From Gaetbulibacter sp. S0825 (lineage in GTDB: Bacteria > Bacteroidota > Bacteroidia > Flavobacteriales > Flavobacteriaceae), in NCBI RefSeq assembly GCF_011777505.1, contig NZ_JAATJT010000001.1, positions 186,001 through 250,000 on the forward strand: a stretch of 64,000 nucleotides of DNA. Reading direction: 5' to 3'. Below, piece by piece: positions 1 to 64,000 of the stretch. The number at the start of each line of letters is the position of its first letter. Position 1 is the first letter of the stretch. The notes beneath the pieces were generated by a model. It ran no database searches and was not told the origin of the DNA. It saw only the letters and a program-made list of their open reading frames with translations. Position numbers and translations under genes: made by a program.

Positions 1-1402
1 TACATGCTCTCCACATTTCGTAAGTTAACTGGCCAAATTTTTCGTATGGCGTGGTGTAAATGCCCATTTCTTCAGCCAAATATTCAGAGTACAATCCCCA
101 GCCTTCACCATAAGCCGATAAATATAGGTTTCTTCTAAATTGTGGAATGGTTTCGGGTAATTCGTTGTTCAAAGACATTTGTAAATGATGACCTGGAACT
201 GCTTCGTGAGCTGTTAAAGCTGGAATTGTATATAACGTTCTGCTTGGTAAATTGTAAGTGTTTACCCAATAAAAACCTGCTGTTGTATCACTGTAAGATC
301 CCGAATATCTTCCTCCTGTATAGTTAGGTGCAATTGCCGCAGGAACTGGGACAACACCATATGGTTTTCTTGGTAACGTAATAAAATACTTTGGTAGTTC
401 AGCATCAATTCTCTTTGAAATATCACGCGCAAACATTAATAATTCTTTGGCTGTTTTTGGATAAAATTGCTCATCTGTACGAAGAAATTTTAAAAAATCT
501 GCAAAGCTTCCTTCAAATTCTAAATCATCAATAATTTTTTGCATTTCTGCTTTAATTCTAGCTACTTCATTTAATCCAATTTGATGAATATCATCTGCTG
601 TATATTTAGTGCTTGTAGTATAATAATTGATTCTATTTTGATAAAATGCTTCTCCATTAGGTGTAGTAGAAACCCCTAATCCTTTTCGGGTATTTGAAAA
701 ATAGTCATTCTCAAAATAGCTTTTTATTTTTTTATACTGATTTACCGCATTTTTCTGAACACTCTCTTTTGCAACTTTAATAATAGAGTCTTTTAATGCT
801 TTTGAAAATGATTCTGGAAGTTTATGAAACGGTTTATAAAATTCGCTTTTAGTAACATCTGAAACGATGTGCTTATCATACGTAATTTCATAATTATTAA
901 ATACTGCTTTTGGTTGTGAAATACCTTCTTTAACTCCTGCTCTTAATAAATCTAAATTATAATCAACTCGTTGTGGCAACTCTTCAAGCTGTTCTAAATA
1001 TTCAATTACTTGCTCTTTGTTTTTAAACCCCCTATTAGCCATTCTACTTAAATTCAAATGGAAAGCTCTCTCATTTGTAATTGGGTTCAGGTACATTTTA
1101 AACGTATGCGTATCTATTTTATCTTGTAAGACAAATAAAAGGAGCTCTCTTGAAATTTGTTCAGATTCTGATAAGCCTTCAACACTAACTTTTTCTAACT
1201 CTGCTTTAAGTGTTTTTGCAAAATCCGATTCTGCTTGATAGTATTTAATAGTGTTTTCTACAGATTCATTGCGTTTGAAATCATAATTTCTTTCTGCTTC
1301 ATATTTTGCAATAATGTCATTCAATTTATCAGAACTTGAAGAGGTTTTAAAAGCTAAAATTCCAAATAAAACGAAGACAACTAAATACTTGAGCAATTTC
1401 AT
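1..1402 (-). CDS. DUF885 family (HExxPGHH) secreted protein, partial
   Basis: The gene reads leftwards from an ATG at 1402 and runs off the window edge, so about 467 residues are visible of a family that usually has 550-600. The start is followed by a hydrophobic signal peptide (KLLKYLVVFVLFGILAF). Near residue 398 there is the motif HEAVPGHH (nt about 186-209), the signature of DUF885 (PF05960), thought to be a metallopeptidase-like fold; this suggests an exported peptidase, but substrates of the family are poorly known. Only 11 bp separate it from the aldehyde dehydrogenase upstream, so it is probably the last visible gene of that operon. No stop or frameshift is seen in the visible part. 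Family membership is fairly sure; the role in this operon is inference. Confidence 0.85.
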   Translation of the reverse strand, partial: MKLLKYLVVFVLFGILAFKTSSSSDKLNDIIAKYEAERNYDFKRNESVENTIKYYQAESDFAKTLKAELEKVSVEGLSESEQISRELLLFVLQDKIDTHTFKMYLNPITNERAFHLNLSRMANRGFKNKEQVIEYLEQLEELPQRVDYNLDLLRAGVKEGISQPKAVFNNYEITYDKHIVSDVTKSEFYKPFHKLPESFSKALKDSIIKVAKESVQKNAVNQYKKIKSYFENDYFSNTRKGLGVSTTPNGEAFYQNRINYYTTSTKYTADDIHQIGLNEVARIKAEMQKIIDDLEFEGSFADFLKFLRTDEQFYPKTAKELLMFARDISKRIDAELPKYFITLPRKPYGVVPVPAAIAPNYTGGRYSGSYSDTTAGFYWVNTYNLPSRTLYTIPALTAHEAVPGHHLQMSLNNELPETIPQFRRNLYLSAYGEGWGLYSEYLAEEMGIYTTPYEKFGQLTYEMWRAC

Positions 1403-1413
1403 AATTATTCTTT

Positions 1414-2997
1414 TTAAATTTTTTGGCTAGTTAGTTTACCATTAACGTTTCGAGTAATTCCTAATGGATTTTCGTTCTTTAACTCGTCTGGAAGTAAGTC
1501 ATTTGGCCAATCTTGAAAACTAAATGGTCTTACAAATCGTTTAATCGAATCTACACCAACCGCGGTAAATCTCGAATCTGTTGATGCTGGATAAGGACCT
1601 CCATGAAGCATTGAAGGACAAACCTCAACACCAGTTGGAACTCCATTAAATATAATGCGTCCAACTCTATTTTGAAGCGCATTAACAACGTTAGAGTATT
1701 CTGCTACTTCATTATCATCTGAAATAATAGTTCCAGTCAATTGTCCTTCTAAATTAGAAATGATTTTTTCTAATTGTTGTTTATCTTCACACTGCACAAC
1801 TAACGAAAATGGTCCAAATACTTCGTGATGTAATGTTGGATTATTTAAAAAAGTATCCCCTTCAACTGTTGTCACAACTTGTCTTGCATAATTAGGTTCT
1901 ACATCATTTTCATAACCAGCTAATACTTTTATTCCGCTTTGTGATAATGCTTTAGATTTATTAGTCTCGTATGCTCCAGCAATATTTGGATGCAACATAC
2001 AAGACGGTTCAACTTTTACGATTTCTTCAGCTAAAGTATTCACAAAACTGGTCAACCCTTCAGATTTCACACCAATAATCAAACCTGGATTTGTACAAAA
2101 CTGCCCTGTTCCTAAAGTAATTGAGCCTGCATACGTTTTAGCGATTGCTTCAGCTCTATTATTTAATGCTTGTGGCAAAATAACAACTGGATTAATACTT
2201 CCCATTTCAGCAAATACTGGAATTGGTTCATCTCGTTTTGCAGCTAAATCGTATAATGCTCGACCACCATGAATACTGCCTGTAAAACCAACTGCCTTCA
2301 CTTTAGGATGCTGTACTAATTGTTGTCCAACTTTTATTCCGCTAGAATTAAGGTTAGAAAATACACCATTAGGCATACCAGTTTTTTCTGCAGCCTTAAT
2401 CACTGCACTACTAACCATTTCGCCTGTTGCTGCATGCATTGGATGCGATTTTACAATTACAGGGCATCCTGCTGCAAGGGCTGCTGCTGTATCTCCTCCT
2501 GCTGTTGAAAATGCGAATGGAAAGTTTGATGCTCCAAAAACAACAACTGACCCTAAAGGCACATTCATTTTTCGTAAATCTACTTTGGGTAGTGGTTTTC
2601 TATCTGGTTGTGCAGTATCTATAGATGCATCTACCCAATTACCTTCTTCTACATGATTCGCAAAAGCATGTAATTGCCCAAGCGTTCTTCCTCTTTCTCC
2701 CATAGCTCTTCCATTTGGTAATCCGCTTTCTGAAGAATAAACCTGTAATAACTCATCGCCTAATGCCTCTATTTCGTCTGCAATAGCTCTAAGAAATTGT
2801 GCTTTTTTTGCTCCTGAAGTTTTGGAATATGTTTTGAAAGCTTCGGCAGCTAATTCTGCTGCTTGATTAACCTCATCTTGAGAAGCCTCAGTTATTTCCC
2901 ATTGGTTTTCTATGTTCAACAAAGGATTAAACGTTTTAAACGTTTTACTCCCTTTGGCTGATAGTTGATTTCCTATATAATTTTTTCCTGTTATCAT
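1414..2997 (-). CDS. Aldehyde dehydrogenase, 2-oxoglutarate-semialdehyde (2,5-dioxovalerate) type
   Basis: This 527-residue protein is a full-length NAD(P)-dependent aldehyde dehydrogenase. The catalytic triad is visible: Asn158 in FGASNFP, Glu264 in FAEMGS and the nucleophile Cys301 in GTGQFCTNPG. The AEMGSINPV block and C-terminal extension resemble the KGSADH-III group, which oxidises 2-oxoglutarate semialdehyde to 2-oxoglutarate at the end of hydroxyproline or pentose/uronate degradation. It starts at an ATG overlapping the stop of the DUF1272 gene (ATGA), and the DapA-like enzyme that would make its substrate lies two genes upstream, with a divergent AraC regulator. That neighbourhood strongly favours the semialdehyde assignment over a generic aldehyde dehydrogenase, but hydroxyproline versus sugar-acid origin of the substrate cannot be decided: the epimerase and oxidase expected for hydroxyproline are not in the window. 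Confidence 0.9.
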   Translation of the reverse strand: MITGKNYIGNQLSAKGSKTFKTFNPLLNIENQWEITEASQDEVNQAAELAAEAFKTYSKTSGAKKAQFLRAIADEIEALGDELLQVYSSESGLPNGRAMGERGRTLGQLHAFANHVEEGNWVDASIDTAQPDRKPLPKVDLRKMNVPLGSVVVFGASNFPFAFSTAGGDTAAALAAGCPVIVKSHPMHAATGEMVSSAVIKAAEKTGMPNGVFSNLNSSGIKVGQQLVQHPKVKAVGFTGSIHGGRALYDLAAKRDEPIPVFAEMGSINPVVILPQALNNRAEAIAKTYAGSITLGTGQFCTNPGLIIGVKSEGLTSFVNTLAEEIVKVEPSCMLHPNIAGAYETNKSKALSQSGIKVLAGYENDVEPNYARQVVTTVEGDTFLNNPTLHHEVFGPFSLVVQCEDKQQLEKIISNLEGQLTGTIISDDNEVAEYSNVVNALQNRVGRIIFNGVPTGVEVCPSMLHGGPYPASTDSRFTAVGVDSIKRFVRPFSFQDWPNDLLPDELKNENPLGITRNVNGKLTSQKI

Positions 2998-3260
2998 TGA
3001 TTTTCAATTCTTTTTAGGTGAGTTTCAACATCGACAGGTTTATGTACTATTTTGGTTGAAACCGGATATTTTTCTAATAAATTTTTTGGTCTAATTGGTC
3101 GTTTTTCAAAACCACCTCCACAATTAGAACATACATGCTGTAATACACTCTCAACACAATCTTTACAGTAGGTACATTCAAACGTACAAATCATTGCCTC
3201 ACTAGAATCGTTTGGCAATGATTTGTTGCAATGTTCGCATGTTGGTCTTATTTCTAACAT
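2994..3260 (-). CDS. DUF1272 zinc-binding protein
   Basis: This 88-residue protein has four CxxC-like knuckles (CEHC, CTYCKDC, CSNC, with a further Cys in MICTFEC), which would hold two zinc ions, as in DUF1272 (PF06906). The body of the protein matches the usual small size of that family. It overlaps the aldehyde dehydrogenase start by 4 bp and begins 11 bp after the DapA-like gene, so it is translationally coupled inside the catabolic operon. DUF1272 has no established function; a role as a small metal-binding accessory is only a guess. It is a real gene rather than a shadow, because it is cysteine-patterned and fits tightly between its neighbours. Confidence 0.88.
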   Translation of the reverse strand: MLEIRPTCEHCNKSLPNDSSEAMICTFECTYCKDCVESVLQHVCSNCGGGFEKRPIRPKNLLEKYPVSTKIVHKPVDVETHLKRIENQ

Positions 3261-3271
3261 ATATTACATAA

Positions 3272-4198
3272 CTATACTAGCTCTTGTAAATTCTTATATT
3301 CTGGAAGTGTTGGTCTGGTTCTCATTCCTTTTGCAATAATTGCTAATACTTTTGTTCTTTCTTCTCCAAAGAGAGGTAAACGAGGTGCACGCACATTTTC
3401 GGTTCCTATTCCAGTAGCTACTTCAGCAAGTTTAATATTTTGCACTAATTTAGGGTTAATATCTAACTCTAGCAACGGTAAAAACCATCTATAAATTTCT
3501 ATTGCTTCTTTTATTCTACCTGCTTTTTGCAGTTCATAAATCGCAACTGTTTCTCTTGGAAAAGCACAAACTAAACCAGCTATCCATCCATCGGCTCCCA
3601 TTAATAGACTCTCAAGAGCAACAGTATCGACTCCTGTCATTATTTTAAGCCTATCTCCAAATCTGTTTTTTATTCTCGTTACATTAGATATATCTCTAGT
3701 TGATTCTTTTACAGCTTCAATATTATCACATTTTAAGAGCTCATCAAACATATCTAAAGTCACTTCAATTTTGTAATCTACAGGATTATTATACACCATA
3801 ATTGGCAACGAAGTATTATTGGCAACAGCTTTAAAATATTCTACGGTTTCTCTATCTCCAGCTTTATATCTCATTGGAGGCAACATCATTAAACCTTTTG
3901 CACCATCATCTTCTGCTTTTTTCGCCGCTGCAATAGCACCTTTAGTTGATTGCTCAGCTACATTCATTAACACAGGAACTTTTCCATTTACTATTTTGAC
4001 TGTTTCTTGCGTTAGAATGCTTTTTTCCTCATCTAATAATGTACTTGCTTCTCCTAAGGTTCCTCCTAAAACAATACCATGAACTCCAGCATCTAATTGT
4101 GCTTTGATATTGGTTTCAAACATCTGTAAATCTAAAGTATCATCATTTGTGAACTTTGTTGTTACTGCTGGTATTACGCCTTCCCATTTTAAACTCAT
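3272..4198 (-). CDS. DapA/NAL-family lyase, probable hydroxyproline-path deaminase or keto-deoxy-sugar-acid dehydratase
   Basis: The 308-residue protein is a complete member of the dihydrodipicolinate synthase/N-acetylneuraminate lyase TIM-barrel family. Visible landmarks are the pyruvate-site loop GGTLGE (residues 45-50), Tyr136 in MVYNNP and the Schiff-base lysine Lys164 in EAVKES. True DapA is unlikely because the gene sits in a catabolic operon with a semialdehyde dehydrogenase and an AraC regulator. In such operons the family acts as 1-pyrroline-4-hydroxy-2-carboxylate deaminase or as a 2-keto-3-deoxy-sugar-acid dehydratase, both giving 2-oxoglutarate semialdehyde. It is the first gene of the operon and starts at an ATG 138 bp from the divergent regulator, leaving room for promoters. 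The family is certain; the exact reaction is inferred. Confidence 0.88.
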   Translation of the reverse strand: MSLKWEGVIPAVTTKFTNDDTLDLQMFETNIKAQLDAGVHGIVLGGTLGEASTLLDEEKSILTQETVKIVNGKVPVLMNVAEQSTKGAIAAAKKAEDDGAKGLMMLPPMRYKAGDRETVEYFKAVANNTSLPIMVYNNPVDYKIEVTLDMFDELLKCDNIEAVKESTRDISNVTRIKNRFGDRLKIMTGVDTVALESLLMGADGWIAGLVCAFPRETVAIYELQKAGRIKEAIEIYRWFLPLLELDINPKLVQNIKLAEVATGIGTENVRAPRLPLFGEERTKVLAIIAKGMRTRPTLPEYKNLQELV

Positions 4199-4336
4199 TG
4201 TAATTAATTTTGTTTTGATAAAATTACACTAGAAATCAAATAAAAAATAATGTCGTTTTATCCAAAATACATACAATATTATCCTCAATAAATAATTAAA
4301 ATTATATATTGAATATTATTTGCATATTTTAGCGTT

Positions 4337-5185
4337 ATGAAAGTATTACCATTTCAAATACCTAAACCTGAAAATAATGCCTTGATTTATCAAGAAGACA
4401 AAGAATTGATATTCTATGACAAGCTTCACCAACATGAAGAGATACAGGTGAGTTATATTGCTAAAGGCGAAGGTACACTTGTTGTTGGAGACACCATTAA
4501 TTATTACAAAAAAGGAGATGTTTTGGCAATTGGGAGCAATTTGCCACATGTGTTTAAAAGTGAGGCAAGTACTAATATTCAATCAGAAATGTTAACCTTA
4601 TTTTTTTCAAAAGATGCTTTTGGAAAAACCTTTTTTCAATTAGAAGAATTAAGAGAATTGAAACCGTTTTTTAAAAAAGTAGATTATGGTTTTAAAGTAT
4701 CACCTAAATCAAAAATACTAGAAACTTATTTTTTGCAATTAGCTAAAAGTAGTAAACTAACACGTTTTATAATATTATTGGAAATCTTAAAAACGCTTTC
4801 CAAGTCTAAAACCCAAGCTTTGTCTTCTTTTATTTATGACAAAAAATATACGGATAGTGAAGGGAAACGTATGAGAAATGTTTTAGATTTTACCATGCAA
4901 AACTATCATCAACAAATTAGTTTGGACGACATAGCTCAAGTGTCGGCTATGACTAAAAATGCATTTTGTAAATACTTTAAAAAGCGCACCAACAAATCCT
5001 ATTTCACTTTTTTAAACGAGTTGCGTATTGAGAACGCTTGTAAATTACTCTTATCTAAAGAAGGTTTTTCAATTGCCGAAATTGCCGAAAAATCTGGGTT
5101 TAATAATATTTCAAATTTTAATAGGCAGTTTAAATCGATAAAAAAAAGGGCACCTTCAGAATATCGAAAAGCTAAAACTATTTAA
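4337..5185 (+). CDS. AraC-family transcriptional regulator
   Basis: This 282-residue regulator has an N-terminal cupin-type sensor domain (HxHxE-like pattern LHQHEEIQ near residue 35, followed by GEGTLVVGD) and a C-terminal AraC double helix-turn-helix over about residues 180-280, ending in the typical GFNNISNFNRQFK...SEYR block. It is divergently transcribed from the DapA-like/aldehyde dehydrogenase operon, and its most likely job is substrate-dependent control of that operon. The intervening 138 bp is extremely AT-rich and ends in TATTTTAGCG just before the ATG. No clear direct-repeat operator could be picked out by eye. The C-terminal end is 2 bp from the convergent PhnA gene. Confidence 0.92.
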   Translation: MKVLPFQIPKPENNALIYQEDKELIFYDKLHQHEEIQVSYIAKGEGTLVVGDTINYYKKGDVLAIGSNLPHVFKSEASTNIQSEMLTLFFSKDAFGKTFFQLEELRELKPFFKKVDYGFKVSPKSKILETYFLQLAKSSKLTRFIILLEILKTLSKSKTQALSSFIYDKKYTDSEGKRMRNVLDFTMQNYHQQISLDDIAQVSAMTKNAFCKYFKKRTNKSYFTFLNELRIENACKLLLSKEGFSIAEIAEKSGFNNISNFNRQFKSIKKRAPSEYRKAKTI

Positions 5186-5187
5186 AC

Positions 5188-5766
5188 TTATATCTTTTTA
5201 ACGTAATCTGTAATAATAACGATTTGCGTTGGACCTACTTTTCCTTCGATGTATTTTTCGTTATCTCTATCTAAACGGATATTTCGAACAGCAGTTCCTT
5301 GCTTTGCCACCATACTAGAGCCTTTTACTTTAAGATCTTTTATAAGCACCACAGAATCTCCAACCTCTAAAATTACGCCATTAACATCACGATGTATTAC
5401 CTTATTTGGGTCGTCTTCACCTTCACCTGTTGCTTTTGCAAACTCAAGTGTTTCTTCATCCAAATACATCATGTCTAACAAGTCCTGCGGCCAACCCTCT
5501 TTTCGTAACCTAGAAAGCATTCTCCATGCAACTACTTGAACAGCTTTATGTTCGCTCCACATACTATCGTTTAAACATCGCCAATGGTTTGCTTCTGTAG
5601 CTTCTGGATTTTCAATTTGTTCAGCACATATTTTACACGCCATAAGTGCGTTTTCTAAATTCTCGTCTTTTGATGGAGGCACTACATACACTTGAAGATT
5701 TTCATCACTTGAACATAACTCACAAACTGAATTACTTCGTTTTTTTAACTCTCTTTCTAAACTCAT
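5188..5766 (-). CDS. PhnA/YjdM-family zinc-ribbon protein
   Basis: The 192-residue protein carries an N-terminal zinc ribbon (CELC near residue 15, paired with CKIC near residue 45) and a C-terminal small beta domain containing VGDSVVLIKDLKVKGSS, which is the PhnA (YjdM, PF03831) signature. Despite the historic name, PhnA proteins are not required for phosphonate breakdown in E. coli and their molecular role is unclear. The flavobacterial form has a longer middle section (roughly residues 60-125), as here. It is the last gene of the leftward housekeeping run, 47 bp after the MmcQ gene, and converges on the AraC gene. Confidence 0.88.
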   Translation of the reverse strand: MSLERELKKRSNSVCELCSSDENLQVYVVPPSKDENLENALMACKICAEQIENPEATEANHWRCLNDSMWSEHKAVQVVAWRMLSRLRKEGWPQDLLDMMYLDEETLEFAKATGEGEDDPNKVIHRDVNGVILEVGDSVVLIKDLKVKGSSMVAKQGTAVRNIRLDRDNEKYIEGKVGPTQIVIITDYVKKI

Positions 5767-5813
5767 TTTTGAATGCTATTTTACTTTGCAATGATACATT
5801 TATATAGTTGCTT

Positions 5814-6182
5814 CTACAAGTTGTTCAGTTCTTCTCTTAACTTCTTTGTCATTCCTTTTACAACCATATCGTAACTATGGTCTATGAGTTCAAAAACTAA
5901 TTTAGGTGATAATTCATTTTTATGAATTGCCAAAGTATTCCAATGTTTATTACTTACGTAAGGGCCTGCATAAACGCTCTCGTATTGCTCCCTAAGTTCA
6001 ATTGTATATTCTGGATCGCATTTTACTGTTACTGAAGCTTCTCCTTTCTCAAACTTATCTAAAGGCGCCATTAAGAACATTTTGTTCATTACTTTAAATA
6101 CAAGCGTGTTTTCGTCAAACGGAAAACTCTCAGTCGCAGCTTTTTTAGATAAACAATGGTCTCTAATTTGATCTATGTGCAT
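5814..6182 (-). CDS. MmcQ/YjbR family protein
   Basis: This 122-residue protein has the layout of MmcQ/YjbR (PF04237, CyaY-like fold): an N-terminal helix with CLSKKAATESFPFD, a central VMNKMFLMAPL strand pair, then VTVKCDP and a C-terminal helix with SYDMVVKGM. Family members are small cytosolic proteins sometimes described as DNA-binding, without a settled function. The start ATG shares one base with the stop of the DUF4230 gene (TAATG), so the two are translationally coupled. Confidence 0.9.
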   Translation of the reverse strand: MHIDQIRDHCLSKKAATESFPFDENTLVFKVMNKMFLMAPLDKFEKGEASVTVKCDPEYTIELREQYESVYAGPYVSNKHWNTLAIHKNELSPKLVFELIDHSYDMVVKGMTKKLREELNNL

Positions 6183-6790
6183 TAATCTATAAGTTTTTGG
6201 TCTTTATCTTCAATTTTTAAAGATCCATAATCCAGTTTCCATCCAATAGTTTGTACAATATTCTCTATTAGCAAAATAGCCTCTAAGGCTTCTTTTTGTG
6301 CAGCTTGATATAGTCCGCTTTCTGGAATTTTATCCTTTATATGAATCTTAGCTTCGTTCTGTAAGTCTGTAAGGTCGTTTGCTTCAAATCTATTGAAATA
6401 ACCATCTTTTTTATCGTAATAATCTAAAGTGGTTTCGATTGATAATACTTCTGCTTCAGGAAAATTTTGTAATACAAGTGTTTTAGTATTCGAATTTGCT
6501 TTCATTTCAACTTTAGACAAATCAAAACCAATATAGGCTTTAGCGTTAACTACGACTAGAGCTTTCTTCTTACTAGTTATAAGTTTTAAGAATTTTTGCT
6601 TGACATCTTGATAATGATAAATTTCAGCAAAATCCCCTTCAACTGTTATGAATTTGCAAACGCTTTTTACTTTATCCAATAGGATAACAGATTGTGAATT
6701 AGCCAATTTTTTTGATTGCAGATATTTGATGTAAGTAATAGCTCCAATACTTAATAAAATTCCAAAAATAGTTCCTAAAAATACTTCCAT
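6182..6790 (-). CDS. DUF4230 domain membrane-anchored protein
   Basis: I place the start at the ATG at 6790 (MEVFLGTIFG), because the longer reading frame up to 6844 would run into the cyclase gene; with this start the two genes are 1 bp apart. The 202-residue product has one N-terminal transmembrane helix (about residues 3-21) followed by a soluble domain containing VEGDFAEIYHYQD and ALVVVNAKAYIGFDLSKVE, which is characteristic of DUF4230. The domain probably faces the periplasm. Function is unknown. The C terminus overlaps the MmcQ start by one base. Confidence 0.85.
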   Translation of the reverse strand: MEVFLGTIFGILLSIGAITYIKYLQSKKLANSQSVILLDKVKSVCKFITVEGDFAEIYHYQDVKQKFLKLITSKKKALVVVNAKAYIGFDLSKVEMKANSNTKTLVLQNFPEAEVLSIETTLDYYDKKDGYFNRFEANDLTDLQNEAKIHIKDKIPESGLYQAAQKEALEAILLIENIVQTIGWKLDYGSLKIEDKDQKLID

Positions 6791-6791
6791 A

Positions 6792-7541
6792 CTATTCGTA
6801 TAACTTATATAACACAGGTTTACTTGGTGTCGCATCGTTTTCAAATGGTGCTATTTGAAGATTGAGAATGTATTTACCATCTTCAATATTATTTGGCACA
6901 AAAATAAACTCTGTAATGGTAGCTTCAGTACGTATTTTTCCATCGGTATTCCAAAAGGCATTGTGTGCTAGCAATTCGCCATCATCTCTTTCTCTATCAA
7001 CACTTGGCAAATCAATAAGTAAGTGTTTTACACCTTTACTTTTTAAGTAAACAGCTGCTTCTTCTAATAAATATGGTGGATTTGTATTTGAGTAATGTTG
7101 CGTTAATTTTTCGGTAGTATTTGGCAATGTTCTTATAATAACTGCTTCACGCTTTTTATTTCCAATGGCAAAACGTAATTGCTTTGCCGAAATCACAAAA
7201 TCATCTCCTAATTTTTCAGGTGCCACGGTTATTACCTCAGCAACAAAAAAGAACTGTTTTAAACATTGGTTAATACTGTACTTTTTTTCTGTGATATGTC
7301 CAACGCATTCGGTATGTGTACCGTGAGCATGCGGATTAAACTGAATGTTATTAAAATTTACTGGAGCTCCATGTTCAACGCTTACAATAAAATCATCCAT
7401 TTTTACTGGTTCTATAATAGGCTCATCAATATACCAAGCATTTACGTTGCTTTTTGTGGCTCGCAGAGGAATGGAAATATCTAAAGGTTTATCTATATAT
7501 ATAGCGTAGGTACGACTGTTTACGTTTATAACTGCTTTCAT
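6792..7541 (-). CDS. Cyclase family protein (kynurenine-formamidase-like metal-dependent hydrolase)
   Basis: The 249-residue protein contains the metal-binding signature of the cyclase family (PF04199) as HAHGTHTECVGHI near residues 71-83, where the usual HxGTHxDxxxH pattern has Glu in place of Asp. Related enzymes hydrolyse N-formylkynurenine, isatin or cyclic imides in the cytosol. It lies within the hemW-to-phnA run, 31 bp after hemW, with no other tryptophan-degradation genes nearby, so the kynurenine reaction is only one possibility. Family assignment is firm and substrate is open. Confidence 0.85.
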   Translation of the reverse strand: MKAVINVNSRTYAIYIDKPLDISIPLRATKSNVNAWYIDEPIIEPVKMDDFIVSVEHGAPVNFNNIQFNPHAHGTHTECVGHITEKKYSINQCLKQFFFVAEVITVAPEKLGDDFVISAKQLRFAIGNKKREAVIIRTLPNTTEKLTQHYSNTNPPYLLEEAAVYLKSKGVKHLLIDLPSVDRERDDGELLAHNAFWNTDGKIRTEATITEFIFVPNNIEDGKYILNLQIAPFENDATPSKPVLYKLYE

Positions 7542-7572
7542 GTAATATGGTTGTTAAGCGTAAATTTAAGGA

Positions 7573-8724
7573 TTATATAAGAAAAAGACTTGATGAAATT
7601 CCATCAATTAAAAATTTCCCTTTTTGGGTTGCTTGTAGCTTCTCGATACAATTGCTATCGCAATCACTCGAAGTGACAACAAGTAATTGTTGATTAATAA
7701 ATTCTTTAGAGGCTGTTAGCAAATGCTCTTTAAAATCGAGTCCGAAATCTTTTTCGATTTTCTTTAATGAAACTCCCCAAATAGTACGCAAACCTGTCAT
7801 AATATACTCATTAAACCTATCCTTTTTAGAGAGCATTTCCACAGTTGAAGGTAATTCGTTTTGCTGAATAGATTTAATATATTTTGTGTTATTTGACACA
7901 TTCCAACTTCGTTGATTATTATTAAACGAATGGGCTGATGGGCCAATTCCTAAATAAGATTTCCCTTGCCAATAGCTTGTGTTGTGTTTAGAGAAATAAT
8001 CAAGTTTTCCAAAATTAGAAATCTCGTATTGTACAAAGCCGTGTTTCTCGGTTTCTGTTATTAAATGATTAAAATGCTCTAGTGCCAATTCTTCATCAAT
8101 TGGTGGATAAGTTCCTTTTTCAATGAAGCTGTCTAAGGCTGTTTTTGGCTCAACTGTTAAGGCATAACTAGAAATATGATTAACTCCAAAATTAAAAACT
8201 ATCTGTAGATTTTGATTCCACTTATCTAAACTCATGTTTGGAATACCGTAAATTAAGTCAATGGTAATGTTATCGAAATGACGAGTCGCTTCCTTCAAAC
8301 ATTCTTTTGCTTCTGTTGCATTATGCGCACGATTCATGCTTTTTAAATCGTCTTCGAAAAAGGATTGAATGCCAATACTTAAACGGTTAATTGGACTTTT
8401 AGATAATTGGATTATTCGATCTTTAGATAAATCATCTGGATTAGCTTCTAATGTAATTTCTGGGTTTTCTACAACTTGATAGCTTTTATAAACAGCATCA
8501 ATCAACAATTTTAATTCTTCATTCGATAATAATGAAGGTGTGCCTCCACCAAAATAAATGGTTTCAATAGATTGGTTTTGAAGTTCGCTTTTACGAATCT
8601 CCAATTCTTTTACAAGTGCTTGGAGTAATTCATCTTTCTTCTTTAATGACGTCGAAAAATGAAAATCGCAGTAGTAGCATGCTTGCTTACAAAATGGTAT
8701 GTGGATGTAGATTCCTCCGATGAT
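7573..8724 (-). CDS. hemW: HemW, radical-SAM heme chaperone (non-canonical start, in-frame palindrome near the C terminus)
   Basis: The radical-SAM cluster motif CxxxCxxC is present as FCKQACYYCDF (nt about 8664-8694), followed by FGGGTPS and the HemN/HemW core. The first ATG in frame lies at 8604, after this essential motif, so the true start must be further up. The reading frame is closed by TAA at 8725-8727 and the only codons before GGIYIHIPFC are two ATC codons (8719-8724), so translation probably begins at ATC, or the start was damaged. Near the end, residues VVTSSDCDSNCIEK are encoded by a hairpin-forming insertion (7639-7673), after which the family-typical GKFL..GI tail continues. 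HemW inserts heme into respiratory enzymes. It follows ruvC by 55 bp. Confidence 0.85.
   Translation of the reverse strand: MIGGIYIHIPFCKQACYYCDFHFSTSLKKKDELLQALVKELEIRKSELQNQSIETIYFGGGTPSLLSNEELKLLIDAVYKSYQVVENPEITLEANPDDLSKDRIIQLSKSPINRLSIGIQSFFEDDLKSMNRAHNATEAKECLKEATRHFDNITIDLIYGIPNMSLDKWNQNLQIVFNFGVNHISSYALTVEPKTALDSFIEKGTYPPIDEELALEHFNHLITETEKHGFVQYEISNFGKLDYFSKHNTSYWQGKSYLGIGPSAHSFNNNQRSWNVSNNTKYIKSIQQNELPSTVEMLSKKDRFNEYIMTGLRTIWGVSLKKIEKDFGLDFKEHLLTASKEFINQQLLVVTSSDCDSNCIEKLQATQKGKFLIDGISSSLFLI
7630..7680. repeat. Palindromic repeat element inserted in frame within hemW
   Basis: The segment contains a hairpin, CTTCTCGA..TCGAAG arms around a perfect inner stem ATTGC-TATC-GCAAT (7651-7664). 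It is read through in frame by hemW as a stretch of about 14 extra residues that do not look like the HemW core. GTCACTTCGAG...CGAGAAG type hairpins are, to my memory, common intergenic repeats in flavobacterial genomes; no second copy was seen in this window. Confidence 0.6.
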
Positions 8725-8747
8725 TTAAAATTTAAGGTTAAAAATGT

Positions 8748-8772
8748 GGATTCCTACCTTCGCAGGAATGAC
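8748..8772. repeat. Palindromic intergenic repeat between ruvC and hemW
   Basis: ATTCCT ... AGGAAT arms (8750-8769) form a short stem with the loop ACCTTCGC, matching the ATTCCTGCCTTCGCAGGAAT type of repeat except for one substitution. It sits 8 bp after the ruvC stop and about 25 bp before the disturbed hemW start. It could act as a terminator or processing hairpin; a REP-like mobile palindrome is the alternative reading. Confidence 0.5.
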
Positions 8773-8779
8773 AATAAAG

Positions 8780-9337
8780 CTACTTTTTTATTCTTTTTTC
8801 ATTGTTTTTTACAAAGCTTTCCCAGCCAGAATAACTTTTACCAACCGTTACTTTTCCCGAATTATAAAAATGACACACAGCAGCTGCTAAACCATCGGTT
8901 GCATCTAGGTTTTTTGGTAGTGTTTTTAATCCTAATGTGCTTTGCAGCATTTTTGCGACTTGTTCTTTACTTGCGTTACCATTTCCAGTAATGGCCATCT
9001 TAATTTTTTTTGGTAAATATTCGGTAATTGGAATTTGTCGTGATAATCCTGCTGCCATGGCAACACCTTGCGCTCTTCCTAATTTGAGCATACTTTGTAC
9101 GTTCTTTCCAAAGAAAGGCGCTTCAATTGCTATCTCATCTGGATGATGTGTATCGATAAGTTCTATGGTACGTTCAAAAATGAGTTTTAGTTTTAAATAA
9201 TGATCATCATATTTTTTCAAACTGAGTTCATTAAGTTGCATAAACTGCATTTTTTTACCAACCACTTTTATGAGCCCAAAACCCATAATGGTTGTTCCAG
9301 GGTCAATACCCAATATAATTCGTTCTTTATTATCCAT
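8780..9337 (-). CDS. ruvC: RuvC, crossover-junction endodeoxyribonuclease
   Basis: This 185-residue protein is a standard RuvC resolvase, which cuts Holliday junctions with the RuvAB motor. The acidic active-site residues are visible: Asp12 in GIDPGTT, Glu72 in IAIEAPF and Asp145/Asp148 in [11 protein letters not shown]. The dimer-interface region [17 protein letters not shown] is also intact. Its ATG overlaps the stop of the outer-membrane protein gene by one base (TAATG). The C-terminal tail ([12 protein letters not shown]) is typical for Bacteroidota. Confidence 0.97.
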
Positions 9338-9981
9338 TAATCACAATATCTACAACCACTTAAAGCTACTGAAAGTCCTACAGTCGCATACACTAAATCT
9401 CCGTTAAATGAGAAACCATCTGCAACCGCATCATATTTGTTTTTACTTGTAAAGCTTTTTGCATAAGCAACATCTACAAAAAGAGACAACTTACGCGATA
9501 AACTAAAGTAAACATCCAACCCTACTAATCCATTTAAATAGGTGTACGTGTTTTCAGAATCATTTAATAAGGGTTTTGTAAAGCTTATTCCTGGTCCAGC
9601 ATGTGCTTGAATAGTCATTTCTTGTGGCAAGAAATTCAATAAATCATAAAAATCGTACACAATCTGTGCATTAACGCGTGTGTAATTAAGTTTAAAATCT
9701 AAAGACCCTACATCGCTTTTTGACCTATTATACCCAACATCAAGTTTTGCTCCCAATTTGTTAGGCTTAAACATATATCTAATCCCAAAGTTAATGGTTG
9801 GCAAGTTAATATCTTTAGCATAATAACCATCGTTTTCACCATTATCAATTGGGTTGTTTACACCTAATGCTAGTTGTAATCGGATTTTTTCAGTATCTCC
9901 TTGAGCAAAACTAAAGGACATCACACTAAATAGGAATAAACAAAGTAAAGGTCTTTTATATTTATTTTTTATAAAGGTCAT
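9337..9981 (-). CDS. Outer-membrane beta-barrel protein
   Basis: The 214-residue protein has an N-terminal signal peptide (hydrophobic [16 protein letters not shown]) and alternating amphipathic strands with aromatic ends throughout (for example [35 protein letters not shown]), ending in [13 protein letters not shown]. This is the pattern of a small OmpA/OmpW-like eight-stranded barrel common in flavobacteria. No peptidoglycan-binding domain follows. It is the first gene of the leftward run that continues with ruvC, and is separated by only 29 bp from the divergent membrane-protein gene, so both promoters must overlap there. Specific function is unknown. Confidence 0.8.
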
Positions 9982-10010
9982 TTACAATAATAGTTTTAAT
10001 TTGTGACAAA

Positions 10011-10988
10011 ATGATTAGCGGACTTCCATACAAAACTAAGCAATTCTTTTTTGTACTTATTAAGTTAAGTATAGTTGTTGGTGCTGCCTATTTTATTTAT
10101 AATAAACTTACAAATAATGATGAATTAGATTTTTCCTCATTTCTTGATTTTTTATCCAAAAACAGTGTTTTTTCGCTTAAAAACATCATTTTTCTATTGT
10201 TTTTAACCTTTTTTAATTGGTTTTTTGAAATTATAAAATGGCAAAATCTAGTGAATTCTATCTCTAAAATTTCTTTTTTTGAAGCGCAAAAACAAAGTTT
10301 AGCTTCGCATACAGCGTCTTTATTTACTCCTAATAGAATTGGAGATTACGCCGCTAAAACTATCTATTTTGGTGGACACCTAAGAAAAAAAGTAGTCCTC
10401 TTAAATTTAATTGGGAATATGTCTCAAATGCTTATGACACTTTTGTTCGGAATCGTTGGTGTTTTTATGATTACTTCTCAATATGAGGTCGATATTTCTT
10501 ATTACAAATTAGTGCGATTACTCACTTACACTTTAATAGGTATTGTTGCTATTGGTTTTGGTGTGTCATATAAGCGATTTCAAATTAAAGGGTTTTCATT
10601 TTCAAAAATATGGGCTTTTGTTAAAGGGTTGCCTGCAAAAATGCATATTAAAAATATAATGTTATCACTCCTTCGATATGTAATTTTTTCATTTCAATTT
10701 TATTATTTGTTTGTGTTGTTTGGAATAGACATCGCATATATAGATGCTATGGTTTTAATAAGCACCATGTATGTAGTGGTTTCCATAATACCAACCATAT
10801 TTATTTTTGATGTTGTCGTTAAGGGAAGTGTTGCTTTGTACGTCTTTGGTTTTGCCGACATCAATAATATTACCATTTTGAGCGTTACTACATTAATGTG
10901 GCTATTAAATTTTGTGCTTCCAAGTATTTTTGGAAGTTACTATGTGCTTAATTTTAATTTGCCAACAGCTTCTAACTTTGATGACTAA
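10011..10988 (+). CDS. LPG-synthase-type (UPF0104) integral membrane protein
   Basis: This 325-residue protein has about eight predicted membrane helices and the family features of the lysylphosphatidylglycerol-synthase transmembrane domain (PF03706): an early polar segment NWFFEIIKWQNL and SLASHTASLFTPNRIGDYAAK, equivalent to the conserved TPxRxGE/D region. It lacks the aminoacyl-transferase domain of MprF, so it is more likely a lipid-linked substrate flippase-like protein. It ends directly against the glycosyltransferase start (TAAATG), suggesting both act on the same envelope lipid or glycan. The substrate is not known. Confidence 0.85.
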   Translation: MISGLPYKTKQFFFVLIKLSIVVGAAYFIYNKLTNNDELDFSSFLDFLSKNSVFSLKNIIFLLFLTFFNWFFEIIKWQNLVNSISKISFFEAQKQSLASHTASLFTPNRIGDYAAKTIYFGGHLRKKVVLLNLIGNMSQMLMTLLFGIVGVFMITSQYEVDISYYKLVRLLTYTLIGIVAIGFGVSYKRFQIKGFSFSKIWAFVKGLPAKMHIKNIMLSLLRYVIFSFQFYYLFVLFGIDIAYIDAMVLISTMYVVVSIIPTIFIFDVVVKGSVALYVFGFADINNITILSVTTLMWLLNFVLPSIFGSYYVLNFNLPTASNFDD

Positions 10989-12113
10989 ATGATTTTTATC
11001 ATTATAATTACAACCATTTTATATGCCCTATTAATAGGCTTTTTTGTTATTGGATTTAACAGAGTCAAAACTTTCGAGGAGACATTTTTAAGGAATCAAA
11101 CACGTTTTACTATTATTGTTCCTTTTAGAAATGAAGAAGAAAATCTGCCAGATTTAATCAAGTCGCTAGAGAATTTAAACTACTCCAAGAATCATTTTGA
11201 AGTGATTTTTGTGGATGATGATTCTACTGATAATTCGGTAGAATTATGCTCACGATTGTTGAGTTATTCGCAATTAGATTTTAAAATCATTAAAAACAAA
11301 CGCAAATCTAATTCACCAAAAAAAGATGCTATTACTACAGCTATTAATAAAGCTAAATACTACTGGATTTCAACCACAGATGCCGATTGTGAAGTTCCAA
11401 ACAGATGGCTTGAAACATGCAATTCCTTTATAAACAGTGAGGATGTTGCTATGATTGTTGCTCCAGTAACATACACATCGACAGAGACTTTTTTCAAGCA
11501 ATTTCAAACCTTGGATATTTTAAGTCTTCAGGCGGCTACCATTGCTGGTTTTGGGCTTTCAGTGCCTTTTTTATGTAATGGTGCCAATTTTTTGTATCGA
11601 AAAGATCTATTTGAAGAACTTAATGGCTTTGATAATAATAACGATATTGCTAGTGGCGATGATATTTTCTTGCTTGAAAAAGCGGTGAAAAAATATCCTA
11701 GATTAGTAAAGTACCTAAAATCTGAAAACGCCATTGTACAATCTAAAGCTGAAAATTCTTTGTCTAATCTTATTCAACAGCGTATTCGTTGGGCAGCCAA
11801 AACAAGCAATTACAAAAACACTTTTGGAAAATTTGTTGGTTCATTAGTTTTATTAATGAATGCTTTAATTGTCATTACCCTCTTTTTAAGTGTCTTTGGA
11901 TTATTTAACTGGGTTTATTTTGTTGGGTTTTTAATACTCAAATTATCTGTTGACTATGTGCTAATAGCTAAATCAGCAAAGTTCTTTAGCCAAACTAGTC
12001 TTTTAAGTAGTTATTTTTTTAGTGGTCTACTATATCCATTTTTTTCTGTATTTATTGCTTTTAAAGCGATGTTCTCAAAATATAAATGGAAAGGCAGAAG
12101 TTTTAAAAAATAA
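10989..12113 (+). CDS. Membrane glycosyltransferase, family 2
   Basis: The 374-residue protein is a GT2 enzyme with an N-terminal membrane helix, a GT-A domain containing IVPFRNEEENL, the nucleotide-sugar and metal motifs VDDDSTD and TDADC, a GDDIFL acceptor-side motif and a QQRIRWAAK (QxxRW-like) motif, then three C-terminal membrane helices. This is the arrangement of processive or polyprenyl-type transferases acting at the inner membrane. It abuts the UPF0104 gene, and the Bax-inhibitor gene follows 17 bp later. The sugar and acceptor cannot be deduced. Confidence 0.92.
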   Translation: MIFIIIITTILYALLIGFFVIGFNRVKTFEETFLRNQTRFTIIVPFRNEEENLPDLIKSLENLNYSKNHFEVIFVDDDSTDNSVELCSRLLSYSQLDFKIIKNKRKSNSPKKDAITTAINKAKYYWISTTDADCEVPNRWLETCNSFINSEDVAMIVAPVTYTSTETFFKQFQTLDILSLQAATIAGFGLSVPFLCNGANFLYRKDLFEELNGFDNNNDIASGDDIFLLEKAVKKYPRLVKYLKSENAIVQSKAENSLSNLIQQRIRWAAKTSNYKNTFGKFVGSLVLLMNALIVITLFLSVFGLFNWVYFVGFLILKLSVDYVLIAKSAKFFSQTSLLSSYFFSGLLYPFFSVFIAFKAMFSKYKWKGRSFKK

Positions 12114-12130
12114 GTATCTTTCCAATCGAT

Positions 12131-12871
12131 ATGCAAAAACTATCCAACTACAAAACATCTAATCCTGCATTCTCAAATTATTTCTGGGAAAACAGCCCTG
12201 ATACTTCAAAAACCATGAGTGTTCGTGGCATTATTGTTAAATCAATGGTTTGTATTTTAATTATTTCTATAATAACAGCTTTTGTTTGGAAATTATACGA
12301 CAATGGCACTAATGTTAGGTGGTTTACAATTGGTGGTATGTTGGCTGCCATAGTCATAAGTATCGTTATTTCGGTTAGGCAGCATTGGGCAAATTTTTTA
12401 GTGCCTTTATATGCCGTTGCAAAAGGCTGTTTTTTAGGTGGCTTTAGTGCTTTTATTAAAGCTAAATTTCCTGAATTACCATTTCAAGCCATTGGCGTCA
12501 CTATTGTTACTTTTTTTACCATTTTAGTGTTATACCAAACACGAATTATTATAGTTACCAAAAAGCTTAGAAGTGTTATTGTAACTGCTGCTTTTTCGAT
12601 TATGATTGTTTATTTGATATCTTTTGTATTGAGCTTATTTGGCATTAAAACATTTATTTGGGGAACTTCTTGGGTAGCGATAGTGTTTAATATTATTGCT
12701 GCTATTGTTGCTACATTTACATTGCTATTGGACTTTGATTATATTGAAAAACATAAGAACAAAGCCGACAAATACAAAGAGTGGATTGCAACTTGGGGGT
12801 TATTGGTGTCGCTGGTTTGGTTATACACAGAAATTTTAAGACTCATGCGAACTTTCGCTATTAAGTTCTAA
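12131..12871 (+). CDS. Bax inhibitor-1/YccA family membrane protein
   Basis: This 246-residue protein begins with a soluble N-terminal stretch containing NPAFSNYFW and TMSVRG, which is typical of the bacterial BI-1/YccA subfamily (PF12811), and then has about seven membrane helices. The polar loop AKGCFLGGFSAFIKAKFP and the final ATWGLLVSLVWLYTEILRL also match this family. Related proteins act as calcium-leak channels or interact with membrane proteases; the role here is not known. It is the third gene of a rightward run and ends one base before the convergent TonB-like lipoprotein. Confidence 0.9.
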   Translation: MQKLSNYKTSNPAFSNYFWENSPDTSKTMSVRGIIVKSMVCILIISIITAFVWKLYDNGTNVRWFTIGGMLAAIVISIVISVRQHWANFLVPLYAVAKGCFLGGFSAFIKAKFPELPFQAIGVTIVTFFTILVLYQTRIIIVTKKLRSVIVTAAFSIMIVYLISFVLSLFGIKTFIWGTSWVAIVFNIIAAIVATFTLLLDFDYIEKHKNKADKYKEWIATWGLLVSLVWLYTEILRLMRTFAIKF

Positions 12872-13348
12872 TTACTCTACCTTAATTATTATTGGAATTT
12901 TAAACTCCGATTTAACCTGTTGTCCTCGTTTTATTGCTGGAGAAATTTGCGGCAAATTATTTAGACTTTCGGTTAAAAATGTGTTTATTTCTGGGATTTG
13001 AGAAGTGATTTTTGGATTATTTTTAATATTTAAAACGCTTAAGTTTCCTTTCTCAGAAATAACAAAAGACATCTCTATAGTATCATTTAAATCTTCTGTA
13101 ACTACAATTTTTCTTAATGCTAATTGCGAAGTGATATGGTTGGCAAGTATCGTTTGAAAACATTGTTTACGAAGCGCCTTGGTGTCTGATGAACTACAAT
13201 CATCAAACGAAGGATATTCATCTACCTCGTTCCAGTTAAATGTTTCAAGCTCTTCTTTAACAATGTCTTTAGAATTCACTTTTTTCTTGTCGAAATAATC
13301 GCAAGATGACAAGCAAACAATAAGAATTAAAAACTTTAGATACTTCAT
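12872..13348 (-). CDS. Lipoprotein with TonB C-terminal-like domain
   Basis: The 158-residue product has a lipoprotein signal (ILIVCLSSC) and then a single domain resembling the repeated TonB C-terminal units of the M56 protein at 14617-17274: PSFDDC, a KQCFQTILANHITSQL helix, an MSFVISEKGNLSVLNIK strand pair, LPQISPAIKRGQQV and the terminal IPIIIKVE. It is not itself a TonB, because it lacks a transmembrane anchor and proline-rich spacer. It lies downstream of a TPR gene on the same strand (39 bp gap). A role as an outer-membrane or periplasmic partner is inference. Confidence 0.75.
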   Translation of the reverse strand: MKYLKFLILIVCLSSCDYFDKKKVNSKDIVKEELETFNWNEVDEYPSFDDCSSSDTKALRKQCFQTILANHITSQLALRKIVVTEDLNDTIEMSFVISEKGNLSVLNIKNNPKITSQIPEINTFLTESLNNLPQISPAIKRGQQVKSEFKIPIIIKVE

Positions 13349-13387
13349 TGTTAGAAACTGAAGTGGAAAAGTACGATTTTTTTAAAA

Positions 13388-14521
13388 TTAATCGGTCTTC
13401 ATAAATTTCTCTTTTTTCAATTCGTCTATTTTATGGTTGACAAGCGTCTTGAATTTACTCTGCGGAAATCTGCTATTAAAGTTCTCAAATAGTTTAATGC
13501 GAGCATCAATATCTTCATAATATTGGTCTTTAACATAAATTGACAAAAAGTGTGCTCGCTCATTTTTTGGATTTTCATCAATCGCTTTTTTATAAGCGTC
13601 TATCGATTCTTTATATTTTTTTTGCCGACTGTAAACACCTGCTAGTTTAATGTATTCTTCATCTAAAGCTATGTCTTGTAAAATCAAAGATTGCAGCATG
13701 TATTTCTCGGCATTTTTAAAATCTTCGATACGTTGATGTAATTCGCCTTGAATAAACAGATTCTCTGTATTCTGCGAATCGAATTCTAAAACTATTTTAC
13801 CGTGTTCTATGGCCTTCTCAAACTCATATTGTAACATATAACAATTACGTAATTTCTCATGTATAAACAGTAATGACTCATTAAGTGCTACTAGTTTTTC
13901 AAACCATGTAGCAGCATTTTTATAGTCTTGCTGCCTGTAAAAATTTTGAGCTTTTAAGCTAATGAGTTCCTTATTATTGGCATACGAGTTTAAACCAATA
14001 TCTATGTATCTATCAACCACTTGATGGTTTCGTTTTGTTAAATGATGTTTCGCAATTTGAAAAATGGCTTTTTGATGTGTGCTATCTAAATCAAACGCTG
14101 TTTTAAATCTGTTTTGGTCTGTTGAATCTCCCAATTTTTGTAATATCAAACCGCTTTCATAGTGATAATTTGGATTTCTATAATCAATATCGATAAGCTT
14201 ATAAAACACCTTTAAAGCTTCTTTGTGTTTTTTAACTCTGGTTAATAGTTTAGCATAATCAAACAAGGTTAAAGCATCCTTTGGATTATCCTTCAGGCTA
14301 TTTTCATAATTAATTAAAGCCTCATCATAATTCCCTAAAGCTATATATGCCTTGGCCATTTTGTTGTAAACCTCATCTTGATTTTCATAGCTTTTATATG
14401 CTTCAATCGCTTTGGTGTAATTACCACGCAAATACAAACTATCAGCTAGATGCAATGTGGATGTTTGCGCATTTATTGTTGCAAAGCAAATTAAAATCAA
14501 TATTTTGAATAGAAATTTCAT
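13388..14521 (-). CDS. Secreted TPR-repeat protein
   Basis: The 377-residue protein has a signal peptide (FKILILICFATINAQ) and at least seven tetratricopeptide repeats, seen as recurring A.AY..LGNYDEAL-type units between residues 25 and 340. It would be a periplasmic scaffold. It starts 95 bp after the M56 gene with a terminator between them (14549-14578), so it probably has its own promoter. It forms a short unit with the TonB-like lipoprotein downstream. No enzymatic domain is visible. Confidence 0.85.
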   Translation of the reverse strand: MKFLFKILILICFATINAQTSTLHLADSLYLRGNYTKAIEAYKSYENQDEVYNKMAKAYIALGNYDEALINYENSLKDNPKDALTLFDYAKLLTRVKKHKEALKVFYKLIDIDYRNPNYHYESGLILQKLGDSTDQNRFKTAFDLDSTHQKAIFQIAKHHLTKRNHQVVDRYIDIGLNSYANNKELISLKAQNFYRQQDYKNAATWFEKLVALNESLLFIHEKLRNCYMLQYEFEKAIEHGKIVLEFDSQNTENLFIQGELHQRIEDFKNAEKYMLQSLILQDIALDEEYIKLAGVYSRQKKYKESIDAYKKAIDENPKNERAHFLSIYVKDQYYEDIDARIKLFENFNSRFPQSKFKTLVNHKIDELKKEKFMKTD

Positions 14522-14548
14522 ATTATTTATACCTTAAAAATAAACAAC

Positions 14549-14578
14549 GAAAAGCCAAAGTTTACACTAAGGCTTTTC
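14549..14578 (-). terminator. Hairpin terminator after the M56/TonB gene
   Basis: GAAAAGCC and GGCTTTTC form an 8-bp stem around a 14-nt loop, 39 bp after the M56 stop on the minus strand and just before the TPR gene start. The flanking sequence is AT-rich, as expected of an intrinsic terminator in this group. Confidence 0.6.
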
Positions 14579-14616
14579 AATTTACACCAATAATTTTCAA
14601 ATAAACTTATAACCAA

Positions 14617-17274
14617 CTAATTTTTCTTTTCTCCTAACTCATACATTATTGGTAAAGAATAAGGTACAATTACCGTAACTCCTTTGTGTTTTCCGGGAGT
14701 CATTTTTGGCAATGCTTTTAATACTCTTATGGCTTCTTTTTCTAATTCTGGATGTTTGGCCCTAACTCTAATAGATTCAATATATCCTGTTTTGTCTATC
14801 TTAAACATAGCCAATATTTTTTGTCTTGGTTCTATCTCGGAGTCTATATTTTTTTGTAAATTTTTGCCAAATTCTTTAGAGATGAAATTAGCTAAACTGT
14901 TTTTAAAGCATTCTTTTAGTTTATCGCTAGAAGAGGTCACATCACAACCTGGATAAATTGGTGATTCATCGAGAGCTACTAAAGGTACTTCCTTAGAGTC
15001 TTGTTTTTCTACATCCTTTTTAGAATTTGAGTTTTCCGTTGTCAAATAACTAATAATCGCATTAGGGCTCTCTTTTACTTCAAAAACAATAGGCAACGAA
15101 AAAGGCACTACCACTCTTTTACCTTTTTGTTTTCCAGGAATCATTTTTGGGAGGCTTTTAATCACTCTTATGGCTTCTTCTTCTAATTTTGGGTGTGGAG
15201 CTCTCGCTTTTATATTAACAATTCTACCTTTTTCATCTATTTTAAACATAGTTATAATTGTTTGTCTTCCTAACAAGCCTAAATCTCCAGCTAAATTTGT
15301 ATTAAAGTTTTTAACCACATGCTTTTGAACAGCTTGAGACGTACACTTTCTTTGCTCTTCTGCAGAATTGAGCATTTTACATTCTTTAGACATAGGTGGT
15401 TGTTCTATATGTGAGTAAGGGACTTCAATATCTTGATTTTTATTAGGAACTTCTTCATGTTTGATTTTGTTGTTAGAAGGTTTATCATCTGTTTTGTCGG
15501 CTACTTGAAAAATAATTGGTAAGGAATAAGGTACCACTACTGTTTTACCTTTTTGTTTTCCTGGAATCATTTTTGGCAGGCTTTTAATGACTCTTTTGGT
15601 TTCTTCTTCTAGTTTAGGATGTGGAGCTCTCACCATAACATCTACAATATTTCCTTCCTTGTTTATTTTAAACATGGCTCTAATGGTTTGTCTTCCTACT
15701 AAGCCTAAATCATTAGCAAGCTTGGTATTAAAATTTTTCTGAACATGTTTTGATATAGCGTCAGACGTACATTTTCTTTGGCCTTCTTCTGGTAGCGTTT
15801 CACAATCTTCAAACATTGGTGGTTGCTCTATTGAAGCGTAAGGGACTTCTACCTCATTTAGCATTCTTAATTCACCTTCTTTTTGTTTATCACTTTCTGG
15901 ACTTGAAAAAGTTGCTGTAAAATATTCAGATGCTATAACTAACTTTTCATAAAAGTCATTGTTTTTGAGTAATTCCATCTTTTCGTCATGTTCTTTTCTT
16001 TCTTCATCTGTTAAATTACTATAATCATCAATTACCATCCTAATTGTATTTGGTGTGGCTCTTTCTTCCCATTCTTTTTTTGCTTTTTCTGTTTTTTTAT
16101 ATGCTAAAAAAGCATCAAAGTCACCCTTAATTATTCCAAAACCATTATGAATTTTCTCTGCCAATCCATCTACAGCATCTAATGGCAATCTTCTAGGGTC
16201 TTCATCAATAAATTTCTGAAACGCCATGAACTTATAATATTCTTCTTTTGTATATATGTACTTATTATAATTTGGTAAGCACTCATCAGCTATTTTCTTC
16301 AGTGAAACGCCTTCTTTTTCTTTTTGTACTAGCTCTTTATAAAACTTTTCTTTTAGGTTTTCACTAGATACTTCTTGCAAGTTTGTATTTGAAACCGAAG
16401 TTGTTTGTGCATTTGTTGTAAACACCAACATGACAAATACTACTGGAATCAACAAAGCATATTTAAACTTTACTATTTGTTTTGATTTTGATTTTGATAA
16501 CATCATGATTCGTTTTTTAATTAATGATTTCTTAAAAAATGCATTTATAAAAGATACATTTTGCGTGTCGAAAACCTGTGTTAATAAATTTTGATAATAG
16601 TCCGACTTATTTTGAGTCTTTAACGCCTCTTGGTCGGCAATAAATTCGTGTAGTGAGCGTATTCGAGCTTGATACATATACACTAATGGATTAAACCAAA
16701 ATACAATACGTTGTATCTCGAAAAACAAAAGGTCTAACGTATGTTTTTGAGTAACATGTACTAACTCGTGCTTTATGATGACTTTTTGTTCTTCTTCTTT
16801 CAGGTTAGCACCTAAAAACACATAATGGAAAAATGAAAATGCCGATGTACTGTTTATTAATTTTACTAATAACACATTGCCTTTCCATTGCTTAGGATTT
16901 TTATAAATAAGTAGAAAAATATGGATGATTTTAAAAAGGAACAACAGGCTAGCAAGTACAACTCCTACGTAAAATAATGTTTCGAGATTCCAAGAAAATG
17001 CTTGTTTTGTTATTTCAACTTCAGGTAGTATTACTGCTGTTTTACTTACTGTCTGGTTTCCTATAAATACTTCTGGTAAGCTTACAATATAATCTTTAGG
17101 TACTATTTCTTTAAAAGCTGAAACTTTAACAAATGGAAGTATTAAGGATAATAATGATGTGCCAATTAAGTAAAACCTGTTCCAATTAAAAAACGTTTCC
17201 TTTTTTAAGAATACATCGTACACTAATAAAAAGAATATTTGAAAAGCCACAATTTGAATAATATACTGCATCAT
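14617..17274 (-). CDS. BlaR1-type M56 metallopeptidase with three tandem TonB C-terminal domains
   Basis: This 885-residue protein begins with about four membrane helices (residues 1-125) and the M56 protease motif HELVH (169-173), with FFEIQRIVFWFNPLVY behind it. A further membrane helix near 268-288 leads to a periplasmic region. That region carries a helical linker (300-476) and three homologous units at about 477-617, 618-762 and 763-885, each with a conserved EQPP/ESP...C block, a TMFKI/AMFKI strand, RAPHPKLEEE, LPKMIPGKxKG and a final VVPYSLPI. These are TonB C-terminal-like domains. In the BlaR1 family the protease cuts or inactivates the BlaI repressor after an envelope signal; here the BlaI gene is immediately upstream (2-bp gap). 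Three sensor domains in one polypeptide are unusual. Substrates and ligands are unknown. Confidence 0.9.
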   Translation of the reverse strand: MMQYIIQIVAFQIFFLLVYDVFLKKETFFNWNRFYLIGTSLLSLILPFVKVSAFKEIVPKDYIVSLPEVFIGNQTVSKTAVILPEVEITKQAFSWNLETLFYVGVVLASLLFLFKIIHIFLLIYKNPKQWKGNVLLVKLINSTSAFSFFHYVFLGANLKEEEQKVIIKHELVHVTQKHTLDLLFFEIQRIVFWFNPLVYMYQARIRSLHEFIADQEALKTQNKSDYYQNLLTQVFDTQNVSFINAFFKKSLIKKRIMMLSKSKSKQIVKFKYALLIPVVFVMLVFTTNAQTTSVSNTNLQEVSSENLKEKFYKELVQKEKEGVSLKKIADECLPNYNKYIYTKEEYYKFMAFQKFIDEDPRRLPLDAVDGLAEKIHNGFGIIKGDFDAFLAYKKTEKAKKEWEERATPNTIRMVIDDYSNLTDEERKEHDEKMELLKNNDFYEKLVIASEYFTATFSSPESDKQKEGELRMLNEVEVPYASIEQPPMFEDCETLPEEGQRKCTSDAISKHVQKNFNTKLANDLGLVGRQTIRAMFKINKEGNIVDVMVRAPHPKLEEETKRVIKSLPKMIPGKQKGKTVVVPYSLPIIFQVADKTDDKPSNNKIKHEEVPNKNQDIEVPYSHIEQPPMSKECKMLNSAEEQRKCTSQAVQKHVVKNFNTNLAGDLGLLGRQTIITMFKIDEKGRIVNIKARAPHPKLEEEAIRVIKSLPKMIPGKQKGKRVVVPFSLPIVFEVKESPNAIISYLTTENSNSKKDVEKQDSKEVPLVALDESPIYPGCDVTSSSDKLKECFKNSLANFISKEFGKNLQKNIDSEIEPRQKILAMFKIDKTGYIESIRVRAKHPELEKEAIRVLKALPKMTPGKHKGVTVIVPYSLPIMYELGEKKN

Positions 17275-17276
17275 AA

Positions 17277-17636
17277 CTATTCCTTTTTATTGATTTCCTT
17301 TAACACCGATTCGAGCTCGTTTAAATTGATATCATTCTTTTTTACAAAGAAAGATACCATGCTCTTAAAAGACCCTTGAAAGTAATTATCTACCAATTTA
17401 TTAAGTGATTGGTTGCTATAATCTTGCTGTTGCACAAGAGGAAAGTATATATGTCCTTTGCCTTTCTTCTCATAATCCACAAAGCCTTTACTTTCAAGAA
17501 TTCTAACAATTGTTGATACTGTGTTGTAAGCTGGCTTAGGTTCTGGAAGCACATCTATAATGGCTTTTACATTGGCCTTTTTTAATTGCCATAGCACTTG
17601 CATAATGTCTTCTTCGGCTTTTGTTAATTGCTTCAT
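17277..17636 (-). CDS. BlaI/MecI/CopY-family transcriptional repressor
   Basis: The 119-residue protein has an N-terminal winged helix (about residues 1-75; LTKAEEDIMQVLWQL and AYNTVSTIVRILESKGFV are the recognisable blocks) and a short C-terminal dimerisation tail. It is the expected partner of the M56 protease encoded next to it: BlaI dimers block transcription until the protease pathway destroys them. The start ATG is 5 bp downstream of the first of three perfect dyads, so autoregulation is nearly certain. The pair likely senses envelope stress rather than beta-lactams, since no beta-lactamase is in the operon. Confidence 0.93.
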   Translation of the reverse strand: MKQLTKAEEDIMQVLWQLKKANVKAIIDVLPEPKPAYNTVSTIVRILESKGFVDYEKKGKGHIYFPLVQQQDYSNQSLNKLVDNYFQGSFKSMVSFFVKKNDINLNELESVLKEINKKE

Positions 17637-17640
17637 TTGT

Positions 17641-17707
17641 AACTAAGTTTTTAGTTGAATAATAAACAAATATAACTAAATATTTAGTTTGAACTAATTT
17701 TTTAGTT
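17641..17707. promoter_or_regulatory. Triple BlaI operator with embedded promoter
   Basis: Three perfect 16-bp dyads of the form AACTAA-N4-TTAGTT lie at 17641-17656, 17674-17689 and 17692-17707. On the minus strand a Bacteroidota -7 box TATATTTG (17667-17674) falls between the first and second dyad. Repressor bound here would cover the promoter of the blaI-M56 operon. BlaI/MecI proteins classically bind dyads of comparable length. Confidence 0.85.
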
Positions 17708-17770
17708 AAAAAATGTAACAATTAGGGTGTATCTTCGTCATACATTCAGTATTAATGACATAGATAATTA

Positions 17771-18268
17771 ATGGATATATTATTAGTTTTTGTAGCTGCT
17801 CTATTTATGCTATTAGGCATTATAGGTAGTTTTTTACCCATATTACCAGGGCCTTTAACCAGTTGGTTTGGGCTTTTAATTTTACACCTCACAGATGCCA
17901 TACCTATGAATTGGACGTTTCTTGGGATATGGCTAGCAGTTGCTATTATAATTTGGTTACTCGATTATTTTATTCCTGCCATGGGAACCAAAAGGTTTGG
18001 AGGTAGTAGGTATGGTATGATTGGTACTACCATTGGGCTTCTAGTTGGGTTGTTTTCACCTATTCCATTTGGAATTATTATTGGTGCTTTTGTAGGTGCT
18101 TTAATTGGAGAACTCATCAATAAGAATGATAAAGACGTTGCATTAAAAGCTGCTTTTGGGTCTTTTCTTGGGTTTTTAACCTCTACTTTTCTAAAATTTA
18201 TTTTTGCAGTGATTTATTTAGGACTCTTCTTTATGAAAGTCTGGGAATACAAAAGTGACTTGTTTTAA
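17771..18268 (+). CDS. DUF456 domain membrane protein
   Basis: This 165-residue protein has four to five hydrophobic helices rich in glycine zippers. The motifs GSFLPILPGPLTSW near the start, DYFIPAMGTKRFGGSRYGMIGTT in the middle and GLFFSPIPFGIIIGAFVGALIGEL-like sequence (GLFSPIPFGII) afterwards are the signature of DUF456. It is a small inner-membrane protein of unknown function. It is read rightwards, divergent from blaI, from an ATG at 17771, and is followed by a hairpin at 18277-18305. Confidence 0.88.
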   Translation: MDILLVFVAALFMLLGIIGSFLPILPGPLTSWFGLLILHLTDAIPMNWTFLGIWLAVAIIIWLLDYFIPAMGTKRFGGSRYGMIGTTIGLLVGLFSPIPFGIIIGAFVGALIGELINKNDKDVALKAAFGSFLGFLTSTFLKFIFAVIYLGLFFMKVWEYKSDLF

Positions 18269-18276
18269 AACAAAAA

Positions 18277-18305
18277 CCTTATGACCAACAGAGTTAGTCA
18301 TAAGG
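18277..18305 (+). terminator. Hairpin after the DUF456 gene
   Basis: CCTTATGAC and GTCATAAGG form a perfect 9-bp stem with an 11-nt loop, 9 bp after the DUF456 stop. No strong T-run follows on the plus strand, so termination is likely but not proven. Confidence 0.5.
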
Positions 18306-18403
18306 CGTGTCAATTGCTATTAATTCAACAAATAAATTAGAGGGATAATTTTAATTCTTCGTTGTCTTTTCAAATATAAGTAAGAGTACAAAAAATTTGT
18401 TGC

Positions 18404-18436
18404 GGTTTTACCGTAGACTTACTACGGTAAAACCGT
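18404..18436. promoter_or_regulatory. Perfect 14-bp inverted repeat, role unknown
   Basis: CGGTTTTACCGTAG and its exact complement are separated by ACTTA. There is no U-tract on either side. It lies between convergent genes (DUF456 and the response regulator). It may be a regulator-binding dyad, an RNA-protecting hairpin, or a 3'-end structure. Confidence 0.5.
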
Positions 18437-18502
18437 AATATTCAACAATGACTAGTGTTTAAGGAAAAAAAATTTACGCAGCAAAAGTAAATTTTAACAT
18501 TT

Positions 18503-18526
18503 AAGTGCGAATAGGTTTACGCACTT
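18503..18526 (-). terminator. Hairpin just after the response-regulator stop
   Basis: AAGTGCG and CGCACTT form a 7-bp stem with a 10-nt loop, starting 1 bp after the stop codon on the minus strand. A second stem, AAAATTTAC with GTAAATTTT, follows within 40 bp. Confidence 0.5.
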
Positions 18527-18527
18527 A

Positions 18528-19199
18528 TTACAAAAAGCCTTTTTGTCTTGCTTCTTTTAATAGAGTTTCGTCTTTACCATCTTCAACGTCAAACAATAAT
18601 TTTAAGTGTTTTTTACGTTTTTCAATGGCGCTCATAGATAAATCTATATGCTCTTTAAGAGATTTTGTTTTTATTCCTTGAGATAATAAATGAAGGATTT
18701 TTCTATTTGTTTCATCTAAATAGATGTCACTTGTTATAGCTGTGTTTAAAAAAGTATTGACCGTACTACTATAATATGGAGGACTAGATAATATATGTTG
18801 AAATGCTTCTGCTAATTCGCTAGACGTTAAATCGCTTTTAATTAGTAAACCTTCTGGATTTATACCTTTAATGATGTTTAAAATTCTGAAAGACTCATTA
18901 AACATAGTGAGTATAATCACTTTCGCATCTGGTAAATAGACTCTAGCTATTTTGGCTAAATCTTCTCCAGATGTAATTAAACCATCTTTTGAAGCTGGTA
19001 AGCTTATATCAAAAAAGCATATATCATAAGGTTCGTTTTTTGCTGCCTTTAATATTAGCTCATTTGCTATATCGCAATCGTGCGCAATATCTATATCTAA
19101 ATGCTGATGCGGTTTTTTTGTAGCAACCAAAGTCATTTGGTAGCCTTCAATAATCATTGGGTGATCATCGACCATTAGTATTTTTAAATGTTGCTCCAT
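18528..19199 (-). CDS. NarL/FixJ-type response regulator
   Basis: The 223-residue protein has a receiver domain (acidic pair VDDHP at residues 10-14, phosphoacceptor Asp64 in CFFDISLP) and a C-terminal LuxR-type helix-turn-helix (about residues 155-215, LDETNRKILHLLSQGIKTKSLKEHIDLS). The DNA-binding domain is somewhat divergent: the usual GxxNKEIA segment reads GIKTKSLKEH. It lies 5 bp after the TPR histidine kinase gene and is its obvious partner. Target genes cannot be identified from the window. Confidence 0.92.
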   Translation of the reverse strand: MEQHLKILMVDDHPMIIEGYQMTLVATKKPHQHLDIDIAHDCDIANELILKAAKNEPYDICFFDISLPASKDGLITSGEDLAKIARVYLPDAKVIILTMFNESFRILNIIKGINPEGLLIKSDLTSSELAEAFQHILSSPPYYSSTVNTFLNTAITSDIYLDETNRKILHLLSQGIKTKSLKEHIDLSMSAIEKRKKHLKLLFDVEDGKDETLLKEARQKGFL

Positions 19200-19204
19200 A
19201 ATAG

Positions 19205-21229
19205 CTATTTGACTGGAATAAATATTTTAATAGTTGTCCCACTATCAATTTTAGAAAATATTTCGGCTTTCCCTTCTATTTCTTTAACTCTAGAGTCAAT
19301 ATTTTTTAAGCCTATTCCTTTTCTGGCCTTATTGACGTTAAAGCCGGAACCATTGTCTTCAATGGCACATAAAATTACGTTATTTTTTAGTTGGAAACTA
19401 ATTTTTACAAGGCTTGCATTAGCATGTTTGTAAATATTTTGCATCGTTTCCTGTAACATTCTGTATATGTGAATTTTAGTTTTGTTCGGCATTTCCTCCC
19501 AATCTATGGTATCATCATTAGAGAACTCAAACTCTAAATTATAGGCTGTGGTTTGGGTTTCTATTAATGCTTTTATGATGTCTATAAAACTTGAATCTGA
19601 TACAAAATCGGAATTTAAATCATGAGATATTTTTCTAATTTCGGTTTCTATAGTCTTTAGTTGGTCTATATAATGGCTTCTATTTTTAGCAGCTTCTTCT
19701 GTTTGCACTAAGTTTAGGCTGTCTAGACTTAATCTGGTACCAAAAAGCTTACCTAAAATACCGTCGTGTAACTCTTCGGAAATTCGTTTTTTCTCATGGG
19801 TTCTCCCTTCTTCAATTTTGTCTTGTTGCGCTAACATTAAATTATAAATCTCTTCGTTTGCTTCTTGCTGTTTTTGAATAAACTGTAATTTTCTATTTCT
19901 CGCTCTTTGGGTAATAATTATGTAAATAAACACTATACTAAAAAGCAGTGCTATGGTTACTATTGTTAAAATCAATGTCTGTCTTGAAAGCTGTTCATTA
20001 TCTTCTTCTAACTGGTCAGTTTCATATTCTATTCGAGCAAATTTATCTCTAATTGCTCTTTCATTCTTAAGAAGACTATCATTAAGCTTTATATGCTCAT
20101 ACAAATATTCTTTTCCTTTTTCCCCTTCTTCCGTGAAAGAAAGTATTTTTAAAGATCTTAATATCTCTTCTGTTAGGTTTATTTCTCTAGCGGCATTCAG
20201 GGTTTTTTTTGTGTAAAATTCAGCTAAATCTGTATTGTTATTATCTAAATAAAATTCAGCTATGTCATTACCTATATGCAAAAGGCCATATGGATCATCT
20301 AAGCTATCTGTTACCTTAAATGCTTCTAAGAAAATCCTCTCAACCTCTTTTTTATTATCTGGCTGTAATTTTATTTTTGCCAAAGCTTCATTGCCCTTTG
20401 CCATAACATACAGGCTAGGGTCTAATTCAATAAATTCTTTATTCTGAGAAATTTCAATAAAAATCTTGAGTGCTTCATTATACTTTCCAATCTGTAACAA
20501 AGAGTAACCAATATTATTTTTGCTATTAGTTAAATACCATAAATTGTCCTCTATATCTTCCCCAACTTTAAGAGCTTGTGTTTGATAATCAATAGCTTGA
20601 TCATAATTTTCTAATCTAACAGATATCACAGCTAGTAAATTCAATAAATCATACGTATAAATTAAGCCTCTTTCGGAAGTTGGTAATGATCTAATTAATT
20701 TAAGCCCTTCAATAGCATTTTTCTCACTACCAATATAATCTCTCTCAGTTTCTTGAATATTTGCCATATTAAATAAGGTTTCTCCCTTATTTCTGACATC
20801 ACCTATTCTGTCAAATATTTTTACTGCGTTATAATAATAATAATATGCGCTATCATTCTTTATCTGAGTTAAATGGTACCAGCCTAAATTTTGATAAGTA
20901 AGTGCAATATAAGTTGTATCCTTTAGTTTTTTTGCTAATTCCAGATTAGATTTATTTATTTCACCAAATGGAATATTCATGTCAAAATTTAAATACAAGC
21001 CAGTCAAATTCCAATTACTTTTTAGAAGGGTTGAATCGATAGATAATTTTTTGGAGTGCTCGACTGCTAAACTTGCTAATCTAATTCTTTCATCAGAACT
21101 GAGTTCAACGTTATTTGATAGTTTTCTTAACTTAATGATACTATCAAGTTGAACTTGTTGCTCAATAGACTGAGCTGTGAGAAATAAAACACTAAAAAAA
21201 GATAGTAATACAAAAATATTTTTTTTCAA
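19205..21229 (-). CDS. TPR-containing sensor histidine kinase (HisKA_3)
   Basis: This 674-residue protein has a signal peptide, a periplasmic array of TPR repeats (about residues 60-350), one transmembrane helix (418-440), a coiled-coil linker and a cytoplasmic kinase. The phosphoacceptor is His488 in RISEELHDGILG, which is the HisKA_3 type, followed by a HATPase_c domain with QETMQNIYKHANAS (N box) and DNGSGFN (G1 box). Such kinases phosphorylate NarL-type regulators, and one is encoded immediately downstream. The TPR sensor presumably detects a protein or peptide partner; the signal is unknown. Confidence 0.93.
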   Translation of the reverse strand: MKKNIFVLLSFFSVLFLTAQSIEQQVQLDSIIKLRKLSNNVELSSDERIRLASLAVEHSKKLSIDSTLLKSNWNLTGLYLNFDMNIPFGEINKSNLELAKKLKDTTYIALTYQNLGWYHLTQIKNDSAYYYYYNAVKIFDRIGDVRNKGETLFNMANIQETERDYIGSEKNAIEGLKLIRSLPTSERGLIYTYDLLNLLAVISVRLENYDQAIDYQTQALKVGEDIEDNLWYLTNSKNNIGYSLLQIGKYNEALKIFIEISQNKEFIELDPSLYVMAKGNEALAKIKLQPDNKKEVERIFLEAFKVTDSLDDPYGLLHIGNDIAEFYLDNNNTDLAEFYTKKTLNAAREINLTEEILRSLKILSFTEEGEKGKEYLYEHIKLNDSLLKNERAIRDKFARIEYETDQLEEDNEQLSRQTLILTIVTIALLFSIVFIYIIITQRARNRKLQFIQKQQEANEEIYNLMLAQQDKIEEGRTHEKKRISEELHDGILGKLFGTRLSLDSLNLVQTEEAAKNRSHYIDQLKTIETEIRKISHDLNSDFVSDSSFIDIIKALIETQTTAYNLEFEFSNDDTIDWEEMPNKTKIHIYRMLQETMQNIYKHANASLVKISFQLKNNVILCAIEDNGSGFNVNKARKGIGLKNIDSRVKEIEGKAEIFSKIDSGTTIKIFIPVK

Positions 21230-21312
21230 ACCTTATAAATTGTTGTCATTCAAATTTAAGTTAAAAAACAATAACTTATACTTAATCTAAAAGTCGCAAT
21301 TATAATAATAAA

Positions 21313-21345
21313 AAAAGCCCATAGTAATTTATTCTATGGGCTTTT
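21313..21345 (-). terminator. Strong hairpin terminator of the 65-residue protein gene
   Basis: AAAAGCCCATAG and its exact complement form a 12-bp stem with a 9-nt loop; on the minus strand the stem runs into a T-rich tract. It lies 22 bp after the stop of the 65-residue gene. Confidence 0.85.
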
Positions 21346-21366
21346 ATAATTTTATTGTTTTTATTT

Positions 21367-21564
21367 TTACAAAACTTCTTGACCAGGCTTATTTCCTTTC
21401 TTTTTTCCAACAGAAGCAATAAATTTCGAATCTTTTTTCAACTCTTTATAGTTTTGAACTTGAGATTTAGAGAAATCTAACTCTGTTTTCGTGTCTTCAC
21501 TTGTTCCAGAAATAGTTAAGCAAAATACTGCTGCTATCAATAATGTAATTTTTAGGGGCTTCAT
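21367..21564 (-). CDS. Small secreted protein, 65 residues, unknown
   Basis: The product has a signal peptide (ITLLIAAVFCLTISG) followed by about 45 polar residues rich in lysine and aspartate, ending GKKKGNKPGQEVL. I do not recognise a family. It is likely real because it has a signal sequence, a well-placed start and a strong terminator 22 bp downstream. It follows the histidine kinase gene (on the same strand, upstream of it) but is separated from it by that terminator, so it is its own unit. It may be a small envelope or signalling peptide; that is a guess. Confidence 0.6.
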   Translation of the reverse strand: MKPLKITLLIAAVFCLTISGTSEDTKTELDFSKSQVQNYKELKKDSKFIASVGKKKGNKPGQEVL

Positions 21565-21954
21565 AGTTATTGTTGTTTAGGGTTTATAAATCGTCTATTT
21601 TATTAATATTATTTAAAAATTAAATACAAAATCTATCTGTAATTAAAACTACAGAGAGGGATAATAAAATGGATTAATAAATACTAAACACACTAAGTGC
21701 CTAATTGAGGGAATACAATTTTAAATACAAAAATTGCACTATAAAGGATTAATTAAATTTTCTTTAAAAGCAGAGGGAATTGTTTTGGGGCTTTTAAGAA
21801 CTGTAAATTTAGAGGCAGGTACGACGAAGTATGAAAATATACGATGAAATGTATAAAATAATCGATGAAATGCTGTTGAAAGGTATTTTTCCTACAAATA
21901 TTATGAGTTTATCAGAATTATTTGTTCTGTAAATATATACATTATAAAGTGATT
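21565..21954. other. Non-coding stretch with weak repeats
   Basis: This 390-bp gap lies upstream of the small secreted protein gene and downstream of the FAD/Fe-S enzyme gene. It holds two copies of CGATGAAATG exactly 21 bp apart (21842-21851 and 21863-21872) and a short hairpin CTGTAATTAAAACTACAG near 21640. No convincing gene is seen. The repeats could be regulator half-sites for the small gene but lie about 280 bp from its start. Confidence 0.4.
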
Positions 21955-24873
21955 TTATAGTATTGCCTTTTTTAATACCGAAATTGGGTGTTCTGAAACT
22001 CTACTAACACCATCGTTTATTTGATGCCTACAACTTGTTCCAGATGCAACAATAATAGTTTCACCATCTAGATGGCGAAGTTTATCAAATAAAGAATCCT
22101 CACCAATTTGCATACTTAACTCATAATGCTCCTTCTCATACCCAAACGATCCAGCCATTCCACAACAACCCGAGTTTATAATAGTAATCTTATAGTTTTC
22201 TGGTAAAGACAACATATTAAATGTATGGGACATGTTACTTAATGCTTTTTGATGACAATGGCCATGTATTTTAATAGTCTTTGTCTCTTTACTAAAACTA
22301 CTTGATGTGATTTCTCCTTGTTTAATTTGTTTGTCAATAAACTCTTCTATAGTAAACGTGTTTTTAGAAATGCTTTGCGCAGATTGTTCATCATCAGCTA
22401 ATCGCAAATACTCATCCCTAAATGTTAGTATTGCCGAAGGCTCAATACCAACTAAAGGCACATCTTCATTAATTTTGTCTTTAAAAATTTTAACATTCTT
22501 GTTAGCAATATCCTTTGCTTTATCTAAAATACCTTTTGAAATATAACTTCTACCACTTTCTTGGTGATTAATAACATGGACTTTATAACCAAGTTTAGTT
22601 AATAGGGTAATTGCATCTACGCCTACTTCAACATCATAATAATTTGTAAACTCATCAATAAATAAATAGAGTTCGCCTTTTTTAAATTCATTTTGTCTAA
22701 ACTGCTCCTTATTCTTTTTGCACCACTTAAAAAAAGACGTTTTATACAACTTTGGAATACTTCTTCCTATAGAAACGCCCATTATTTTTTTGGCAATTGA
22801 GGTATTTAACATTGCATTAGTAACCTCTGGAAATATACTTCCTAGCCTGTTCCATTTATTATTCGAAACAAATAATTTAGTCCTAAATGGAATACCATGC
22901 GTTTTGTAATATTGATACTGAAACTCAGCCTTTAAAGCGGCAACATCCACATTACTTGGACATTCACTTGCACAAGCTTTACAACTTAAACATAAATCAA
23001 AAACTTGTTTAAGTTCTTCACTATCAAATTTATTGACTTTCTGGTTAGTTGTTAAAACTTCTCTTAAAGCATTAGCGCGAGCCCTTGTAGTATCTTTCTC
23101 GTTTTTAGTTGCTCTGTAACTCGGACACATCGTTCCGCCAGCAAAGGATGGCTTTCTGCAATCACCTGAGCCATTACATTTTTCTGCAGCTCGAAGAATT
23201 CCTAGGCTATCGGTAAAATCGGTTAAGGTTTCTATGTCTGGTTCAACTCTATCTATTTCATATCTAAGATTTTTATCCATTGGAAACGGATTTACAATCT
23301 TACCTTGATTAAAAATATTATATGGATCGAAAGTAGACTTAACTTTTTTTACTAACTCATAGTTCTTTTCGCCAATCATTATTGGAATAAACTCTGCTCT
23401 TACAATACCATCTCCATGTTCACCACTAAATGACCCTCCATATTTTTTAACTAGAAGTGCTGTTTGGTGAGTAATTTGCCGAAATAGCTTTATATCTTCT
23501 CCTTTTTTTAGATTCAAAATTGGACGCAAATGCAATTCACCAGCTCCTGCATGTGCATAATACACTGCCTTTTGACCAAATTCATCCATCATTGTTGTAA
23601 ATTCTTCAATATAGTCCGGAAGGTCTGCCACTTCAACCGCTGTATCTTCAATACAAGGCACTGCTTTTTTATCACCAACAATGTTTCCTAACAACCCTAA
23701 ACCTGCTTTTCGTAAACTAATGGCTTTATCAATATCATCATTAAAAAGTATTGGAAAAGCATATCCTAAATTGTGTTCTTTTAAAATATCAATTACATTA
23801 TTAGCAAGTGCTTCAGTATTTTCTAAATTGTTTGCTCTTAACTCCAACATTAAAATAGCTTCAGGATCGCCTTCAATAAAAAACCTATTTTTAAGTTGTT
23901 TACGGTTGTTTTTAGTGCAATCTAAAATGGTTTTATCCATGAGTTCACACATATACAAATTATGTTTCATAGCATGAACCACGGCTCGTAAACTTTCATT
24001 AACACTTGTAAAATGGGCTGCTATTAACACGCTATTTTTAGGAGGAAGTTCATCTAACTTAAGTGTAATTTCAGTTGTAAAAGCAAGTGTTCCTTCGCTT
24101 CCACATAACAATTTAGCTACGTTTATGTGCTTTTTAGAATCACCTAATATCTCTGAATCTATTATAGTATCTAGTGCGTATCCTGTATTTCTCCGATGAA
24201 TATTAGGTTTAGGAAACTCTTTGATTATTTCTATTTGAGCGTCTTTATTCGATAACTCATCATAAAGCATGTTATAAATACTACCCTCTAAATTGTTTTG
24301 CTTCAACTTTTCTTGAAAGTCATTTTTTGAAAGAGAGCCAAATGTAGCTTCAGTTCCATCGCTTAAAACAGTGTTAAGCGATAAGACCTTGTCTCTTGTT
24401 ACTCCATACTGAATTGACGTTGTTCCTGATGAATTATTACCAACCATTCCTCCAATCATACAACGATTACTTGTAGATGTATTTGGTCCAAAAAATAATC
24501 CGTGAGGTTTTAAAAATTCGTTAAGTTCATCACGAATAACTCCAGGCTGCACTCGTATAGTTTTTTCTTCCTTATTAAAGTCTAGAATTTTATTGAAGTA
24601 TTTTGACACATCTACAACTATGCCTTTTCCAACACATTGTCCTGCTAAAGAAGTACCAGCTGCTCTAGGAATAAGTGTGATATTGTTTTCTTTGGCAAAG
24701 TTGATTAACAGTCTTACATCATTAATAGTTTTTGGCAATGCTACTGCTTCAGGTAGCATTCTATAAGCTGATGCATCCGTTGCATAAATAGTGCGATGAA
24801 GGGCATCAAAATAAAGTTCACCAGAAAATTCTTCTTCTAACTTAATATATCTTAGATTATCTATTTGCAACAC
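21955..24873 (-). CDS. FAD-binding and Fe-S D-2-hydroxyacid dehydrogenase (YdiJ/GlcD-F fusion type)
   Basis: The protein of about 970 residues fuses a PCMH-type FAD domain (PRAAGTSLAGQCVG, GGMVGNNSSGT), an FAD-oxidase C-terminal domain (GEHGDGIVR), a Fe-S segment (CNGSGDCRK, CLSCKACASECP) and a C-terminal CCG-type domain (HGHCHQKAL, GCCGMAGSFGYE). This is the architecture of YdiJ and related enzymes, which oxidise D-lactate, D-2-hydroxyglutarate or glycolate and pass electrons to the respiratory chain. The longest frame starts at 24942 but would overlap the divergent amidohydrolase start; I prefer GTG at 24873 (or TTG at 24870), which begins just before LQIDNLRYIK. It is divergent from a D-aminoacylase-like gene, so oxidation of a D-configured acid is an attractive inference. 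Confidence 0.88.
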   Translation of the reverse strand: MLQIDNLRYIKLEEEFSGELYFDALHRTIYATDASAYRMLPEAVALPKTINDVRLLINFAKENNITLIPRAAGTSLAGQCVGKGIVVDVSKYFNKILDFNKEEKTIRVQPGVIRDELNEFLKPHGLFFGPNTSTSNRCMIGGMVGNNSSGTTSIQYGVTRDKVLSLNTVLSDGTEATFGSLSKNDFQEKLKQNNLEGSIYNMLYDELSNKDAQIEIIKEFPKPNIHRRNTGYALDTIIDSEILGDSKKHINVAKLLCGSEGTLAFTTEITLKLDELPPKNSVLIAAHFTSVNESLRAVVHAMKHNLYMCELMDKTILDCTKNNRKQLKNRFFIEGDPEAILMLELRANNLENTEALANNVIDILKEHNLGYAFPILFNDDIDKAISLRKAGLGLLGNIVGDKKAVPCIEDTAVEVADLPDYIEEFTTMMDEFGQKAVYYAHAGAGELHLRPILNLKKGEDIKLFRQITHQTALLVKKYGGSFSGEHGDGIVRAEFIPIMIGEKNYELVKKVKSTFDPYNIFNQGKIVNPFPMDKNLRYEIDRVEPDIETLTDFTDSLGILRAAEKCNGSGDCRKPSFAGGTMCPSYRATKNEKDTTRARANALREVLTTNQKVNKFDSEELKQVFDLCLSCKACASECPSNVDVAALKAEFQYQYYKTHGIPFRTKLFVSNNKWNRLGSIFPEVTNAMLNTSIAKKIMGVSIGRSIPKLYKTSFFKWCKKNKEQFRQNEFKKGELYLFIDEFTNYYDVEVGVDAITLLTKLGYKVHVINHQESGRSYISKGILDKAKDIANKNVKIFKDKINEDVPLVGIEPSAILTFRDEYLRLADDEQSAQSISKNTFTIEEFIDKQIKQGEITSSSFSKETKTIKIHGHCHQKALSNMSHTFNMLSLPENYKITIINSGCCGMAGSFGYEKEHYELSMQIGEDSLFDKLRHLDGETIIVASGTSCRHQINDGVSRVSEHPISVLKKAIL

Positions 24874-24940
24874 GGAATTAATTATGATGTAAATATAAGC
24901 AAGGTTTTTTGTAATTTTCTGTAAACTAAAAAACACTATC

Positions 24941-26515
24941 ATGAATCGTCAATTACTTCTCTCTTTTTCTATTATTGCTCTTTTTGTAATTAGTTGTGCA
25001 AAAGACATTACTTACGACATTGTTATTATAAATGGACAAGTGTTTGATGGCACTGGTAGCGAAGCTGTTTCAACAGATATAGGTATAATAGATGACATTA
25101 TTATAAAAATTGGCGATTTATCTAAAGCTAAATCTAATCACATCATAGATGCGAAAGGTCTTGCAGTTACTCCTGGTTTTATTGATGCACATGCACATTT
25201 AGAACCAATTTTTGAATTATCAAATTGTGAAAGCCATGTTAGGCAAGGTGTTACTACAAGCCTTGGAGGTCCAGATGGTTCTAGCCCTTGGCCTTTTGGT
25301 AAGTATTTAGATAGTTTACAGCAAGTGGGTGTTGGAATGAATGTAGCCTATTTAATTGGTCATAATACTGTTAGAAGAAATATTATGAAGCTGGACAATA
25401 GACCACCAACAGATGAAGAGTTAGAACAAATGAAAGCTCAAATATCTCAATCTATGGATGAAGGTGCTTTTGGCATTTCTACTGGATTAAAATATTTACC
25501 AGGTAGTTTTTCTGAAGTTGAGGAAGTCATTGAGTTGTCAAAAGAAGCTTCTGCCAAAGGAGGTATTTACACCTCACATTTAAGAGATGAAGGCTTAGGT
25601 TTATTTGATGCTGTTAATGAAGCTATTATTATTTCCGATAAAGCTGATATTCCTGTGGTACTTACCCATCACAAAGTAATAGGTAAACCAATGTGGGGAA
25701 GAAGTCTTGAATCTTTAGCACTTGTAGATTCAGCTAGAGTTGCTGGTTTAAATATTATGGTAGACCAATATCCTTACAATGCTAGTTATACAGGAATTTC
25801 TGTATTAATCCCTGGATGGGCAAGAGCTGGCGGAAATAAAGCTTTTATTGAAAGAGTCTCAAACAAAAAACTTAGAGATAGCATAAAAGCAGGCATTGTT
25901 TTTAATATTTTAAATGATCGTGGAGGTGATGATTTAGATAGAGTCCAATTTGCAAAAGTAAGTTGGATGCCAGAATTAGAAGGAAAAACTTTAAAATATT
26001 GGTGTGAGCAAAAAGGTTTAGAACCAACAGTTGAAAATGGTGCTGACCTTGTTATAGAAGCTCAAGTAAATGGAGGAGCATCTTGTGTGTTTCACGCTAT
26101 GGATGAACGGGATGTTGAAAATATATTAAAGCACCCACAAACTATGGTTGCTTCTGATGGCAGGTTGGTTAAACCAGGTGATGGTCATCCTCATCCTAGA
26201 TGGTATGGAACTTTTCCAAGAGTGCTAGGTCATTATGTTCGTGAAAAGAAAGTCATTACACTAAGTGAAGCCATTTATAAGATGACTGCATTACCAGCAA
26301 AAAACATAGGTCTAAAAGATAGAGGTGTTTTAAATGAAGGCATGAAAGCAGACGTAACAATATTTAATCCTGAAACAATTATTGATAAAGGCACTTTTGA
26401 AAAACCACATCAATACCCTGAAGGCATTCATTACGTTTTAGTTAATGGCCAAATCGCTATTGATAATAAAGAATTTAAAAATATAAAAGCTGGCAAAGTT
26501 TTAAGAAAGAACTAG
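24941..26515 (+). CDS. D-aminoacylase-like amidohydrolase lipoprotein, copy 1
   Basis: This 524-residue protein has a lipoprotein signal (IIALFVISC), then an amidohydrolase fold: IDAHAHLEP (HxH metal ligands) near residue 79, a SHLRDEG motif with a metal-ligand His near residue 210, LTHHKVIGK with another near 240, and the DGR..HPHPRWYG active-site aspartate region near residue 397. This is the N-acyl-D-amino-acid deacylase group (PF07969), which releases free D-amino acids. The residue corresponding to the metal-ligand cysteine of the Alcaligenes enzyme appears to be Asp (GGPDGSS). A second copy lies at 40101-41666. The lipid anchor suggests periplasmic or surface hydrolysis. The substrate could also be an N-acyl or dipeptide-like amide. 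Confidence 0.88.
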   Translation: MNRQLLLSFSIIALFVISCAKDITYDIVIINGQVFDGTGSEAVSTDIGIIDDIIIKIGDLSKAKSNHIIDAKGLAVTPGFIDAHAHLEPIFELSNCESHVRQGVTTSLGGPDGSSPWPFGKYLDSLQQVGVGMNVAYLIGHNTVRRNIMKLDNRPPTDEELEQMKAQISQSMDEGAFGISTGLKYLPGSFSEVEEVIELSKEASAKGGIYTSHLRDEGLGLFDAVNEAIIISDKADIPVVLTHHKVIGKPMWGRSLESLALVDSARVAGLNIMVDQYPYNASYTGISVLIPGWARAGGNKAFIERVSNKKLRDSIKAGIVFNILNDRGGDDLDRVQFAKVSWMPELEGKTLKYWCEQKGLEPTVENGADLVIEAQVNGGASCVFHAMDERDVENILKHPQTMVASDGRLVKPGDGHPHPRWYGTFPRVLGHYVREKKVITLSEAIYKMTALPAKNIGLKDRGVLNEGMKADVTIFNPETIIDKGTFEKPHQYPEGIHYVLVNGQIAIDNKEFKNIKAGKVLRKN

Positions 26516-26523
26516 AAAAAATT

Positions 26524-26561
26524 AGGCTTCACTATTCAACCAACCAAGAATAGCGAAGCCT
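26524..26561. terminator. Bidirectional terminator between convergent genes
   Basis: AGGCTTCACTATTC and GAATAGCGAAGCCT form a 14-bp stem with one mismatch and a 10-nt loop, 8 bp after the amidohydrolase stop and 21 bp from the stop of the giant LamG gene. A-rich and T-rich flanks make it usable in both directions. Confidence 0.8.
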
Positions 26562-26581
26562 TTAATTAAGTTTTAGGATTA

Positions 26582-29500
26582 CTACTTAACTATAATTTTT
26601 TTGTTAATAATTCCATGAGAAAGTGAATTGAATTTTAAAAGGTAAACGCCATCACTTACACTAATAGCTATCTCATTAGTAGATGCATTAATATTATGGA
26701 TTGAAATTTCTTGACCAGCTAAATTGTATATCGATAAATTATTTAAATCTATATTATTAGTATTGACTATTTTAATTTTTGATACATTAGAATCGTAATA
26801 TGCTAATAAACCATGATTTATTTCTGTTTCACTACTTTCAACTGTAATTTCTTGTTGGAATACCAAAGAAAATCTATCATTATAAACACCAGTTTCAAGG
26901 TTTAAACTAAATACCTCATTGTTAATTTTAAAGGTTTCTTCTGTCTCTTTATCTTTTACATAAATCGACATACTTGGGTCTATATTTTTAAGTTCTTCAA
27001 TTCTAATACTAATCACTCCGTTTTCGGCAACAACCAATCCCAATGGAAATTCTTGAGCATTATTTAAGGCATCTACACCTTGAATTACAAATTTGCCATT
27101 ATTAATATTCCAATACATATCCTCTTCATTAACATCAACCATAAATGCATCATACCCTAAATCAAATCCTTTAGAGGCATTATTATTAACACCTAATAAT
27201 AATTGTCGATGATAGCCTTTTGGTGAATCGTAAATTATTCTTATTGATGATTGTTCCACAACCTCATTACCACTTCTATTTATAGTCTTTAATTTCTTTT
27301 TGCCTGACGTTCTTAAAAAAGTAGATTCGACATCTTGTTCTGTTACAAAAACTCGTTGGCTATTCTTGAATACGATATTGCCACCTACTACATTTGTTAT
27401 AGCTGCAGCTGGGTCATTATCGTTAAAATGACCATCAAGAGCAGTAGATACAAAAAATCCTTGGTTTACTGGAATATATTGTCCTGGTATTTTTGTCCCT
27501 AGTGCTGGGCCTCCAGCATTAGAGGTGTTATTAATTAACACATCATTAGAAATTGCTGCTGTACCTCCTGTTAAATTATAAGTAGCGTAACCACCAACGT
27601 AATCTCTTAAGTAGTGTGAGTTTTCTTCACCAAAATGATCCCAAAAATATAATGCTCCATTAATTACATTCACAGCATTGTTACCTCCATCAGCAACACT
27701 TAAGTTATCTAAAATAAAATCTGCTGCATCAATCGCAGATGGGTAAGGGTTTCCAATCAATCGTTCTACATCACCTGAGCTTTTATCAAGTGGCAATGTA
27801 ATATCCCCATTATTTGGCAAGCCCTTAAATACATAATTTTGATTTGTAGCTATTGTTATGGACCCAGAAGTCCCTTTCATTGTGAACCCTTCTCCTGGAA
27901 GCAATGATGAAGTTTCATCAATAGAAGTCCATGCATAGTAATCATCTTGAGGGCCGTAAAATGTATACATCCAGTATGTACTAATTGTTCTTGGAGTTGT
28001 AGGTGTGTTAGAGTCAGCAGCAGTATAAGCTGTATCAAATGTTAAACTTGTATAAGCAGATGACGTAGTACCATCATTTAAAACACCAGAGATGGTTTGA
28101 TTAGCATTAGTACTTGTAATTCCAATTCCTCTGGTTCCAGTATTTCCAGTTATTGGACCTACCGAAGAAGACCAATAGTTATAATTAAATCCATTAGCTG
28201 TTCCCTGTTGATCTCGCTCTATAAATCCACCACTATCTGCATCAATAATACTTCCTTCGTCTTGAACTAATTGTGACTCACCAACCAAATCTATTATACC
28301 ATCTATTTCTAAATAATGTGAGATGGTGAGAGCTTGACCCAAATTAGTTTCGTCTTGAGTGCTTCCTGGATCTGCCATTGTTAGTGTTCCTGCTGTTTGT
28401 TTTAAACCTAGAAGTGAAATATCTCTGTCTCCAGAAGTAATGTCATGTCCTATTTCGACAATATTCCAATCAATAATAGTTGTTCCATCCAAGCTTAATG
28501 AATTTGGCACTACTTGATCTGTATTATTACTCCAAGTAGTAGCGGTATCCCAGGCACCATTCACTGCAGAGACATAAGGCAATGGTGTTGTTTGCGAAAC
28601 AGCTAACTCCTTATCTTTATCTAAATATTTTAAACGCAGAAAATTTCTCTCATCTGTTAAACCTTCTACCGTAGAACCATAGAATGAATTAAAATCATAA
28701 TATGCTTTTAAATTGCTCCATGGAATAGTAGCAACTTCATTACTTGAGCTTGCTGAAGGAATTATTTTTCCACTAACAAAATCTCCTGTTACTTTTTCGA
28801 TTTCTTGATTCATTAAGTACCGAACTTGAACTTCTGTTAACTCTTGGTCCCAAACATAAATCTCATCTATTTCTCCTAAAAAGGGGTTAATAATTGTGTT
28901 CTTATCAATATACACAGCACCAACAGAAAAACGATTAAAATTTGGTGTAGGTGGTTCTACGTTTTGTTCAGATTTATCTAAAACACCATCGACGTATAAA
29001 AAGATTGTTCCACTTTTATATACAAAAGTAACCTGATGCCATTTTCCGTCATTTAGTGCCATAGATGATGTAAATCTAGGAGTTATGTCATTATCTACCA
29101 TCACTTCAATTTGATCAGATGCATTTAATCTTAATTGTAATTTAGTGCCTTTAGCCATTATAGTTCTTGTATTGGCACTAGAGACACTCTTTACCCATGC
29201 AGAAATTGTAAATGCATCAATATTTAAATTCAAGGCATATTCACCTACCAAATAATCTGTGGCAGTAATAGTCACTGAGCGATTACCAGCTAATTTAGAT
29301 ACTTTTCCAAATGTAAAATACTTTATACCATCAAAATCATACCAGGTTTGTAGATTGGACCCACCATCAGATTTCAAAGGAATAACATCAATAATATCAG
29401 CATTTCCAAAAGTATCTGAATCTGCTACTACTAAGGCATATTCTTCATCAGTTGCTAATGTAAATCCACTAAAAGCAGCTGAAGGGATGCTCACAAATAC

Positions 29501-31570
29501 ATTTCCTACATCACCATTAACATCATCTTTAGATTCTACAATTTTCCATTGTCTTAAAATTCTCGTTAAAGATGTCGTGATTCCTGTTGTAATAGTAACT
29601 GTATTAGATCCACTTGCAGTATAGGCAGCATCGTTGCTTCCCCAAACCAAGAAATCTCCATCCTCTAAAAATTCATTAGTATTTGCAGTATTAGTTCCAA
29701 AAATACCTCCTAATCCAATAGTAACTTCATTAATTTGGTTTATTGTTTTAGACTGTTTCTGGTTTAAATCAGAAATTGAATCTTTACCAATTCCTGCTAC
29801 ATGATAATTATATCCTGCATTAGTAGAAATATCCCAAACGGATGTTCCAAATGAATTAATATAGTCCTTTTGTGCTTCAGTTGAAGTCCCTAATGTAATG
29901 CCATATTTAATTCCTAAATAGGATTCTATTTTTTGTCTATCTGCATCAGAAACACGCTCAGCAAATGTAAAAATTTCAGCGACTCTTCCATTAAGATTCC
30001 CTAATGTAGCATTTCTATTTCGTCCAATATTATAAGGTGTTCCTAAAACCACATCTGGATCAGGTACTGTATCAACTGACCCTACATTCTCAAAAGTAGT
30101 TATAGTTTCGGTAGATGTAACAGCGTCGTCTACACTATTGTATAGAATACGCATGCCATCAGATACTGTTGTTGTACTATTTCCAGCATTAATAATACTT
30201 GCAGCACTATATGCCCTAGTTGTAGAGCCTGGTAAAGCATAATATGGGTTTGATGTAGATGAACCTTGATTATACCATAATCTTTCACCAGTTAAATTAG
30301 TTGTGTAATTGCCTAAACCAACTCCAGTAACATCGTCAGCATCATCTATATAATTTTCTGGAGTTAAAATATCAGAAATGGATCCAGAAAAAATGGTCAT
30401 CCCGTTAGAAGTTGCGACATCGACATCAGACTCCATCACTATAAATATGTCTTGGCTATAAAAGCCATTATCGTTATTATATAGATATTGACTTATTGTA
30501 CTTCCATTGTTTTCAAATTCTATAACAGGATTAAAGTTAATGTTTGAAGTAGCATCATCTATATAAGTTGGTTGATTTGCAGGTGTTGCCTGTGCTGCAT
30601 CTTTCCCATTTGTTCCAATATCTGCCCAGTTAGAAACCTTATCACTACCATCTTTAGTAACACCCCTTGTCGCTTTAAGCCAAAGTCTAAAATCTGCTGT
30701 AATACCTCCAGGTCCAGGAATATTATAATCAAACATTTCAGCACTAACATCAAAGGTATATGTTGTATTGTCATTGTTAGATATACTAATAGTAGATGTT
30801 AACGTCCCAGAACCAGCAATAGGCCCAGTAAATATAACTCTAAAGATTGCATAAGATCCTGGATCAATACTAGCAGTGTATGGCAATGGAGTAAAGGTCG
30901 GGGAAAACATCACTCCATCTAAGGAAAACCCATTAGATGGAACACTAGTACTAGCTGTTATGCTAGAAATTTCTAATGGACAACTTCCAGTATTACTTAC
31001 AATAAAATTTCTAATTACTGTAGCACCTTCATCTACAATACCATAATAAGTTCCATTGGCTGCAGATGTATTAGTTGACCCATTAATTATATCAGCTGAT
31101 GGCGTCCCTCCTAAAACTGAAATCACAGGCGACGAATTTACTACTAAAGTAAAGGTGAAGTCTGGTTGATTTCTTATTTCTATTATTACATCTGTTATTG
31201 CAGATGTACCGCAAATAGCATTTATGTTTTCTATTTCAAAATCTAAATTTTTATTCCCATTACCATTACAAGAAACTTGTTTAATATTTTTTCTGGGGTT
31301 ATTTGGAGAAATATCAAAATCTGTAGTATTCGTGATATCTACATCTCTAATTCTTAATCTTTTATTATTTTTACAACTAGAAGCATCAATATTTGTAATT
31401 CTAAAATCGAGGCTTGCTCCAGCATTTATAGTAATTGTAGAGCCTTGAGTAACAACAGCACCTCCAACAACTTCTAGTTGCATAGTTTGAGAAAATGCAG
31501 ATGAACCAATTAGTAGTATAAATACTAATAGTCTTAAAGCCATTTTGCTAGGGATTTGGGCTTTTTCCAT
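26582..31570 (-). CDS. Giant secreted protein with LamG domain and T9SS type A sorting domain
   Basis: The 1662-residue protein has a signal peptide (LLVFILLIGSSAFSQ). After it come an Ig-like choice-of-anchor D region (about 150-285, GSCPLEISSITAS), a lectin/DUF8202-type repeat region with KYGITLG and NYHVAGIG (about 285-740), a LamG/concanavalin-like domain (about 770-930, NDGKWHQVTFVYKSGTIFLYVDG) and further beta-sandwich sequence. The last 75 residues are a type IX secretion signal (LSIYNLAGQEIS...GVYLLKFN...KKIIVK). It should be exported by the Por system and attached to the cell surface. LamG suggests binding of glycan or protein ligands; no catalytic motif is seen. It may start at the second Met (31543). 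It faces the D-aminoacylase-like gene across a shared terminator. Confidence 0.85.
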   Translation of the reverse strand: MEKAQIPSKMALRLLVFILLIGSSAFSQTMQLEVVGGAVVTQGSTITINAGASLDFRITNIDASSCKNNKRLRIRDVDITNTTDFDISPNNPRKNIKQVSCNGNGNKNLDFEIENINAICGTSAITDVIIEIRNQPDFTFTLVVNSSPVISVLGGTPSADIINGSTNTSAANGTYYGIVDEGATVIRNFIVSNTGSCPLEISSITASTSVPSNGFSLDGVMFSPTFTPLPYTASIDPGSYAIFRVIFTGPIAGSGTLTSTISISNNDNTTYTFDVSAEMFDYNIPGPGGITADFRLWLKATRGVTKDGSDKVSNWADIGTNGKDAAQATPANQPTYIDDATSNINFNPVIEFENNGSTISQYLYNNDNGFYSQDIFIVMESDVDVATSNGMTIFSGSISDILTPENYIDDADDVTGVGLGNYTTNLTGERLWYNQGSSTSNPYYALPGSTTRAYSAASIINAGNSTTTVSDGMRILYNSVDDAVTSTETITTFENVGSVDTVPDPDVVLGTPYNIGRNRNATLGNLNGRVAEIFTFAERVSDADRQKIESYLGIKYGITLGTSTEAQKDYINSFGTSVWDISTNAGYNYHVAGIGKDSISDLNQKQSKTINQINEVTIGLGGIFGTNTANTNEFLEDGDFLVWGSNDAAYTASGSNTVTITTGITTSLTRILRQWKIVESKDDVNGDVGNVFVSIPSAAFSGFTLATDEEYALVVADSDTFGNADIIDVIPLKSDGGSNLQTWYDFDGIKYFTFGKVSKLAGNRSVTITATDYLVGEYALNLNIDAFTISAWVKSVSSANTRTIMAKGTKLQLRLNASDQIEVMVDNDITPRFTSSMALNDGKWHQVTFVYKSGTIFLYVDGVLDKSEQNVEPPTPNFNRFSVGAVYIDKNTIINPFLGEIDEIYVWDQELTEVQVRYLMNQEIEKVTGDFVSGKIIPSASSSNEVATIPWSNLKAYYDFNSFYGSTVEGLTDERNFLRLKYLDKDKELAVSQTTPLPYVSAVNGAWDTATTWSNNTDQVVPNSLSLDGTTIIDWNIVEIGHDITSGDRDISLLGLKQTAGTLTMADPGSTQDETNLGQALTISHYLEIDGIIDLVGESQLVQDEGSIIDADSGGFIERDQQGTANGFNYNYWSSSVGPITGNTGTRGIGITSTNANQTISGVLNDGTTSSAYTSLTFDTAYTAADSNTPTTPRTISTYWMYTFYGPQDDYYAWTSIDETSSLLPGEGFTMKGTSGSITIATNQNYVFKGLPNNGDITLPLDKSSGDVERLIGNPYPSAIDAADFILDNLSVADGGNNAVNVINGALYFWDHFGEENSHYLRDYVGGYATYNLTGGTAAISNDVLINNTSNAGGPALGTKIPGQYIPVNQGFFVSTALDGHFNDNDPAAAITNVVGGNIVFKNSQRVFVTEQDVESTFLRTSGKKKLKTINRSGNEVVEQSSIRIIYDSPKGYHRQLLLGVNNNASKGFDLGYDAFMVDVNEEDMYWNINNGKFVIQGVDALNNAQEFPLGLVVAENGVISIRIEELKNIDPSMSIYVKDKETEETFKINNEVFSLNLETGVYNDRFSLVFQQEITVESSETEINHGLLAYYDSNVSKIKIVNTNNIDLNNLSIYNLAGQEISIHNINASTNEIAISVSDGVYLLKFNSLSHGIINKKIIVK

Positions 31571-31716
31571 TTTTATTATTTAGGGCGAATAACAACTTAA
31601 AAAATCGTTTAAGTGTGTTAAACTCTCGATAAAGATACATTTTTTTCTTAAAATTTAAAAATCATAACAAATTAAATCTCATAAGAGGATATTAAAAAGT
31701 ATTCTATTTTTTATAA

Positions 31717-33198
31717 TTATGAAAGAGAACGATAATCATCATAAGCTCCTTTCATTTTTATAATAGTCTCTTTAATTGTTTTATTATTTACCGAACAATA
31801 TCCCATAACTAACCCATTTTGAGGTTTTGTTCCAAGGTAATAATTGCTTAATGGATGCGCTATAATATCTTTACTTCTCAAAAGTTTAGCCAGTTTTTTA
31901 TCATCAATTGAATTGAGTAGAAATCCTGTTATATGCATTCCTGGATTTAAACTATCTAAAGAAATTTCGCTATCAAAATAGGAATTAAAAGTATCTACAA
32001 ATATTTTTTTTCGTTCAATTGACACTTCTATTAATCTTCTTAAATGCTTGTTTAAAAAATCTCTTTCTATAAATTCACTTAACACTTGTTGTTGAGAAGG
32101 AGAGACAAACCTACTTGATTGTTCATATAATGATACCACCGTATCTATCAAATATTTTGGAACTATCATATAACCCAATCTAACAGATGGATGCAGTAAC
32201 TTATTAAAAGTTCCTAGGTAAACCACTCTATTATCATCAAGACTATGAATAGCCGAAATTGGATTCTCCCAATTACTAAATTCATGATTATAATCATCTT
32301 CTATAATCAAAGCTCCTTTTTTGGAAGCCCATTTTAAAACTTCCATCCTCCTATCTAAAGTCATTTTAACGCCTGTTGGATATTGATTAGAAGGTGTTGT
32401 ATAAATTAATTTAGGTTTTGAAGTTTTAATACTTTTAATATTAATTCCTTGAGGATCTAAATTTGCTGTTATTATTTTCGCCTTTAAGCTACTAAATAAG
32501 CTAAAAGCATGTGGGTATGTAGGGTTTTCAATTACTACTTCATCTTTAGGGTTAATTAATGCATCTCCAATTAAAGACAATGAATGTAGAGAGCCAGTAG
32601 TAATAATGATTTGATCTAAATTACAGTTAATATTTCTATTAATCTTTAAGTAATAACGAATATTTTCCCTGAGTGATTTCAACCCAACAGTATTAGAATA
32701 TGATAATTGAGAAGGTTTTACATTCTTCCAATACTTATTGGTTAAAGACTTCCATTGAGAGACAGGAAAAATATCTAATGGTGGTAATCCAGGTCTAAAC
32801 GCAATGCCTTTTTCACTTTCGTTATTAATAATTTGCAAGTTTTGTCTAAATGAGTTTCCTCGTCTAGATATAATAGGGTAATTTCCTTTGTCTAGTTGAT
32901 TATATAATCTATGCTTTATTTTCTTTGCTTTTGAAGAAGTAATAAAATAACCAGATCCCGGTTTAGATTTTATATACTTTTCCAATAGTAATAACTCATA
33001 TGCTTTAATAACTGTACTTCTTGACAATTCCAAATCCTTAGCCAATACTCTTGTAGGAGGAAGTTTAAAATTATCACTTAATGTTTTGCTAATAATTGCA
33101 TTTTTAATAGATTTATAAAGATTAAAGTATTTACTTTTCTCAATAGTCCCTCTATTGTACCCATGATTTTTTAGAATGTTGCTAATGTTATAGTTCAA
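31717..33198 (-). CDS. MocR-type regulator (GntR winged helix fused to PLP aminotransferase fold)
   Basis: The 493-residue protein has an N-terminal GntR winged helix (about residues 15-80; LPPTRVLAKDLELSRSTVIKAYELL) linked to a fold-type-I aminotransferase domain. There TPSNQYPTG, the IIEDDYNHEF aspartate and the LGTFNKLLHPSVRLGY lysine region mark the PLP site. MocR proteins sense an amino acid or amine through PLP and control its catabolism genes. The only in-frame start near the beginning is TTG at 33198. It is divergent from the M14 carboxypeptidase-SusC-SusD operon, which is probably its target; two direct repeats lie between them. Confidence 0.9.
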   Translation of the reverse strand: MNYNISNILKNHGYNRGTIEKSKYFNLYKSIKNAIISKTLSDNFKLPPTRVLAKDLELSRSTVIKAYELLLLEKYIKSKPGSGYFITSSKAKKIKHRLYNQLDKGNYPIISRRGNSFRQNLQIINNESEKGIAFRPGLPPLDIFPVSQWKSLTNKYWKNVKPSQLSYSNTVGLKSLRENIRYYLKINRNINCNLDQIIITTGSLHSLSLIGDALINPKDEVVIENPTYPHAFSLFSSLKAKIITANLDPQGINIKSIKTSKPKLIYTTPSNQYPTGVKMTLDRRMEVLKWASKKGALIIEDDYNHEFSNWENPISAIHSLDDNRVVYLGTFNKLLHPSVRLGYMIVPKYLIDTVVSLYEQSSRFVSPSQQQVLSEFIERDFLNKHLRRLIEVSIERKKIFVDTFNSYFDSEISLDSLNPGMHITGFLLNSIDDKKLAKLLRSKDIIAHPLSNYYLGTKPQNGLVMGYCSVNNKTIKETIIKMKGAYDDYRSLS

Positions 33199-33233
33199 AA
33201 TTGGTATGCGCTAATTTTTATTAATTGGTATGC
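33199..33233. promoter_or_regulatory. Direct repeats AATTGGTATGC, probable MocR operator
   Basis: Two identical 11-bp copies lie at 33199-33209 and 33223-33233 (24-bp period), immediately upstream of the MocR start and of the carboxypeptidase gene. MocR regulators are known to bind spaced direct repeats between their own gene and their target, so this is a natural operator. Confidence 0.7.
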
Positions 33234-33290
33234 ATAATATACAATAATAAAGAACTAGTTTTATACTATTTCCTTTTAAAAATTAGAGCA

Positions 33291-34544
33291 TTGAAAAAAC
33301 AAACGCCATTCCTTCTTATTTTAATCATATTCCTTTTACTATTGGTAGGATGTACAGGTGCGAAAAAAGTGGCTTTTAAAACACCCGTAGATACAACTAC
33401 TAAACCAATTCAAAATCAAGTAAAAAAAACATATACGATAAGTGAACTAGGTGTTTTTGCTTCAAATGAGTTCGACGGCGCTCGACTTAATGGTTTTGAA
33501 AAACTAAACGATACAACTGCAACTGTTTTTATTTCTCCTGAAAATGGACCAATAAACAATAGCCCTTATTATGCTTTTAAAACTTGGTCAAATACCCCAA
33601 AATCTTTTTATTTTAAATTTAAATATCCTAAAGGCTATAAGCATAGGTATGTTTCAAAAATCAACGAGGGAGGTAATTGGCGAATTATTGATTCTAGTAA
33701 TGTTTTTACAAATGACAGTTTAGTCACTATCAAACTAGATATTGGCAAAGACCCAGTTACTGTTGCTGCTCAAAAAATACAATCGTCTACACATGTTGAG
33801 GAATGGTATACCGATTTAACTAACAAAAACTCTCAATATGTTACTCTAAAAACCATTGGCAAGACTACTTTGGGCAAAAACATACCAGCTTTAGACATTC
33901 ATAATGGTGAAACCAATAACAAGGACATTATAGTTCTAATTACAAGACAGCATCCTCCAGAAGTTACAGGGTATTTTGCATTTCAAAGCTTTTTAGAAAC
34001 AATTCTTAGCAATTCTAAACTTTCTAAATCTTTTTTAGACAAGTATCATATTATTGCATTTCCTATAATGAATCCTGATGGAGTCGACTTAGGTCATTGG
34101 AGGCATAATGCTGGAGGCATTGATACAAATAGAGATTGGTCTAAATACAATCAACCAGAAATAAAACAAGTAGTTAACTTTATTACAAAATCACTTAAAA
34201 AAAATAAAGCAAAACTTGTTTTAGGGTTAGACTTTCATTCTACTTGGTATGATGTGTTTTACACTAATAAAAAAAGAGAAGGGACTTCATTACCAAATTT
34301 TGTTAGTAATTGGTTCACTGCTCTAGAAGAGAATATACCTAATTATAAAGTAAACGAAGCCGCAGGAAATAGCACAAAACCAGTTTCTAAAGGTTGGTTT
34401 TTATATGGCCATAATGCTGTTGGCATTACTTATGAAATTGGAGACACAACACCAAAAAAGAATATTGAAGAAATTGGAAAAGCATCAGCCAATCAAATGA
34501 TGCGTATTTTATTAAATACAAAAATGAATTTATTAACTAATTAA
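33291..34544 (+). CDS. M14-family zinc carboxypeptidase lipoprotein
   Basis: The protein of about 417 residues starts most sensibly at TTG 33291 (LKKQTPFLL), giving a lipoprotein signal LLLLVGC; the longer frame from 33225 would overlap the MocR operator. The catalytic domain has the M14 zinc set: QHPPE (HxxE, about nt 33950-33964), MNPDGVD with NRDW (substrate binding), LDFHS (third zinc ligand) and the catalytic Glu in TYEIGDTTP. A beta-sandwich domain of about 170 residues precedes it, as in periplasmic M14 enzymes of Bacteroidota. It would trim C-terminal residues from peptides at the outer membrane or in the periplasm. It is followed 6 bp later by the SusC gene. Confidence 0.88.
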   Translation: MKKQTPFLLILIIFLLLLVGCTGAKKVAFKTPVDTTTKPIQNQVKKTYTISELGVFASNEFDGARLNGFEKLNDTTATVFISPENGPINNSPYYAFKTWSNTPKSFYFKFKYPKGYKHRYVSKINEGGNWRIIDSSNVFTNDSLVTIKLDIGKDPVTVAAQKIQSSTHVEEWYTDLTNKNSQYVTLKTIGKTTLGKNIPALDIHNGETNNKDIIVLITRQHPPEVTGYFAFQSFLETILSNSKLSKSFLDKYHIIAFPIMNPDGVDLGHWRHNAGGIDTNRDWSKYNQPEIKQVVNFITKSLKKNKAKLVLGLDFHSTWYDVFYTNKKREGTSLPNFVSNWFTALEENIPNYKVNEAAGNSTKPVSKGWFLYGHNAVGITYEIGDTTPKKNIEEIGKASANQMMRILLNTKMNLLTN

Positions 34545-34550
34545 GAAAGT

Positions 34551-37500
34551 ATGAACAAAAAATTATTTTATTTGACGCTTGTCTTCCTGTTTTCAAGTGC
34601 TGTAATATTTGCGCAAAAAACAGTTACAGGTACCGTTAATGACAACAATGGAGTTCCTTTACCTGGAGCAACAGTCATTGTAGAAAACACAACACAAGGA
34701 GTAAGCACTGATTTTGATGGAAACTTTGAAATAAGTGTTTCTGAAGGTGCTGTCTTAATTGTAAGCTACGTTGGTTTTAAAAACGCTAGAGTACAAATTG
34801 GAGCACAAAATAATTACGTAGTCACTCTTGAACTCGACAACACCCTTGAAACCGTTGTAGTTACAGCTCTTGGTTTTACCGAAAATAGAGATGAACAAGG
34901 GTCAACATCATCTGTAGTTGAAACAGATCAAGTTGTCCGCTCTGGAGAAACCACAATAGCAAACGCGCTTAGTGGTAAAGCTTCGGGTGTAAAAATTACA
35001 CGTTCTAATGGAGATCCTGGTGCAGGAAGTGCTATTAGAATTCGTGGAGCCAATACAATTTCTGGTGCAAGTGACCCACTAATTATTGTAGATGGTGTGC
35101 CATTAAACAATACCACATCCTATGCAGGTGGAAACGCATTAACAGGTGGTCGATCTGGAGGTATTACTCAAGGTTCTCGTCTTAATGATATTAATCCAGC
35201 AGATATTGCATCAATAACAGTTCTAAAAGGCGCCTCTGCTGCTGCTATTTGGGGAAGTAGAGCATCTAATGGTGTTGTAGTAATTACTACAAAAAAGGGA
35301 CAAAGTGGTGAAGCAAAAATAACTTATTCATCAACATATTCATTTGATGAGGTTTCAGAGAAAATCCCTATGCAAAATACTTATGGACGAGGAAGAAGTG
35401 GTAGCCCTGCTTTAGGCACATCAACAACTGCTGAGTCTTGGGGAGATTATATTCCTGACCGTTCTGGTGGTGCTGATATCTTTGATACTTCTGGCCAATT
35501 CTTTACAGCAAAAGATGGTACAGTATATTATCCTGTCACAGCTAAAAACTCTAGAGAAACCTTTGTAGATTCAAACTGGGATTCAGTATTCCAAACTGGA
35601 GATTTCTGGCAAAATGATTTAACAATAAGTGGTGGTGCTGATAATAACACCTATTTCTTCAGCCTCTCCAATTTACAACAAAATGGAATTATTAGAGGTG
35701 CTGATTATGATCGTACTAATTTGAGGTTAAATTATAACGCTAAACTAAACGATATCATTTCACTATCTGCTAAAACAAGTTACACATATACAGATTCCAA
35801 TAGAATACAGCAAAGTTCAAATACGGCTGGTGTGATGCTAGGTTTATTAAGAACATCTCCAGATTTTGATCAAAGAGATTATATTGGTACTTACACAAAT
35901 AGTAGTGGTCAAGAGTTTACTAGAAGACATCGCTCTTACAGAAGACAAATTGGTAATAGCTCTAACCCAAGCTATAATAATCCACTTTGGACTGTACATG
36001 AACAGGTAGCACAAACTATCGTTAATCGTTTTACCATGACACCCGAAATTACTATTAGACCAACAAACTGGCTTCAGGTAATTACTCGTGCAAATGCCGA
36101 TGTAAGTGATGATAGAAGAATTTACTTCTTCCCAATTGGAAGTGCTGGTAGTGATCGTTTAAATGGTGCATATCAAGAAGATGAAATTGCTACTCGTGAT
36201 TTAAATCTTGATGTATTAGGTAGAGCAAATCTTGATATTACAGACAACTTAAACTTAACTGCAACACTTGGATGGAATCTTAATGATAGGAAGTATAATA
36301 GAAACTCTGGTCTTATACAAGGGTTTTTAGTAAACTCTACAAAACAGACAACATCTTTGAACACATCAGCCGAGGCATCTTCTTTTGATGGTTTTAAAAC
36401 ACATAGAAGGTCAAATCGTGGTTATGGAATTTTAAACTTTGATTTTGCTGATGAACTATTCCTAACTGTTTCAGGTGGACTTGAAGCGTCATCAACAGTT
36501 AATGGAAGTTTCTTTTATCCAGCCGTTGATGCGGCATGGAATTTCACACAAACTGCTGTAGAGTCTGATGTACTTTCTTTTGGAAAGATAAGAGCTTCTT
36601 GGGGTCAAGTAGGTGTACAACCTGGGCCTCACAATTTTGAAACTTTAGCTGAAGGCGGGTTTACATATTCTACTTACAGCGATGGCATTAGTATTGATGG
36701 TTTTGGTGGTGGATTTAGATTGGATAATAACTTAGGAAATCCAAACTTAAGTCCAGAAATTAAAACTGAGTGGGAAATTGGAGCTGATCTTCGATTTTTT
36801 GAAGACGATCTTTCATTTGGAATCACTTATTATAATAACAAAATAGAGGATATTCTATTAAATGTTAGTTTATCTCCATCTTCAGGATTTGCAACACAGT
36901 ACGGAAATTTTGGAGCAATGAAAAACAATGGGCTTGAAATTGATCTTGGTTGGAAAGCTATTAAGAAAGATGACTTTACAGTTTCAGCAAGCTTAAACTG
37001 GTCTAAAAATAATAATGAAGTAACCGATTTGTTTGGAACGGAAAGCATCAACTTATCTCCAGGAGCATCTGTGAGTTCTAGAGCTGTTGTTGGACATCCT
37101 CTAGGAGTATTATTTGGAACTGGTTCACAAAAAAATCCAGATGGAAGCTATCTTTTAGATGCTAATGGATTCCCTCAAATTACAGCAAGTCCAGAAGTTT
37201 TAGGCGATCCTAATCCAGATTGGAGAGGTGGTCTAGGATTAGACGTGAGTTATAAAAAATTCAATCTTAACGTTGTTGTAGAACATTCTCAAGGAGGCGA
37301 TTTCTCACCAAGAACATTATGGGTGTTACGCCGTTTTGGTACAACTCAAGAAACTGCAGGTCGTTTAACTTTAAATCAAGATCTTGTAAATTATGCAGGT
37401 AATACAATTACTTCTGGCACTACAGTTCGAGGTAGAATAAAAGATTTTGGTGGCGGCCCAGTTTTACTAGACGAAACCTGGTATAGGACTGGAATTGGCG

Positions 37501-37790
37501 GAGGATTTGGTGACAATCAAGCCTATAACTTCTCCCTATTTGACGCCACTTTTACTAAGGTAAGAGAACTTTCATTAAGTTACACGTTAGATTCGCCATG
37601 GTTGAAAAACAATGTTGGGTTAAGCAGTATCATTTTTACAGCTACAGGAAGAAACTTAATTAACATAAATAAGATTCCTGGTATTGACCCTGAGGTTAAC
37701 CAGTATGGTGTTGGAAATGCTTTAGGTCTAGACTATTTTACTAATCCACAGACTCAATCAGTATTATTTAAGGTAGCGTTTAATTATTAA
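34551..37790 (+). CDS. SusC/RagA-family TonB-linked outer-membrane transporter
   Basis: This 1079-residue protein has a signal peptide, a carboxypeptidase-regulatory-like beta-sandwich domain (about residues 22-105, VTGTVNDNNGVPLPGATV), a TonB plug (about 115-230, SGKASGVKITR and IRGANTISGASDPLIIVDGV) and a long barrel ending in VLFKVAFNY. It imports oligomers in complex with the SusD-like lipoprotein encoded 10 bp downstream. The gene partner upstream is an M14 carboxypeptidase rather than a glycoside hydrolase, which points to peptides, as in RagAB. The length is at the normal upper range for SusC. Confidence 0.97.
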   Translation: MNKKLFYLTLVFLFSSAVIFAQKTVTGTVNDNNGVPLPGATVIVENTTQGVSTDFDGNFEISVSEGAVLIVSYVGFKNARVQIGAQNNYVVTLELDNTLETVVVTALGFTENRDEQGSTSSVVETDQVVRSGETTIANALSGKASGVKITRSNGDPGAGSAIRIRGANTISGASDPLIIVDGVPLNNTTSYAGGNALTGGRSGGITQGSRLNDINPADIASITVLKGASAAAIWGSRASNGVVVITTKKGQSGEAKITYSSTYSFDEVSEKIPMQNTYGRGRSGSPALGTSTTAESWGDYIPDRSGGADIFDTSGQFFTAKDGTVYYPVTAKNSRETFVDSNWDSVFQTGDFWQNDLTISGGADNNTYFFSLSNLQQNGIIRGADYDRTNLRLNYNAKLNDIISLSAKTSYTYTDSNRIQQSSNTAGVMLGLLRTSPDFDQRDYIGTYTNSSGQEFTRRHRSYRRQIGNSSNPSYNNPLWTVHEQVAQTIVNRFTMTPEITIRPTNWLQVITRANADVSDDRRIYFFPIGSAGSDRLNGAYQEDEIATRDLNLDVLGRANLDITDNLNLTATLGWNLNDRKYNRNSGLIQGFLVNSTKQTTSLNTSAEASSFDGFKTHRRSNRGYGILNFDFADELFLTVSGGLEASSTVNGSFFYPAVDAAWNFTQTAVESDVLSFGKIRASWGQVGVQPGPHNFETLAEGGFTYSTYSDGISIDGFGGGFRLDNNLGNPNLSPEIKTEWEIGADLRFFEDDLSFGITYYNNKIEDILLNVSLSPSSGFATQYGNFGAMKNNGLEIDLGWKAIKKDDFTVSASLNWSKNNNEVTDLFGTESINLSPGASVSSRAVVGHPLGVLFGTGSQKNPDGSYLLDANGFPQITASPEVLGDPNPDWRGGLGLDVSYKKFNLNVVVEHSQGGDFSPRTLWVLRRFGTTQETAGRLTLNQDLVNYAGNTITSGTTVRGRIKDFGGGPVLLDETWYRTGIGGGFGDNQAYNFSLFDATFTKVRELSLSYTLDSPWLKNNVGLSSIIFTATGRNLININKIPGIDPEVNQYGVGNALGLDYFTNPQTQSVLFKVAFNY

Positions 37791-37800
37791 AAAAATCATT

Positions 37801-39219
37801 ATGAAAAAAATATCTTATATATTAACAATAGCAATAGCTTTACTGACCACTGTCTCATGTGAAGATATTGTTGATGGAATCAATGATAATCCAAATGACA
37901 TTATTATATCTGACGTTGAAGAAAGATTATTTCTTACAGGTAGTATGCTCGCAAACGTCCAATTAAATTGTGGTCATTTAAATAGAATTGGTGGAATGTA
38001 CACTGGTCAATTAATTGGCTATTCATCGCTATACTCAAATATTTATGGGTATAACCTTTCTACTGCAGAATCTAACGGTGAATGGAATGCCATTTATGTT
38101 GGAGTATTAACTAATACAAATCATATTATTAATAATTCTAATAATGAATTATTAGTTGGAATTGCTAAGGTTGTTAAAGCTCATGCATTTGGTACTGCAG
38201 CGTCACTTTTTGGAGATGTTCCGTTTTCAGAAGCTGGTGACCCTGAAATTTCTGATCCAGTTTTTGACGGTCAAATTTCAGTTTATACAAATGTAATTGC
38301 ATTATTAGATGATGCAATTAGCACTTTAGGTTCAGCAGGTTCAGGAAGTATCCCTGAAGATATATACTATGGTGGAGATAAAGACAAATGGATAGCAGCT
38401 GCAAATACATTAAAAGCTCGTTTTTATTTACATCAAAAAAATTATCCTGCGGCATTATCTGCAGCACAAAACGGTATTTCTTCTGCCAGCGATGACATGC
38501 AATATCATCCTATTGGAACAACAGATAATAACAATTTATTTTGGACAATTTTAGAAGGCGCAAGAGCTGGTGACATAGGAAACAATGAAGGTGGTAGCGA
38601 AAGTTACTTACTTCAAATTTTAGATGGTACAAATCCTTTATCAAGGAATCATGCCAAAACAGATGAAACTGCAAGACGTGGTTATTATACGATTGATTCT
38701 TCGGGAGGTAGTGCCAACGATGGTATTATTGAGCAAGTTGAAGCGCAAAACATGGTAACTTATTTTGAAAACCAATTAATTATGGCTGAAGCTGCTGCCA
38801 GAGGTGGTACACTAAACGATGGTTTACCATATTTAAATGCTGTGAGAGCATGGATGAATACAGGCGCTCATGTAAATAGTAATTATCAAGGTATGACATA
38901 TTTATATGATGCTTTTGTTGCAACTGATTTTGACAACGGTGGAATCGAAAACTCAGATAATATCGATCCAAAAACTGCATTTTTACGCGAGGTTATAGAG
39001 GAAAGATATGTGTCAGGGTTTGGTATGCATATGCCATATAATGATGCTAGAAGACTTAGAAAGAGTGATGGTGCTTTTGCGGTGCCTTATTTCTTACAAG
39101 ATGGTCCAGCTGCACCATATCCAGAAAGAATGCCATATTCCACTAATGAATTGAACTCTAATTCAAATGCTCCTAGTGATGACCCGGGAATATTTGTAAA
39201 AACTTCTGTAAACCAGTGA
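37801..39219 (+). CDS. SusD/RagB-family substrate-binding lipoprotein
   Basis: The 472-residue product has a lipoprotein signal (IALLTTVSC) and the helical TPR-like scaffold of SusD-like proteins (SusD-like_2 subgroup), with WIAAANTLKARFYLHQKNY and the LIMAEAAARGG...YLNAVRAWMN region, then the typical EVIEERYVSGFG...YNDARRLRK block. It caps the SusC channel at the cell surface and delivers ligand. It is the third gene of the operon and is followed by a strong terminator-like hairpin (39241-39268). Confidence 0.95.
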   Translation: MKKISYILTIAIALLTTVSCEDIVDGINDNPNDIIISDVEERLFLTGSMLANVQLNCGHLNRIGGMYTGQLIGYSSLYSNIYGYNLSTAESNGEWNAIYVGVLTNTNHIINNSNNELLVGIAKVVKAHAFGTAASLFGDVPFSEAGDPEISDPVFDGQISVYTNVIALLDDAISTLGSAGSGSIPEDIYYGGDKDKWIAAANTLKARFYLHQKNYPAALSAAQNGISSASDDMQYHPIGTTDNNNLFWTILEGARAGDIGNNEGGSESYLLQILDGTNPLSRNHAKTDETARRGYYTIDSSGGSANDGIIEQVEAQNMVTYFENQLIMAEAAARGGTLNDGLPYLNAVRAWMNTGAHVNSNYQGMTYLYDAFVATDFDNGGIENSDNIDPKTAFLREVIEERYVSGFGMHMPYNDARRLRKSDGAFAVPYFLQDGPAAPYPERMPYSTNELNSNSNAPSDDPGIFVKTSVNQ

Positions 39220-39240
39220 TTTAGTCAATTATATTTATAA

Positions 39241-39268
39241 ACAAGGGAGGAGATTTTTTCTCCCTTGT
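39241..39268 (+). terminator. Hairpin terminator after the SusD gene
   Basis: ACAAGGGAG and CTCCCTTGT form a perfect 9-bp stem with a 10-nt loop followed by TTTATTTC. It lies between the SusD stop and the SGNH hydrolase start, so it may reduce read-through into the downstream genes. Confidence 0.75.
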
Positions 39269-39283
39269 TTTATTTCTATTCTA

Positions 39284-40057
39284 ATGAAGATTTATAAATT
39301 AAGTTTAATATTCTTGATATTTTTTCTTTTCTCAATTGATGTAACAAGTCAAGTGAAAAAAGATACTATAAACGTGTTATTTGTTGGAAATAGTTTTACA
39401 TTCTATAATAACATGCCTCAAATGGTACAATCGATGAGTGATGAAGGCAGCATATATCTTAAAACAAGCCAATCTACTGTTGGAGGTAGTAGTTTAAAAG
39501 ATCATTGGGAAGAAACAAGAGGTACAAAAACAAGAGAATTGCTAAACAATTCTAAATGGGATTATGTCGTATTCAATAATCATAGTTTAGTAACCATAAA
39601 TGATTTTGACAACTTTGTTAAATACACCAAACTTTTTGACTCCTTAGTTAAAAAGCTAGGTGCTAAGCCCATTATAATGATGACATGGCCCTATTTATCT
39701 AACCCTTTGATGCAAGAACATATATCAAAATCTTATATTGATATTGGTAAAGATTTAAATACTCTAGTCCTTCCAGTTGGAGATATATTTATGAAAGCGA
39801 GAAAGCTTCGTCCTCAAATAAATTTTTATGCTGATGATAAGCATCCCTCAGAAGATTTCTCATACCTTATTGCTTTAATTTTTTACAAATCATTTACACA
39901 AAATTCTTTAGACGAAATATCTCACCGATTAACTACTAAAGACCTCTATGGTGAAAAAACATATCTAACATTTCTATCAAAAGAAATGAGCCTTTTTCTA
40001 AAGCAATTAGTAAACAAAAGTAGCATTGTAGCATCTGAAGAATTTTATAAAAACTAG
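39284..40057 (+). CDS. SGNH/GDSL-type hydrolase (DUF4886-like), secreted
   Basis: This 257-residue protein has a signal peptide and the SGNH nucleophile block NVLFVGNSFTFYNN with Ser near residue 37, followed by TVGGSSLKDHW and a VVFNNHS motif, and ends with the catalytic Asp-x-x-His as DDKHPSE. Family members are esterases acting on glycans or small esters. In this cluster it might deacylate the imported substrate. It starts 64 bp after SusD beyond a hairpin and precedes the second amidohydrolase by 43 bp. Confidence 0.82.
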   Translation: MKIYKLSLIFLIFFLFSIDVTSQVKKDTINVLFVGNSFTFYNNMPQMVQSMSDEGSIYLKTSQSTVGGSSLKDHWEETRGTKTRELLNNSKWDYVVFNNHSLVTINDFDNFVKYTKLFDSLVKKLGAKPIIMMTWPYLSNPLMQEHISKSYIDIGKDLNTLVLPVGDIFMKARKLRPQINFYADDKHPSEDFSYLIALIFYKSFTQNSLDEISHRLTTKDLYGEKTYLTFLSKEMSLFLKQLVNKSSIVASEEFYKN

Positions 40058-40100
40058 ACAGCCATCGCTATTAAGTTAACCGTATATTTTATCTAATTCG

Positions 40101-41666
40101 ATGAAAATTATAAAAAGTAACATACAACTATCACTATCATTCTTCCTCTTTTTTATCATTTTAATTTCTTGTAGCAAGAAGCCAATAGTTGCAGATATCA
40201 TGATAATAAATGGAAAAGTTTATGATGGCATTTCAACAAATGCAATTGAAACTACTATTGCAATAAAAGATGATAAAATCATTTATGTTGGTACAGATTA
40301 TTCATCAATTAATGCAAAAAAAACAATTAATGCCAATGGTTCAATAGTTTCTCCAGGGTTTATTGACCCTCACACACATGCAGATAGTGATTTAAGCAAC
40401 CCCAAACTGTCACATAATTTGCCTTTTTTAATGCAAGGCGTAACGACTGTTGTTACTGGAAACGATGGAAATAGTTTATATCCAACTTCTAAATATATAA
40501 AGTCATACAAATCTCATGGAATTGGCACAAATATAGTGCCATTGGTTGGGCATGGAACTATTAGAAAACAAGTCATGGGAACTAGTGACAAGAAAGCAAC
40601 TTTAGATGAAATTACTAAGATGCAATCCTTAATACAGCAAGAGATGGATGCTGGAGCTTTTGGAATGTCTACAGGGCTGTTTTATTCTCCTGGAAGTTAT
40701 TCAAACACTGAAGAAGTTATAGCTTTAGCAAAAATAGTTTCAAAAAGCAATGGTATTTACGACACTCATTTACGAGATGAAAGCTCCTATACCGTTGGAT
40801 TAATTCCAGCAATAGAGGAGGCTATTGAAATAGGTAGACAAGCTAAATTACCAATTCATTTGTCACATATTAAATGTTTAGGAGTAGATGTTTGGCATCA
40901 AAGCGACTCCATAATTGGTATTGTGGAAAATGCTCAAAAAGAAGGTATTGAGGTTACTGCCAATCAATATCCCTATAATGCTTCTTCAACAAGTTTAAAA
41001 GCTGCTACCGTTCCTCGTTGGGCAGAAAGCGGAGGTTTAGATTCTCTATTTATTCGCTATAAAAACACTGCTTCAAAAGCAAAAATTTTAAAAGAAACAA
41101 AACGAAACATAACACGTCGTGGTGGCCCAGAAAAATTATTAATATCCAAAGCAGATGATTCTACTTTGGTTGGACTAAATTTACTAGAAATATCGAAAAA
41201 ATATAATCTATCCGCAGAAGAATCAGTCTATAAAGCTCTAAGTACAGGTTTTGTTAAAGTGGTCTCATTTAATATGCATGATGATGACTTAGCAAATTTT
41301 ATGAAACAAAGCTGGGTGGTAACAGGTTCTGATGGAGGTTCTGGTCACCCTAGAAAATATGGCTCTTTCCCTAAAAAATATGCTCATTATGTAAAAAAGG
41401 AGAACGTAATAGATTTGGGAGAATTTGTTAATAATAGTACCTCTAAAACAGCTGAGATTCTTCAAATCTCTAAAAGAGGAAAACTAGAAGTAGGTTACTT
41501 TGCTGACATTATTATTTTTAACCCAGAAGAGTTTAAAGACATAGCTAATTACAATGATGCTTTTCAACTTGCAGAAGGTTTAGAATATAGTATAATTAAT
41601 GGGGAATTATCAATTGAAAATGGTGAATTCTCTAACCGTTTAAACGGTAAAGTACTCGTCAAATAA
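40101..41666 (+). CDS. D-aminoacylase-like amidohydrolase lipoprotein, copy 2
   Basis: The 521-residue protein has a lipoprotein signal (ILISC) and the same fold as the copy at 24941-26515: FIDPHTHADSD (HxH), THLRDES, LSHIKCLG and TGSDGGSGHPRKYG. The substrate-side residues differ from copy 1, so the two probably cleave different acyl-D-amino acids or related amides. As in copy 1, the position that is Cys in the Alcaligenes D-aminoacylase is Asp here (TGNDGNS). It lies in the run that follows SusCD and precedes the Fn3 lipoprotein by 11 bp. Confidence 0.88.
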   Translation: MKIIKSNIQLSLSFFLFFIILISCSKKPIVADIMIINGKVYDGISTNAIETTIAIKDDKIIYVGTDYSSINAKKTINANGSIVSPGFIDPHTHADSDLSNPKLSHNLPFLMQGVTTVVTGNDGNSLYPTSKYIKSYKSHGIGTNIVPLVGHGTIRKQVMGTSDKKATLDEITKMQSLIQQEMDAGAFGMSTGLFYSPGSYSNTEEVIALAKIVSKSNGIYDTHLRDESSYTVGLIPAIEEAIEIGRQAKLPIHLSHIKCLGVDVWHQSDSIIGIVENAQKEGIEVTANQYPYNASSTSLKAATVPRWAESGGLDSLFIRYKNTASKAKILKETKRNITRRGGPEKLLISKADDSTLVGLNLLEISKKYNLSAEESVYKALSTGFVKVVSFNMHDDDLANFMKQSWVVTGSDGGSGHPRKYGSFPKKYAHYVKKENVIDLGEFVNNSTSKTAEILQISKRGKLEVGYFADIIIFNPEEFKDIANYNDAFQLAEGLEYSIINGELSIENGEFSNRLNGKVLVK

Positions 41667-41677
41667 CAAGAAATATT

Positions 41678-43009
41678 ATGTTAGGCTTAAAAATAGAACT
41701 CCTGAAAATTCATAAAGTAATTATTGCTACTACTTATATTTTACTTTTTGTTTTTAGTTGTTCCTCAGGAGGAAGTGACGATGGTCCAACTACAACAGCC
41801 GATACTATAAAACCAACTGTTCCAACAAATCTAACCTCTTCTCAAACAACGGAGACTAGCACAATGCTTTCTTGGAATACATCTACAGACAATGTAGGTG
41901 TTAAGGACTATAGTGTATTTAAAGATGATACGGTAATTGGCACATCGGTTTCAACATCATATACAGCTACAGGTTTAACTTCAGGAACTAGTTACTCATT
42001 TAAAATTAGAGCTAGCGATAACGCTGGAAACATCTCCGGTTTTAGTAACACCATTAATGTAACTACAACTAGCAATAACCAATTACAAACAGCTTCTGGT
42101 GATATTGAGAACTATATTGGAAATATTATAGATAATGCTCCTAGCAGTGGAGGAGATGATTATTCAGCACCTTCTAACTCGCAATTAGAAGTTTGTAATG
42201 ATATCATCAATGCCATTCTAGCTGATGATATTAATTTAGCCGTAACTAAATCTGGTGAAATCGGATATCAAATAACTGAGTTTACGGATACTTCTTTATC
42301 TCCAAACAAGATATTTTATATTGTTGAAAAGAAAGCCCAGACATCCAATTTTTGGGGAACATACGTGTTTAATAAAACTCCAGATAGAGGTGATTTAGTA
42401 ATTATGGCACCCCATTCTAAGTACGACACCAATACAGGAAAAGAAGCCATTTATTGTTTTAAAAATACACTTGCAAGAGCAGTATTTATTAACGGTACAC
42501 ATCGTTGTAATAGTGGAGATTTATCTTCGTGTTCAGGAACTACTAGTGCTTGTGGGACAAGTGAACCTTTTAGAATTTCAGATATGGCTCACACAACAAC
42601 TTCCATGTTTCAAAGTGTGACTAAAACTGTTTTTAACTCGGTTTCAAGTTCGGTTTTCATACAACTACATGGTTTTAGCAAGCAAGCTTCTGATCCTTAT
42701 GTTATCATGAGTAATGGCACAAGAGAAACACCAACCACAGATTATGCTACATTAATAAAAGATGCGCTATTATTAGAGGACAATTCGCTTACTTTTAAAT
42801 TAGCGCATATTGATACTAATTGGACACGATTAATTGGGTTTACAAATACACAAGGACGTTTCATAAATAACTCTTCAGATGCTTGTAATACTTCTGCAAC
42901 TAGCACTTCAGGACGCTTTGTACATATCGAACAAGAAAAATCTAAACTTAGAGATAATGCGGCAGACTGGAATAAAATGAGTAATGCTCTAAAAAGTGTT
43001 TTTAATTAA
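41678..43009 (+). CDS. Fn3 lipoprotein with a possible metallo-amidase (poly-gamma-glutamate-hydrolase-like) domain
   Basis: The 443-residue protein has a lipoprotein signal (LFVFSC), a glycine/serine linker, one fibronectin type III domain (about residues 45-130) and a C-terminal domain I cannot place firmly. That domain contains APHSKYDTNTGKE (His246 to Glu256), THRCNS and IQLHGFSK (His331). The His-x9-Glu spacing followed by a later His resembles the zinc site of PGHR/YjqB-type poly-gamma-glutamate hydrolases (PHGGG...E) and also broadly N-formylglutamate amidohydrolases. Three to four cysteines (about 277-292) suggest an export-adapted, disulfide-bearing enzyme. It overlaps the convergent DUF819 gene by 4 bp. 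Confidence 0.6.
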   Translation: MLGLKIELLKIHKVIIATTYILLFVFSCSSGGSDDGPTTTADTIKPTVPTNLTSSQTTETSTMLSWNTSTDNVGVKDYSVFKDDTVIGTSVSTSYTATGLTSGTSYSFKIRASDNAGNISGFSNTINVTTTSNNQLQTASGDIENYIGNIIDNAPSSGGDDYSAPSNSQLEVCNDIINAILADDINLAVTKSGEIGYQITEFTDTSLSPNKIFYIVEKKAQTSNFWGTYVFNKTPDRGDLVIMAPHSKYDTNTGKEAIYCFKNTLARAVFINGTHRCNSGDLSSCSGTTSACGTSEPFRISDMAHTTTSMFQSVTKTVFNSVSSSVFIQLHGFSKQASDPYVIMSNGTRETPTTDYATLIKDALLLEDNSLTFKLAHIDTNWTRLIGFTNTQGRFINNSSDACNTSATSTSGRFVHIEQEKSKLRDNAADWNKMSNALKSVFN

Positions 43010-44142
43010 AATAACCCAAACAAATACATTGTAACCATTCCCCAGAATGTTCCAGAAACCATACTTAAGATTGCTAATAAAATCGCGTGAGGCATCCACT
43101 CTTTATTATAGGCAGCTGTTACTGCTGGAGCGGTTGAGATTCCTCCTAAATTAGCCATACTAGCAATAGGCACCCAAGCCATATGCAGTTTCATTTTTTT
43201 GGCAACTAACATCATAATAACAAAATGAGAAATCAACCATATAACAACGAACAATACTAAATTAAGGGGTATTGAGAGGTTGTTGAAGTTTAACTTTAAT
43301 CCCAATATTGCCATAATACATATAATACTTAACCCACCTAGTTTTAAAACTAACGCATGATTCCATTTAGGAACAAAATTACCTATTACTAATCCTAAAA
43401 TACTGAATATTACAATTTTCCATAAAAAAGAATCAACAAGTAAACTAAAAACAATAATTATAAGAAAACTAAAAATAAGAGTTAATACAATTGACTTTAT
43501 TGAAAAGCTTTTAAACTCATTTTCATCTTTTACAAAATCTGGGACTTTATCTGTTATCCCAAAAAAGTTATTTAACCAATCGCTTTTCTTAATAAGCTGA
43601 AACATTAAAATAGTCCATATATTAACTAAAATATTATCAAGTACTAGTATGGTTAAAAACAGTCCCTCAGGACAACCAACCAATTCTTTAAGTACTAATT
43701 GACTTGTGCTTCCACCTATCCAACTACCAACAATAGGTACTAAGCCTTTCCAGTTTTCATTATCTATTAAAAGTGTCTGAAATTCTGGTGTAAACAGATT
43801 AATAACTAAAAGAATCACTGGTGCTAAAACAGCAATAGCAAGAGACCCAATTGCAAAAAGAATAATAGGACGAATACCAATAATTCGCAATTGTTTAAAC
43901 GACAAAGCACTCATCACCATCAATATCGCGAATGGAATAATATAATCTTTACTCCAACTATGCAATTCGACTTTGCTTAAATCTAAATTAAAACTGTGAG
44001 TTACAATGGCAGGAATAACATAGGCAAATAATATTGCTGGAAACCAATTTAAGATTGTTTGAATCCATCTTCTCTTGCTCTTTTCTAATAAAAGGACTGA
44101 TATAATGGTAAACAGAACAAGAACAATGGCTTTTATTAACAT
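43006..44142 (-). CDS. DUF819 family membrane transporter-like protein
   Basis: This 378-residue integral membrane protein has about ten to eleven helices and matches DUF819 (YjcL) features: SWIGGSTSQLVLKELVG, FLTILVLDNILVNIWTILMF and the C-terminal LGGISTAPAVTAAY followed by AILLAILSMVSGTFWG. The symmetrical arrangement resembles elevator-type transporters. In this locus it may carry the released amino acid or dipeptide across the inner membrane. It follows the aspartoacylase-like gene by 4 bp, so the two form an operon read leftwards, convergent with the SusCD run. Confidence 0.85.
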   Translation of the reverse strand: MLIKAIVLVLFTIISVLLLEKSKRRWIQTILNWFPAILFAYVIPAIVTHSFNLDLSKVELHSWSKDYIIPFAILMVMSALSFKQLRIIGIRPIILFAIGSLAIAVLAPVILLVINLFTPEFQTLLIDNENWKGLVPIVGSWIGGSTSQLVLKELVGCPEGLFLTILVLDNILVNIWTILMFQLIKKSDWLNNFFGITDKVPDFVKDENEFKSFSIKSIVLTLIFSFLIIIVFSLLVDSFLWKIVIFSILGLVIGNFVPKWNHALVLKLGGLSIICIMAILGLKLNFNNLSIPLNLVLFVVIWLISHFVIMMLVAKKMKLHMAWVPIASMANLGGISTAPAVTAAYNKEWMPHAILLAILSMVSGTFWGMVTMYLFGLF

Positions 44143-44146
44143 AAAG

Positions 44147-45187
44147 CTAGTCTTCTAAAATTCCTAAATGAATAATTCGACCTCCACTCATATTGACAGG
44201 GTTAGTACTCTTACCAATAACAATCCCTTTTTCTGGAGACTTGTAAGTTTTAATTATATCTCCAAATGGGTTTCTCAATATCCCTATTACATCATCTTTT
44301 TCAATAATTTGATTGAGTTTTACTGGAATTTCAAGTAAGCCTCCTTGATCAACATAAATCCAATACGACTTAGTGCAAATCTTTGCTTTATTTAATTCAG
44401 GTATTTCAAATGATTGCATATCTAACCAATTAAGTACATTTTTAATTCCAACAACACCTCTAGAAATCATTTCTGGTTGGTATATTTGAGGGTTTCCATA
44501 TTCCACAGTAATAGTTGGAATTCCTTTTAACATTGCCTCAGCTCTCATCGTTCTGGTAGCTGAACTGTTTGCTCCAGCACTTGGTACGCCTTTATTTTTT
44601 AATATTATATCTGCATCTTGTAATAAAGTCATTTGTTTTATTTTGGGATTAGCCATATCACCTCTAACATATAAAGTGTTTACCCTCCCAAAACTTGCTG
44701 TATGCATATCAATTAAGTAATCCAGCTTAGATAAAATTTTATGGGTTATTTGCCAAACATATTGCTGGCTTCTATTACCTGAAGCCTTCCCTGGGAACTG
44801 CCTATTTAAATCTTCATCATCAAAAAAACGTCTTCTATCTTGAGTGATACTTACTTGATTAAGTCCAGGAATAGCGATTATTGTGCCTTTAAGGTTTTTT
44901 ACATCAATGTCATCAAATACTTCTTGAATGACTTTTATCCCATTCAGTTCATTACCATGTATGGCTGCTATTAAACCTAATACTGGACCAGAAGTATCAC
45001 CTTTGGCAATAATAACTGGAACAGATATTGGTTGAGACATGCCATCATCGATTATCTGCAGCCAATATTTATTGATACTATTTGAGGGAATACTATCTAA
45101 ATCAATTTCGGTTATAGTTTTAGTTTCATTTTGAGATGAAACCATGACACAAAACAACAAACTCAATAAGGTAATTAAGTGTTTCAT
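44147..45187 (-). CDS. Succinylglutamate desuccinylase/aspartoacylase-family M14-like hydrolase, secreted
   Basis: The 346-residue protein has a signal peptide (LLSLLFCVMVSS) and the AstE/AspA zinc site: AAIHGNELNG (HxxE), DEDLNRQFPG with the substrate arginine, and LIDMHTASFGR with the third ligand; TVEYGNP carries the likely catalytic Glu. Such enzymes deacylate N-acyl amino acids or cleave amides. The C-terminal domain (about 265-346) is a small beta domain containing VDQGGLLEIPV. Together with DUF819 it forms a hydrolase-transporter pair at the right edge of the peptide locus. Confidence 0.88.
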   Translation of the reverse strand: MKHLITLLSLLFCVMVSSQNETKTITEIDLDSIPSNSINKYWLQIIDDGMSQPISVPVIIAKGDTSGPVLGLIAAIHGNELNGIKVIQEVFDDIDVKNLKGTIIAIPGLNQVSITQDRRRFFDDEDLNRQFPGKASGNRSQQYVWQITHKILSKLDYLIDMHTASFGRVNTLYVRGDMANPKIKQMTLLQDADIILKNKGVPSAGANSSATRTMRAEAMLKGIPTITVEYGNPQIYQPEMISRGVVGIKNVLNWLDMQSFEIPELNKAKICTKSYWIYVDQGGLLEIPVKLNQIIEKDDVIGILRNPFGDIIKTYKSPEKGIVIGKSTNPVNMSGGRIIHLGILED

Positions 45188-45347
45188 TTTCTTTTTATAA
45201 GGAAATTAAATGTAGTGAAAATATAGTATATATTTATTCCTAAAAAACAAAAAAGCCTCTCCAATAAAGGAAAAGCTTCTCAAAGGTCTGTTTCCAGACT
45301 ACTGTCACATTTCTGTGACACAACACAACTTTTTTAGTTTGCTTAAA

Positions 45348-45374
45348 AAAAGCCTCAACTAGGTTAAGGCTTTT
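45348..45374. terminator. Terminator hairpin beside the att-like sequence
   Basis: AAAAGCCTCAACT and AGGTTAAGGCTTTT pair with one mismatch and continue into a T-run on the minus strand. The position directly after the tRNA-like 3' end is where a tRNA terminator would be. Confidence 0.7.
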
Positions 45375-45383
45375 AGCAATCTT

Positions 45384-45400
45384 GCGGTCTGGACGGGACT
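45384..45400 (-). other. tRNA 3'-end-like 17-mer, candidate attachment site
   Basis: On the minus strand the sequence reads AGTCCCGTCCAGACCGC, which resembles the end of the T-arm and the acceptor strand of a tRNA; the upstream part of any tRNA is absent. It is followed by a terminator and lies 209 bp from a tyrosine recombinase gene. Recombinases of this family often integrate into tRNA 3' ends, leaving such fragments. No second copy was noticed in the window. Confidence 0.5.
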
Positions 45401-45586
45401 TTGTATTTTTGTTATACAATTGACTAACAGTCATTTGAGTCAAAATAATATTGTTTTATATAATAATATTTATTCTTTACAATAATTTTTTAATAATCTT
45501 ATTATCAGTTTATTATGTTAAAACACAATTTTTATTTTATTTTGCATACAATAAAAACATCCCCTGAAACGTCCCCTATTTTTTTA

Positions 45587-45594
45587 TATATTTG
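45587..45594 (+). promoter_or_regulatory. -7 box of the integrase gene
   Basis: TATATTTG fits the Bacteroidota TAnnTTTG box, 15 bp before the integrase ATG. Two CCCCT blocks 13 bp apart lie just upstream (45561-45578). Confidence 0.55.
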
Positions 45595-45609
45595 TAGTAA
45601 AAAAAAGCC

Positions 45610-46866
45610 ATGAGCAAAGTTAGCTTTTATTTAAGGAATCCTAACGCCAGTTTTAGCACGAACATTCAACTGGTTTGTCATTTTAACGGAATGAGAATTA
45701 AAATGAGTACTGGTATGAGTATTAAGCCTTCAATGTGGATTTCAAACGCAATGCGCGCTCGTATTCATAAAACTTTTAAAGAGGCAAAGGACATAAATGA
45801 AAAGTTGGATAAATTTGAAGGTGCTGTAAATAAAATTATTTATGACTTAAAAGATAAAAACCTGTTCATTTCGACGCCCAATTTCAAAGAACGTATTCAT
45901 CGAGAAGTATCTTTGAATAGCTACACTAAAAATGGAAAATCCTTTTGGTTCTATTTTGACGAGTTTGTTGCACATCAAAAACTTCATTTTAGTGCTTCAA
46001 TATATAAGGACTATAATAACTCCTTAAGAAAACATTTAACGGCTACTGAAAAAATTCATGACACTACGATTACTTTTTCTTCACTTAAACAATCTTCTGA
46101 CAGCTTGTTTCATAAGTTCTATAATTATTTAGCCTATGAAGCCTTAAATAAAGATAATGAACCTGGTCTAGCTATTAACACCATTGGGAAAAATGTTAAA
46201 TGTCTTAAAGCCTTCTTACATTATTGCTTTGAAAGAGATATATGTATTCCATTTCCCCTAAAGCACATGGTAGTTGAACAAATAGATGCTGACAAGGTTT
46301 ACCTAACTGAAGAGGAGATTGAAAGGCTTTTTGACTTAAAGGAATTAGAGCCAAAAGAAAAACAAGTAAGAGACCTTTTTATTATTGGATGCGAAACAGG
46401 TATGCGTTTTGCAAACTTTATAAATATTCATAAAGATAGTTACCAAACTGGAAATCTTGTTTTTCACCAAGTAAAATCTAACGGTTTAAAAGCCAAAATA
46501 ATTACTCCCTTGAGTGATAGACATATCTCTATTGCGGAATCATACAAATATGTGCTACCAAATCCGAAAATGAGTTGTCTCGAATTTAATAAGATTCTGC
46601 GCTCCCTATGTATTCAAGCAGGTATCAACGATATAATTTTAATTCAGAAGGTCACTAAAACGCAAACCTCTAAGGTCAGCTATAAAAAATTTGAATTAGT
46701 TTCTTCGCATACAGCCCGCAGGTCGTTTTGTACTAATAAATTCCTGAACGGCATGCCTGTTCCTGCCATTATGAAGTTCTCAGGGCACAAAACCGAACGT
46801 TCATTCTTCAAATATTTAAAACTGGATGCTGAGATTACTGCCGCTAAATTTAAAGAGTACTTTTAA
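45610..46866 (+). CDS. Tyrosine recombinase / phage-type integrase
   Basis: This 418-residue protein has an Arm/SAM-like N-terminal region (residues 1-220) and a C-terminal catalytic domain with the tyrosine-recombinase set: Arg266 in CETGMRFAN, His367 and Arg370 in SSHTARRSF, His393 in SGHKT and the nucleophile Tyr402 in KYLKL. It catalyses site-specific integration or excision of a mobile element. The lone gene sits beside a tRNA-3'-like fragment, and the next gene is a small zinc-ribbon protein. No relaxase, phage or cargo genes are seen, so this is either the end of an element that extends elsewhere or a remnant. Confidence 0.95.
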   Translation: MSKVSFYLRNPNASFSTNIQLVCHFNGMRIKMSTGMSIKPSMWISNAMRARIHKTFKEAKDINEKLDKFEGAVNKIIYDLKDKNLFISTPNFKERIHREVSLNSYTKNGKSFWFYFDEFVAHQKLHFSASIYKDYNNSLRKHLTATEKIHDTTITFSSLKQSSDSLFHKFYNYLAYEALNKDNEPGLAINTIGKNVKCLKAFLHYCFERDICIPFPLKHMVVEQIDADKVYLTEEEIERLFDLKELEPKEKQVRDLFIIGCETGMRFANFINIHKDSYQTGNLVFHQVKSNGLKAKIITPLSDRHISIAESYKYVLPNPKMSCLEFNKILRSLCIQAGINDIILIQKVTKTQTSKVSYKKFELVSSHTARRSFCTNKFLNGMPVPAIMKFSGHKTERSFFKYLKLDAEITAAKFKEYF

Positions 46867-47063
46867 GGAAAGTAACTAGTTTTTACTTTCGATAAAGTAA
46901 ATAAAGCGTAATACTTTGATTATATAGACTATGGTCGAAAATTAGAAAAGCAATAGTTAGCCATTTCTCAATGATGAAAAAAGCCTACCTCCATTAATCT
47001 CTTTACAAAAAGCAAGGCGAGCTTCTGAACATGTCTTTTTTAACTAGTCTACTTAATAAATTT

Positions 47064-47405
47064 TTATTCAAAAGGAATTGATCTTTTCATTTTTTGCAGC
47101 TGAGATAAATCTTTGTGAAGCTTTAACAATTGATGTTGATATTCTACATTGAGATAAGAATTTGAATCCATTTTATCCAATTTTCTCATGATTTTTAGTT
47201 TTTCAGAAGTAAACACCTCTATTCTGGCATCAATATAGTTTAATAGCTGCTCCTTATTTTCTTGATAAAACTCGTACAACTGTTTTCTTAAACCGTTTTT
47301 GTTATGATATTCATTGTGACATGCTGTCGCACAAAATATTTTATCGCTTCGCCCTTTTAAGATTGCTTCATTACAATTTTTACACTTTTTTAGTTCTTTT
47401 TCCAT
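47064..47405 (-). CDS. Small zinc-ribbon protein with coiled-coil tail
   Basis: The 113-residue protein has an N-terminal zinc ribbon (Cys8, Cys11, Cys25, Cys29: CKNC and CATAC, DUF2116-like) followed by a charged helical tail of about 80 residues that could form a coiled coil (KIMRKLDKMDS, LLKLHKDLSQLQKMKR). I do not recognise a function. It is transcribed towards the integrase in the otherwise gene-poor segment between 46866 and 47922, so it may be a small DNA-binding protein of the mobile element. Confidence 0.75.
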   Translation of the reverse strand: MEKELKKCKNCNEAILKGRSDKIFCATACHNEYHNKNGLRKQLYEFYQENKEQLLNYIDARIEVFTSEKLKIMRKLDKMDSNSYLNVEYQHQLLKLHKDLSQLQKMKRSIPFE

Positions 47406-47655
47406 TATATAGAATTTAAATTATACTGCAAGAAAAGTTGGAAAAAATTAAAATCAAAACGTTACACTAAGTATAAAAGATATGAAGCCTGAAAATCAAT
47501 ATTAAGACCCAAAAAAACCATTTTAAGCTAAAAACTAAGGTAAATAGTAACTTAGCAATAAGAAAATCACATGTAGAATCAAAATTGATTGAGTACCTAA
47601 AAAACATATATAGGTGGAGCCAGGATATATGGAGACAAATAATCGTTTCATTCCC

Positions 47656-47735
47656 ATTAAACGTTTTACACCTCTATTAAGTGCGTTACACTCTTATTAA
47701 ACATTTTACACACTTATTAAGCGTATTACTCGTCT
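47656..47735. repeat. Four direct repeats with exact 20-bp period (iteron-like)
   Basis: ATTAA starts at 47656, 47676, 47696 and 47716, and each is followed five bases later by a TTACAC or TTACTC core. The units share ATTAA-N5-TTACAC-N4 with variable positions between. The regular period of about two helical turns suggests a protein-binding array. Confidence 0.75.
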
Positions 47736-47861
47736 CTATTTCGCCTTAAAATTTCTGTTTACTTTTGAAGTTTCTAAAATTAGTTAGAGAATAACAGGTT
47801 CGTTTTTAGTTCTACTTAATAATAAAGCAAATTATCACATTTAATATTACATAATCGCAAG

Positions 47862-47895
47862 AAAAAAGCGCAAGTTAAATGACTTGCGCTTTTTT
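47862..47895. terminator. Strong terminator downstream of the YceI gene
   Basis: AAAAAAGCGCAAGT and its exact complement form a 14-bp stem with a 6-nt loop and A/T tracts on both sides, so it can work in both directions. Confidence 0.9.
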
Positions 47896-47921
47896 TAGCT
47901 ATTAATTATACAAGGTTTGTA

Positions 47922-48500
47922 TTAAAATTCTAAATCGGCAACGAGGTCAAAATCATCGTAAATGGCTTTGTCTTTTAATCCATCAAAAAAACTTGTTGAA
48001 CCATATCTTACATCGAATTTTGTTCTATCAATTTTTAGCGATGCATTTGCTTTGTTTCCATAAATAGAAATATCAAATGTAACTATATCTGTTTTTCCTT
48101 TAATAGTTATATCTCCTGTCACTTCATATGAATTTTTCCCCGTTGATTTAACTTTGGTAAAAACTAAAGTCGCTATCGGAAAATTATTTACTCCAAAGAA
48201 ATCATCAGATTTTAAATGACCCTCTAATTTTTCTTTGTATTCGCCTTCTAAATCTGTATTTGAGATAGTAGACATATCTATCGTAAAATCCCCACCAGTT
48301 AGTCTGTCTTCATTGAAGGTTAGTTGTCCAGATTTAATGGCAATGACACCTTGATGAGATCCAGTAACTTTATATCCTTTCCATACTACTTTACTGTTTT
48401 CTGTTTTTATTTCTTTTCTATCTCCTTCTACTGAAGTAAAAGAAAATGTTATAAAAGCAACAAACACAACAGTTGCTAAATTTTTAATTGAATTTTTCAT
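47922..48500 (-). CDS. YceI-family periplasmic lipid-binding protein
   Basis: The 192-residue protein has a signal peptide (NLATVVFVAFITFSFTS) and the YceI lipocalin-like barrel (PF04264): SKVVWKGYKVTGSHQG, IDMSTISNTDLEG, HLKSDDFFGVNNFPIATLVF and the final VRYGSTSFFDGLKDKAIYDDFDL. YceI proteins bind isoprenoid or fatty amide ligands in the periplasm. It is the second gene of a short unit, 15 bp after the SnoaL-like gene, and ends before a strong terminator. Confidence 0.95.
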   Translation of the reverse strand: MKNSIKNLATVVFVAFITFSFTSVEGDRKEIKTENSKVVWKGYKVTGSHQGVIAIKSGQLTFNEDRLTGGDFTIDMSTISNTDLEGEYKEKLEGHLKSDDFFGVNNFPIATLVFTKVKSTGKNSYEVTGDITIKGKTDIVTFDISIYGNKANASLKIDRTKFDVRYGSTSFFDGLKDKAIYDDFDLVADLEF

Positions 48501-48515
48501 TTTTATTATTTTTAA

Positions 48516-48869
48516 TTATGCTCCGTAGTAAAATTTTTCCTTAATTATTTTTCCGTCTTTCCAGTCTTGTACTGCAACTTGCGTGTAATTTTTAACTCCC
48601 CAATCTTTGTGAGTGTAGTCAAAGTGCCATTCTACCATTGTTGTGTTTTCTCCAATAGTTACTTTTAAAGGTTGAGCGCCTCTAAATTCTGTAATTGCTC
48701 CAAAAAAATCTTCTTCACGTTGTCTATTGGCTGCTTTTCCTTCGATAATTGGGTTATCATTTTCTTGCATTACGACATCGTCATGATAGAATTGATCAAA
48801 AGCTTCTAAGGCTTTTCCTTGAAGAATCATGTCATTAATTGTACTAATTTTTTCTAATAATGTGTTCAT
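48516..48869 (-). CDS. SnoaL-like (NTF2-fold) protein
   Basis: This 117-residue protein without signal peptide has the SnoaL/NTF2 fold pattern: FDQFYHDDVVMQENDNPIIEGKAANRQREEDFF in the first half and WHFDYTHKDWG...VAVQDWKDGKIIKEKFYY at the end. NTF2-fold proteins are small enzymes or ligand binders; no catalytic role is apparent. It precedes the YceI gene with a 15-bp gap. The Crp-like regulator lies upstream on the same strand (95-bp gap) and may control both. Confidence 0.85.
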   Translation of the reverse strand: MNTLLEKISTINDMILQGKALEAFDQFYHDDVVMQENDNPIIEGKAANRQREEDFFGAITEFRGAQPLKVTIGENTTMVEWHFDYTHKDWGVKNYTQVAVQDWKDGKIIKEKFYYGA

Positions 48870-48964
48870 TTTTATATGTTTTAATATTATGGTACAAATG
48901 TCCCAAACATTAAAATTTTAAGAAATGAAGTAGATTATGAAATGATGTTAATCTAGATTAATAT

Positions 48965-49549
48965 CTATTGGTCGTGAATGAGTTGACTTTTAATTTTACT
49001 TAAAAACTCTTTAGTAATGCCAAGATATGAAGCTATCATATATTGAGGGACTCGCTGCTCAATTTTTGGATATGTCCTTTTAAAAATTTGATAGCGTTCT
49101 TTCGCAGTAAGACTAAAATTTCTAATAATTCTTTTTTGTGAAGCCACAAAAGCACGTTCTACAATCTTTCTAAAAAGACGTTCCAATTTAGGAATCGCTT
49201 TATATAAATATTCCAAATTTTCGTAAGTAAATTGAATGAGTTCGGTATTCTCTATGCATTGTAAATTGAAATCGGCAGGAGTCTGTGTAATAAAACTACC
49301 TAAATCAGAAGTCCACCAATCTTCAATGGAGAACATTACTATATGTTCTTGACCTTCTAGATCCATATAAAATGCTTTTGTACTTCCAGATATTATAAAA
49401 TTGACACTTTTGCAAATATCACCTTGCTGAACTATGTATTGATTTTTGAGATACTTTCTATGGACTGTTTTGGAAAGTAAAATAGTTTCTTCTTCATCAG
49501 TTAATTTGATAAAGTTCTTTATGTAATCTAAAAAAGGCTTATTATCCAT
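48965..49549 (-). CDS. Crp/Fnr-family transcriptional regulator
   Basis: The 194-residue protein has a cyclic-nucleotide-binding-type beta-roll (about residues 25-115; QQGDICKSVNFIISG) and a C-terminal region with the recognisable RYQIFKRTYPKIEQRVPQYMIASYLGITKEFLSKIKSQL helix-turn-helix. There is no Fe-S cysteine set, so it is not an oxygen-sensing FNR. Such regulators are abundant in flavobacteria and often control the adjacent genes, here the SnoaL/YceI pair. The ligand is unknown. Confidence 0.93.
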   Translation of the reverse strand: MDNKPFLDYIKNFIKLTDEEETILLSKTVHRKYLKNQYIVQQGDICKSVNFIISGSTKAFYMDLEGQEHIVMFSIEDWWTSDLGSFITQTPADFNLQCIENTELIQFTYENLEYLYKAIPKLERLFRKIVERAFVASQKRIIRNFSLTAKERYQIFKRTYPKIEQRVPQYMIASYLGITKEFLSKIKSQLIHDQ

Positions 49550-49709
49550 AGGCTATCATTTTTGGTGTCATCTATTATCAAACACTATTTACTCTACCAT
49601 TATAATTTAAACAATATTACTTAACTGCAGATCATTACAACTATTTATATTGAGATAAGTAAAGTTCTGATGCAACTTAAAGTTAATTTATTCTTCCTTA
49701 ATATGTAAA

Positions 49710-50522
49710 TCATTTTATTGATAATAGACCCTCTAAAATAAACTTTAACTCATCCGACCATAAAATTGAATAATGACCTTTATTTTCAAGTTCAATAATT
49801 TCACTTTGCATAAAGGATTGATTAACTTCTCTAGCTCCTTCAATAGGTAATACTTTATCTGATTTTGAATGAACAATCACTACTTTTTTTACATTGGAAA
49901 GTTCACTACAATAAGTTACCATATTTAGATTCTCGATACTTTCGCTAACATCTTCCTCGATTTTAGATATTAATTTTCCTGTGACACTATGGTTTAAGTT
50001 AAATTTTGTAGCTATTTCGTCAATTCGACTTTTAAAATTATTTGGAGTTGTAACCATTAGCCATAGCTTAAGATTAATATCTGGACACAACCTTAATACT
50101 CTTGCCACATTAACACTGCCAAAGGAATGGCTAATTATTAAATCTGGCTTTTCTTGGTTAAAATGATGTTTTAAGATATTTGCAAACTCAAACATTGTAG
50201 TTGTTCCAATTGAGCTTTTGCCATGTGAAGGTGCATCGATGGAAATAACTCTATAATCAGCTTTTAATAAAACAGGGATTAAGGATGCAAAATTACCTGT
50301 TTGTCCTTCCCATCCATGAACAAGAAAAGCTGTTTTACTATTCTCTTTTTCCCATTCATAACGCACTAATGAAAACCCTTTATATTCAAAAAACTCTTTG
50401 TCAGCATAATTTAGCATTAATTCTTCATGCTTAATTAACTTGCGCCCCTTTGGATGAGACATGTGATTATAAATTTTCCTTGCAACTAAACCTGGAAAAA
50501 CATATTGGAGATACTTTGTCAT
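49710..50522 (-). CDS. Alpha/beta hydrolase, cytosolic
   Basis: This 270-residue protein has an alpha/beta hydrolase core: VHGWEGQTGNF as oxyanion region, VISIDAPSHGKS, the nucleophile elbow SHSFGSVN with Ser in the SxSxG pattern, HSKSDKVLPIEG with a catalytic Asp, and ENKGHYSIL with the His. No signal peptide is present. It is the last gene of the long leftward unit that begins at 55614, 8 bp after the GNAT gene. The substrate is unknown. Confidence 0.88.
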   Translation of the reverse strand: MTKYLQYVFPGLVARKIYNHMSHPKGRKLIKHEELMLNYADKEFFEYKGFSLVRYEWEKENSKTAFLVHGWEGQTGNFASLIPVLLKADYRVISIDAPSHGKSSIGTTTMFEFANILKHHFNQEKPDLIISHSFGSVNVARVLRLCPDINLKLWLMVTTPNNFKSRIDEIATKFNLNHSVTGKLISKIEEDVSESIENLNMVTYCSELSNVKKVVIVHSKSDKVLPIEGAREVNQSFMQSEIIELENKGHYSILWSDELKFILEGLLSIK

Positions 50523-50530
50523 TTTATTTT

Positions 50531-50986
50531 TTAATTAAAATGTAATTTCATTCCTTCATGAGAATCTATAAATCCCAATTTCTTATAAAAACTTAAGGCC
50601 TTAGGTCTTTTTTTATCAGTAGTTAATTGCAAAACATGAGCGTTTCTTGCTTTTACTCTTTCAATAGCCCATTCAAACATTTTGGTACCTAAACCTGTGC
50701 CTCTTTGATCTTTGTGTATTCTTACAGCTTCAATTTGTGCTCTTATGCCTCCTTGATAGGTTAAATACTGAATGAATGATAATTGCATAGTGCCTACAAT
50801 CTTCGACGCATCATCTTCTATAACTATTAGTTCTTGGTTATTATCATTTTTTATGCTTTCAAATGCGCTATAGTATTCTTTAGGAAGCGGTTTTTTAAAA
50901 TTCTCTCTTGTTTTTCCTAGCTCATCATCTGCAATCATTTCTACAATTGAAATAACATCTTTTTTTGTTGCTCTTCTAAATATCAT
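50531..50986 (-). CDS. GNAT-family N-acetyltransferase
   Basis: The 151-residue protein has the acetyl-CoA binding motif as HKDQRGTGLGTKMFEWAIERVKA, preceded by the IVGTMQLSFI strand and followed by LQLTTDKKRPKALSFYKKLGF. It is a complete small GNAT acetyltransferase. The acceptor is unknown. It lies between the small membrane protein gene (18-bp gap) and the alpha/beta hydrolase (8 bp). Confidence 0.92.
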   Translation of the reverse strand: MIFRRATKKDVISIVEMIADDELGKTRENFKKPLPKEYYSAFESIKNDNNQELIVIEDDASKIVGTMQLSFIQYLTYQGGIRAQIEAVRIHKDQRGTGLGTKMFEWAIERVKARNAHVLQLTTDKKRPKALSFYKKLGFIDSHEGMKLHFN

Positions 50987-51004
50987 GATATTACTATTTA
51001 TACA

Positions 51005-51403
51005 TTAATTTTTTGATTTTGTTGATTTGGCTATAAGTGTAAACACTAGCAATAAAAAAGCTATTCCAAATCCTAAAACACCTATATTAATTCCCAACAA
51101 TGTTTTCTCACTTCCATCTAAGTACTTCATAGATCCTCCATAAAAATCTTGAATTATATAAGCTAGCAAAAACCCTCCTGTGATTAACATACTTAAAATA
51201 GTACTGATTTTAGTGTCTTTTTTAACCCAAACTAACCATAGGCATAAAATTCCAATACTTGAATTTGTAATTAATTGCCATACTTCATGTATCCTTACAT
51301 GAGGCGTCCAGTCTGGGTTAAAAACATGGGTTGTATTAATTTCCAGAAAGGGAACTACAACTGCATAAAGTATGATACTAAATGTGATTATTGATTTTTT
51401 CAT
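51005..51403 (-). CDS. Small four-helix membrane protein, unknown
   Basis: This 132-residue protein has four hydrophobic segments (about residues 4-22, 43-60, 68-88 and 100-125) with a soluble-looking loop THVFNPDWTPHVRIHEVW between the first two. The HVRIHEVWQL segment has two conserved-looking histidines and a glutamate. I do not recognise a named family. Its place inside the operon, 21 bp after the serine hydrolase gene, is consistent with co-expression. Confidence 0.8.
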   Translation of the reverse strand: MKKSIITFSIILYAVVVPFLEINTTHVFNPDWTPHVRIHEVWQLITNSSIGILCLWLVWVKKDTKISTILSMLITGGFLLAYIIQDFYGGSMKYLDGSEKTLLGINIGVLGFGIAFLLLVFTLIAKSTKSKN

Positions 51404-51424
51404 TTCTAGATATTTTAATAACTA

Positions 51425-52921
51425 TTAATTTTTTAATTGATTAATCTTATTATTGGAATTTTTACACCAGTGACAATTATCTATTGGTTTTAATTCCAAA
51501 GCCCTAGTAAAAGCTTGAATTGCATTTTCTTTCTGATTATATTCAAAATAAGCATCGCCAAGAGAATCATAAAGATTGCCATCATCTGGAAATAATTTCA
51601 CATTTAATTTTAATAACTCCAATCCCCAAGCAGCTTCTTTTTCTTTTGCCATAAGTTTGAAACCAATACGGTTGAATACAGCTTTATCATTAAATTTTGA
51701 ATTTAAATTTTTATCTAAAAAAGCAGTTAACAAAATAGCATCTTCTAATTTTTTATTCCTAACAAAATCATAGACTAATTCATAGGATAATTTTGTAACG
51801 GGTTTTGGCGTGTAATTAGAATCAAAAATCATCTTTCCAATATTCCAAGACACATCTTCAGAATCTCTATTTAAAATGGAATTTGACAATACAATTACAA
51901 CAGCATCGTCATCAATATATCTTATGAAATTTGCAAAATAAATACCGTTACTACCATTGTGAGTTACAATTTTAGTATCACGTTTGCTTATAAATGTTGC
52001 CCATCCATATCCATAATGAGATGTTTCTTCTTCATTCTCAGCCACAAAAGGAGTAGCAAGTAATTCTCTAGATTTTGCACTTAGCACTTTATTAGTATTC
52101 AAAGCTAGGTGCCATTTATAAAGATCTTCTACAGTAGAATGAATATCGCCTTTGCCAATACTATACCAATGTTTATTATTATAAGGTAAATGCTCTTGAG
52201 TTGTTCCCCAATCTTTCCATATACCATCTGTATAATAAAAATAATAGCCATGAGCTAATTGCTCGCTATTAAAGGAAATACTTTTATAGCCTGTATGATT
52301 CATTTTTAAAGGCTTCCAAAAATTTTCTTGTAAAAAAGAGGTGTAATCCTGATTAGAAACTAATTCAATAATAGCTGTAAGCATGATATAGTTTGCATTT
52401 GCATATCTATGATTTGTTCCAGGTGTTGATTGCAATTCTGCCTCAAAGAATTCTTTCAAGAACTGATCCTTACTCGCTTCATCATATCTAAATCCACCAG
52501 TTCTTGGTGAAACGCCTGATGTATGCGTAAGTAGCTGATGAATAGTAATATCCTTTTTATCTATTGGTGCTTCATTATAAAATAGACCAATTTTATCTGA
52601 AGTATTAAGTTTTCCCAGTTCCACAAGTTTTAAGATAGCTGCGGCTGTAAATTGCTTAGTTACAGATCCAATATTGAAAACTGATGACACTGTATTGAGA
52701 ACCTTTTTTTTTCTATTAGACCAACCATAGCCTTTTGATAAAATAACCTCTCCTCTTTTAGCAACTAAGACGGATGCTGAATAGCCATTAGTTATACTAT
52801 TATTTAAATAGGTGTCAATTTTAGCTTTAAGCTCATTATTGTTCATCTCTTGCCCAAATAAGGTGCTAATTCCTATTACTATTTGGATAAAAACGAGGAT
52901 GAAGAATCGTCTTTTTTTCAT
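51425..52921 (-). CDS. Secreted serine hydrolase (class C beta-lactamase fold) with C-terminal TPR
   Basis: The 498-residue protein has a signal peptide (FILVFIQIVIGISTLFG) and a beta-lactamase/D-alanyl-D-alanine-carboxypeptidase-type domain: nucleophile Ser86 in GSVTK (SxxK), YAN in RYANANY (YxN) and HNG in THNGSNG. A C-terminal tail (about residues 390-498) carries TPR-like units (LYDSLGDAYFEYNQKENAIQAFTRALEL). Family members hydrolyse peptides or esters, and few are true beta-lactamases. It lies 18 bp after the 98-residue gene in the operator-A operon and has a lipoprotein paralogue at 55816-57162. Confidence 0.9.
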   Translation of the reverse strand: MKKRRFFILVFIQIVIGISTLFGQEMNNNELKAKIDTYLNNSITNGYSASVLVAKRGEVILSKGYGWSNRKKKVLNTVSSVFNIGSVTKQFTAAAILKLVELGKLNTSDKIGLFYNEAPIDKKDITIHQLLTHTSGVSPRTGGFRYDEASKDQFLKEFFEAELQSTPGTNHRYANANYIMLTAIIELVSNQDYTSFLQENFWKPLKMNHTGYKSISFNSEQLAHGYYFYYTDGIWKDWGTTQEHLPYNNKHWYSIGKGDIHSTVEDLYKWHLALNTNKVLSAKSRELLATPFVAENEEETSHYGYGWATFISKRDTKIVTHNGSNGIYFANFIRYIDDDAVVIVLSNSILNRDSEDVSWNIGKMIFDSNYTPKPVTKLSYELVYDFVRNKKLEDAILLTAFLDKNLNSKFNDKAVFNRIGFKLMAKEKEAAWGLELLKLNVKLFPDDGNLYDSLGDAYFEYNQKENAIQAFTRALELKPIDNCHWCKNSNNKINQLKN

Positions 52922-52939
52922 GATTTTGATTGAATTATA

Positions 52940-53236
52940 TTACTTATCACTTGCGTACAGTTTTTCAGTTGCCTTTTTTAGATTAGCCAATGGTAAAAAT
53001 TGATCTGCTATTGTTAAGATAGCATGCAAGTTATCGCGTAATCTATCTAACTTAATTTCTTCTGGATTAATCGATGTTTGCAAAAGGTGAAGTGCCATAT
53101 CTGCTAGAAGGATGCGTTGTTTTTCTAACCATTCATTGTCATCTTTATTAGCAGGATTATTCAAGTAACTAGTTTCAACTAAGCTATGTAATTCCCAGCT
53201 GGTTTTTAACATTTTTAATTTCTCATCTTCCGTCAT
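52940..53236 (-). CDS. Hypothetical protein, 98 residues
   Basis: The product is a small, mostly helical, charged protein without signal or membrane segment. It overlaps the end of the esterase-TPR gene by 14 bp and precedes the serine hydrolase gene by 18 bp, which supports it as a true operon member. No family was recognised. The sequence contains heptad-like leucine spacing (LRDNLHAILTIADQFLPLANL) that may form helical bundles. Confidence 0.7.
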   Translation of the reverse strand: MTEDEKLKMLKTSWELHSLVETSYLNNPANKDDNEWLEKQRILLADMALHLLQTSINPEEIKLDRLRDNLHAILTIADQFLPLANLKKATEKLYASDK

Positions 53237-54482
53237 CTTTTTTAATTTTAAGCATTTTTAGTTCTTTATCTAACCCCTCTATAGCTTTTCGATATTCATT
53301 AAAATTAGCATGCATATCAACTAACTCTAACAAGTTAATAGCTTTTTCGTAAGATTTTTTAGCCGCTCTAATATTATTATTCACTTTTTGTGCACGACCT
53401 AGATATGAATATGCTAAGTGTGATTTTGGATATAACTCTATCCAATATTGGTATAATTCAACCGCTTCATCAACTCTTTTTTGCCCCAAAAGTCTCCTTC
53501 CAATATTTTTAATACAACTCATGCTGTACAATCTGTCCATAGTAGGATAGATACTAAAGCCATACTCCTTAGAAAGTCCTTTATAAAACATATTAATGTT
53601 TTCTTTAGCATTACCTGATTGAGAAATTAGATCTTGGTAATTAACAATCCATTTCTCTTTAGGAAAAATGAAATTAAAAGCAGAAATTAGTCCTGGTAGT
53701 GCAACATCAGTATGGCCTTCACCTTTAATTATTTCGGCTATTGTTTTAAAATTAATAGAGTTTAACTTTGATAATCTTTGATTGAAATTATGAACATTGT
53801 CTTCAATATCTGGTTGATCTTCTAAATCTTTTCCCCCTGAAACGATGTAAAGAAATCCATTACGAGATGTGTTTTTAGCAGATACCTTTTCAATTACATC
53901 AATAAGTGTTTCTCCTTTTTCATATCCATCTCCAATAATGTTACCTGAGGCTAGTGCAATGTGTGCTTGAAAAAGATCTGGGTTATTAGAAAACATATGT
54001 AACGTAAATACCGACGAAGGAGAGAAGCCAATTAATGTTTTAAAATCCGCTAATCTATATCTGTTCTCTAATTCAGGTAGTAACTCATCGCTCAAAAATT
54101 GAGTAAACTCATCTTGGTGATTGCCATAGCCGTAATTACGATTCTTTATATTATCATAAAGATTTGGAGCATAGAATGCTCTATGCATTTTCCCTTCTTC
54201 AATTGTTACAATAATAGATTCTGGCATTCTTGAGATTGCACTTAACTGATTTACCAAAGCCGTAACCGTAGAAAAAAGGAATTGATTATCTAAAACAACA
54301 ATTATAGGATAAGATTTAGTTGAGTGATCATACCCAACAGGTAACGCTACTTTTATTGTTCTAGTTTCATCTAATGATTTAGAATCAATGTCGAAAGAGG
54401 CAATTTTATTTTGAGCCTCTATTTGAAGAACAGTGGTTATAGTAAAAATTATTATAACTATAGAGATAAAGTTCTTTTTCAT
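53223..54482 (-). CDS. Secreted esterase (alpha/beta-hydrolase fold) with C-terminal TPR, copy 1
   Basis: I start this gene at ATG 54482 (MKKNFISIV) since the longer frame overlaps the previous gene; 419 residues result. There is a signal peptide, then an esterase-D-like domain (PF00756) with SYPIIVVLDNQFLF, nucleophile region IGFSPSSVF, GGKDLEDQP and EGHTDVALPG (His). A C-terminal TPR module (about residues 330-400; YQYWIELYPKSHLAYSYLGRAQ) follows. A paralogue with the same domain order lies at 61553-62737. It starts 8 bp after the HMBD hydrolase gene and is the second gene of the operator-A operon. The substrate is unknown. Confidence 0.87.
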   Translation of the reverse strand: MKKNFISIVIIIFTITTVLQIEAQNKIASFDIDSKSLDETRTIKVALPVGYDHSTKSYPIIVVLDNQFLFSTVTALVNQLSAISRMPESIIVTIEEGKMHRAFYAPNLYDNIKNRNYGYGNHQDEFTQFLSDELLPELENRYRLADFKTLIGFSPSSVFTLHMFSNNPDLFQAHIALASGNIIGDGYEKGETLIDVIEKVSAKNTSRNGFLYIVSGGKDLEDQPDIEDNVHNFNQRLSKLNSINFKTIAEIIKGEGHTDVALPGLISAFNFIFPKEKWIVNYQDLISQSGNAKENINMFYKGLSKEYGFSIYPTMDRLYSMSCIKNIGRRLLGQKRVDEAVELYQYWIELYPKSHLAYSYLGRAQKVNNNIRAAKKSYEKAINLLELVDMHANFNEYRKAIEGLDKELKMLKIKKDDGR

Positions 54483-54489
54483 TATTTTT

Positions 54490-55614
54490 TTATTTGTATA
54501 AAAATTCTCCAGCTGCATCTCCCATCAACCTGTAATTATGACCAATTCCTGCAATTATTTTAAGTTCCCAGTTAAATTCTGCGTCAAGTCTTTTTGCTGT
54601 TTCTTTGACTTGTTCAAAAAAGAATTTTCCCCTTTCTAGTCTATGGTATCCTTGTTTATCAGCACTTTTTGATTGTAAAAAACTTCCCCCAGTTTCATTT
54701 TCATTGTCGAGTTCTCCCAGAAAAACAACCAAATTTTTCTTAAATGCTATTTTCAATGCTTCTTCATCCATTGGTGTGTCGTTTAATCCAAAAGGATAAT
54801 TTTGATCAAAATCAAGTAAGGTGTAGAAACTTGCATTGGAGGCTAAAATTTTGTCAGCTTTAGAATTCTTATGAAAAATCGCAAGTCTGTGTAAAATATG
54901 TCCTCCAGCAGAGTGTCCAAAAAGATTATATGATGTTTGGTTAGACTTAAGTACTTTAACAGCGGTATCAAATATGCGGTCAAAATCATTAAAAATCCAT
55001 TCGTTTGCATTTGGATTAGAATCGAACGTTAATTTTTCTTCAAAGAGTTTTATTTTATTAGTGTTTTCAACGCGTTCAATGCAGTCATTTAAATTGGAAT
55101 TTTTTATTAGCCCACCTAAATGATACTCATCAAAGCTGTACTCCTCTTTTGGGTACATTGGTGATAGGATTAAAAGGCTATGTTTTTCAGATGCTTCAAC
55201 CCACGAGTCTCTATAGGTATTGGCGTTTCTTCCAGCTCCCGGAATTACTAGTAAAATTCCTGAACCTGTTGTGAAACTTTCCGGTTTATGATAATATACT
55301 TCGATGGTTTTCTCTACTTTACCTTGTCCTCCTTCAACAACAAAGTATCCTGAACCAGTTTTAATGTCTATATTATTTATGGCTAATTCTTTTTCAGGAA
55401 CGAGATTGTTCTTTTTTATGAGTTCCATACTACAATGAGGGCAATTTCCAGATTCTGAAAATATTAACTCATCGCATTCTAAATCACAAGGTGTGCAAAC
55501 GTACTCTTCCTTTTCAGTTTTGCAGGAATAAAATATTAATATAAAAAATAGCAGAAATAAATATTTAATCTGCCATTTTTTAAAAATTGAATCATTTGTT
55601 TTCATAATCCTCAT
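54490..55614 (-). CDS. HMBD lipoprotein fused to alpha/beta hydrolase
   Basis: The 374-residue protein has a lipoprotein signal (FFILIFYSC), a heavy-metal-binding-domain-like knuckle (about residues 38-66; YVCTPCDLECDEL with CPHCSMEL) and an alpha/beta hydrolase domain of about 290 residues: LLVIPGAGRNANTYR, nucleophile elbow FGHSAGG, and GIGHNYRLMG for the His. The metal-knuckle part is almost identical to that of the peptidase-like gene at 57891. It is the first gene of an operon running down to 49710 and is preceded by operator A and a TAGCTTTG -7 box. Start may be the second Met. It is likely anchored in the outer membrane. Confidence 0.85.
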   Translation of the reverse strand: MRIMKTNDSIFKKWQIKYLFLLFFILIFYSCKTEKEEYVCTPCDLECDELIFSESGNCPHCSMELIKKNNLVPEKELAINNIDIKTGSGYFVVEGGQGKVEKTIEVYYHKPESFTTGSGILLVIPGAGRNANTYRDSWVEASEKHSLLILSPMYPKEEYSFDEYHLGGLIKNSNLNDCIERVENTNKIKLFEEKLTFDSNPNANEWIFNDFDRIFDTAVKVLKSNQTSYNLFGHSAGGHILHRLAIFHKNSKADKILASNASFYTLLDFDQNYPFGLNDTPMDEEALKIAFKKNLVVFLGELDNENETGGSFLQSKSADKQGYHRLERGKFFFEQVKETAKRLDAEFNWELKIIAGIGHNYRLMGDAAGEFLYK

Positions 55615-55663
55615 TTTTTAATACCCTCGCTTTATTTTAAAAACTTAACTTAAGTATATTAAA

Positions 55664-55727
55664 CAAAGCTATTACTCATCATTTGTATCTATTTGTTCTA
55701 AATGAAATACAATTTGTTCGAAAAGGA
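55664..55727 (-). promoter_or_regulatory. Composite operator-promoter A
   Basis: On the minus strand CCTTTTCGAACAAAT (55712-55726) and TCATTTAGAACAAAT (55691-55705) are direct repeats 21 bp apart. A -7 box TAGCTTTG (55664-55671) follows 19 bp after the nearer repeat. The usual -33 motif is missing, as expected if an activator bound to the repeats recruits polymerase. Confidence 0.8.
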
Positions 55728-55815
55728 TTTTTTAAAAAAATCAGCTGTTATGATCTAATATCAATTATTTTTTGCCGTTCTTCTTTAGTCATCACTACAA
55801 TTTAAATCAGCATAG

Positions 55816-57162
55816 TTATTCTTTATTCCGAGGTCTACCTTTATCTCCCCCTTGTTCCAGTGTAACCTGTTTACCATCTTCTGAAAAAATAAATGATATA
55901 GACTCCGCATACATCTGTTCTAAAACAAAGCGATTTTCTCCTCTATAAATTAAAGGAGCTTTAAATTCGTTTTTTATAAAATTAATTAGAGTATTATTTT
56001 CTTGTATAAATACAGACTTATCGTTTGGATCACTTTGAGAAACATAAACACCAACAAATTTCTTCAACTCATCTTCTGATATTGCTACAGGTGCATCTCC
56101 TAGAAACAATTTTAGTATTTCAGTATATATTTCGTTAATATCCATTTTCGAACCGTTTGAAATTAATGTAAAAGACAAATTCTCCTTAGAAAAATAGATT
56201 GAAGTCGCTCTAAATTCATCAATACGTCCTCGATGCCCAAATCCCTGTCTGTCATTAGTTGTATACCTAAAAAGCCCCATTCCATACCTATCTTTTATAG
56301 TTTTCATTAAAGTTAGACTTTCTGTTGAGAGCATTTTTCCAGTAAGCAAGCCTTCAAAAAAACTATTTAAATCTTTTGGTGTTGAAACTATTGAGCCAGT
56401 TCCTGTGGCAGTAGACAAATCCGTTTCAGGAAATTCAGTCCATTTTTCATTATAGTTGTATGAATAGGCTTCATTATTATTTATATTAATTTCTTTTCCT
56501 GAATATGTGTTTTTTAAATTAAGTGGCTTACAAATTTTCTCTTGCAAAAGGTTTTCATAAGAAGTGTTATACGTTTTCTCAAGAATTAGTGCCAATAAAA
56601 AATAATTAGAATTGCTATATTCTCCTTTACTATTTGGTTCAAAGTCACTTTCATACTTAGAAATTTTAGATAGCATTTCTGTAGATGATATATACTTGGT
56701 ACGATTGTCAAAAAACCATTTATCTTTTGTAAAACTATGGATACCACTTCTGTGCTGTAATAACTGAGCAATGGTAATCTTATTCGCATTTTTCACATTC
56801 GGAAAATAGCTTTCTATAGTTTTGTTTATATCTAGCTTATTTTCTTCAATAGCCTTAAAAATTAGTGTCGCTGTAAAAGATTTAGTAACAGAGCCTATAC
56901 GGTATTTTGTATTGGCACTAGCTTTCTTTTTTGATTTAATATCACTAAAACCAACAGTGTTTTCGTATACTGTTTTTCCATTTTGAGAGAGTATAATACT
57001 TCCCATAAATTCATTGTTTTTATCATAAGCTTCTAATAAGCTGTCGATTTTAACTTGATAGGTGTCTGGTTTTTGCTTTTCCGATTGAACAGATTTATTA
57101 TTTTCTGAACAAGAAAATAGTAGTGCGATGAATGCTACTATTAGTAAAGTTTGTTTTTTCAT
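55816..57162 (-). CDS. Serine hydrolase lipoprotein (class C beta-lactamase fold)
   Basis: This 448-residue protein has a lipoprotein signal (FIALLFSC) and the penicillin-recognising fold: nucleophile Ser91 in GSVTK, YSN in EYSNSNY and HRG in GHRGRIDEF. A C-terminal beta domain (about 350-448) follows. It starts with a 4-bp overlap with the MarR gene, so it is translated with it. The MarR regulator may control it or sense its product. Beta-lactam resistance is possible but not more likely than peptide or ester hydrolysis. Confidence 0.9.
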   Translation of the reverse strand: MKKQTLLIVAFIALLFSCSENNKSVQSEKQKPDTYQVKIDSLLEAYDKNNEFMGSIILSQNGKTVYENTVGFSDIKSKKKASANTKYRIGSVTKSFTATLIFKAIEENKLDINKTIESYFPNVKNANKITIAQLLQHRSGIHSFTKDKWFFDNRTKYISSTEMLSKISKYESDFEPNSKGEYSNSNYFLLALILEKTYNTSYENLLQEKICKPLNLKNTYSGKEININNNEAYSYNYNEKWTEFPETDLSTATGTGSIVSTPKDLNSFFEGLLTGKMLSTESLTLMKTIKDRYGMGLFRYTTNDRQGFGHRGRIDEFRATSIYFSKENLSFTLISNGSKMDINEIYTEILKLFLGDAPVAISEDELKKFVGVYVSQSDPNDKSVFIQENNTLINFIKNEFKAPLIYRGENRFVLEQMYAESISFIFSEDGKQVTLEQGGDKGRPRNKE

Positions 57163-57596
57163 TTTTTACAGTTTTGATTGATTTTATTTAATATGTGTTT
57201 TAGATTATTTATATCTTCGATTGTTAGATTATTTAATGCCGTTTCTCTATTCTGGTTTATAATAGGTATAAGTTGCTTTAAAGCCAATTCTCCTTTAGGT
57301 GAAGTTTTTAAAACAGATGCTCGCCTGTCATTTTCGTTAGTAGTTTTTATTAGGTAATTTTTTTTAACCATTAATCCGATAATCCTCGTCATTGAAGCAT
57401 AGTCTTTAAATATTAAATCGGCAATTTCTGTTTGGGTTAGTTGTTTGTCATTTATCATTTGAAGTATTAAGGCTTGGTCAACAGTAATGTCTGATATCGC
57501 GTTTTTAATTTCTTTTAGACTTAATTTTCGATAAGCTTTTATTGTTTCTTCTATCGAGTAGAAAATTGTGTCAAAAGGAGTGTGTGAAATCTTCAT
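57159..57596 (-). CDS. MarR-family transcriptional regulator
   Basis: The 145-residue protein has the MarR winged-helix layout: LILQMINDKQLTQTEIADLIFKDYASMTRIIGLMVKKNYL and RRASVLKTSPKGELALKQL as wing and dimer region. MarR proteins respond to small lipophilic or phenolic ligands. It is the first gene of a two-gene unit with the serine hydrolase and has operator B upstream. It could repress its own promoter, but no separate palindrome was seen there. Confidence 0.92.
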   Translation of the reverse strand: MKISHTPFDTIFYSIEETIKAYRKLSLKEIKNAISDITVDQALILQMINDKQLTQTEIADLIFKDYASMTRIIGLMVKKNYLIKTTNENDRRASVLKTSPKGELALKQLIPIINQNRETALNNLTIEDINNLKHILNKINQNCKK

Positions 57597-57645
57597 TTGT
57601 TAGTGTCTTTACAAGCGAAAAAATAATAATACTTGATATATCAAG

Positions 57646-57709
57646 CAAAACTATTACTTGCCATCTATATCAATTTGTTCTAAATGGAGAACAATTTGTT
57701 CGAAAAGGA
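57646..57709 (-). promoter_or_regulatory. Composite operator-promoter B
   Basis: On the minus strand CCTTTTCGAACAAAT (57694-57708) and CCATTTAGAACAAAT (57673-57687) lie 21 bp apart, followed after 19 bp by TAGTTTTG (57646-57653). Operators A and B agree almost base for base over both repeats. Confidence 0.8.
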
Positions 57710-57777
57710 GTGTTTCATAAAGATTAATCCTAACCTATTTGCAATATGAAAAATGTTATGATAAAAAAATTGATATT

Positions 57778-58874
57778 TTAATACTTGGTGTTAATTCCCA
57801 AAGCTTTATAAAAAAAAAGGTGTTTTGGACGTCCCTTTTTTTTCCATTTAAAATCCCATAAAGCTTTTCCTGGATCGAAATATTTAGATACTAGTATGGT
57901 CTCAGAGTTATATATATATATGTATTAAAAAACTCAGTATAATCAATACCTGAGGTGATTTTTATGCCATTAATAATATCGGTAGTGTCATACAATTTTT
58001 CTGTACGTAGAAAATTTTCATATAACCACTTCATCAAATCATCCAAACTTTTTTCATTATTTGTTTTAGATCTAATATCGACATCTAAAACCATAGCTGT
58101 TATCCAACCTCCGTGATATACCAAAAAGAAGTTTTCAAATTTTGTTTTATCATCAACTCCTGCAGTACGCATTGAAATATTCCCTAACCCTTTTGATCCC
58201 GTGTAATACCCTAAAGAAAGGGCTGAAGTTGACAACATTTCTTCTGGCGAAACAATTCCCATTCTAACAGCTGTTTGAAATGTGTAAAATTCAGAAAACC
58301 CTTCATTAAACCAATGTTCTTCTCCATTTTTATAACGGATCGTTTCACCATTCCATAAATGAAAAAGCTCGTGCATTAACACCGTTTTCCATGATCCATA
58401 TCCTAAAGTGTTGTTCTCAGACCAATTGAACATAATAGATTTAGCGTCAGCTTCTCCGCCGGAATCATTTGTTTTTTTAACCTTAATTGTGAAATCTGCA
58501 TATGTAGCATCTAATGTATCTCTTGGATTCCCACCAAATAAATCTTTATAAAAAGTGAATGACTTAGTAATGATCTCTGTAAATTCAGCTTCTTTTTCTA
58601 ATGACTCTTCATCTAAAAACTTATAGTTAATTTTTAAATCGCCAGAAATTATGGTTTGGTTCATTTTTTCTAAATCGCTTTTTTTAATGAGCGCCATATT
58701 ACAGTGAGGACAAATTCCAGGTTCTGAAAATATTAACTCATCACATTCTAAATCACAAGGTGTACAAACATAGTCTTCTGTTTCAGATTTACAAGAGAAG
58801 ACTATAATGGTAAAAAAGAGTAGAATACTAAACTGTTTCTTCAATGATTGATAGCTTGATTTTAATGTCTTCAT
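57778..58874 (-). pseudogene. HMBD lipoprotein fused to M1-like gluzincin peptidase, frameshifted at a (TA) tract near the C terminus
   Basis: The uninterrupted frame runs 58874-57891 (327 residues): lipoprotein signal (FTIIVFSC), HMBD knuckle (YVCTPCDLECDEL, CPHCNMAL) and a gluzincin domain with HELFH and WFNEGFSEF (zinc Glu about 18 residues later), as in M1 aminopeptidases. It ends in a meaningless TLRPY after FFNTYIYI. At this point the DNA holds (TA)6; with one TA less the frame reads on as YNSETILVSKYF...WDFKWKKKGRPKHL..FFYKALG to a stop at 57778, which looks like a natural C terminus of this family. So it is either phase-variable, a recent mutant, or a sequencing error. The A8 and T9 tracts in the same tail are further slippage sites. 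Operator C lies upstream. Confidence 0.75.
57909..57921. repeat. Dinucleotide tract (TA)6T at a frameshift position
   Basis: Six TA units lie at the point where the M1-like gene changes frame. Such tracts are known to slip in length during replication. A length of 5 or 8 units would restore the long frame. Confidence 0.7.
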
Positions 58875-58926
58875 AATTTTAATTTTAATAACTCTGCACT
58901 AATAGAGTTTAACTAATACTACGATT

Positions 58927-58990
58927 CAAAGATAAAATGAAAAATGAGCAGTAATTAATTCGAAGCGTATTAAAATTTATTCGAAAAGGA
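58927..58990 (-). promoter_or_regulatory. Composite operator-promoter C
   Basis: On the minus strand CCTTTTCGAATAAAT (58975-58989) and the weaker ACGCTTCGAATTAAT (58954-58968) lie 21 bp apart, with TATCTTTG (58927-58934) 19 bp further. It drives the HMBD-M1-like gene. Confidence 0.75.
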
Positions 58991-59045
58991 TTGTTCTATA
59001 TTTTCTTTGTCCATAATAGTTCTTTATGAGCAACTACCTTTACTT

Positions 59046-59849
59046 TTAATAGCTTTTGGATGTGAAGGATTTATGAATTATTTTCCATTCATTTTTAATT
59101 TTCAATAACAATAAATAATCAATTGCTATCCTATTTCGGTCAGGCATTATAACTTGTACTTTGGCAAGACCTGCATTATTTTCATAATCCAATGATAAAA
59201 CATTCCCTAATCGGTTGTTTTTTTTGCCTTCTTTAAAGTTTCCGATGTATTGATTTCCTGGAATGATGCTCAGATTGTCATCTTTTATATAGTATAAATT
59301 GAAATCTTGGTGAAATGCCTTTCTTAATTTATTGGGTTCTCCGTTTGCTGTTCCGACAATGTAGTTTGACAAGGTTTCTTTGATTTCTTCTAACCCCTCT
59401 TTTTCAATAGAAACTAAATCTTCTACTTTATGATAATTTTTAAGGTTTATAATCTTGTGTAATATTTTCCACTGCCCTTTTATTTTTAGAAGCAAAAGAT
59501 AATCCGTTGCTATTCTTTTTGTGTCAGGAAAATAAACTTCAACTTTTACAGAAGCGGCATCGTTTTCATAATCAATAGATATGATTCGTCCTATTCTGTT
59601 ATATTTTTTCCCCTTTTCAACTCTTTCAATATAACCATTCCCATCTATAACCCTTAATGTGTCTCCCTGTACTATAAATAGATTAAAATCTTTATGAAAT
59701 GCTTCTCGTACTTCGTCAGGATTGCCATTTGCTGTACCCTCTATATATTTCATCACAGTAGAATTAATTTGCTCTACTTCTGTTTGTGAATTTAGTTTTA
59801 ATATTAAAATAAAATTAAATGCTAAAAATATTATTAATGCTTTTTTCAT
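59046..59849 (-). CDS. Secreted protein with two tandem NTF2/SnoaL-like domains
   Basis: The 267-residue protein has a signal peptide (IIFLAFNFILILKLNS) and two homologous halves (about 25-140 and 150-267). Each has a YI.GTANG.P.(E/K)(V/L)R.AFH.DFNL block and a later (V/A)KV.V..PD..RIA.DYLLLLK.K..WKI.HK block, as in putative lumazine-binding (DUF4878/SnoaL-like) proteins. This internal duplication is obvious by eye. Function unknown. It is a single-gene unit; a MITE-like repeat lies directly upstream. Confidence 0.85.
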   Translation of the reverse strand: MKKALIIFLAFNFILILKLNSQTEVEQINSTVMKYIEGTANGNPDEVREAFHKDFNLFIVQGDTLRVIDGNGYIERVEKGKKYNRIGRIISIDYENDAASVKVEVYFPDTKRIATDYLLLLKIKGQWKILHKIINLKNYHKVEDLVSIEKEGLEEIKETLSNYIVGTANGEPNKLRKAFHQDFNLYYIKDDNLSIIPGNQYIGNFKEGKKNNRLGNVLSLDYENNAGLAKVQVIMPDRNRIAIDYLLLLKIKNEWKIIHKSFTSKSY

Positions 59850-59881
59850 GTTTATTCTTTTTGTTTATTGTTTTTCTTATT

Positions 59882-60009
59882 ACTAACGGTCTCGTGTATA
59901 ATAGTAGCGGATTTCTTCTCACGAACCTTTCGGTTTTGCACTGACCTTTGTTTTATGTTTATACTTTCGCTTTATTGCTTAAACCGCTATTACTTATTCA
60001 CATTGTTAG
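59882..60009. mobile_element. MITE-like element with imperfect terminal inverted repeats
   Basis: The left arm CTAACGGTCTCGTGTATAAT..AGCGG (59883-59910) and the right arm CCGCTATTACTTATTCACATTGTTAG (59984-60009) are imperfect inverted copies, about 127 bp end to end, with no coding capacity. The ends CTAAC/GTTAG match. It sits between two same-strand genes. Non-autonomous miniature elements have this build; the parent transposase cannot be identified. Confidence 0.55.
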
Positions 60010-60017
60010 CAAATGTT

Positions 60018-60947
60018 TTATTCTATTTTTGCATTGAAGAGTACATCAGCGTTTACCCAATAAACTTCCCCTTTTTCAACACCTGCCCATCCTTTTTTTG
60101 CAGGGTTATTATATCTTCTGGAGTAGATAAAATATTTTCCGTCAGAAGACATATACGGACAATAATAGCGCCAGTTACTTTCATATTTTAATGGTATTTC
60201 TTTCGGTTTTGTCCATTCACCATTATCATTAAACGTTATTTGAAATTTACCTTGTCCATTAGTAATGGCATACCGCTCATCTGGTGAAACATAGGTTATT
60301 AGTTCCTTTTTCTTTGTCTTAGTGTTTACGATAACAGGTGTTTCAAATTTTTCATTTCCTAAATATTGTGCACGATATGTGTTCATTCCTCCTTCATCAC
60401 TTGGTCTATTTGAGCGAAAATATAAACTCCCATCCGCCGTAACAACAGGATAGGTTTCTAAATATTCGGTGGAAACCAAAAAATCCACTTTAGAGGCTAA
60501 TTCCCATTTACCGTCCACTTTTTTACTTTTATAAATGTCTGGTGGTATCGTGTAAAGTTCTTCTCGGGTAACATCATTTTCATAAAGCTTAGGGTCTACA
60601 CCGAGAAAATACATTGTCTTTCCATCTTTGGTAATTGTGGGGTCACAAGCAACTGAAACTAAGACATTATCGTCATACATTTTAATGGGTTTAATGTCAG
60701 ACCACTTGTCATTAATTAATTCAGAATGGTGAATAACAAAGCTGTTGTCCACAATTCTTGAAAAGAACATTTCTGTATTGTCATAATTAAAAACTACATT
60801 AAGTTCGATATTGCTAGTATTAACAATAGATGGTGCAAATAATTTAGGAATTGTAGAAGGAGGTTCTTGGTCGAAATATGAAATAGTGTTGTTCTTACAA
60901 CTAAAAAATGTTACAATGATTAAGAAAAGTGATAAAAATTTATTCAT
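60018..60947 (-). CDS. PD40/TolB-like beta-propeller lipoprotein, copy 1
   Basis: This 309-residue lipoprotein (signal IIVTFFSC) contains repeated WD40-like PD40 blades: NYDNTEMFFSR, TKDGKTMYFLG, TADGSLYFRSNRPSDEGGMNTYRA, SPDERYAI and SSDGKYFIYSRR. These form a propeller used for protein or ligand binding, often associated with peptidases or Tol/Pal-type lipoproteins. It begins with an ATG at 60947. A second member with the same organisation is at 62767-63714. Confidence 0.9.
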   Translation of the reverse strand: MNKFLSLFLIIVTFFSCKNNTISYFDQEPPSTIPKLFAPSIVNTSNIELNVVFNYDNTEMFFSRIVDNSFVIHHSELINDKWSDIKPIKMYDDNVLVSVACDPTITKDGKTMYFLGVDPKLYENDVTREELYTIPPDIYKSKKVDGKWELASKVDFLVSTEYLETYPVVTADGSLYFRSNRPSDEGGMNTYRAQYLGNEKFETPVIVNTKTKKKELITYVSPDERYAITNGQGKFQITFNDNGEWTKPKEIPLKYESNWRYYCPYMSSDGKYFIYSRRYNNPAKKGWAGVEKGEVYWVNADVLFNAKIE

Positions 60948-61089
60948 TACTGTTAAAATGTTTATTAACTATTGTATAACCGTTACTTATATGCTGATAC
61001 TTATAACCCTATTTTAATCAACTTGTAATAATACCCTGGTTGAAGTGTCTATCCATTTAAATGCTATATTGTAAAGCTCATAATTTTGT

Positions 61090-61560
61090 CTACCAGTATT
61101 CTTTAATCTTAATAATCTTACCGTCTTTAAATTCAAAAACAGCCATTTGTTCTTTTCCTTCAACAGTTTTTCCGTCTTCTTTTCTTATAAATCGCTTAGT
61201 AACCGCAATAGCATTTAGCCCTATAATCTTACTGGTCACCTTTATATCAACTGTTTTACCATTATAAGAGCCTTTTTCTTGGTTACGTTTATAGCCGTTG
61301 TAAAGATTCTCTCTCGTATAAACACCTCCACATTTAGGGTGTACATAGGTAAAGTCGTCCGTAAAAAGGTTGAATATATTATCTATGTCCTTGATAGTCG
61401 AACCTGACTGAAATACTTTAAGATTTAGTTCATAGTATTTATCTAGTATCGTATTTAAAGAATCTTTATGGCTCATCTTTACTTCTTGGGCATTAATTTG
61501 CCCAATTGAAAAAAGAACTAATACAATTGAAGAAATATTTATTACAGTTTTTTTAATCAT
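61090..61560 (-). CDS. Secreted SnoaL-like/DUF4440 protein
   Basis: I start at ATG 61560 (MIKKTVINI), overlapping the esterase stop by 8 bp; 156 residues result. It has a signal peptide ending in GQINAQ and one NTF2-fold domain: LNLKVFQSGSTIKDIDNIFNLFTDDFTYVHPKCGGVYTRE is recognisable, with EQMAVFEFKDGKIIKIKEYW at the end. It is the third gene of the operator-D unit. Function unknown. Confidence 0.82.
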   Translation of the reverse strand: MIKKTVINISSIVLVLFSIGQINAQEVKMSHKDSLNTILDKYYELNLKVFQSGSTIKDIDNIFNLFTDDFTYVHPKCGGVYTRENLYNGYKRNQEKGSYNGKTVDIKVTSKIIGLNAIAVTKRFIRKEDGKTVEGKEQMAVFEFKDGKIIKIKEYW

Positions 61561-62737
61561 TGTTCTTATTTTTTGAGAGTTCAATGGATTTTTTTTCAGA
61601 AAGCTCAGCTTTTATAAGCTCATTAATACTTATATATGCTTCAGAAAGTCTTTTATGTACAATTGAAGAGTTCGGGTAATAACTAACAGCTAATTCTAGG
61701 AGTTCAACCAGTTCTGGATAACGCTTACTGCTTTTTAACCGACGTCCTATACCTAATATATTTCCAATAAAATAAAAAGAGTCTTCGTTAGGAATAATAT
61801 CGAAGCCATATTGTTTAGACAACTTTTCAAAATAGTGTTTTATCGTTTTTGCAGGGTTTTCTGCATTTCTAAATGATTTATAAGGAATGTTCCAAACATT
61901 TTTAGGGTAAATGGTCTCTAATCCGTGCTGTATCCCTGGAACAGACATTCCATAATGATCTTCCTCTTCTAAAACTTCTATTTTATACTTGAAATTTTGA
62001 GGATTCAATTTTTCTAATGCCTTATTTAAATTAGTATATGCTTGGTTTTCTTCTATAGGCCTATTCAATAAATCTCGTGATGCTTTCCCTATATATAAAG
62101 AGTTTCCTGAATGTTTTCCAGATTGTATTGAAGCAAAGATTTGATCTTCAATTGTTTTCCCATTACTCGTATACTGTGCCAATTCAGATGCCAAAACAAT
62201 ATACCCTTTAAACAACGTTGGATCACTCCAAAATGCATCTAAAACAGGTCCAAAAGTTGGTGACATTCCAATAATAGTACGATGTGAATTAGCACGATAC
62301 TTTTTTTCAATAAAAGAAATAACCTCATCTTTTAAAAATGCTACATGTTCTTTGGACTTACCTCCATAGCCACCAAAAAACTCGCGCCCTTCTTTATTTT
62401 TTAAAATAAACGCCATGTCATTTCTTTTACCAGTGTTATTAGTAATCCCAACAATAATACTTCTAGGCATGTAATTTCTTTCTGCCCTTATTTTTACAAT
62501 GGACTGAGTTAGGTCAAATAAAAATTCGGCATCCATGACATATATAACAGGATAGTCATGAATGTTTCTATCGTAATTTACTGGTAGAGAAATAAGTAAT
62601 TGCCTCTCTTCATTAAGGATTTCAGATTTTATAAAAAGTTGTTTTCCTTTAATATAATCTGCCTCTGTTACCTGAGCAGTGGCATTACTTATTATTAGGT
62701 AATTAAGTAATAATAAGCATATTTTAATATACTTCAT
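61553..62737 (-). CDS. Secreted esterase (alpha/beta-hydrolase fold) with C-terminal TPR, copy 2
   Basis: The 394-residue protein has a signal peptide (ICLLLLNYLIISNATAQ), an esterase-D-like domain (DYPVIYVMDAEFLFDL, nucleophile region IGMSPTFGP, EEDHYGMSVPG for His) and a TPR-like tail (ELLELAVSYYPNSSIVHKRLSEAY). It is the paralogue of the gene at 53223-54482, with the same domain order. It lies 29 bp after the PD40 gene and so belongs to the operator-D unit. Confidence 0.87.
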   Translation of the reverse strand: MKYIKICLLLLNYLIISNATAQVTEADYIKGKQLFIKSEILNEERQLLISLPVNYDRNIHDYPVIYVMDAEFLFDLTQSIVKIRAERNYMPRSIIVGITNNTGKRNDMAFILKNKEGREFFGGYGGKSKEHVAFLKDEVISFIEKKYRANSHRTIIGMSPTFGPVLDAFWSDPTLFKGYIVLASELAQYTSNGKTIEDQIFASIQSGKHSGNSLYIGKASRDLLNRPIEENQAYTNLNKALEKLNPQNFKYKIEVLEEEDHYGMSVPGIQHGLETIYPKNVWNIPYKSFRNAENPAKTIKHYFEKLSKQYGFDIIPNEDSFYFIGNILGIGRRLKSSKRYPELVELLELAVSYYPNSSIVHKRLSEAYISINELIKAELSEKKSIELSKNKNND

Positions 62738-62766
62738 TTTTTATGATTTCTTTTAAGTAAAGGTTT

Positions 62767-63714
62767 TTAGTTATTGCTTCTATTCTCTAGTAGTTCTTTT
62801 TTTAAATGCATAAATTCTACCCAATAAATATCTCCATAATCATCTTCTCCTCTGTGAAAAAATAAATACTTCCCATCGGGTGACACACTTGGAGTCATTT
62901 CAGTTTGATCAGTATTTATTTTAGGGCCCAAATTATAAGCTTCTGTCCAAGTACCGTTATTATTGAAACTGATGTACAAATCATTATCCCCATATCCTGA
63001 ATTGCTTTCACCATCATAAATAATATAGCTTTCGTCTGGTGCAATATATGGGTGAGCGATGTACTTTCCAGAGAAGTTTATTTCATTCCCCATTCTCTTA
63101 GCACTTCTATATTGACCTTCTTCCTTAACCGACTTATAAATAACCCAATCTTCTGGTTTATCTCCTTTCTCCCCAGAAGTATAATAGAGATTGCCATTCT
63201 CTGAAGATGTTAAGTACATTACAAACCTATCTACTAAGGGTTTTTCTATGGGTATTGGTTGACTCCAACCGCTTTTGTTCTTTTCGCTATACCACTGATG
63301 CAATCCACTTGGTTGAATCGTATCATTAAAAGGTCTTGTACTTCCAAAATAGAGTCTATTACCTTTAGGGTTGATATGAGGTTCAAAATCCCATCCTTGT
63401 TTTGCTGAAAAAAAAGCCAATTCAGGTTTTGTCCATTGACCATCAATTAATTTCATGGCATAAATTTCATTGTTCTCTTCTGGTTTACGGCGTGTGTAAT
63501 ATATTTCGTCCATTTCTGGATTGAAGGTGATTGCGAACTCATAATCGTCAGTTGAAATAACACCTTGCCCAAAAACTAAGGGAATATCTGTTGGGATTTG
63601 ATCGCTGAATAAGGTAAGGTTTGATTTTTTACTGTCCTGACAAGAAATAATAAAGACTAGCAGGAAAGTCAAAACGGATGGAATTTTTACTTGTTTCATA
63701 TTCTTAGTTTTCAT
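62767..63714 (-). CDS. PD40/TolB-like beta-propeller lipoprotein, copy 2
   Basis: This 315-residue lipoprotein (signal LLVFIISC) has PD40 blades: NPEMDEIYYTRR, NPKGNRLYFGSTRPFNDT, SSENGNLYYTSGEKGD, APDESYIIYDGES and SPDGKYLFFHRGEDDYGDIYWVEF. It is the first gene of a three-gene unit (PD40, esterase-TPR, SnoaL-like) preceded by operator D. The propeller probably acts as a surface binding scaffold for the hydrolase encoded with it. Confidence 0.9.
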   Translation of the reverse strand: MKTKNMKQVKIPSVLTFLLVFIISCQDSKKSNLTLFSDQIPTDIPLVFGQGVISTDDYEFAITFNPEMDEIYYTRRKPEENNEIYAMKLIDGQWTKPELAFFSAKQGWDFEPHINPKGNRLYFGSTRPFNDTIQPSGLHQWYSEKNKSGWSQPIPIEKPLVDRFVMYLTSSENGNLYYTSGEKGDKPEDWVIYKSVKEEGQYRSAKRMGNEINFSGKYIAHPYIAPDESYIIYDGESNSGYGDNDLYISFNNNGTWTEAYNLGPKINTDQTEMTPSVSPDGKYLFFHRGEDDYGDIYWVEFMHLKKELLENRSNN

Positions 63715-63763
63715 TGACTATTGAACATTTGAGAATTTATTCAATTTAAAACAATTTCTAAAG

Positions 63764-63827
63764 CAAAGATGGGTTATAAAACGGGATTCGTTTAGTTCGA
63801 AAAGGAGTAGTATTTGTTCTAAAAGGA
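63764..63827 (-). promoter_or_regulatory. Composite operator-promoter D
   Basis: On the minus strand CCTTTTAGAACAAAT (63812-63826) and CCTTTTCGAACTAAA (63791-63805) lie 21 bp apart; CATCTTTG (63764-63771), a near-match to the -7 box, follows after 19 bp. It drives the PD40 copy 2 unit. Confidence 0.75.
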
Positions 63828-63849
63828 TATTAAAATTTTGAAGTCACTC

Positions 63850-64000
63850 CTATTTGAATAGAAGAGTATTAAAAAGAATAGTAAGACTTAAACAAAACCC
63901 AATAATGGATACATTAATTAATGCACGAACGCTCCAAGTTTTTTCTTTAAAATCATGGTTTAAATATTGAGTTGTCATTACTGCTATTGCCATAAATAAA
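63850..64000 (-). CDS. C-terminal end of a gene cut by the window edge, membrane-like
   Basis: An open frame enters from the right edge and stops at 63850. The visible residues end VRALINVSIIGFCLSLTILFNTLLFK, so the last 25 or so form a hydrophobic membrane helix, with another hydrophobic stretch (MAIAVMTTQ) at the edge. The family cannot be told from this part. It is on the same strand as the units to the left, with operator D in between. Confidence 0.5.
   Translation of the reverse strand, partial: LFMAIAVMTTQYLNHDFKEKTWSVRALINVSIIGFCLSLTILFNTLLFK

Follow-up and report, generated by a model that had tools for sequence, protein, structure and literature searches.

A rigid tandem-repeat promoter element in Gaetbulibacter sp. 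S0825 and its probable AraC-family activator

The window, that is, the whole stretch of 64,000 nucleotides of Gaetbulibacter sp. S0825 DNA that was analysed, contains four composite promoter elements (S1 to S4) on the minus strand, each made up of two direct repeats followed by a TAnnTTTG-like -7 box. Read letter by letter, S1 consists of the distal repeat TCCTTTTAGAACAAAT (63812..63827), the proximal repeat TCCTTTTCGAACTAAA (63791..63806) and the box CATCTTTG (63764..63771), and S2 of TCCTTTTCGAATAAAT (58975..58990), TACGCTTCGAATTAAT (58954..58969) and the box TATCTTTG (58927..58934); the second repeat of S2 is the weakest repeat, and S2 (first base 58990) the weakest of the four sites. In S3, the repeats TCCTTTTCGAACAAAT (57694..57709) and TCCATTTAGAACAAAT (57673..57688) precede the box TAGTTTTG (57646..57653), while S4 has the same distal letters, TCCTTTTCGAACAAAT, at 55712..55727, followed by TTCATTTAGAACAAAT (55691..55706) and the box TAGCTTTG (55664..55671). 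The 16-mer repeat can be written as TCCTTTT(C/A)GAA(C/T)AAAT, with first bases at 63827, 58990, 57709 and 55727, and the length of the conserved half-site is 15 to 16 bp. The original prediction, made from the letters of the window, held that the repeats start exactly 21 bp apart and that the second repeat ends exactly 19 nt before the box, and both distances are exact in all four sites. From the end of the box to the start codon (63714, 58874, 57596 and 55614) there are 50, 53, 50 and 50 nt, respectively. The predicted absence of a -33 element was also borne out, with TTG found in the region of the near repeat in only 3 of 93 related sites, and the sequence of the four promoters fits activator dependence.

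The gene behind S1 encodes a PD40 propeller protein (62767..63714, minus strand) and is followed by a putative esterase (61553-62737) and a DUF4440-like protein (61090-61584). S2 precedes a gene for an M61/M1-type peptidase-like protein with an HMBD motif (57891..58874, minus strand); S3 precedes a MarR family gene (57159..57596, minus strand), after which comes a serine hydrolase of the beta-lactamase family (55816-57162); and S4 precedes a gene for an alpha/beta hydrolase-like protein, with a Pfam match below the cut-off (54490..55614, minus strand), followed by a putative esterase with a weak TPR match (53223-54518).

A profile of 68 columns was built from sites of other genera, with no Pontimicrobium sequence among them (109 training sites, reduced to 93 at 90% identity), and applied to the 3.16-Mb genome. 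It found six sites, all within one 14-kb cluster: the four in the window, with whole-genome E values of 5.6e-7 (S1), 4.2e-6 (S2), 2.1e-11 (S3) and 3.8e-11 (S4), and two just outside it, at C3:255380-255446 and C3:250677-250738. The next-best match has an E of 0.022; these E values are rough and somewhat optimistic, as 18 of 341 genomes without an orthologue of the regulator described below match at E up to 0.001, and a match at E 2.5e-6 in one such genome (G437) is a simple repeat. A one-mismatch match to the pattern also lies at C3:25842. Strict dimer-pattern matches in four other genomes (G074, G080, G091 and G100), in three of them inside an open reading frame, have no -7 box at 19 nt and were taken as chance.

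No regulator gene had been seen beside the sites, which turned out to be an effect of where the window ends: a gene for an AraC-family regulator of 284 amino acids sits 5.4 kb past it, on the minus strand (G000:C3:255449-256303). Its C-terminus matches PF12833 (HTH_18; E 2.4e-17, residues 207-283), and the AlphaFold model (overall pLDDT 86.7) has two helix-turn-helix motifs in the DNA-binding domain and a beta-rich, cupin-like part at residues ~1-130. In the Pfam scan, the N-terminal part gave no match, and across the 284 residues there were AraC-type HTH families only, with no histidine kinase or receiver domain. A structure search matched the DNA-binding domain to AraC-family domains at Z up to 15.1, and the sensor domain to BgaR (Z 10.2), ExsA (9.5), AraC (8.0-8.5) and RhaR (Z 8-10). 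Cys28 and His78 are invariant. A second AraC gene next door (L033:8625-9446) was considered and rejected: it lies outside the orthologue group, and its locus, L014, has no composite. The profile also scores below zero at the nine other AraC loci of this genome.

Across genomes, the geometry of the composite is conserved and closely associated with this AraC orthologue group. A search with the repeats alone (at most 4 mismatches of 19 letters) found the dimer within 600 nt 3' of the AraC stop codon in 51 of 69 orthologue loci, and a box exactly 19 nt away was present in 48 of the 49 sites that were unique, even though the box was absent from the search pattern. A position weight matrix (PWM), to which the sister species P. 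aquaticum contributed a single site (L102) and the window none, found the composite within 2.5 kb 3' in 67 of 69 loci, with no match in the reversed loci, and the spacing to the second repeat peaked at 21. Extended to 118 unique orthologue sequences (from 137 AraC matches after removal of repeated sequences, and with L171, a Photobacterium paralogue of 31% identity, removed before counting), the composite lies within 2.5 kb 3' of the AraC gene in 112, and the box matches at 5 or 6 of 6 positions in 111 of these. The six orthologues with no composite 3' on the same strand are L194, L208, L209 and L210, each with one at another place in the locus, on the opposite strand, L161, with one 7.8 kb away, and L159, where just 738 nt of contig remain. 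All seven orthologues held out of training have the composite within 2.5 kb 3'; one comes from a different order within the class, one from a different class within the phylum, and the other five from a genus with one training site.

Co-occurrence in relatives, proposed at the outset as a way to find the regulator, points to the same AraC gene. A pattern drawn from the sites of this genome, written after the sites of three relatives had been seen, matches 45 of 56 genomes with an orthologue, as called among at most six scored candidates per genome, versus 18 of 341 without (Fisher 4e-34, uncorrected for relatedness). A weaker composite is present in each of the 11 orthologue genomes that it missed, and the profile finds the composite in 56/56, a count that is partly circular, many of the same loci being in the training set. 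The reversed pattern matched 23 of 397 genomes, 3 of them with an orthologue.

The conserved core target is an operon of DUF5367, anthrone-oxygenase-like and NmrA-like oxidoreductase genes directly behind the AraC gene, and hydrolases, such as those in the window, are recurrent accessory targets. The four promoters had been proposed to form a single regulon for surface hydrolases. The single regulon is supported, and serine hydrolases do recur as accessory targets in five genera; what did not stand is their place at its centre, which belongs to the core operon. Among 16 further places with a composite, a Pfam-confirmed serine hydrolase is one of the first two genes in at least 7, two places having been left out (L034:19694, where the box is lost, and L161:16687, where the next gene is off the locus). 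Judged by eye from their N-termini, the accessory serine hydrolases are apparently exported. For the anthrone-oxygenase-like protein, the best NCBIfam name was ChrI (chryseobasin maturation), which was rejected as far below the cut-off (138.9 of 275 bits).

Several other explanations for the composite have to be weighed. The repeats might be bound by a LytTR-family regulator, as originally offered beside the AraC reading: LytTR sites are two direct repeats about 21 bp apart and so resemble the composite in centre-to-centre distance, and this genome has nine LytTR genes. None of these nine loci (1.5 kb on each side) has a composite, however, the best profile score being below zero everywhere; the conserved unit is 15 to 16 bp long, as opposed to about 9 bp for LytTR, and presence of the composite tracks the AraC orthologue group, so that we consider this reading highly improbable. 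Much the same holds for the MarR protein, which, encoded directly behind S3 as another is behind one composite in G088 (L200), could be imagined to bind a TTCGAA-like part of the repeats. We rejected it as owner of the sites and think the proposal very unlikely, since a MarR gene was seen beside no composite other than these two; in other genomes, none of 12 clusters with at least three members, formed from 280 genes behind 73 composites, is MarR-like by its opening letters, and direct repeats placed rigidly before a promoter lacking a -33 element are better explained by an activator than by a MarR palindrome.

The sites in the window could also be copies of one duplicated promoter that selection does not maintain. 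S3 and S4 (57709 and 55727) do resemble copies of each other, with 34 of 37 letters alike in the repeats and 13 of 19 in the spacer, and are therefore not independent sites, and the proteins behind S2 and S4 share a similar opening stretch. The remaining 14 spacer pairs among the six sites of the genome, however, have just 3-7 of 19 letters in common, while their repeats share 24-30 of 37, and in the 93 sites from other genera, too, the repeats are conserved and the spacer varies. Conservation across genera largely refutes this reading, which we regard as extremely unlikely. Somewhat less remote, yet still improbable, is the view that the composite is a promoter or leader feature of the core operon, with the AraC gene a mere neighbour and an unlinked regulator acting on it; since the AraC gene, the composite and the operon mostly lie next to one another, linkage alone cannot separate them. 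Against it, the composite was found by neither pattern nor profile in any of 11 genomes that have the core NmrA gene without an AraC orthologue, but in 37/37 with both (30/37 by the co-occurrence pattern). Composites also precede unrelated genes away from the operon, for example on another contig in G088 (L200), and the covariation of operator and specificity helix described next, itself weak, points the same way.

At letter 8 of the distal core, the choice of C or T (GAAC or GAAT) tracks residue 266 in the second recognition helix, with Gly266 in 19/19 sites that have T and T in 0/92 with Ser266. Parsimony on a quick tree gives three base changes on lineages that also change residue 266, and with three events significance is out of reach. 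Residue 136, in the sensor domain, tracks the base as closely, and 259, 209 and others nearly so, because one clade supplies most of the T sites. Strict covariation was rejected, as the distal repeat carries C with two Gly266 proteins, L179 and the held-out L243.

With the alternatives weighed, we hold it very probable that the four composites are activator promoters of class II type, served by the 284-residue cupin-AraC regulator as a tandem dimer and sharing it with the DUF5367/anthrone-oxygenase-like/NmrA-like core operon. The AraC-type reading of the tandem operator is supported, and the near repeat would stand in the -33 position: if the -7 box lies at -12 to -5 (PMC9723704), the sequence places the proximal repeat at about -47 to -32. 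Each monomer of a regulator dimer would occupy one of the two 16-bp direct repeats, with both monomers on one face of the helix, two turns apart, and the proximal monomer, in place of the missing -33 element, would recruit sigma-A RNA polymerase to the TAnnTTTG box. We infer binding, dimerisation and activation by the regulator, as well as the start sites, at the composites. In Pontimicrobium and some relatives, the regulon may have been extended to hydrolases, the MarR protein, and CHMI-like and lumazine-binding-like genes.

The regulator and its operator probably add a member, so far undescribed, to the familiar class of AraC/XylS systems with tandem operators. Class II activators of the AraC/XylS family (AraC, XylS and RhaS) use two direct half-sites about 21 bp apart, the proximal one at -35, and the AraC/RhaS type combines a cupin with a double HTH. 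The system described here shares the half-site distance and the combination of cupin and double HTH, and its proximal half-site would lie at -35 as well; it differs in having the Bacteroidota TAnnTTTG -7 box behind its site, at a spacing of 19 nt. ToxT, Rns and CsvR have the same overall architecture of cupin and AraC DNA-binding domain and are relatives in structure only, with about 10-15% identity in full-length Foldseek matches, poor global superposition, and other organisms and targets; likeness of fold is no proof of function. The nearest known motifs are those of the Bacteroides hybrid two-component systems (HTCS), from the same phylum and with an AraC-type DNA-binding domain, whose predicted operators, in the passages of the paper that treat them, are direct repeats with a mean of 21 bp between tandem sites, HTCS_Man having two 16-bp sites and a 5-bp spacer, the same measure of 16 + 5 bp as here (PMC3878776). 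HTCS proteins are histidine-kinase hybrids of the membrane that serve polysaccharide use, whereas the present regulator has a cupin-like sensor and other target genes, and those same passages state no constant spacing to a -7 box, which here is 19 nt (PMC3878776).

Literature searches among freely accessible papers returned no paper on DUF5367 and none joining three or more of anthrone oxygenase, Bacteroidetes, AraC and NmrA; the regulon was also absent among the matches listed for DUF1772, AraC family, Flavobacteri and NmrA, and among those listed for the letters CGAACAAAT with AraC. To our knowledge, the orthologue group, operator sequence and targets have not been described; nor, outside polysaccharide use, has an operator been predicted for more than a few activators of Bacteroidota, and there is little documentation of activation geometry at TAnnTTTG promoters. 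The present analysis links a single regulator to a single operator and a rigid promoter spacing through more than 100 orthologues, which opens the regulator, its site and a candidate residue for specificity to direct test and offers a route to a function for DUF5367 and the anthrone-oxygenase/NmrA operon. As a working guess, the inducer would be an electrophilic or aromatic compound sensed in a thiol- or metal-dependent manner, in view of two invariant residues, Cys28 and His78, and of a core operon with a redox/aromatic flavour. A wider and distinctly doubtful proposal is a conserved Bacteroidota switch for stress or detoxification, in which the cupin-AraC protein with its invariant Cys senses an electrophilic, quinone-like or ester compound and turns on the anthrone-oxygenase/NmrA core pathway, hydrolases being recruited lineage by lineage through cheap gain of the 64-bp composite; were it true, the composite would be a standard Bacteroidota architecture, a tandem AraC-type operator in place of -33, exactly 19 nt from the -7 box. 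As for the 19-nt spacer, a hairpin check found a 5-bp stem in 5 of 93 spacers versus 2% of shuffles, and a mean fold energy of -1.24 versus -0.74 kcal/mol for shuffles.

The four composite operators of the window (S1 to S4) were confirmed by direct reading of the minus strand, where the first 16-mers, of the type TCCTTTTCGAACAAAT, begin at 63827, 58990, 57709 and 55727, a second copy follows exactly 21 bp on, and 19 nt lead from there to the -7 boxes CATCTTTG, TATCTTTG, TAGTTTTG and TAGCTTTG, respectively. The absence of a -33 element, also part of the original prediction, was borne out, TTG occurring in the -33 region of 3 of 93 related sites. In the 3.16-Mb host genome, where the window spans C3:186001-250000, the strict dimer pattern without mismatches gave three matches, all within the window, and allowing one mismatch added a fourth at C3:25842, on the same contig. 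The 60-nt composite with up to three mismatches matched six times, always between C3:241664 and 255442, while its reversed form gave no match in the host genome at that tolerance; R1, a profile for which other genera supplied the 93 gap-free sites, returned the same six sites from the whole genome (E 1.3e-12 to 4.2e-6), with the next match at only 0.022. Besides S1 to S4, these comprise two sites just past the window end, in locus L033: one (L033:1737) precedes a CHMI-like gene, the other (L033:6443) follows immediately on an AraC-family gene. All six sites lie in one 14-kb cluster.

No regulator gene had been seen beside the sites; the AraC gene, encoding 284 aa on the strand of the window genes, lies 5.4 kb past the window end (L033:6450-7304, equal to C3:255449-256303). 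The host genome holds ten HTH_18 matches, nine of them above the cut-off, and nine LytTR matches. The orthologues of this protein form a clearly delimited group: with at most six candidates scored per genome, 56 of 397 Flavobacteriaceae genomes matched with E no higher than 1.4e-69, and the best of the others reached 3.4e-31. Their distribution is patchy, since a phylum-wide draw yielded an orthologue in 12 of 395 genomes, 10 of the 12 in the family of the host. Among named genomes, scanning turned up 70 loci. Once L171 (from Photobacterium, 31% identity) had been left out, 69 were used, among them many Flavobacteriaceae as well as records that bear the labels Cyclobacteriaceae, Saprospiraceae, Lewinella and Roseivirga. 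A second AraC gene is located near the first (region L033:8625-10983, past the window), adjoining a Pfam-less gene and an isochorismatase-family gene.

The composite recurs next to the regulator gene. In 51 of 69 loci, a pattern of the repeats only, allowing up to 4 mismatches in 19 letters, matched a dimer no more than 600 nt 3' of the AraC stop codon. Of the 49 unique sites, 48 had the TAnnTTTG box (at least 5 of 6 letters) at exactly 19 nt, and the box never exceeded 1/49 at any other offset from 8 to 27; the second core showed its peak, 5.8 of 7 letters, at 21 bp. A PWM made from these sites found a composite within 2.5 kb 3' of AraC in 67 of 69 loci, about 1.1 kb downstream in the 16 loci gained, and gave no match on the reversed loci. 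Among 118 unique orthologue sequences, 112 have a composite 3' of the gene, in 79 cases no more than 20 nt from the stop codon; in four of the remaining six (L194, L208, L209 and L210) it lies on the other strand of the same locus, in L161 it is 7.8 kb away, and in L159 the 738 nt of sequence left beyond the AraC gene contain none. Seven orthologues kept out of training all have the composite: one belongs to a different order of the class, one to a different class of the phylum, and the other five to a genus that had contributed a single training site. In those five (L245 to L249, about position 2358), the last AraC codons and the stop are overlapped by the first repeat, which thus also encodes the C-terminal tail of the protein. 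Two genomes of one genus carry two tandem composites 226 bp apart before the core operon (L173:3679 and 3905; L175:3796 and 4022).

This core operon, behind the AraC gene, consists in the host genome of DUF5367 (PF17329), Anthrone_oxy (PF08592) and NmrA (PF05368) genes by Pfam, the NmrA protein also matching TIGR03649 below its cut-off, and the three corresponding gene clusters (53, 50 and 60 members) lead the list of genes that follow 73 composites in other genomes. The site could go with either the operon or the regulator. The NmrA protein was present at E 1e-50 or better in 48 of 254 genomes searched; with the AraC orthologue, the composite was found in 37/37 by profile and 30/37 by pattern, and without it in 0/11 by either. 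The pattern, which was written from the sites of the host genome with those of three relatives already in view, matched 45 of the 56 genomes that have the orthologue and 18 of the 341 that lack it, 16 of these 18 having 3-mismatch matches only; its reversed form matched in 23/397. R1 at E 1.2e-5 or better matched 56/56 orthologue genomes, many of which had supplied training sites, versus 1/341 others, the single exception being a simple repeat, and at E 0.001 it matched 18/341 of the latter.

PMC9723704 puts the sigma-A box at -12 to -5; counted from there, the repeats would span about -47 to -32 (proximal) and -68 to -53 (distal). The nearest published parallel found is that of the Bacteroides HTCS motifs, for which PMC3878776 reports a predicted average tandem distance of 21 bp and, for HTCS_Man, two 16-bp repeats with a 5-bp spacer; the HTCS DNA-binding domain is an AraC/XylS HTH_18 (PMC11253607). 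On the basis of this placement and parallel, a dimeric AraC-type class II activator is the best-supported explanation of the composites, its binding and activation being predicted. The original prediction was right in kind, in naming AraC-type sites, and incomplete on the regulator and the centre of the regulon. In the literature searched, neither this orthologue group nor its regulon turned up as described; they belong to a known kind of system.

AraC-type activators contact the promoter-proximal part of each repeat with the C-terminal HTH. At letter 8 of the distal core, 93 of 112 sites have C (GAAC type) and 19 have T (GAAT type); the T sites go with Gly266 in 19/19 and with Ser266 in none, and the C sites with Ser266 in 92/93, the other being Gly (L179). 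In the model, residue 266 belongs to the last recognition helix (H265-276), and in an alignment with Rob it corresponds to the second Q of SQQ. The covariation is weakened in that residue 136 of the sensor domain tracks letter 8 as closely and several others nearly do, since 16 of the 19 T sites come from a single clade. On a quick tree from residues 1-195, residue 266 changed four times and the base three times, each base change, as read from the labelled tree, on a lineage with a changed 266; over random pairings of the three supported pairs, the same direction was seen for the base in 2.4 and the opposite one in 0, too few for significance. The held-out L243 combines Gly266 with C, so that T is allowed by Gly266 but not required. 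If the pairing is true, that promoter-proximal part would be read by the C-terminal HTH here as well.

The AlphaFold model of the protein (mean pLDDT 86.7, pTM 0.60) resembles AraC-type domains in its DNA-binding domain (Z up to 15.1) and BgaR, ExsA, RhaR and AraC in its sensor domain (Z 8 to 10); ToxT, Rns and CsvR are full-length Foldseek relatives, their global superposition being poor (rmsd 17-19). Cys28 and His78 occur in 117/117 orthologue rows with a residue there and Cys88 in 113/117, cysteines 28 and 88 being the only ones of the host protein, a conservation that may be a lead for thiol or metal sensing.

The window targets are (i) a PD40 protein, then an esterase (S1, before 63714); (ii) an M61/M1-like protein (S2, before 58874); (iii) MarR, then a beta-lactamase family protein (S3, before 57596); and (iv) an alpha/beta-hydrolase-like protein, then an esterase (S4, before 55614). 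The stretches analysed contain 16 further composites (PWM 27 or more) before non-core genes, L033:1737 of the host genome among them, with L034:19694 (no box) and L161:16687 (locus end) left out. A Pfam-confirmed serine hydrolase is among the first two genes at at least 7 of the 16 (L105, L108, L200, L201, L205, L206 and L238). Other accessory targets, named in part by sequence likeness only, are CHMI-like (L033, L204), lumazine-binding-like (L036, L204), an HMBD-type protein (L036), a short esterase-like frame (L034), a weak DUF2938 followed by a deaminase (L237), FMN reductase-SnoaL (L240) and an ABC-transporter-like gene behind an imperfect box (L239). In one genome, G088, the MarR/beta-lactamase pair and its composite are on a different contig from the AraC gene. 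The proposed hydrolase theme is hence real but secondary, the core operon being the centre of the regulon.

At L034:19694 (genome G001, equal to L035:1694), dimer and 19-nt spacer are identical to S4, the -7 box is lost, its place reading TATAATTC, and a different gene follows; by its sequence, this looks like a remnant operator without promoter. The products of the neighbouring targets 57891-58874 and 54490-55614 share a similar lipoprotein-like start with a C-T-P-C-D-L motif, matched in the former to HMBD by Pfam, and differ in their C-terminal enzymes. The G+C content is 51% in the spacer and 29% in the repeats. In core-operon composites (49 sites), the letters after the box are conserved, about TC.TGTAA, with the start codon usually 24-26 nt on; the start codons of the window's accessory genes lie 50, 53, 50 and 50 nt after the box.
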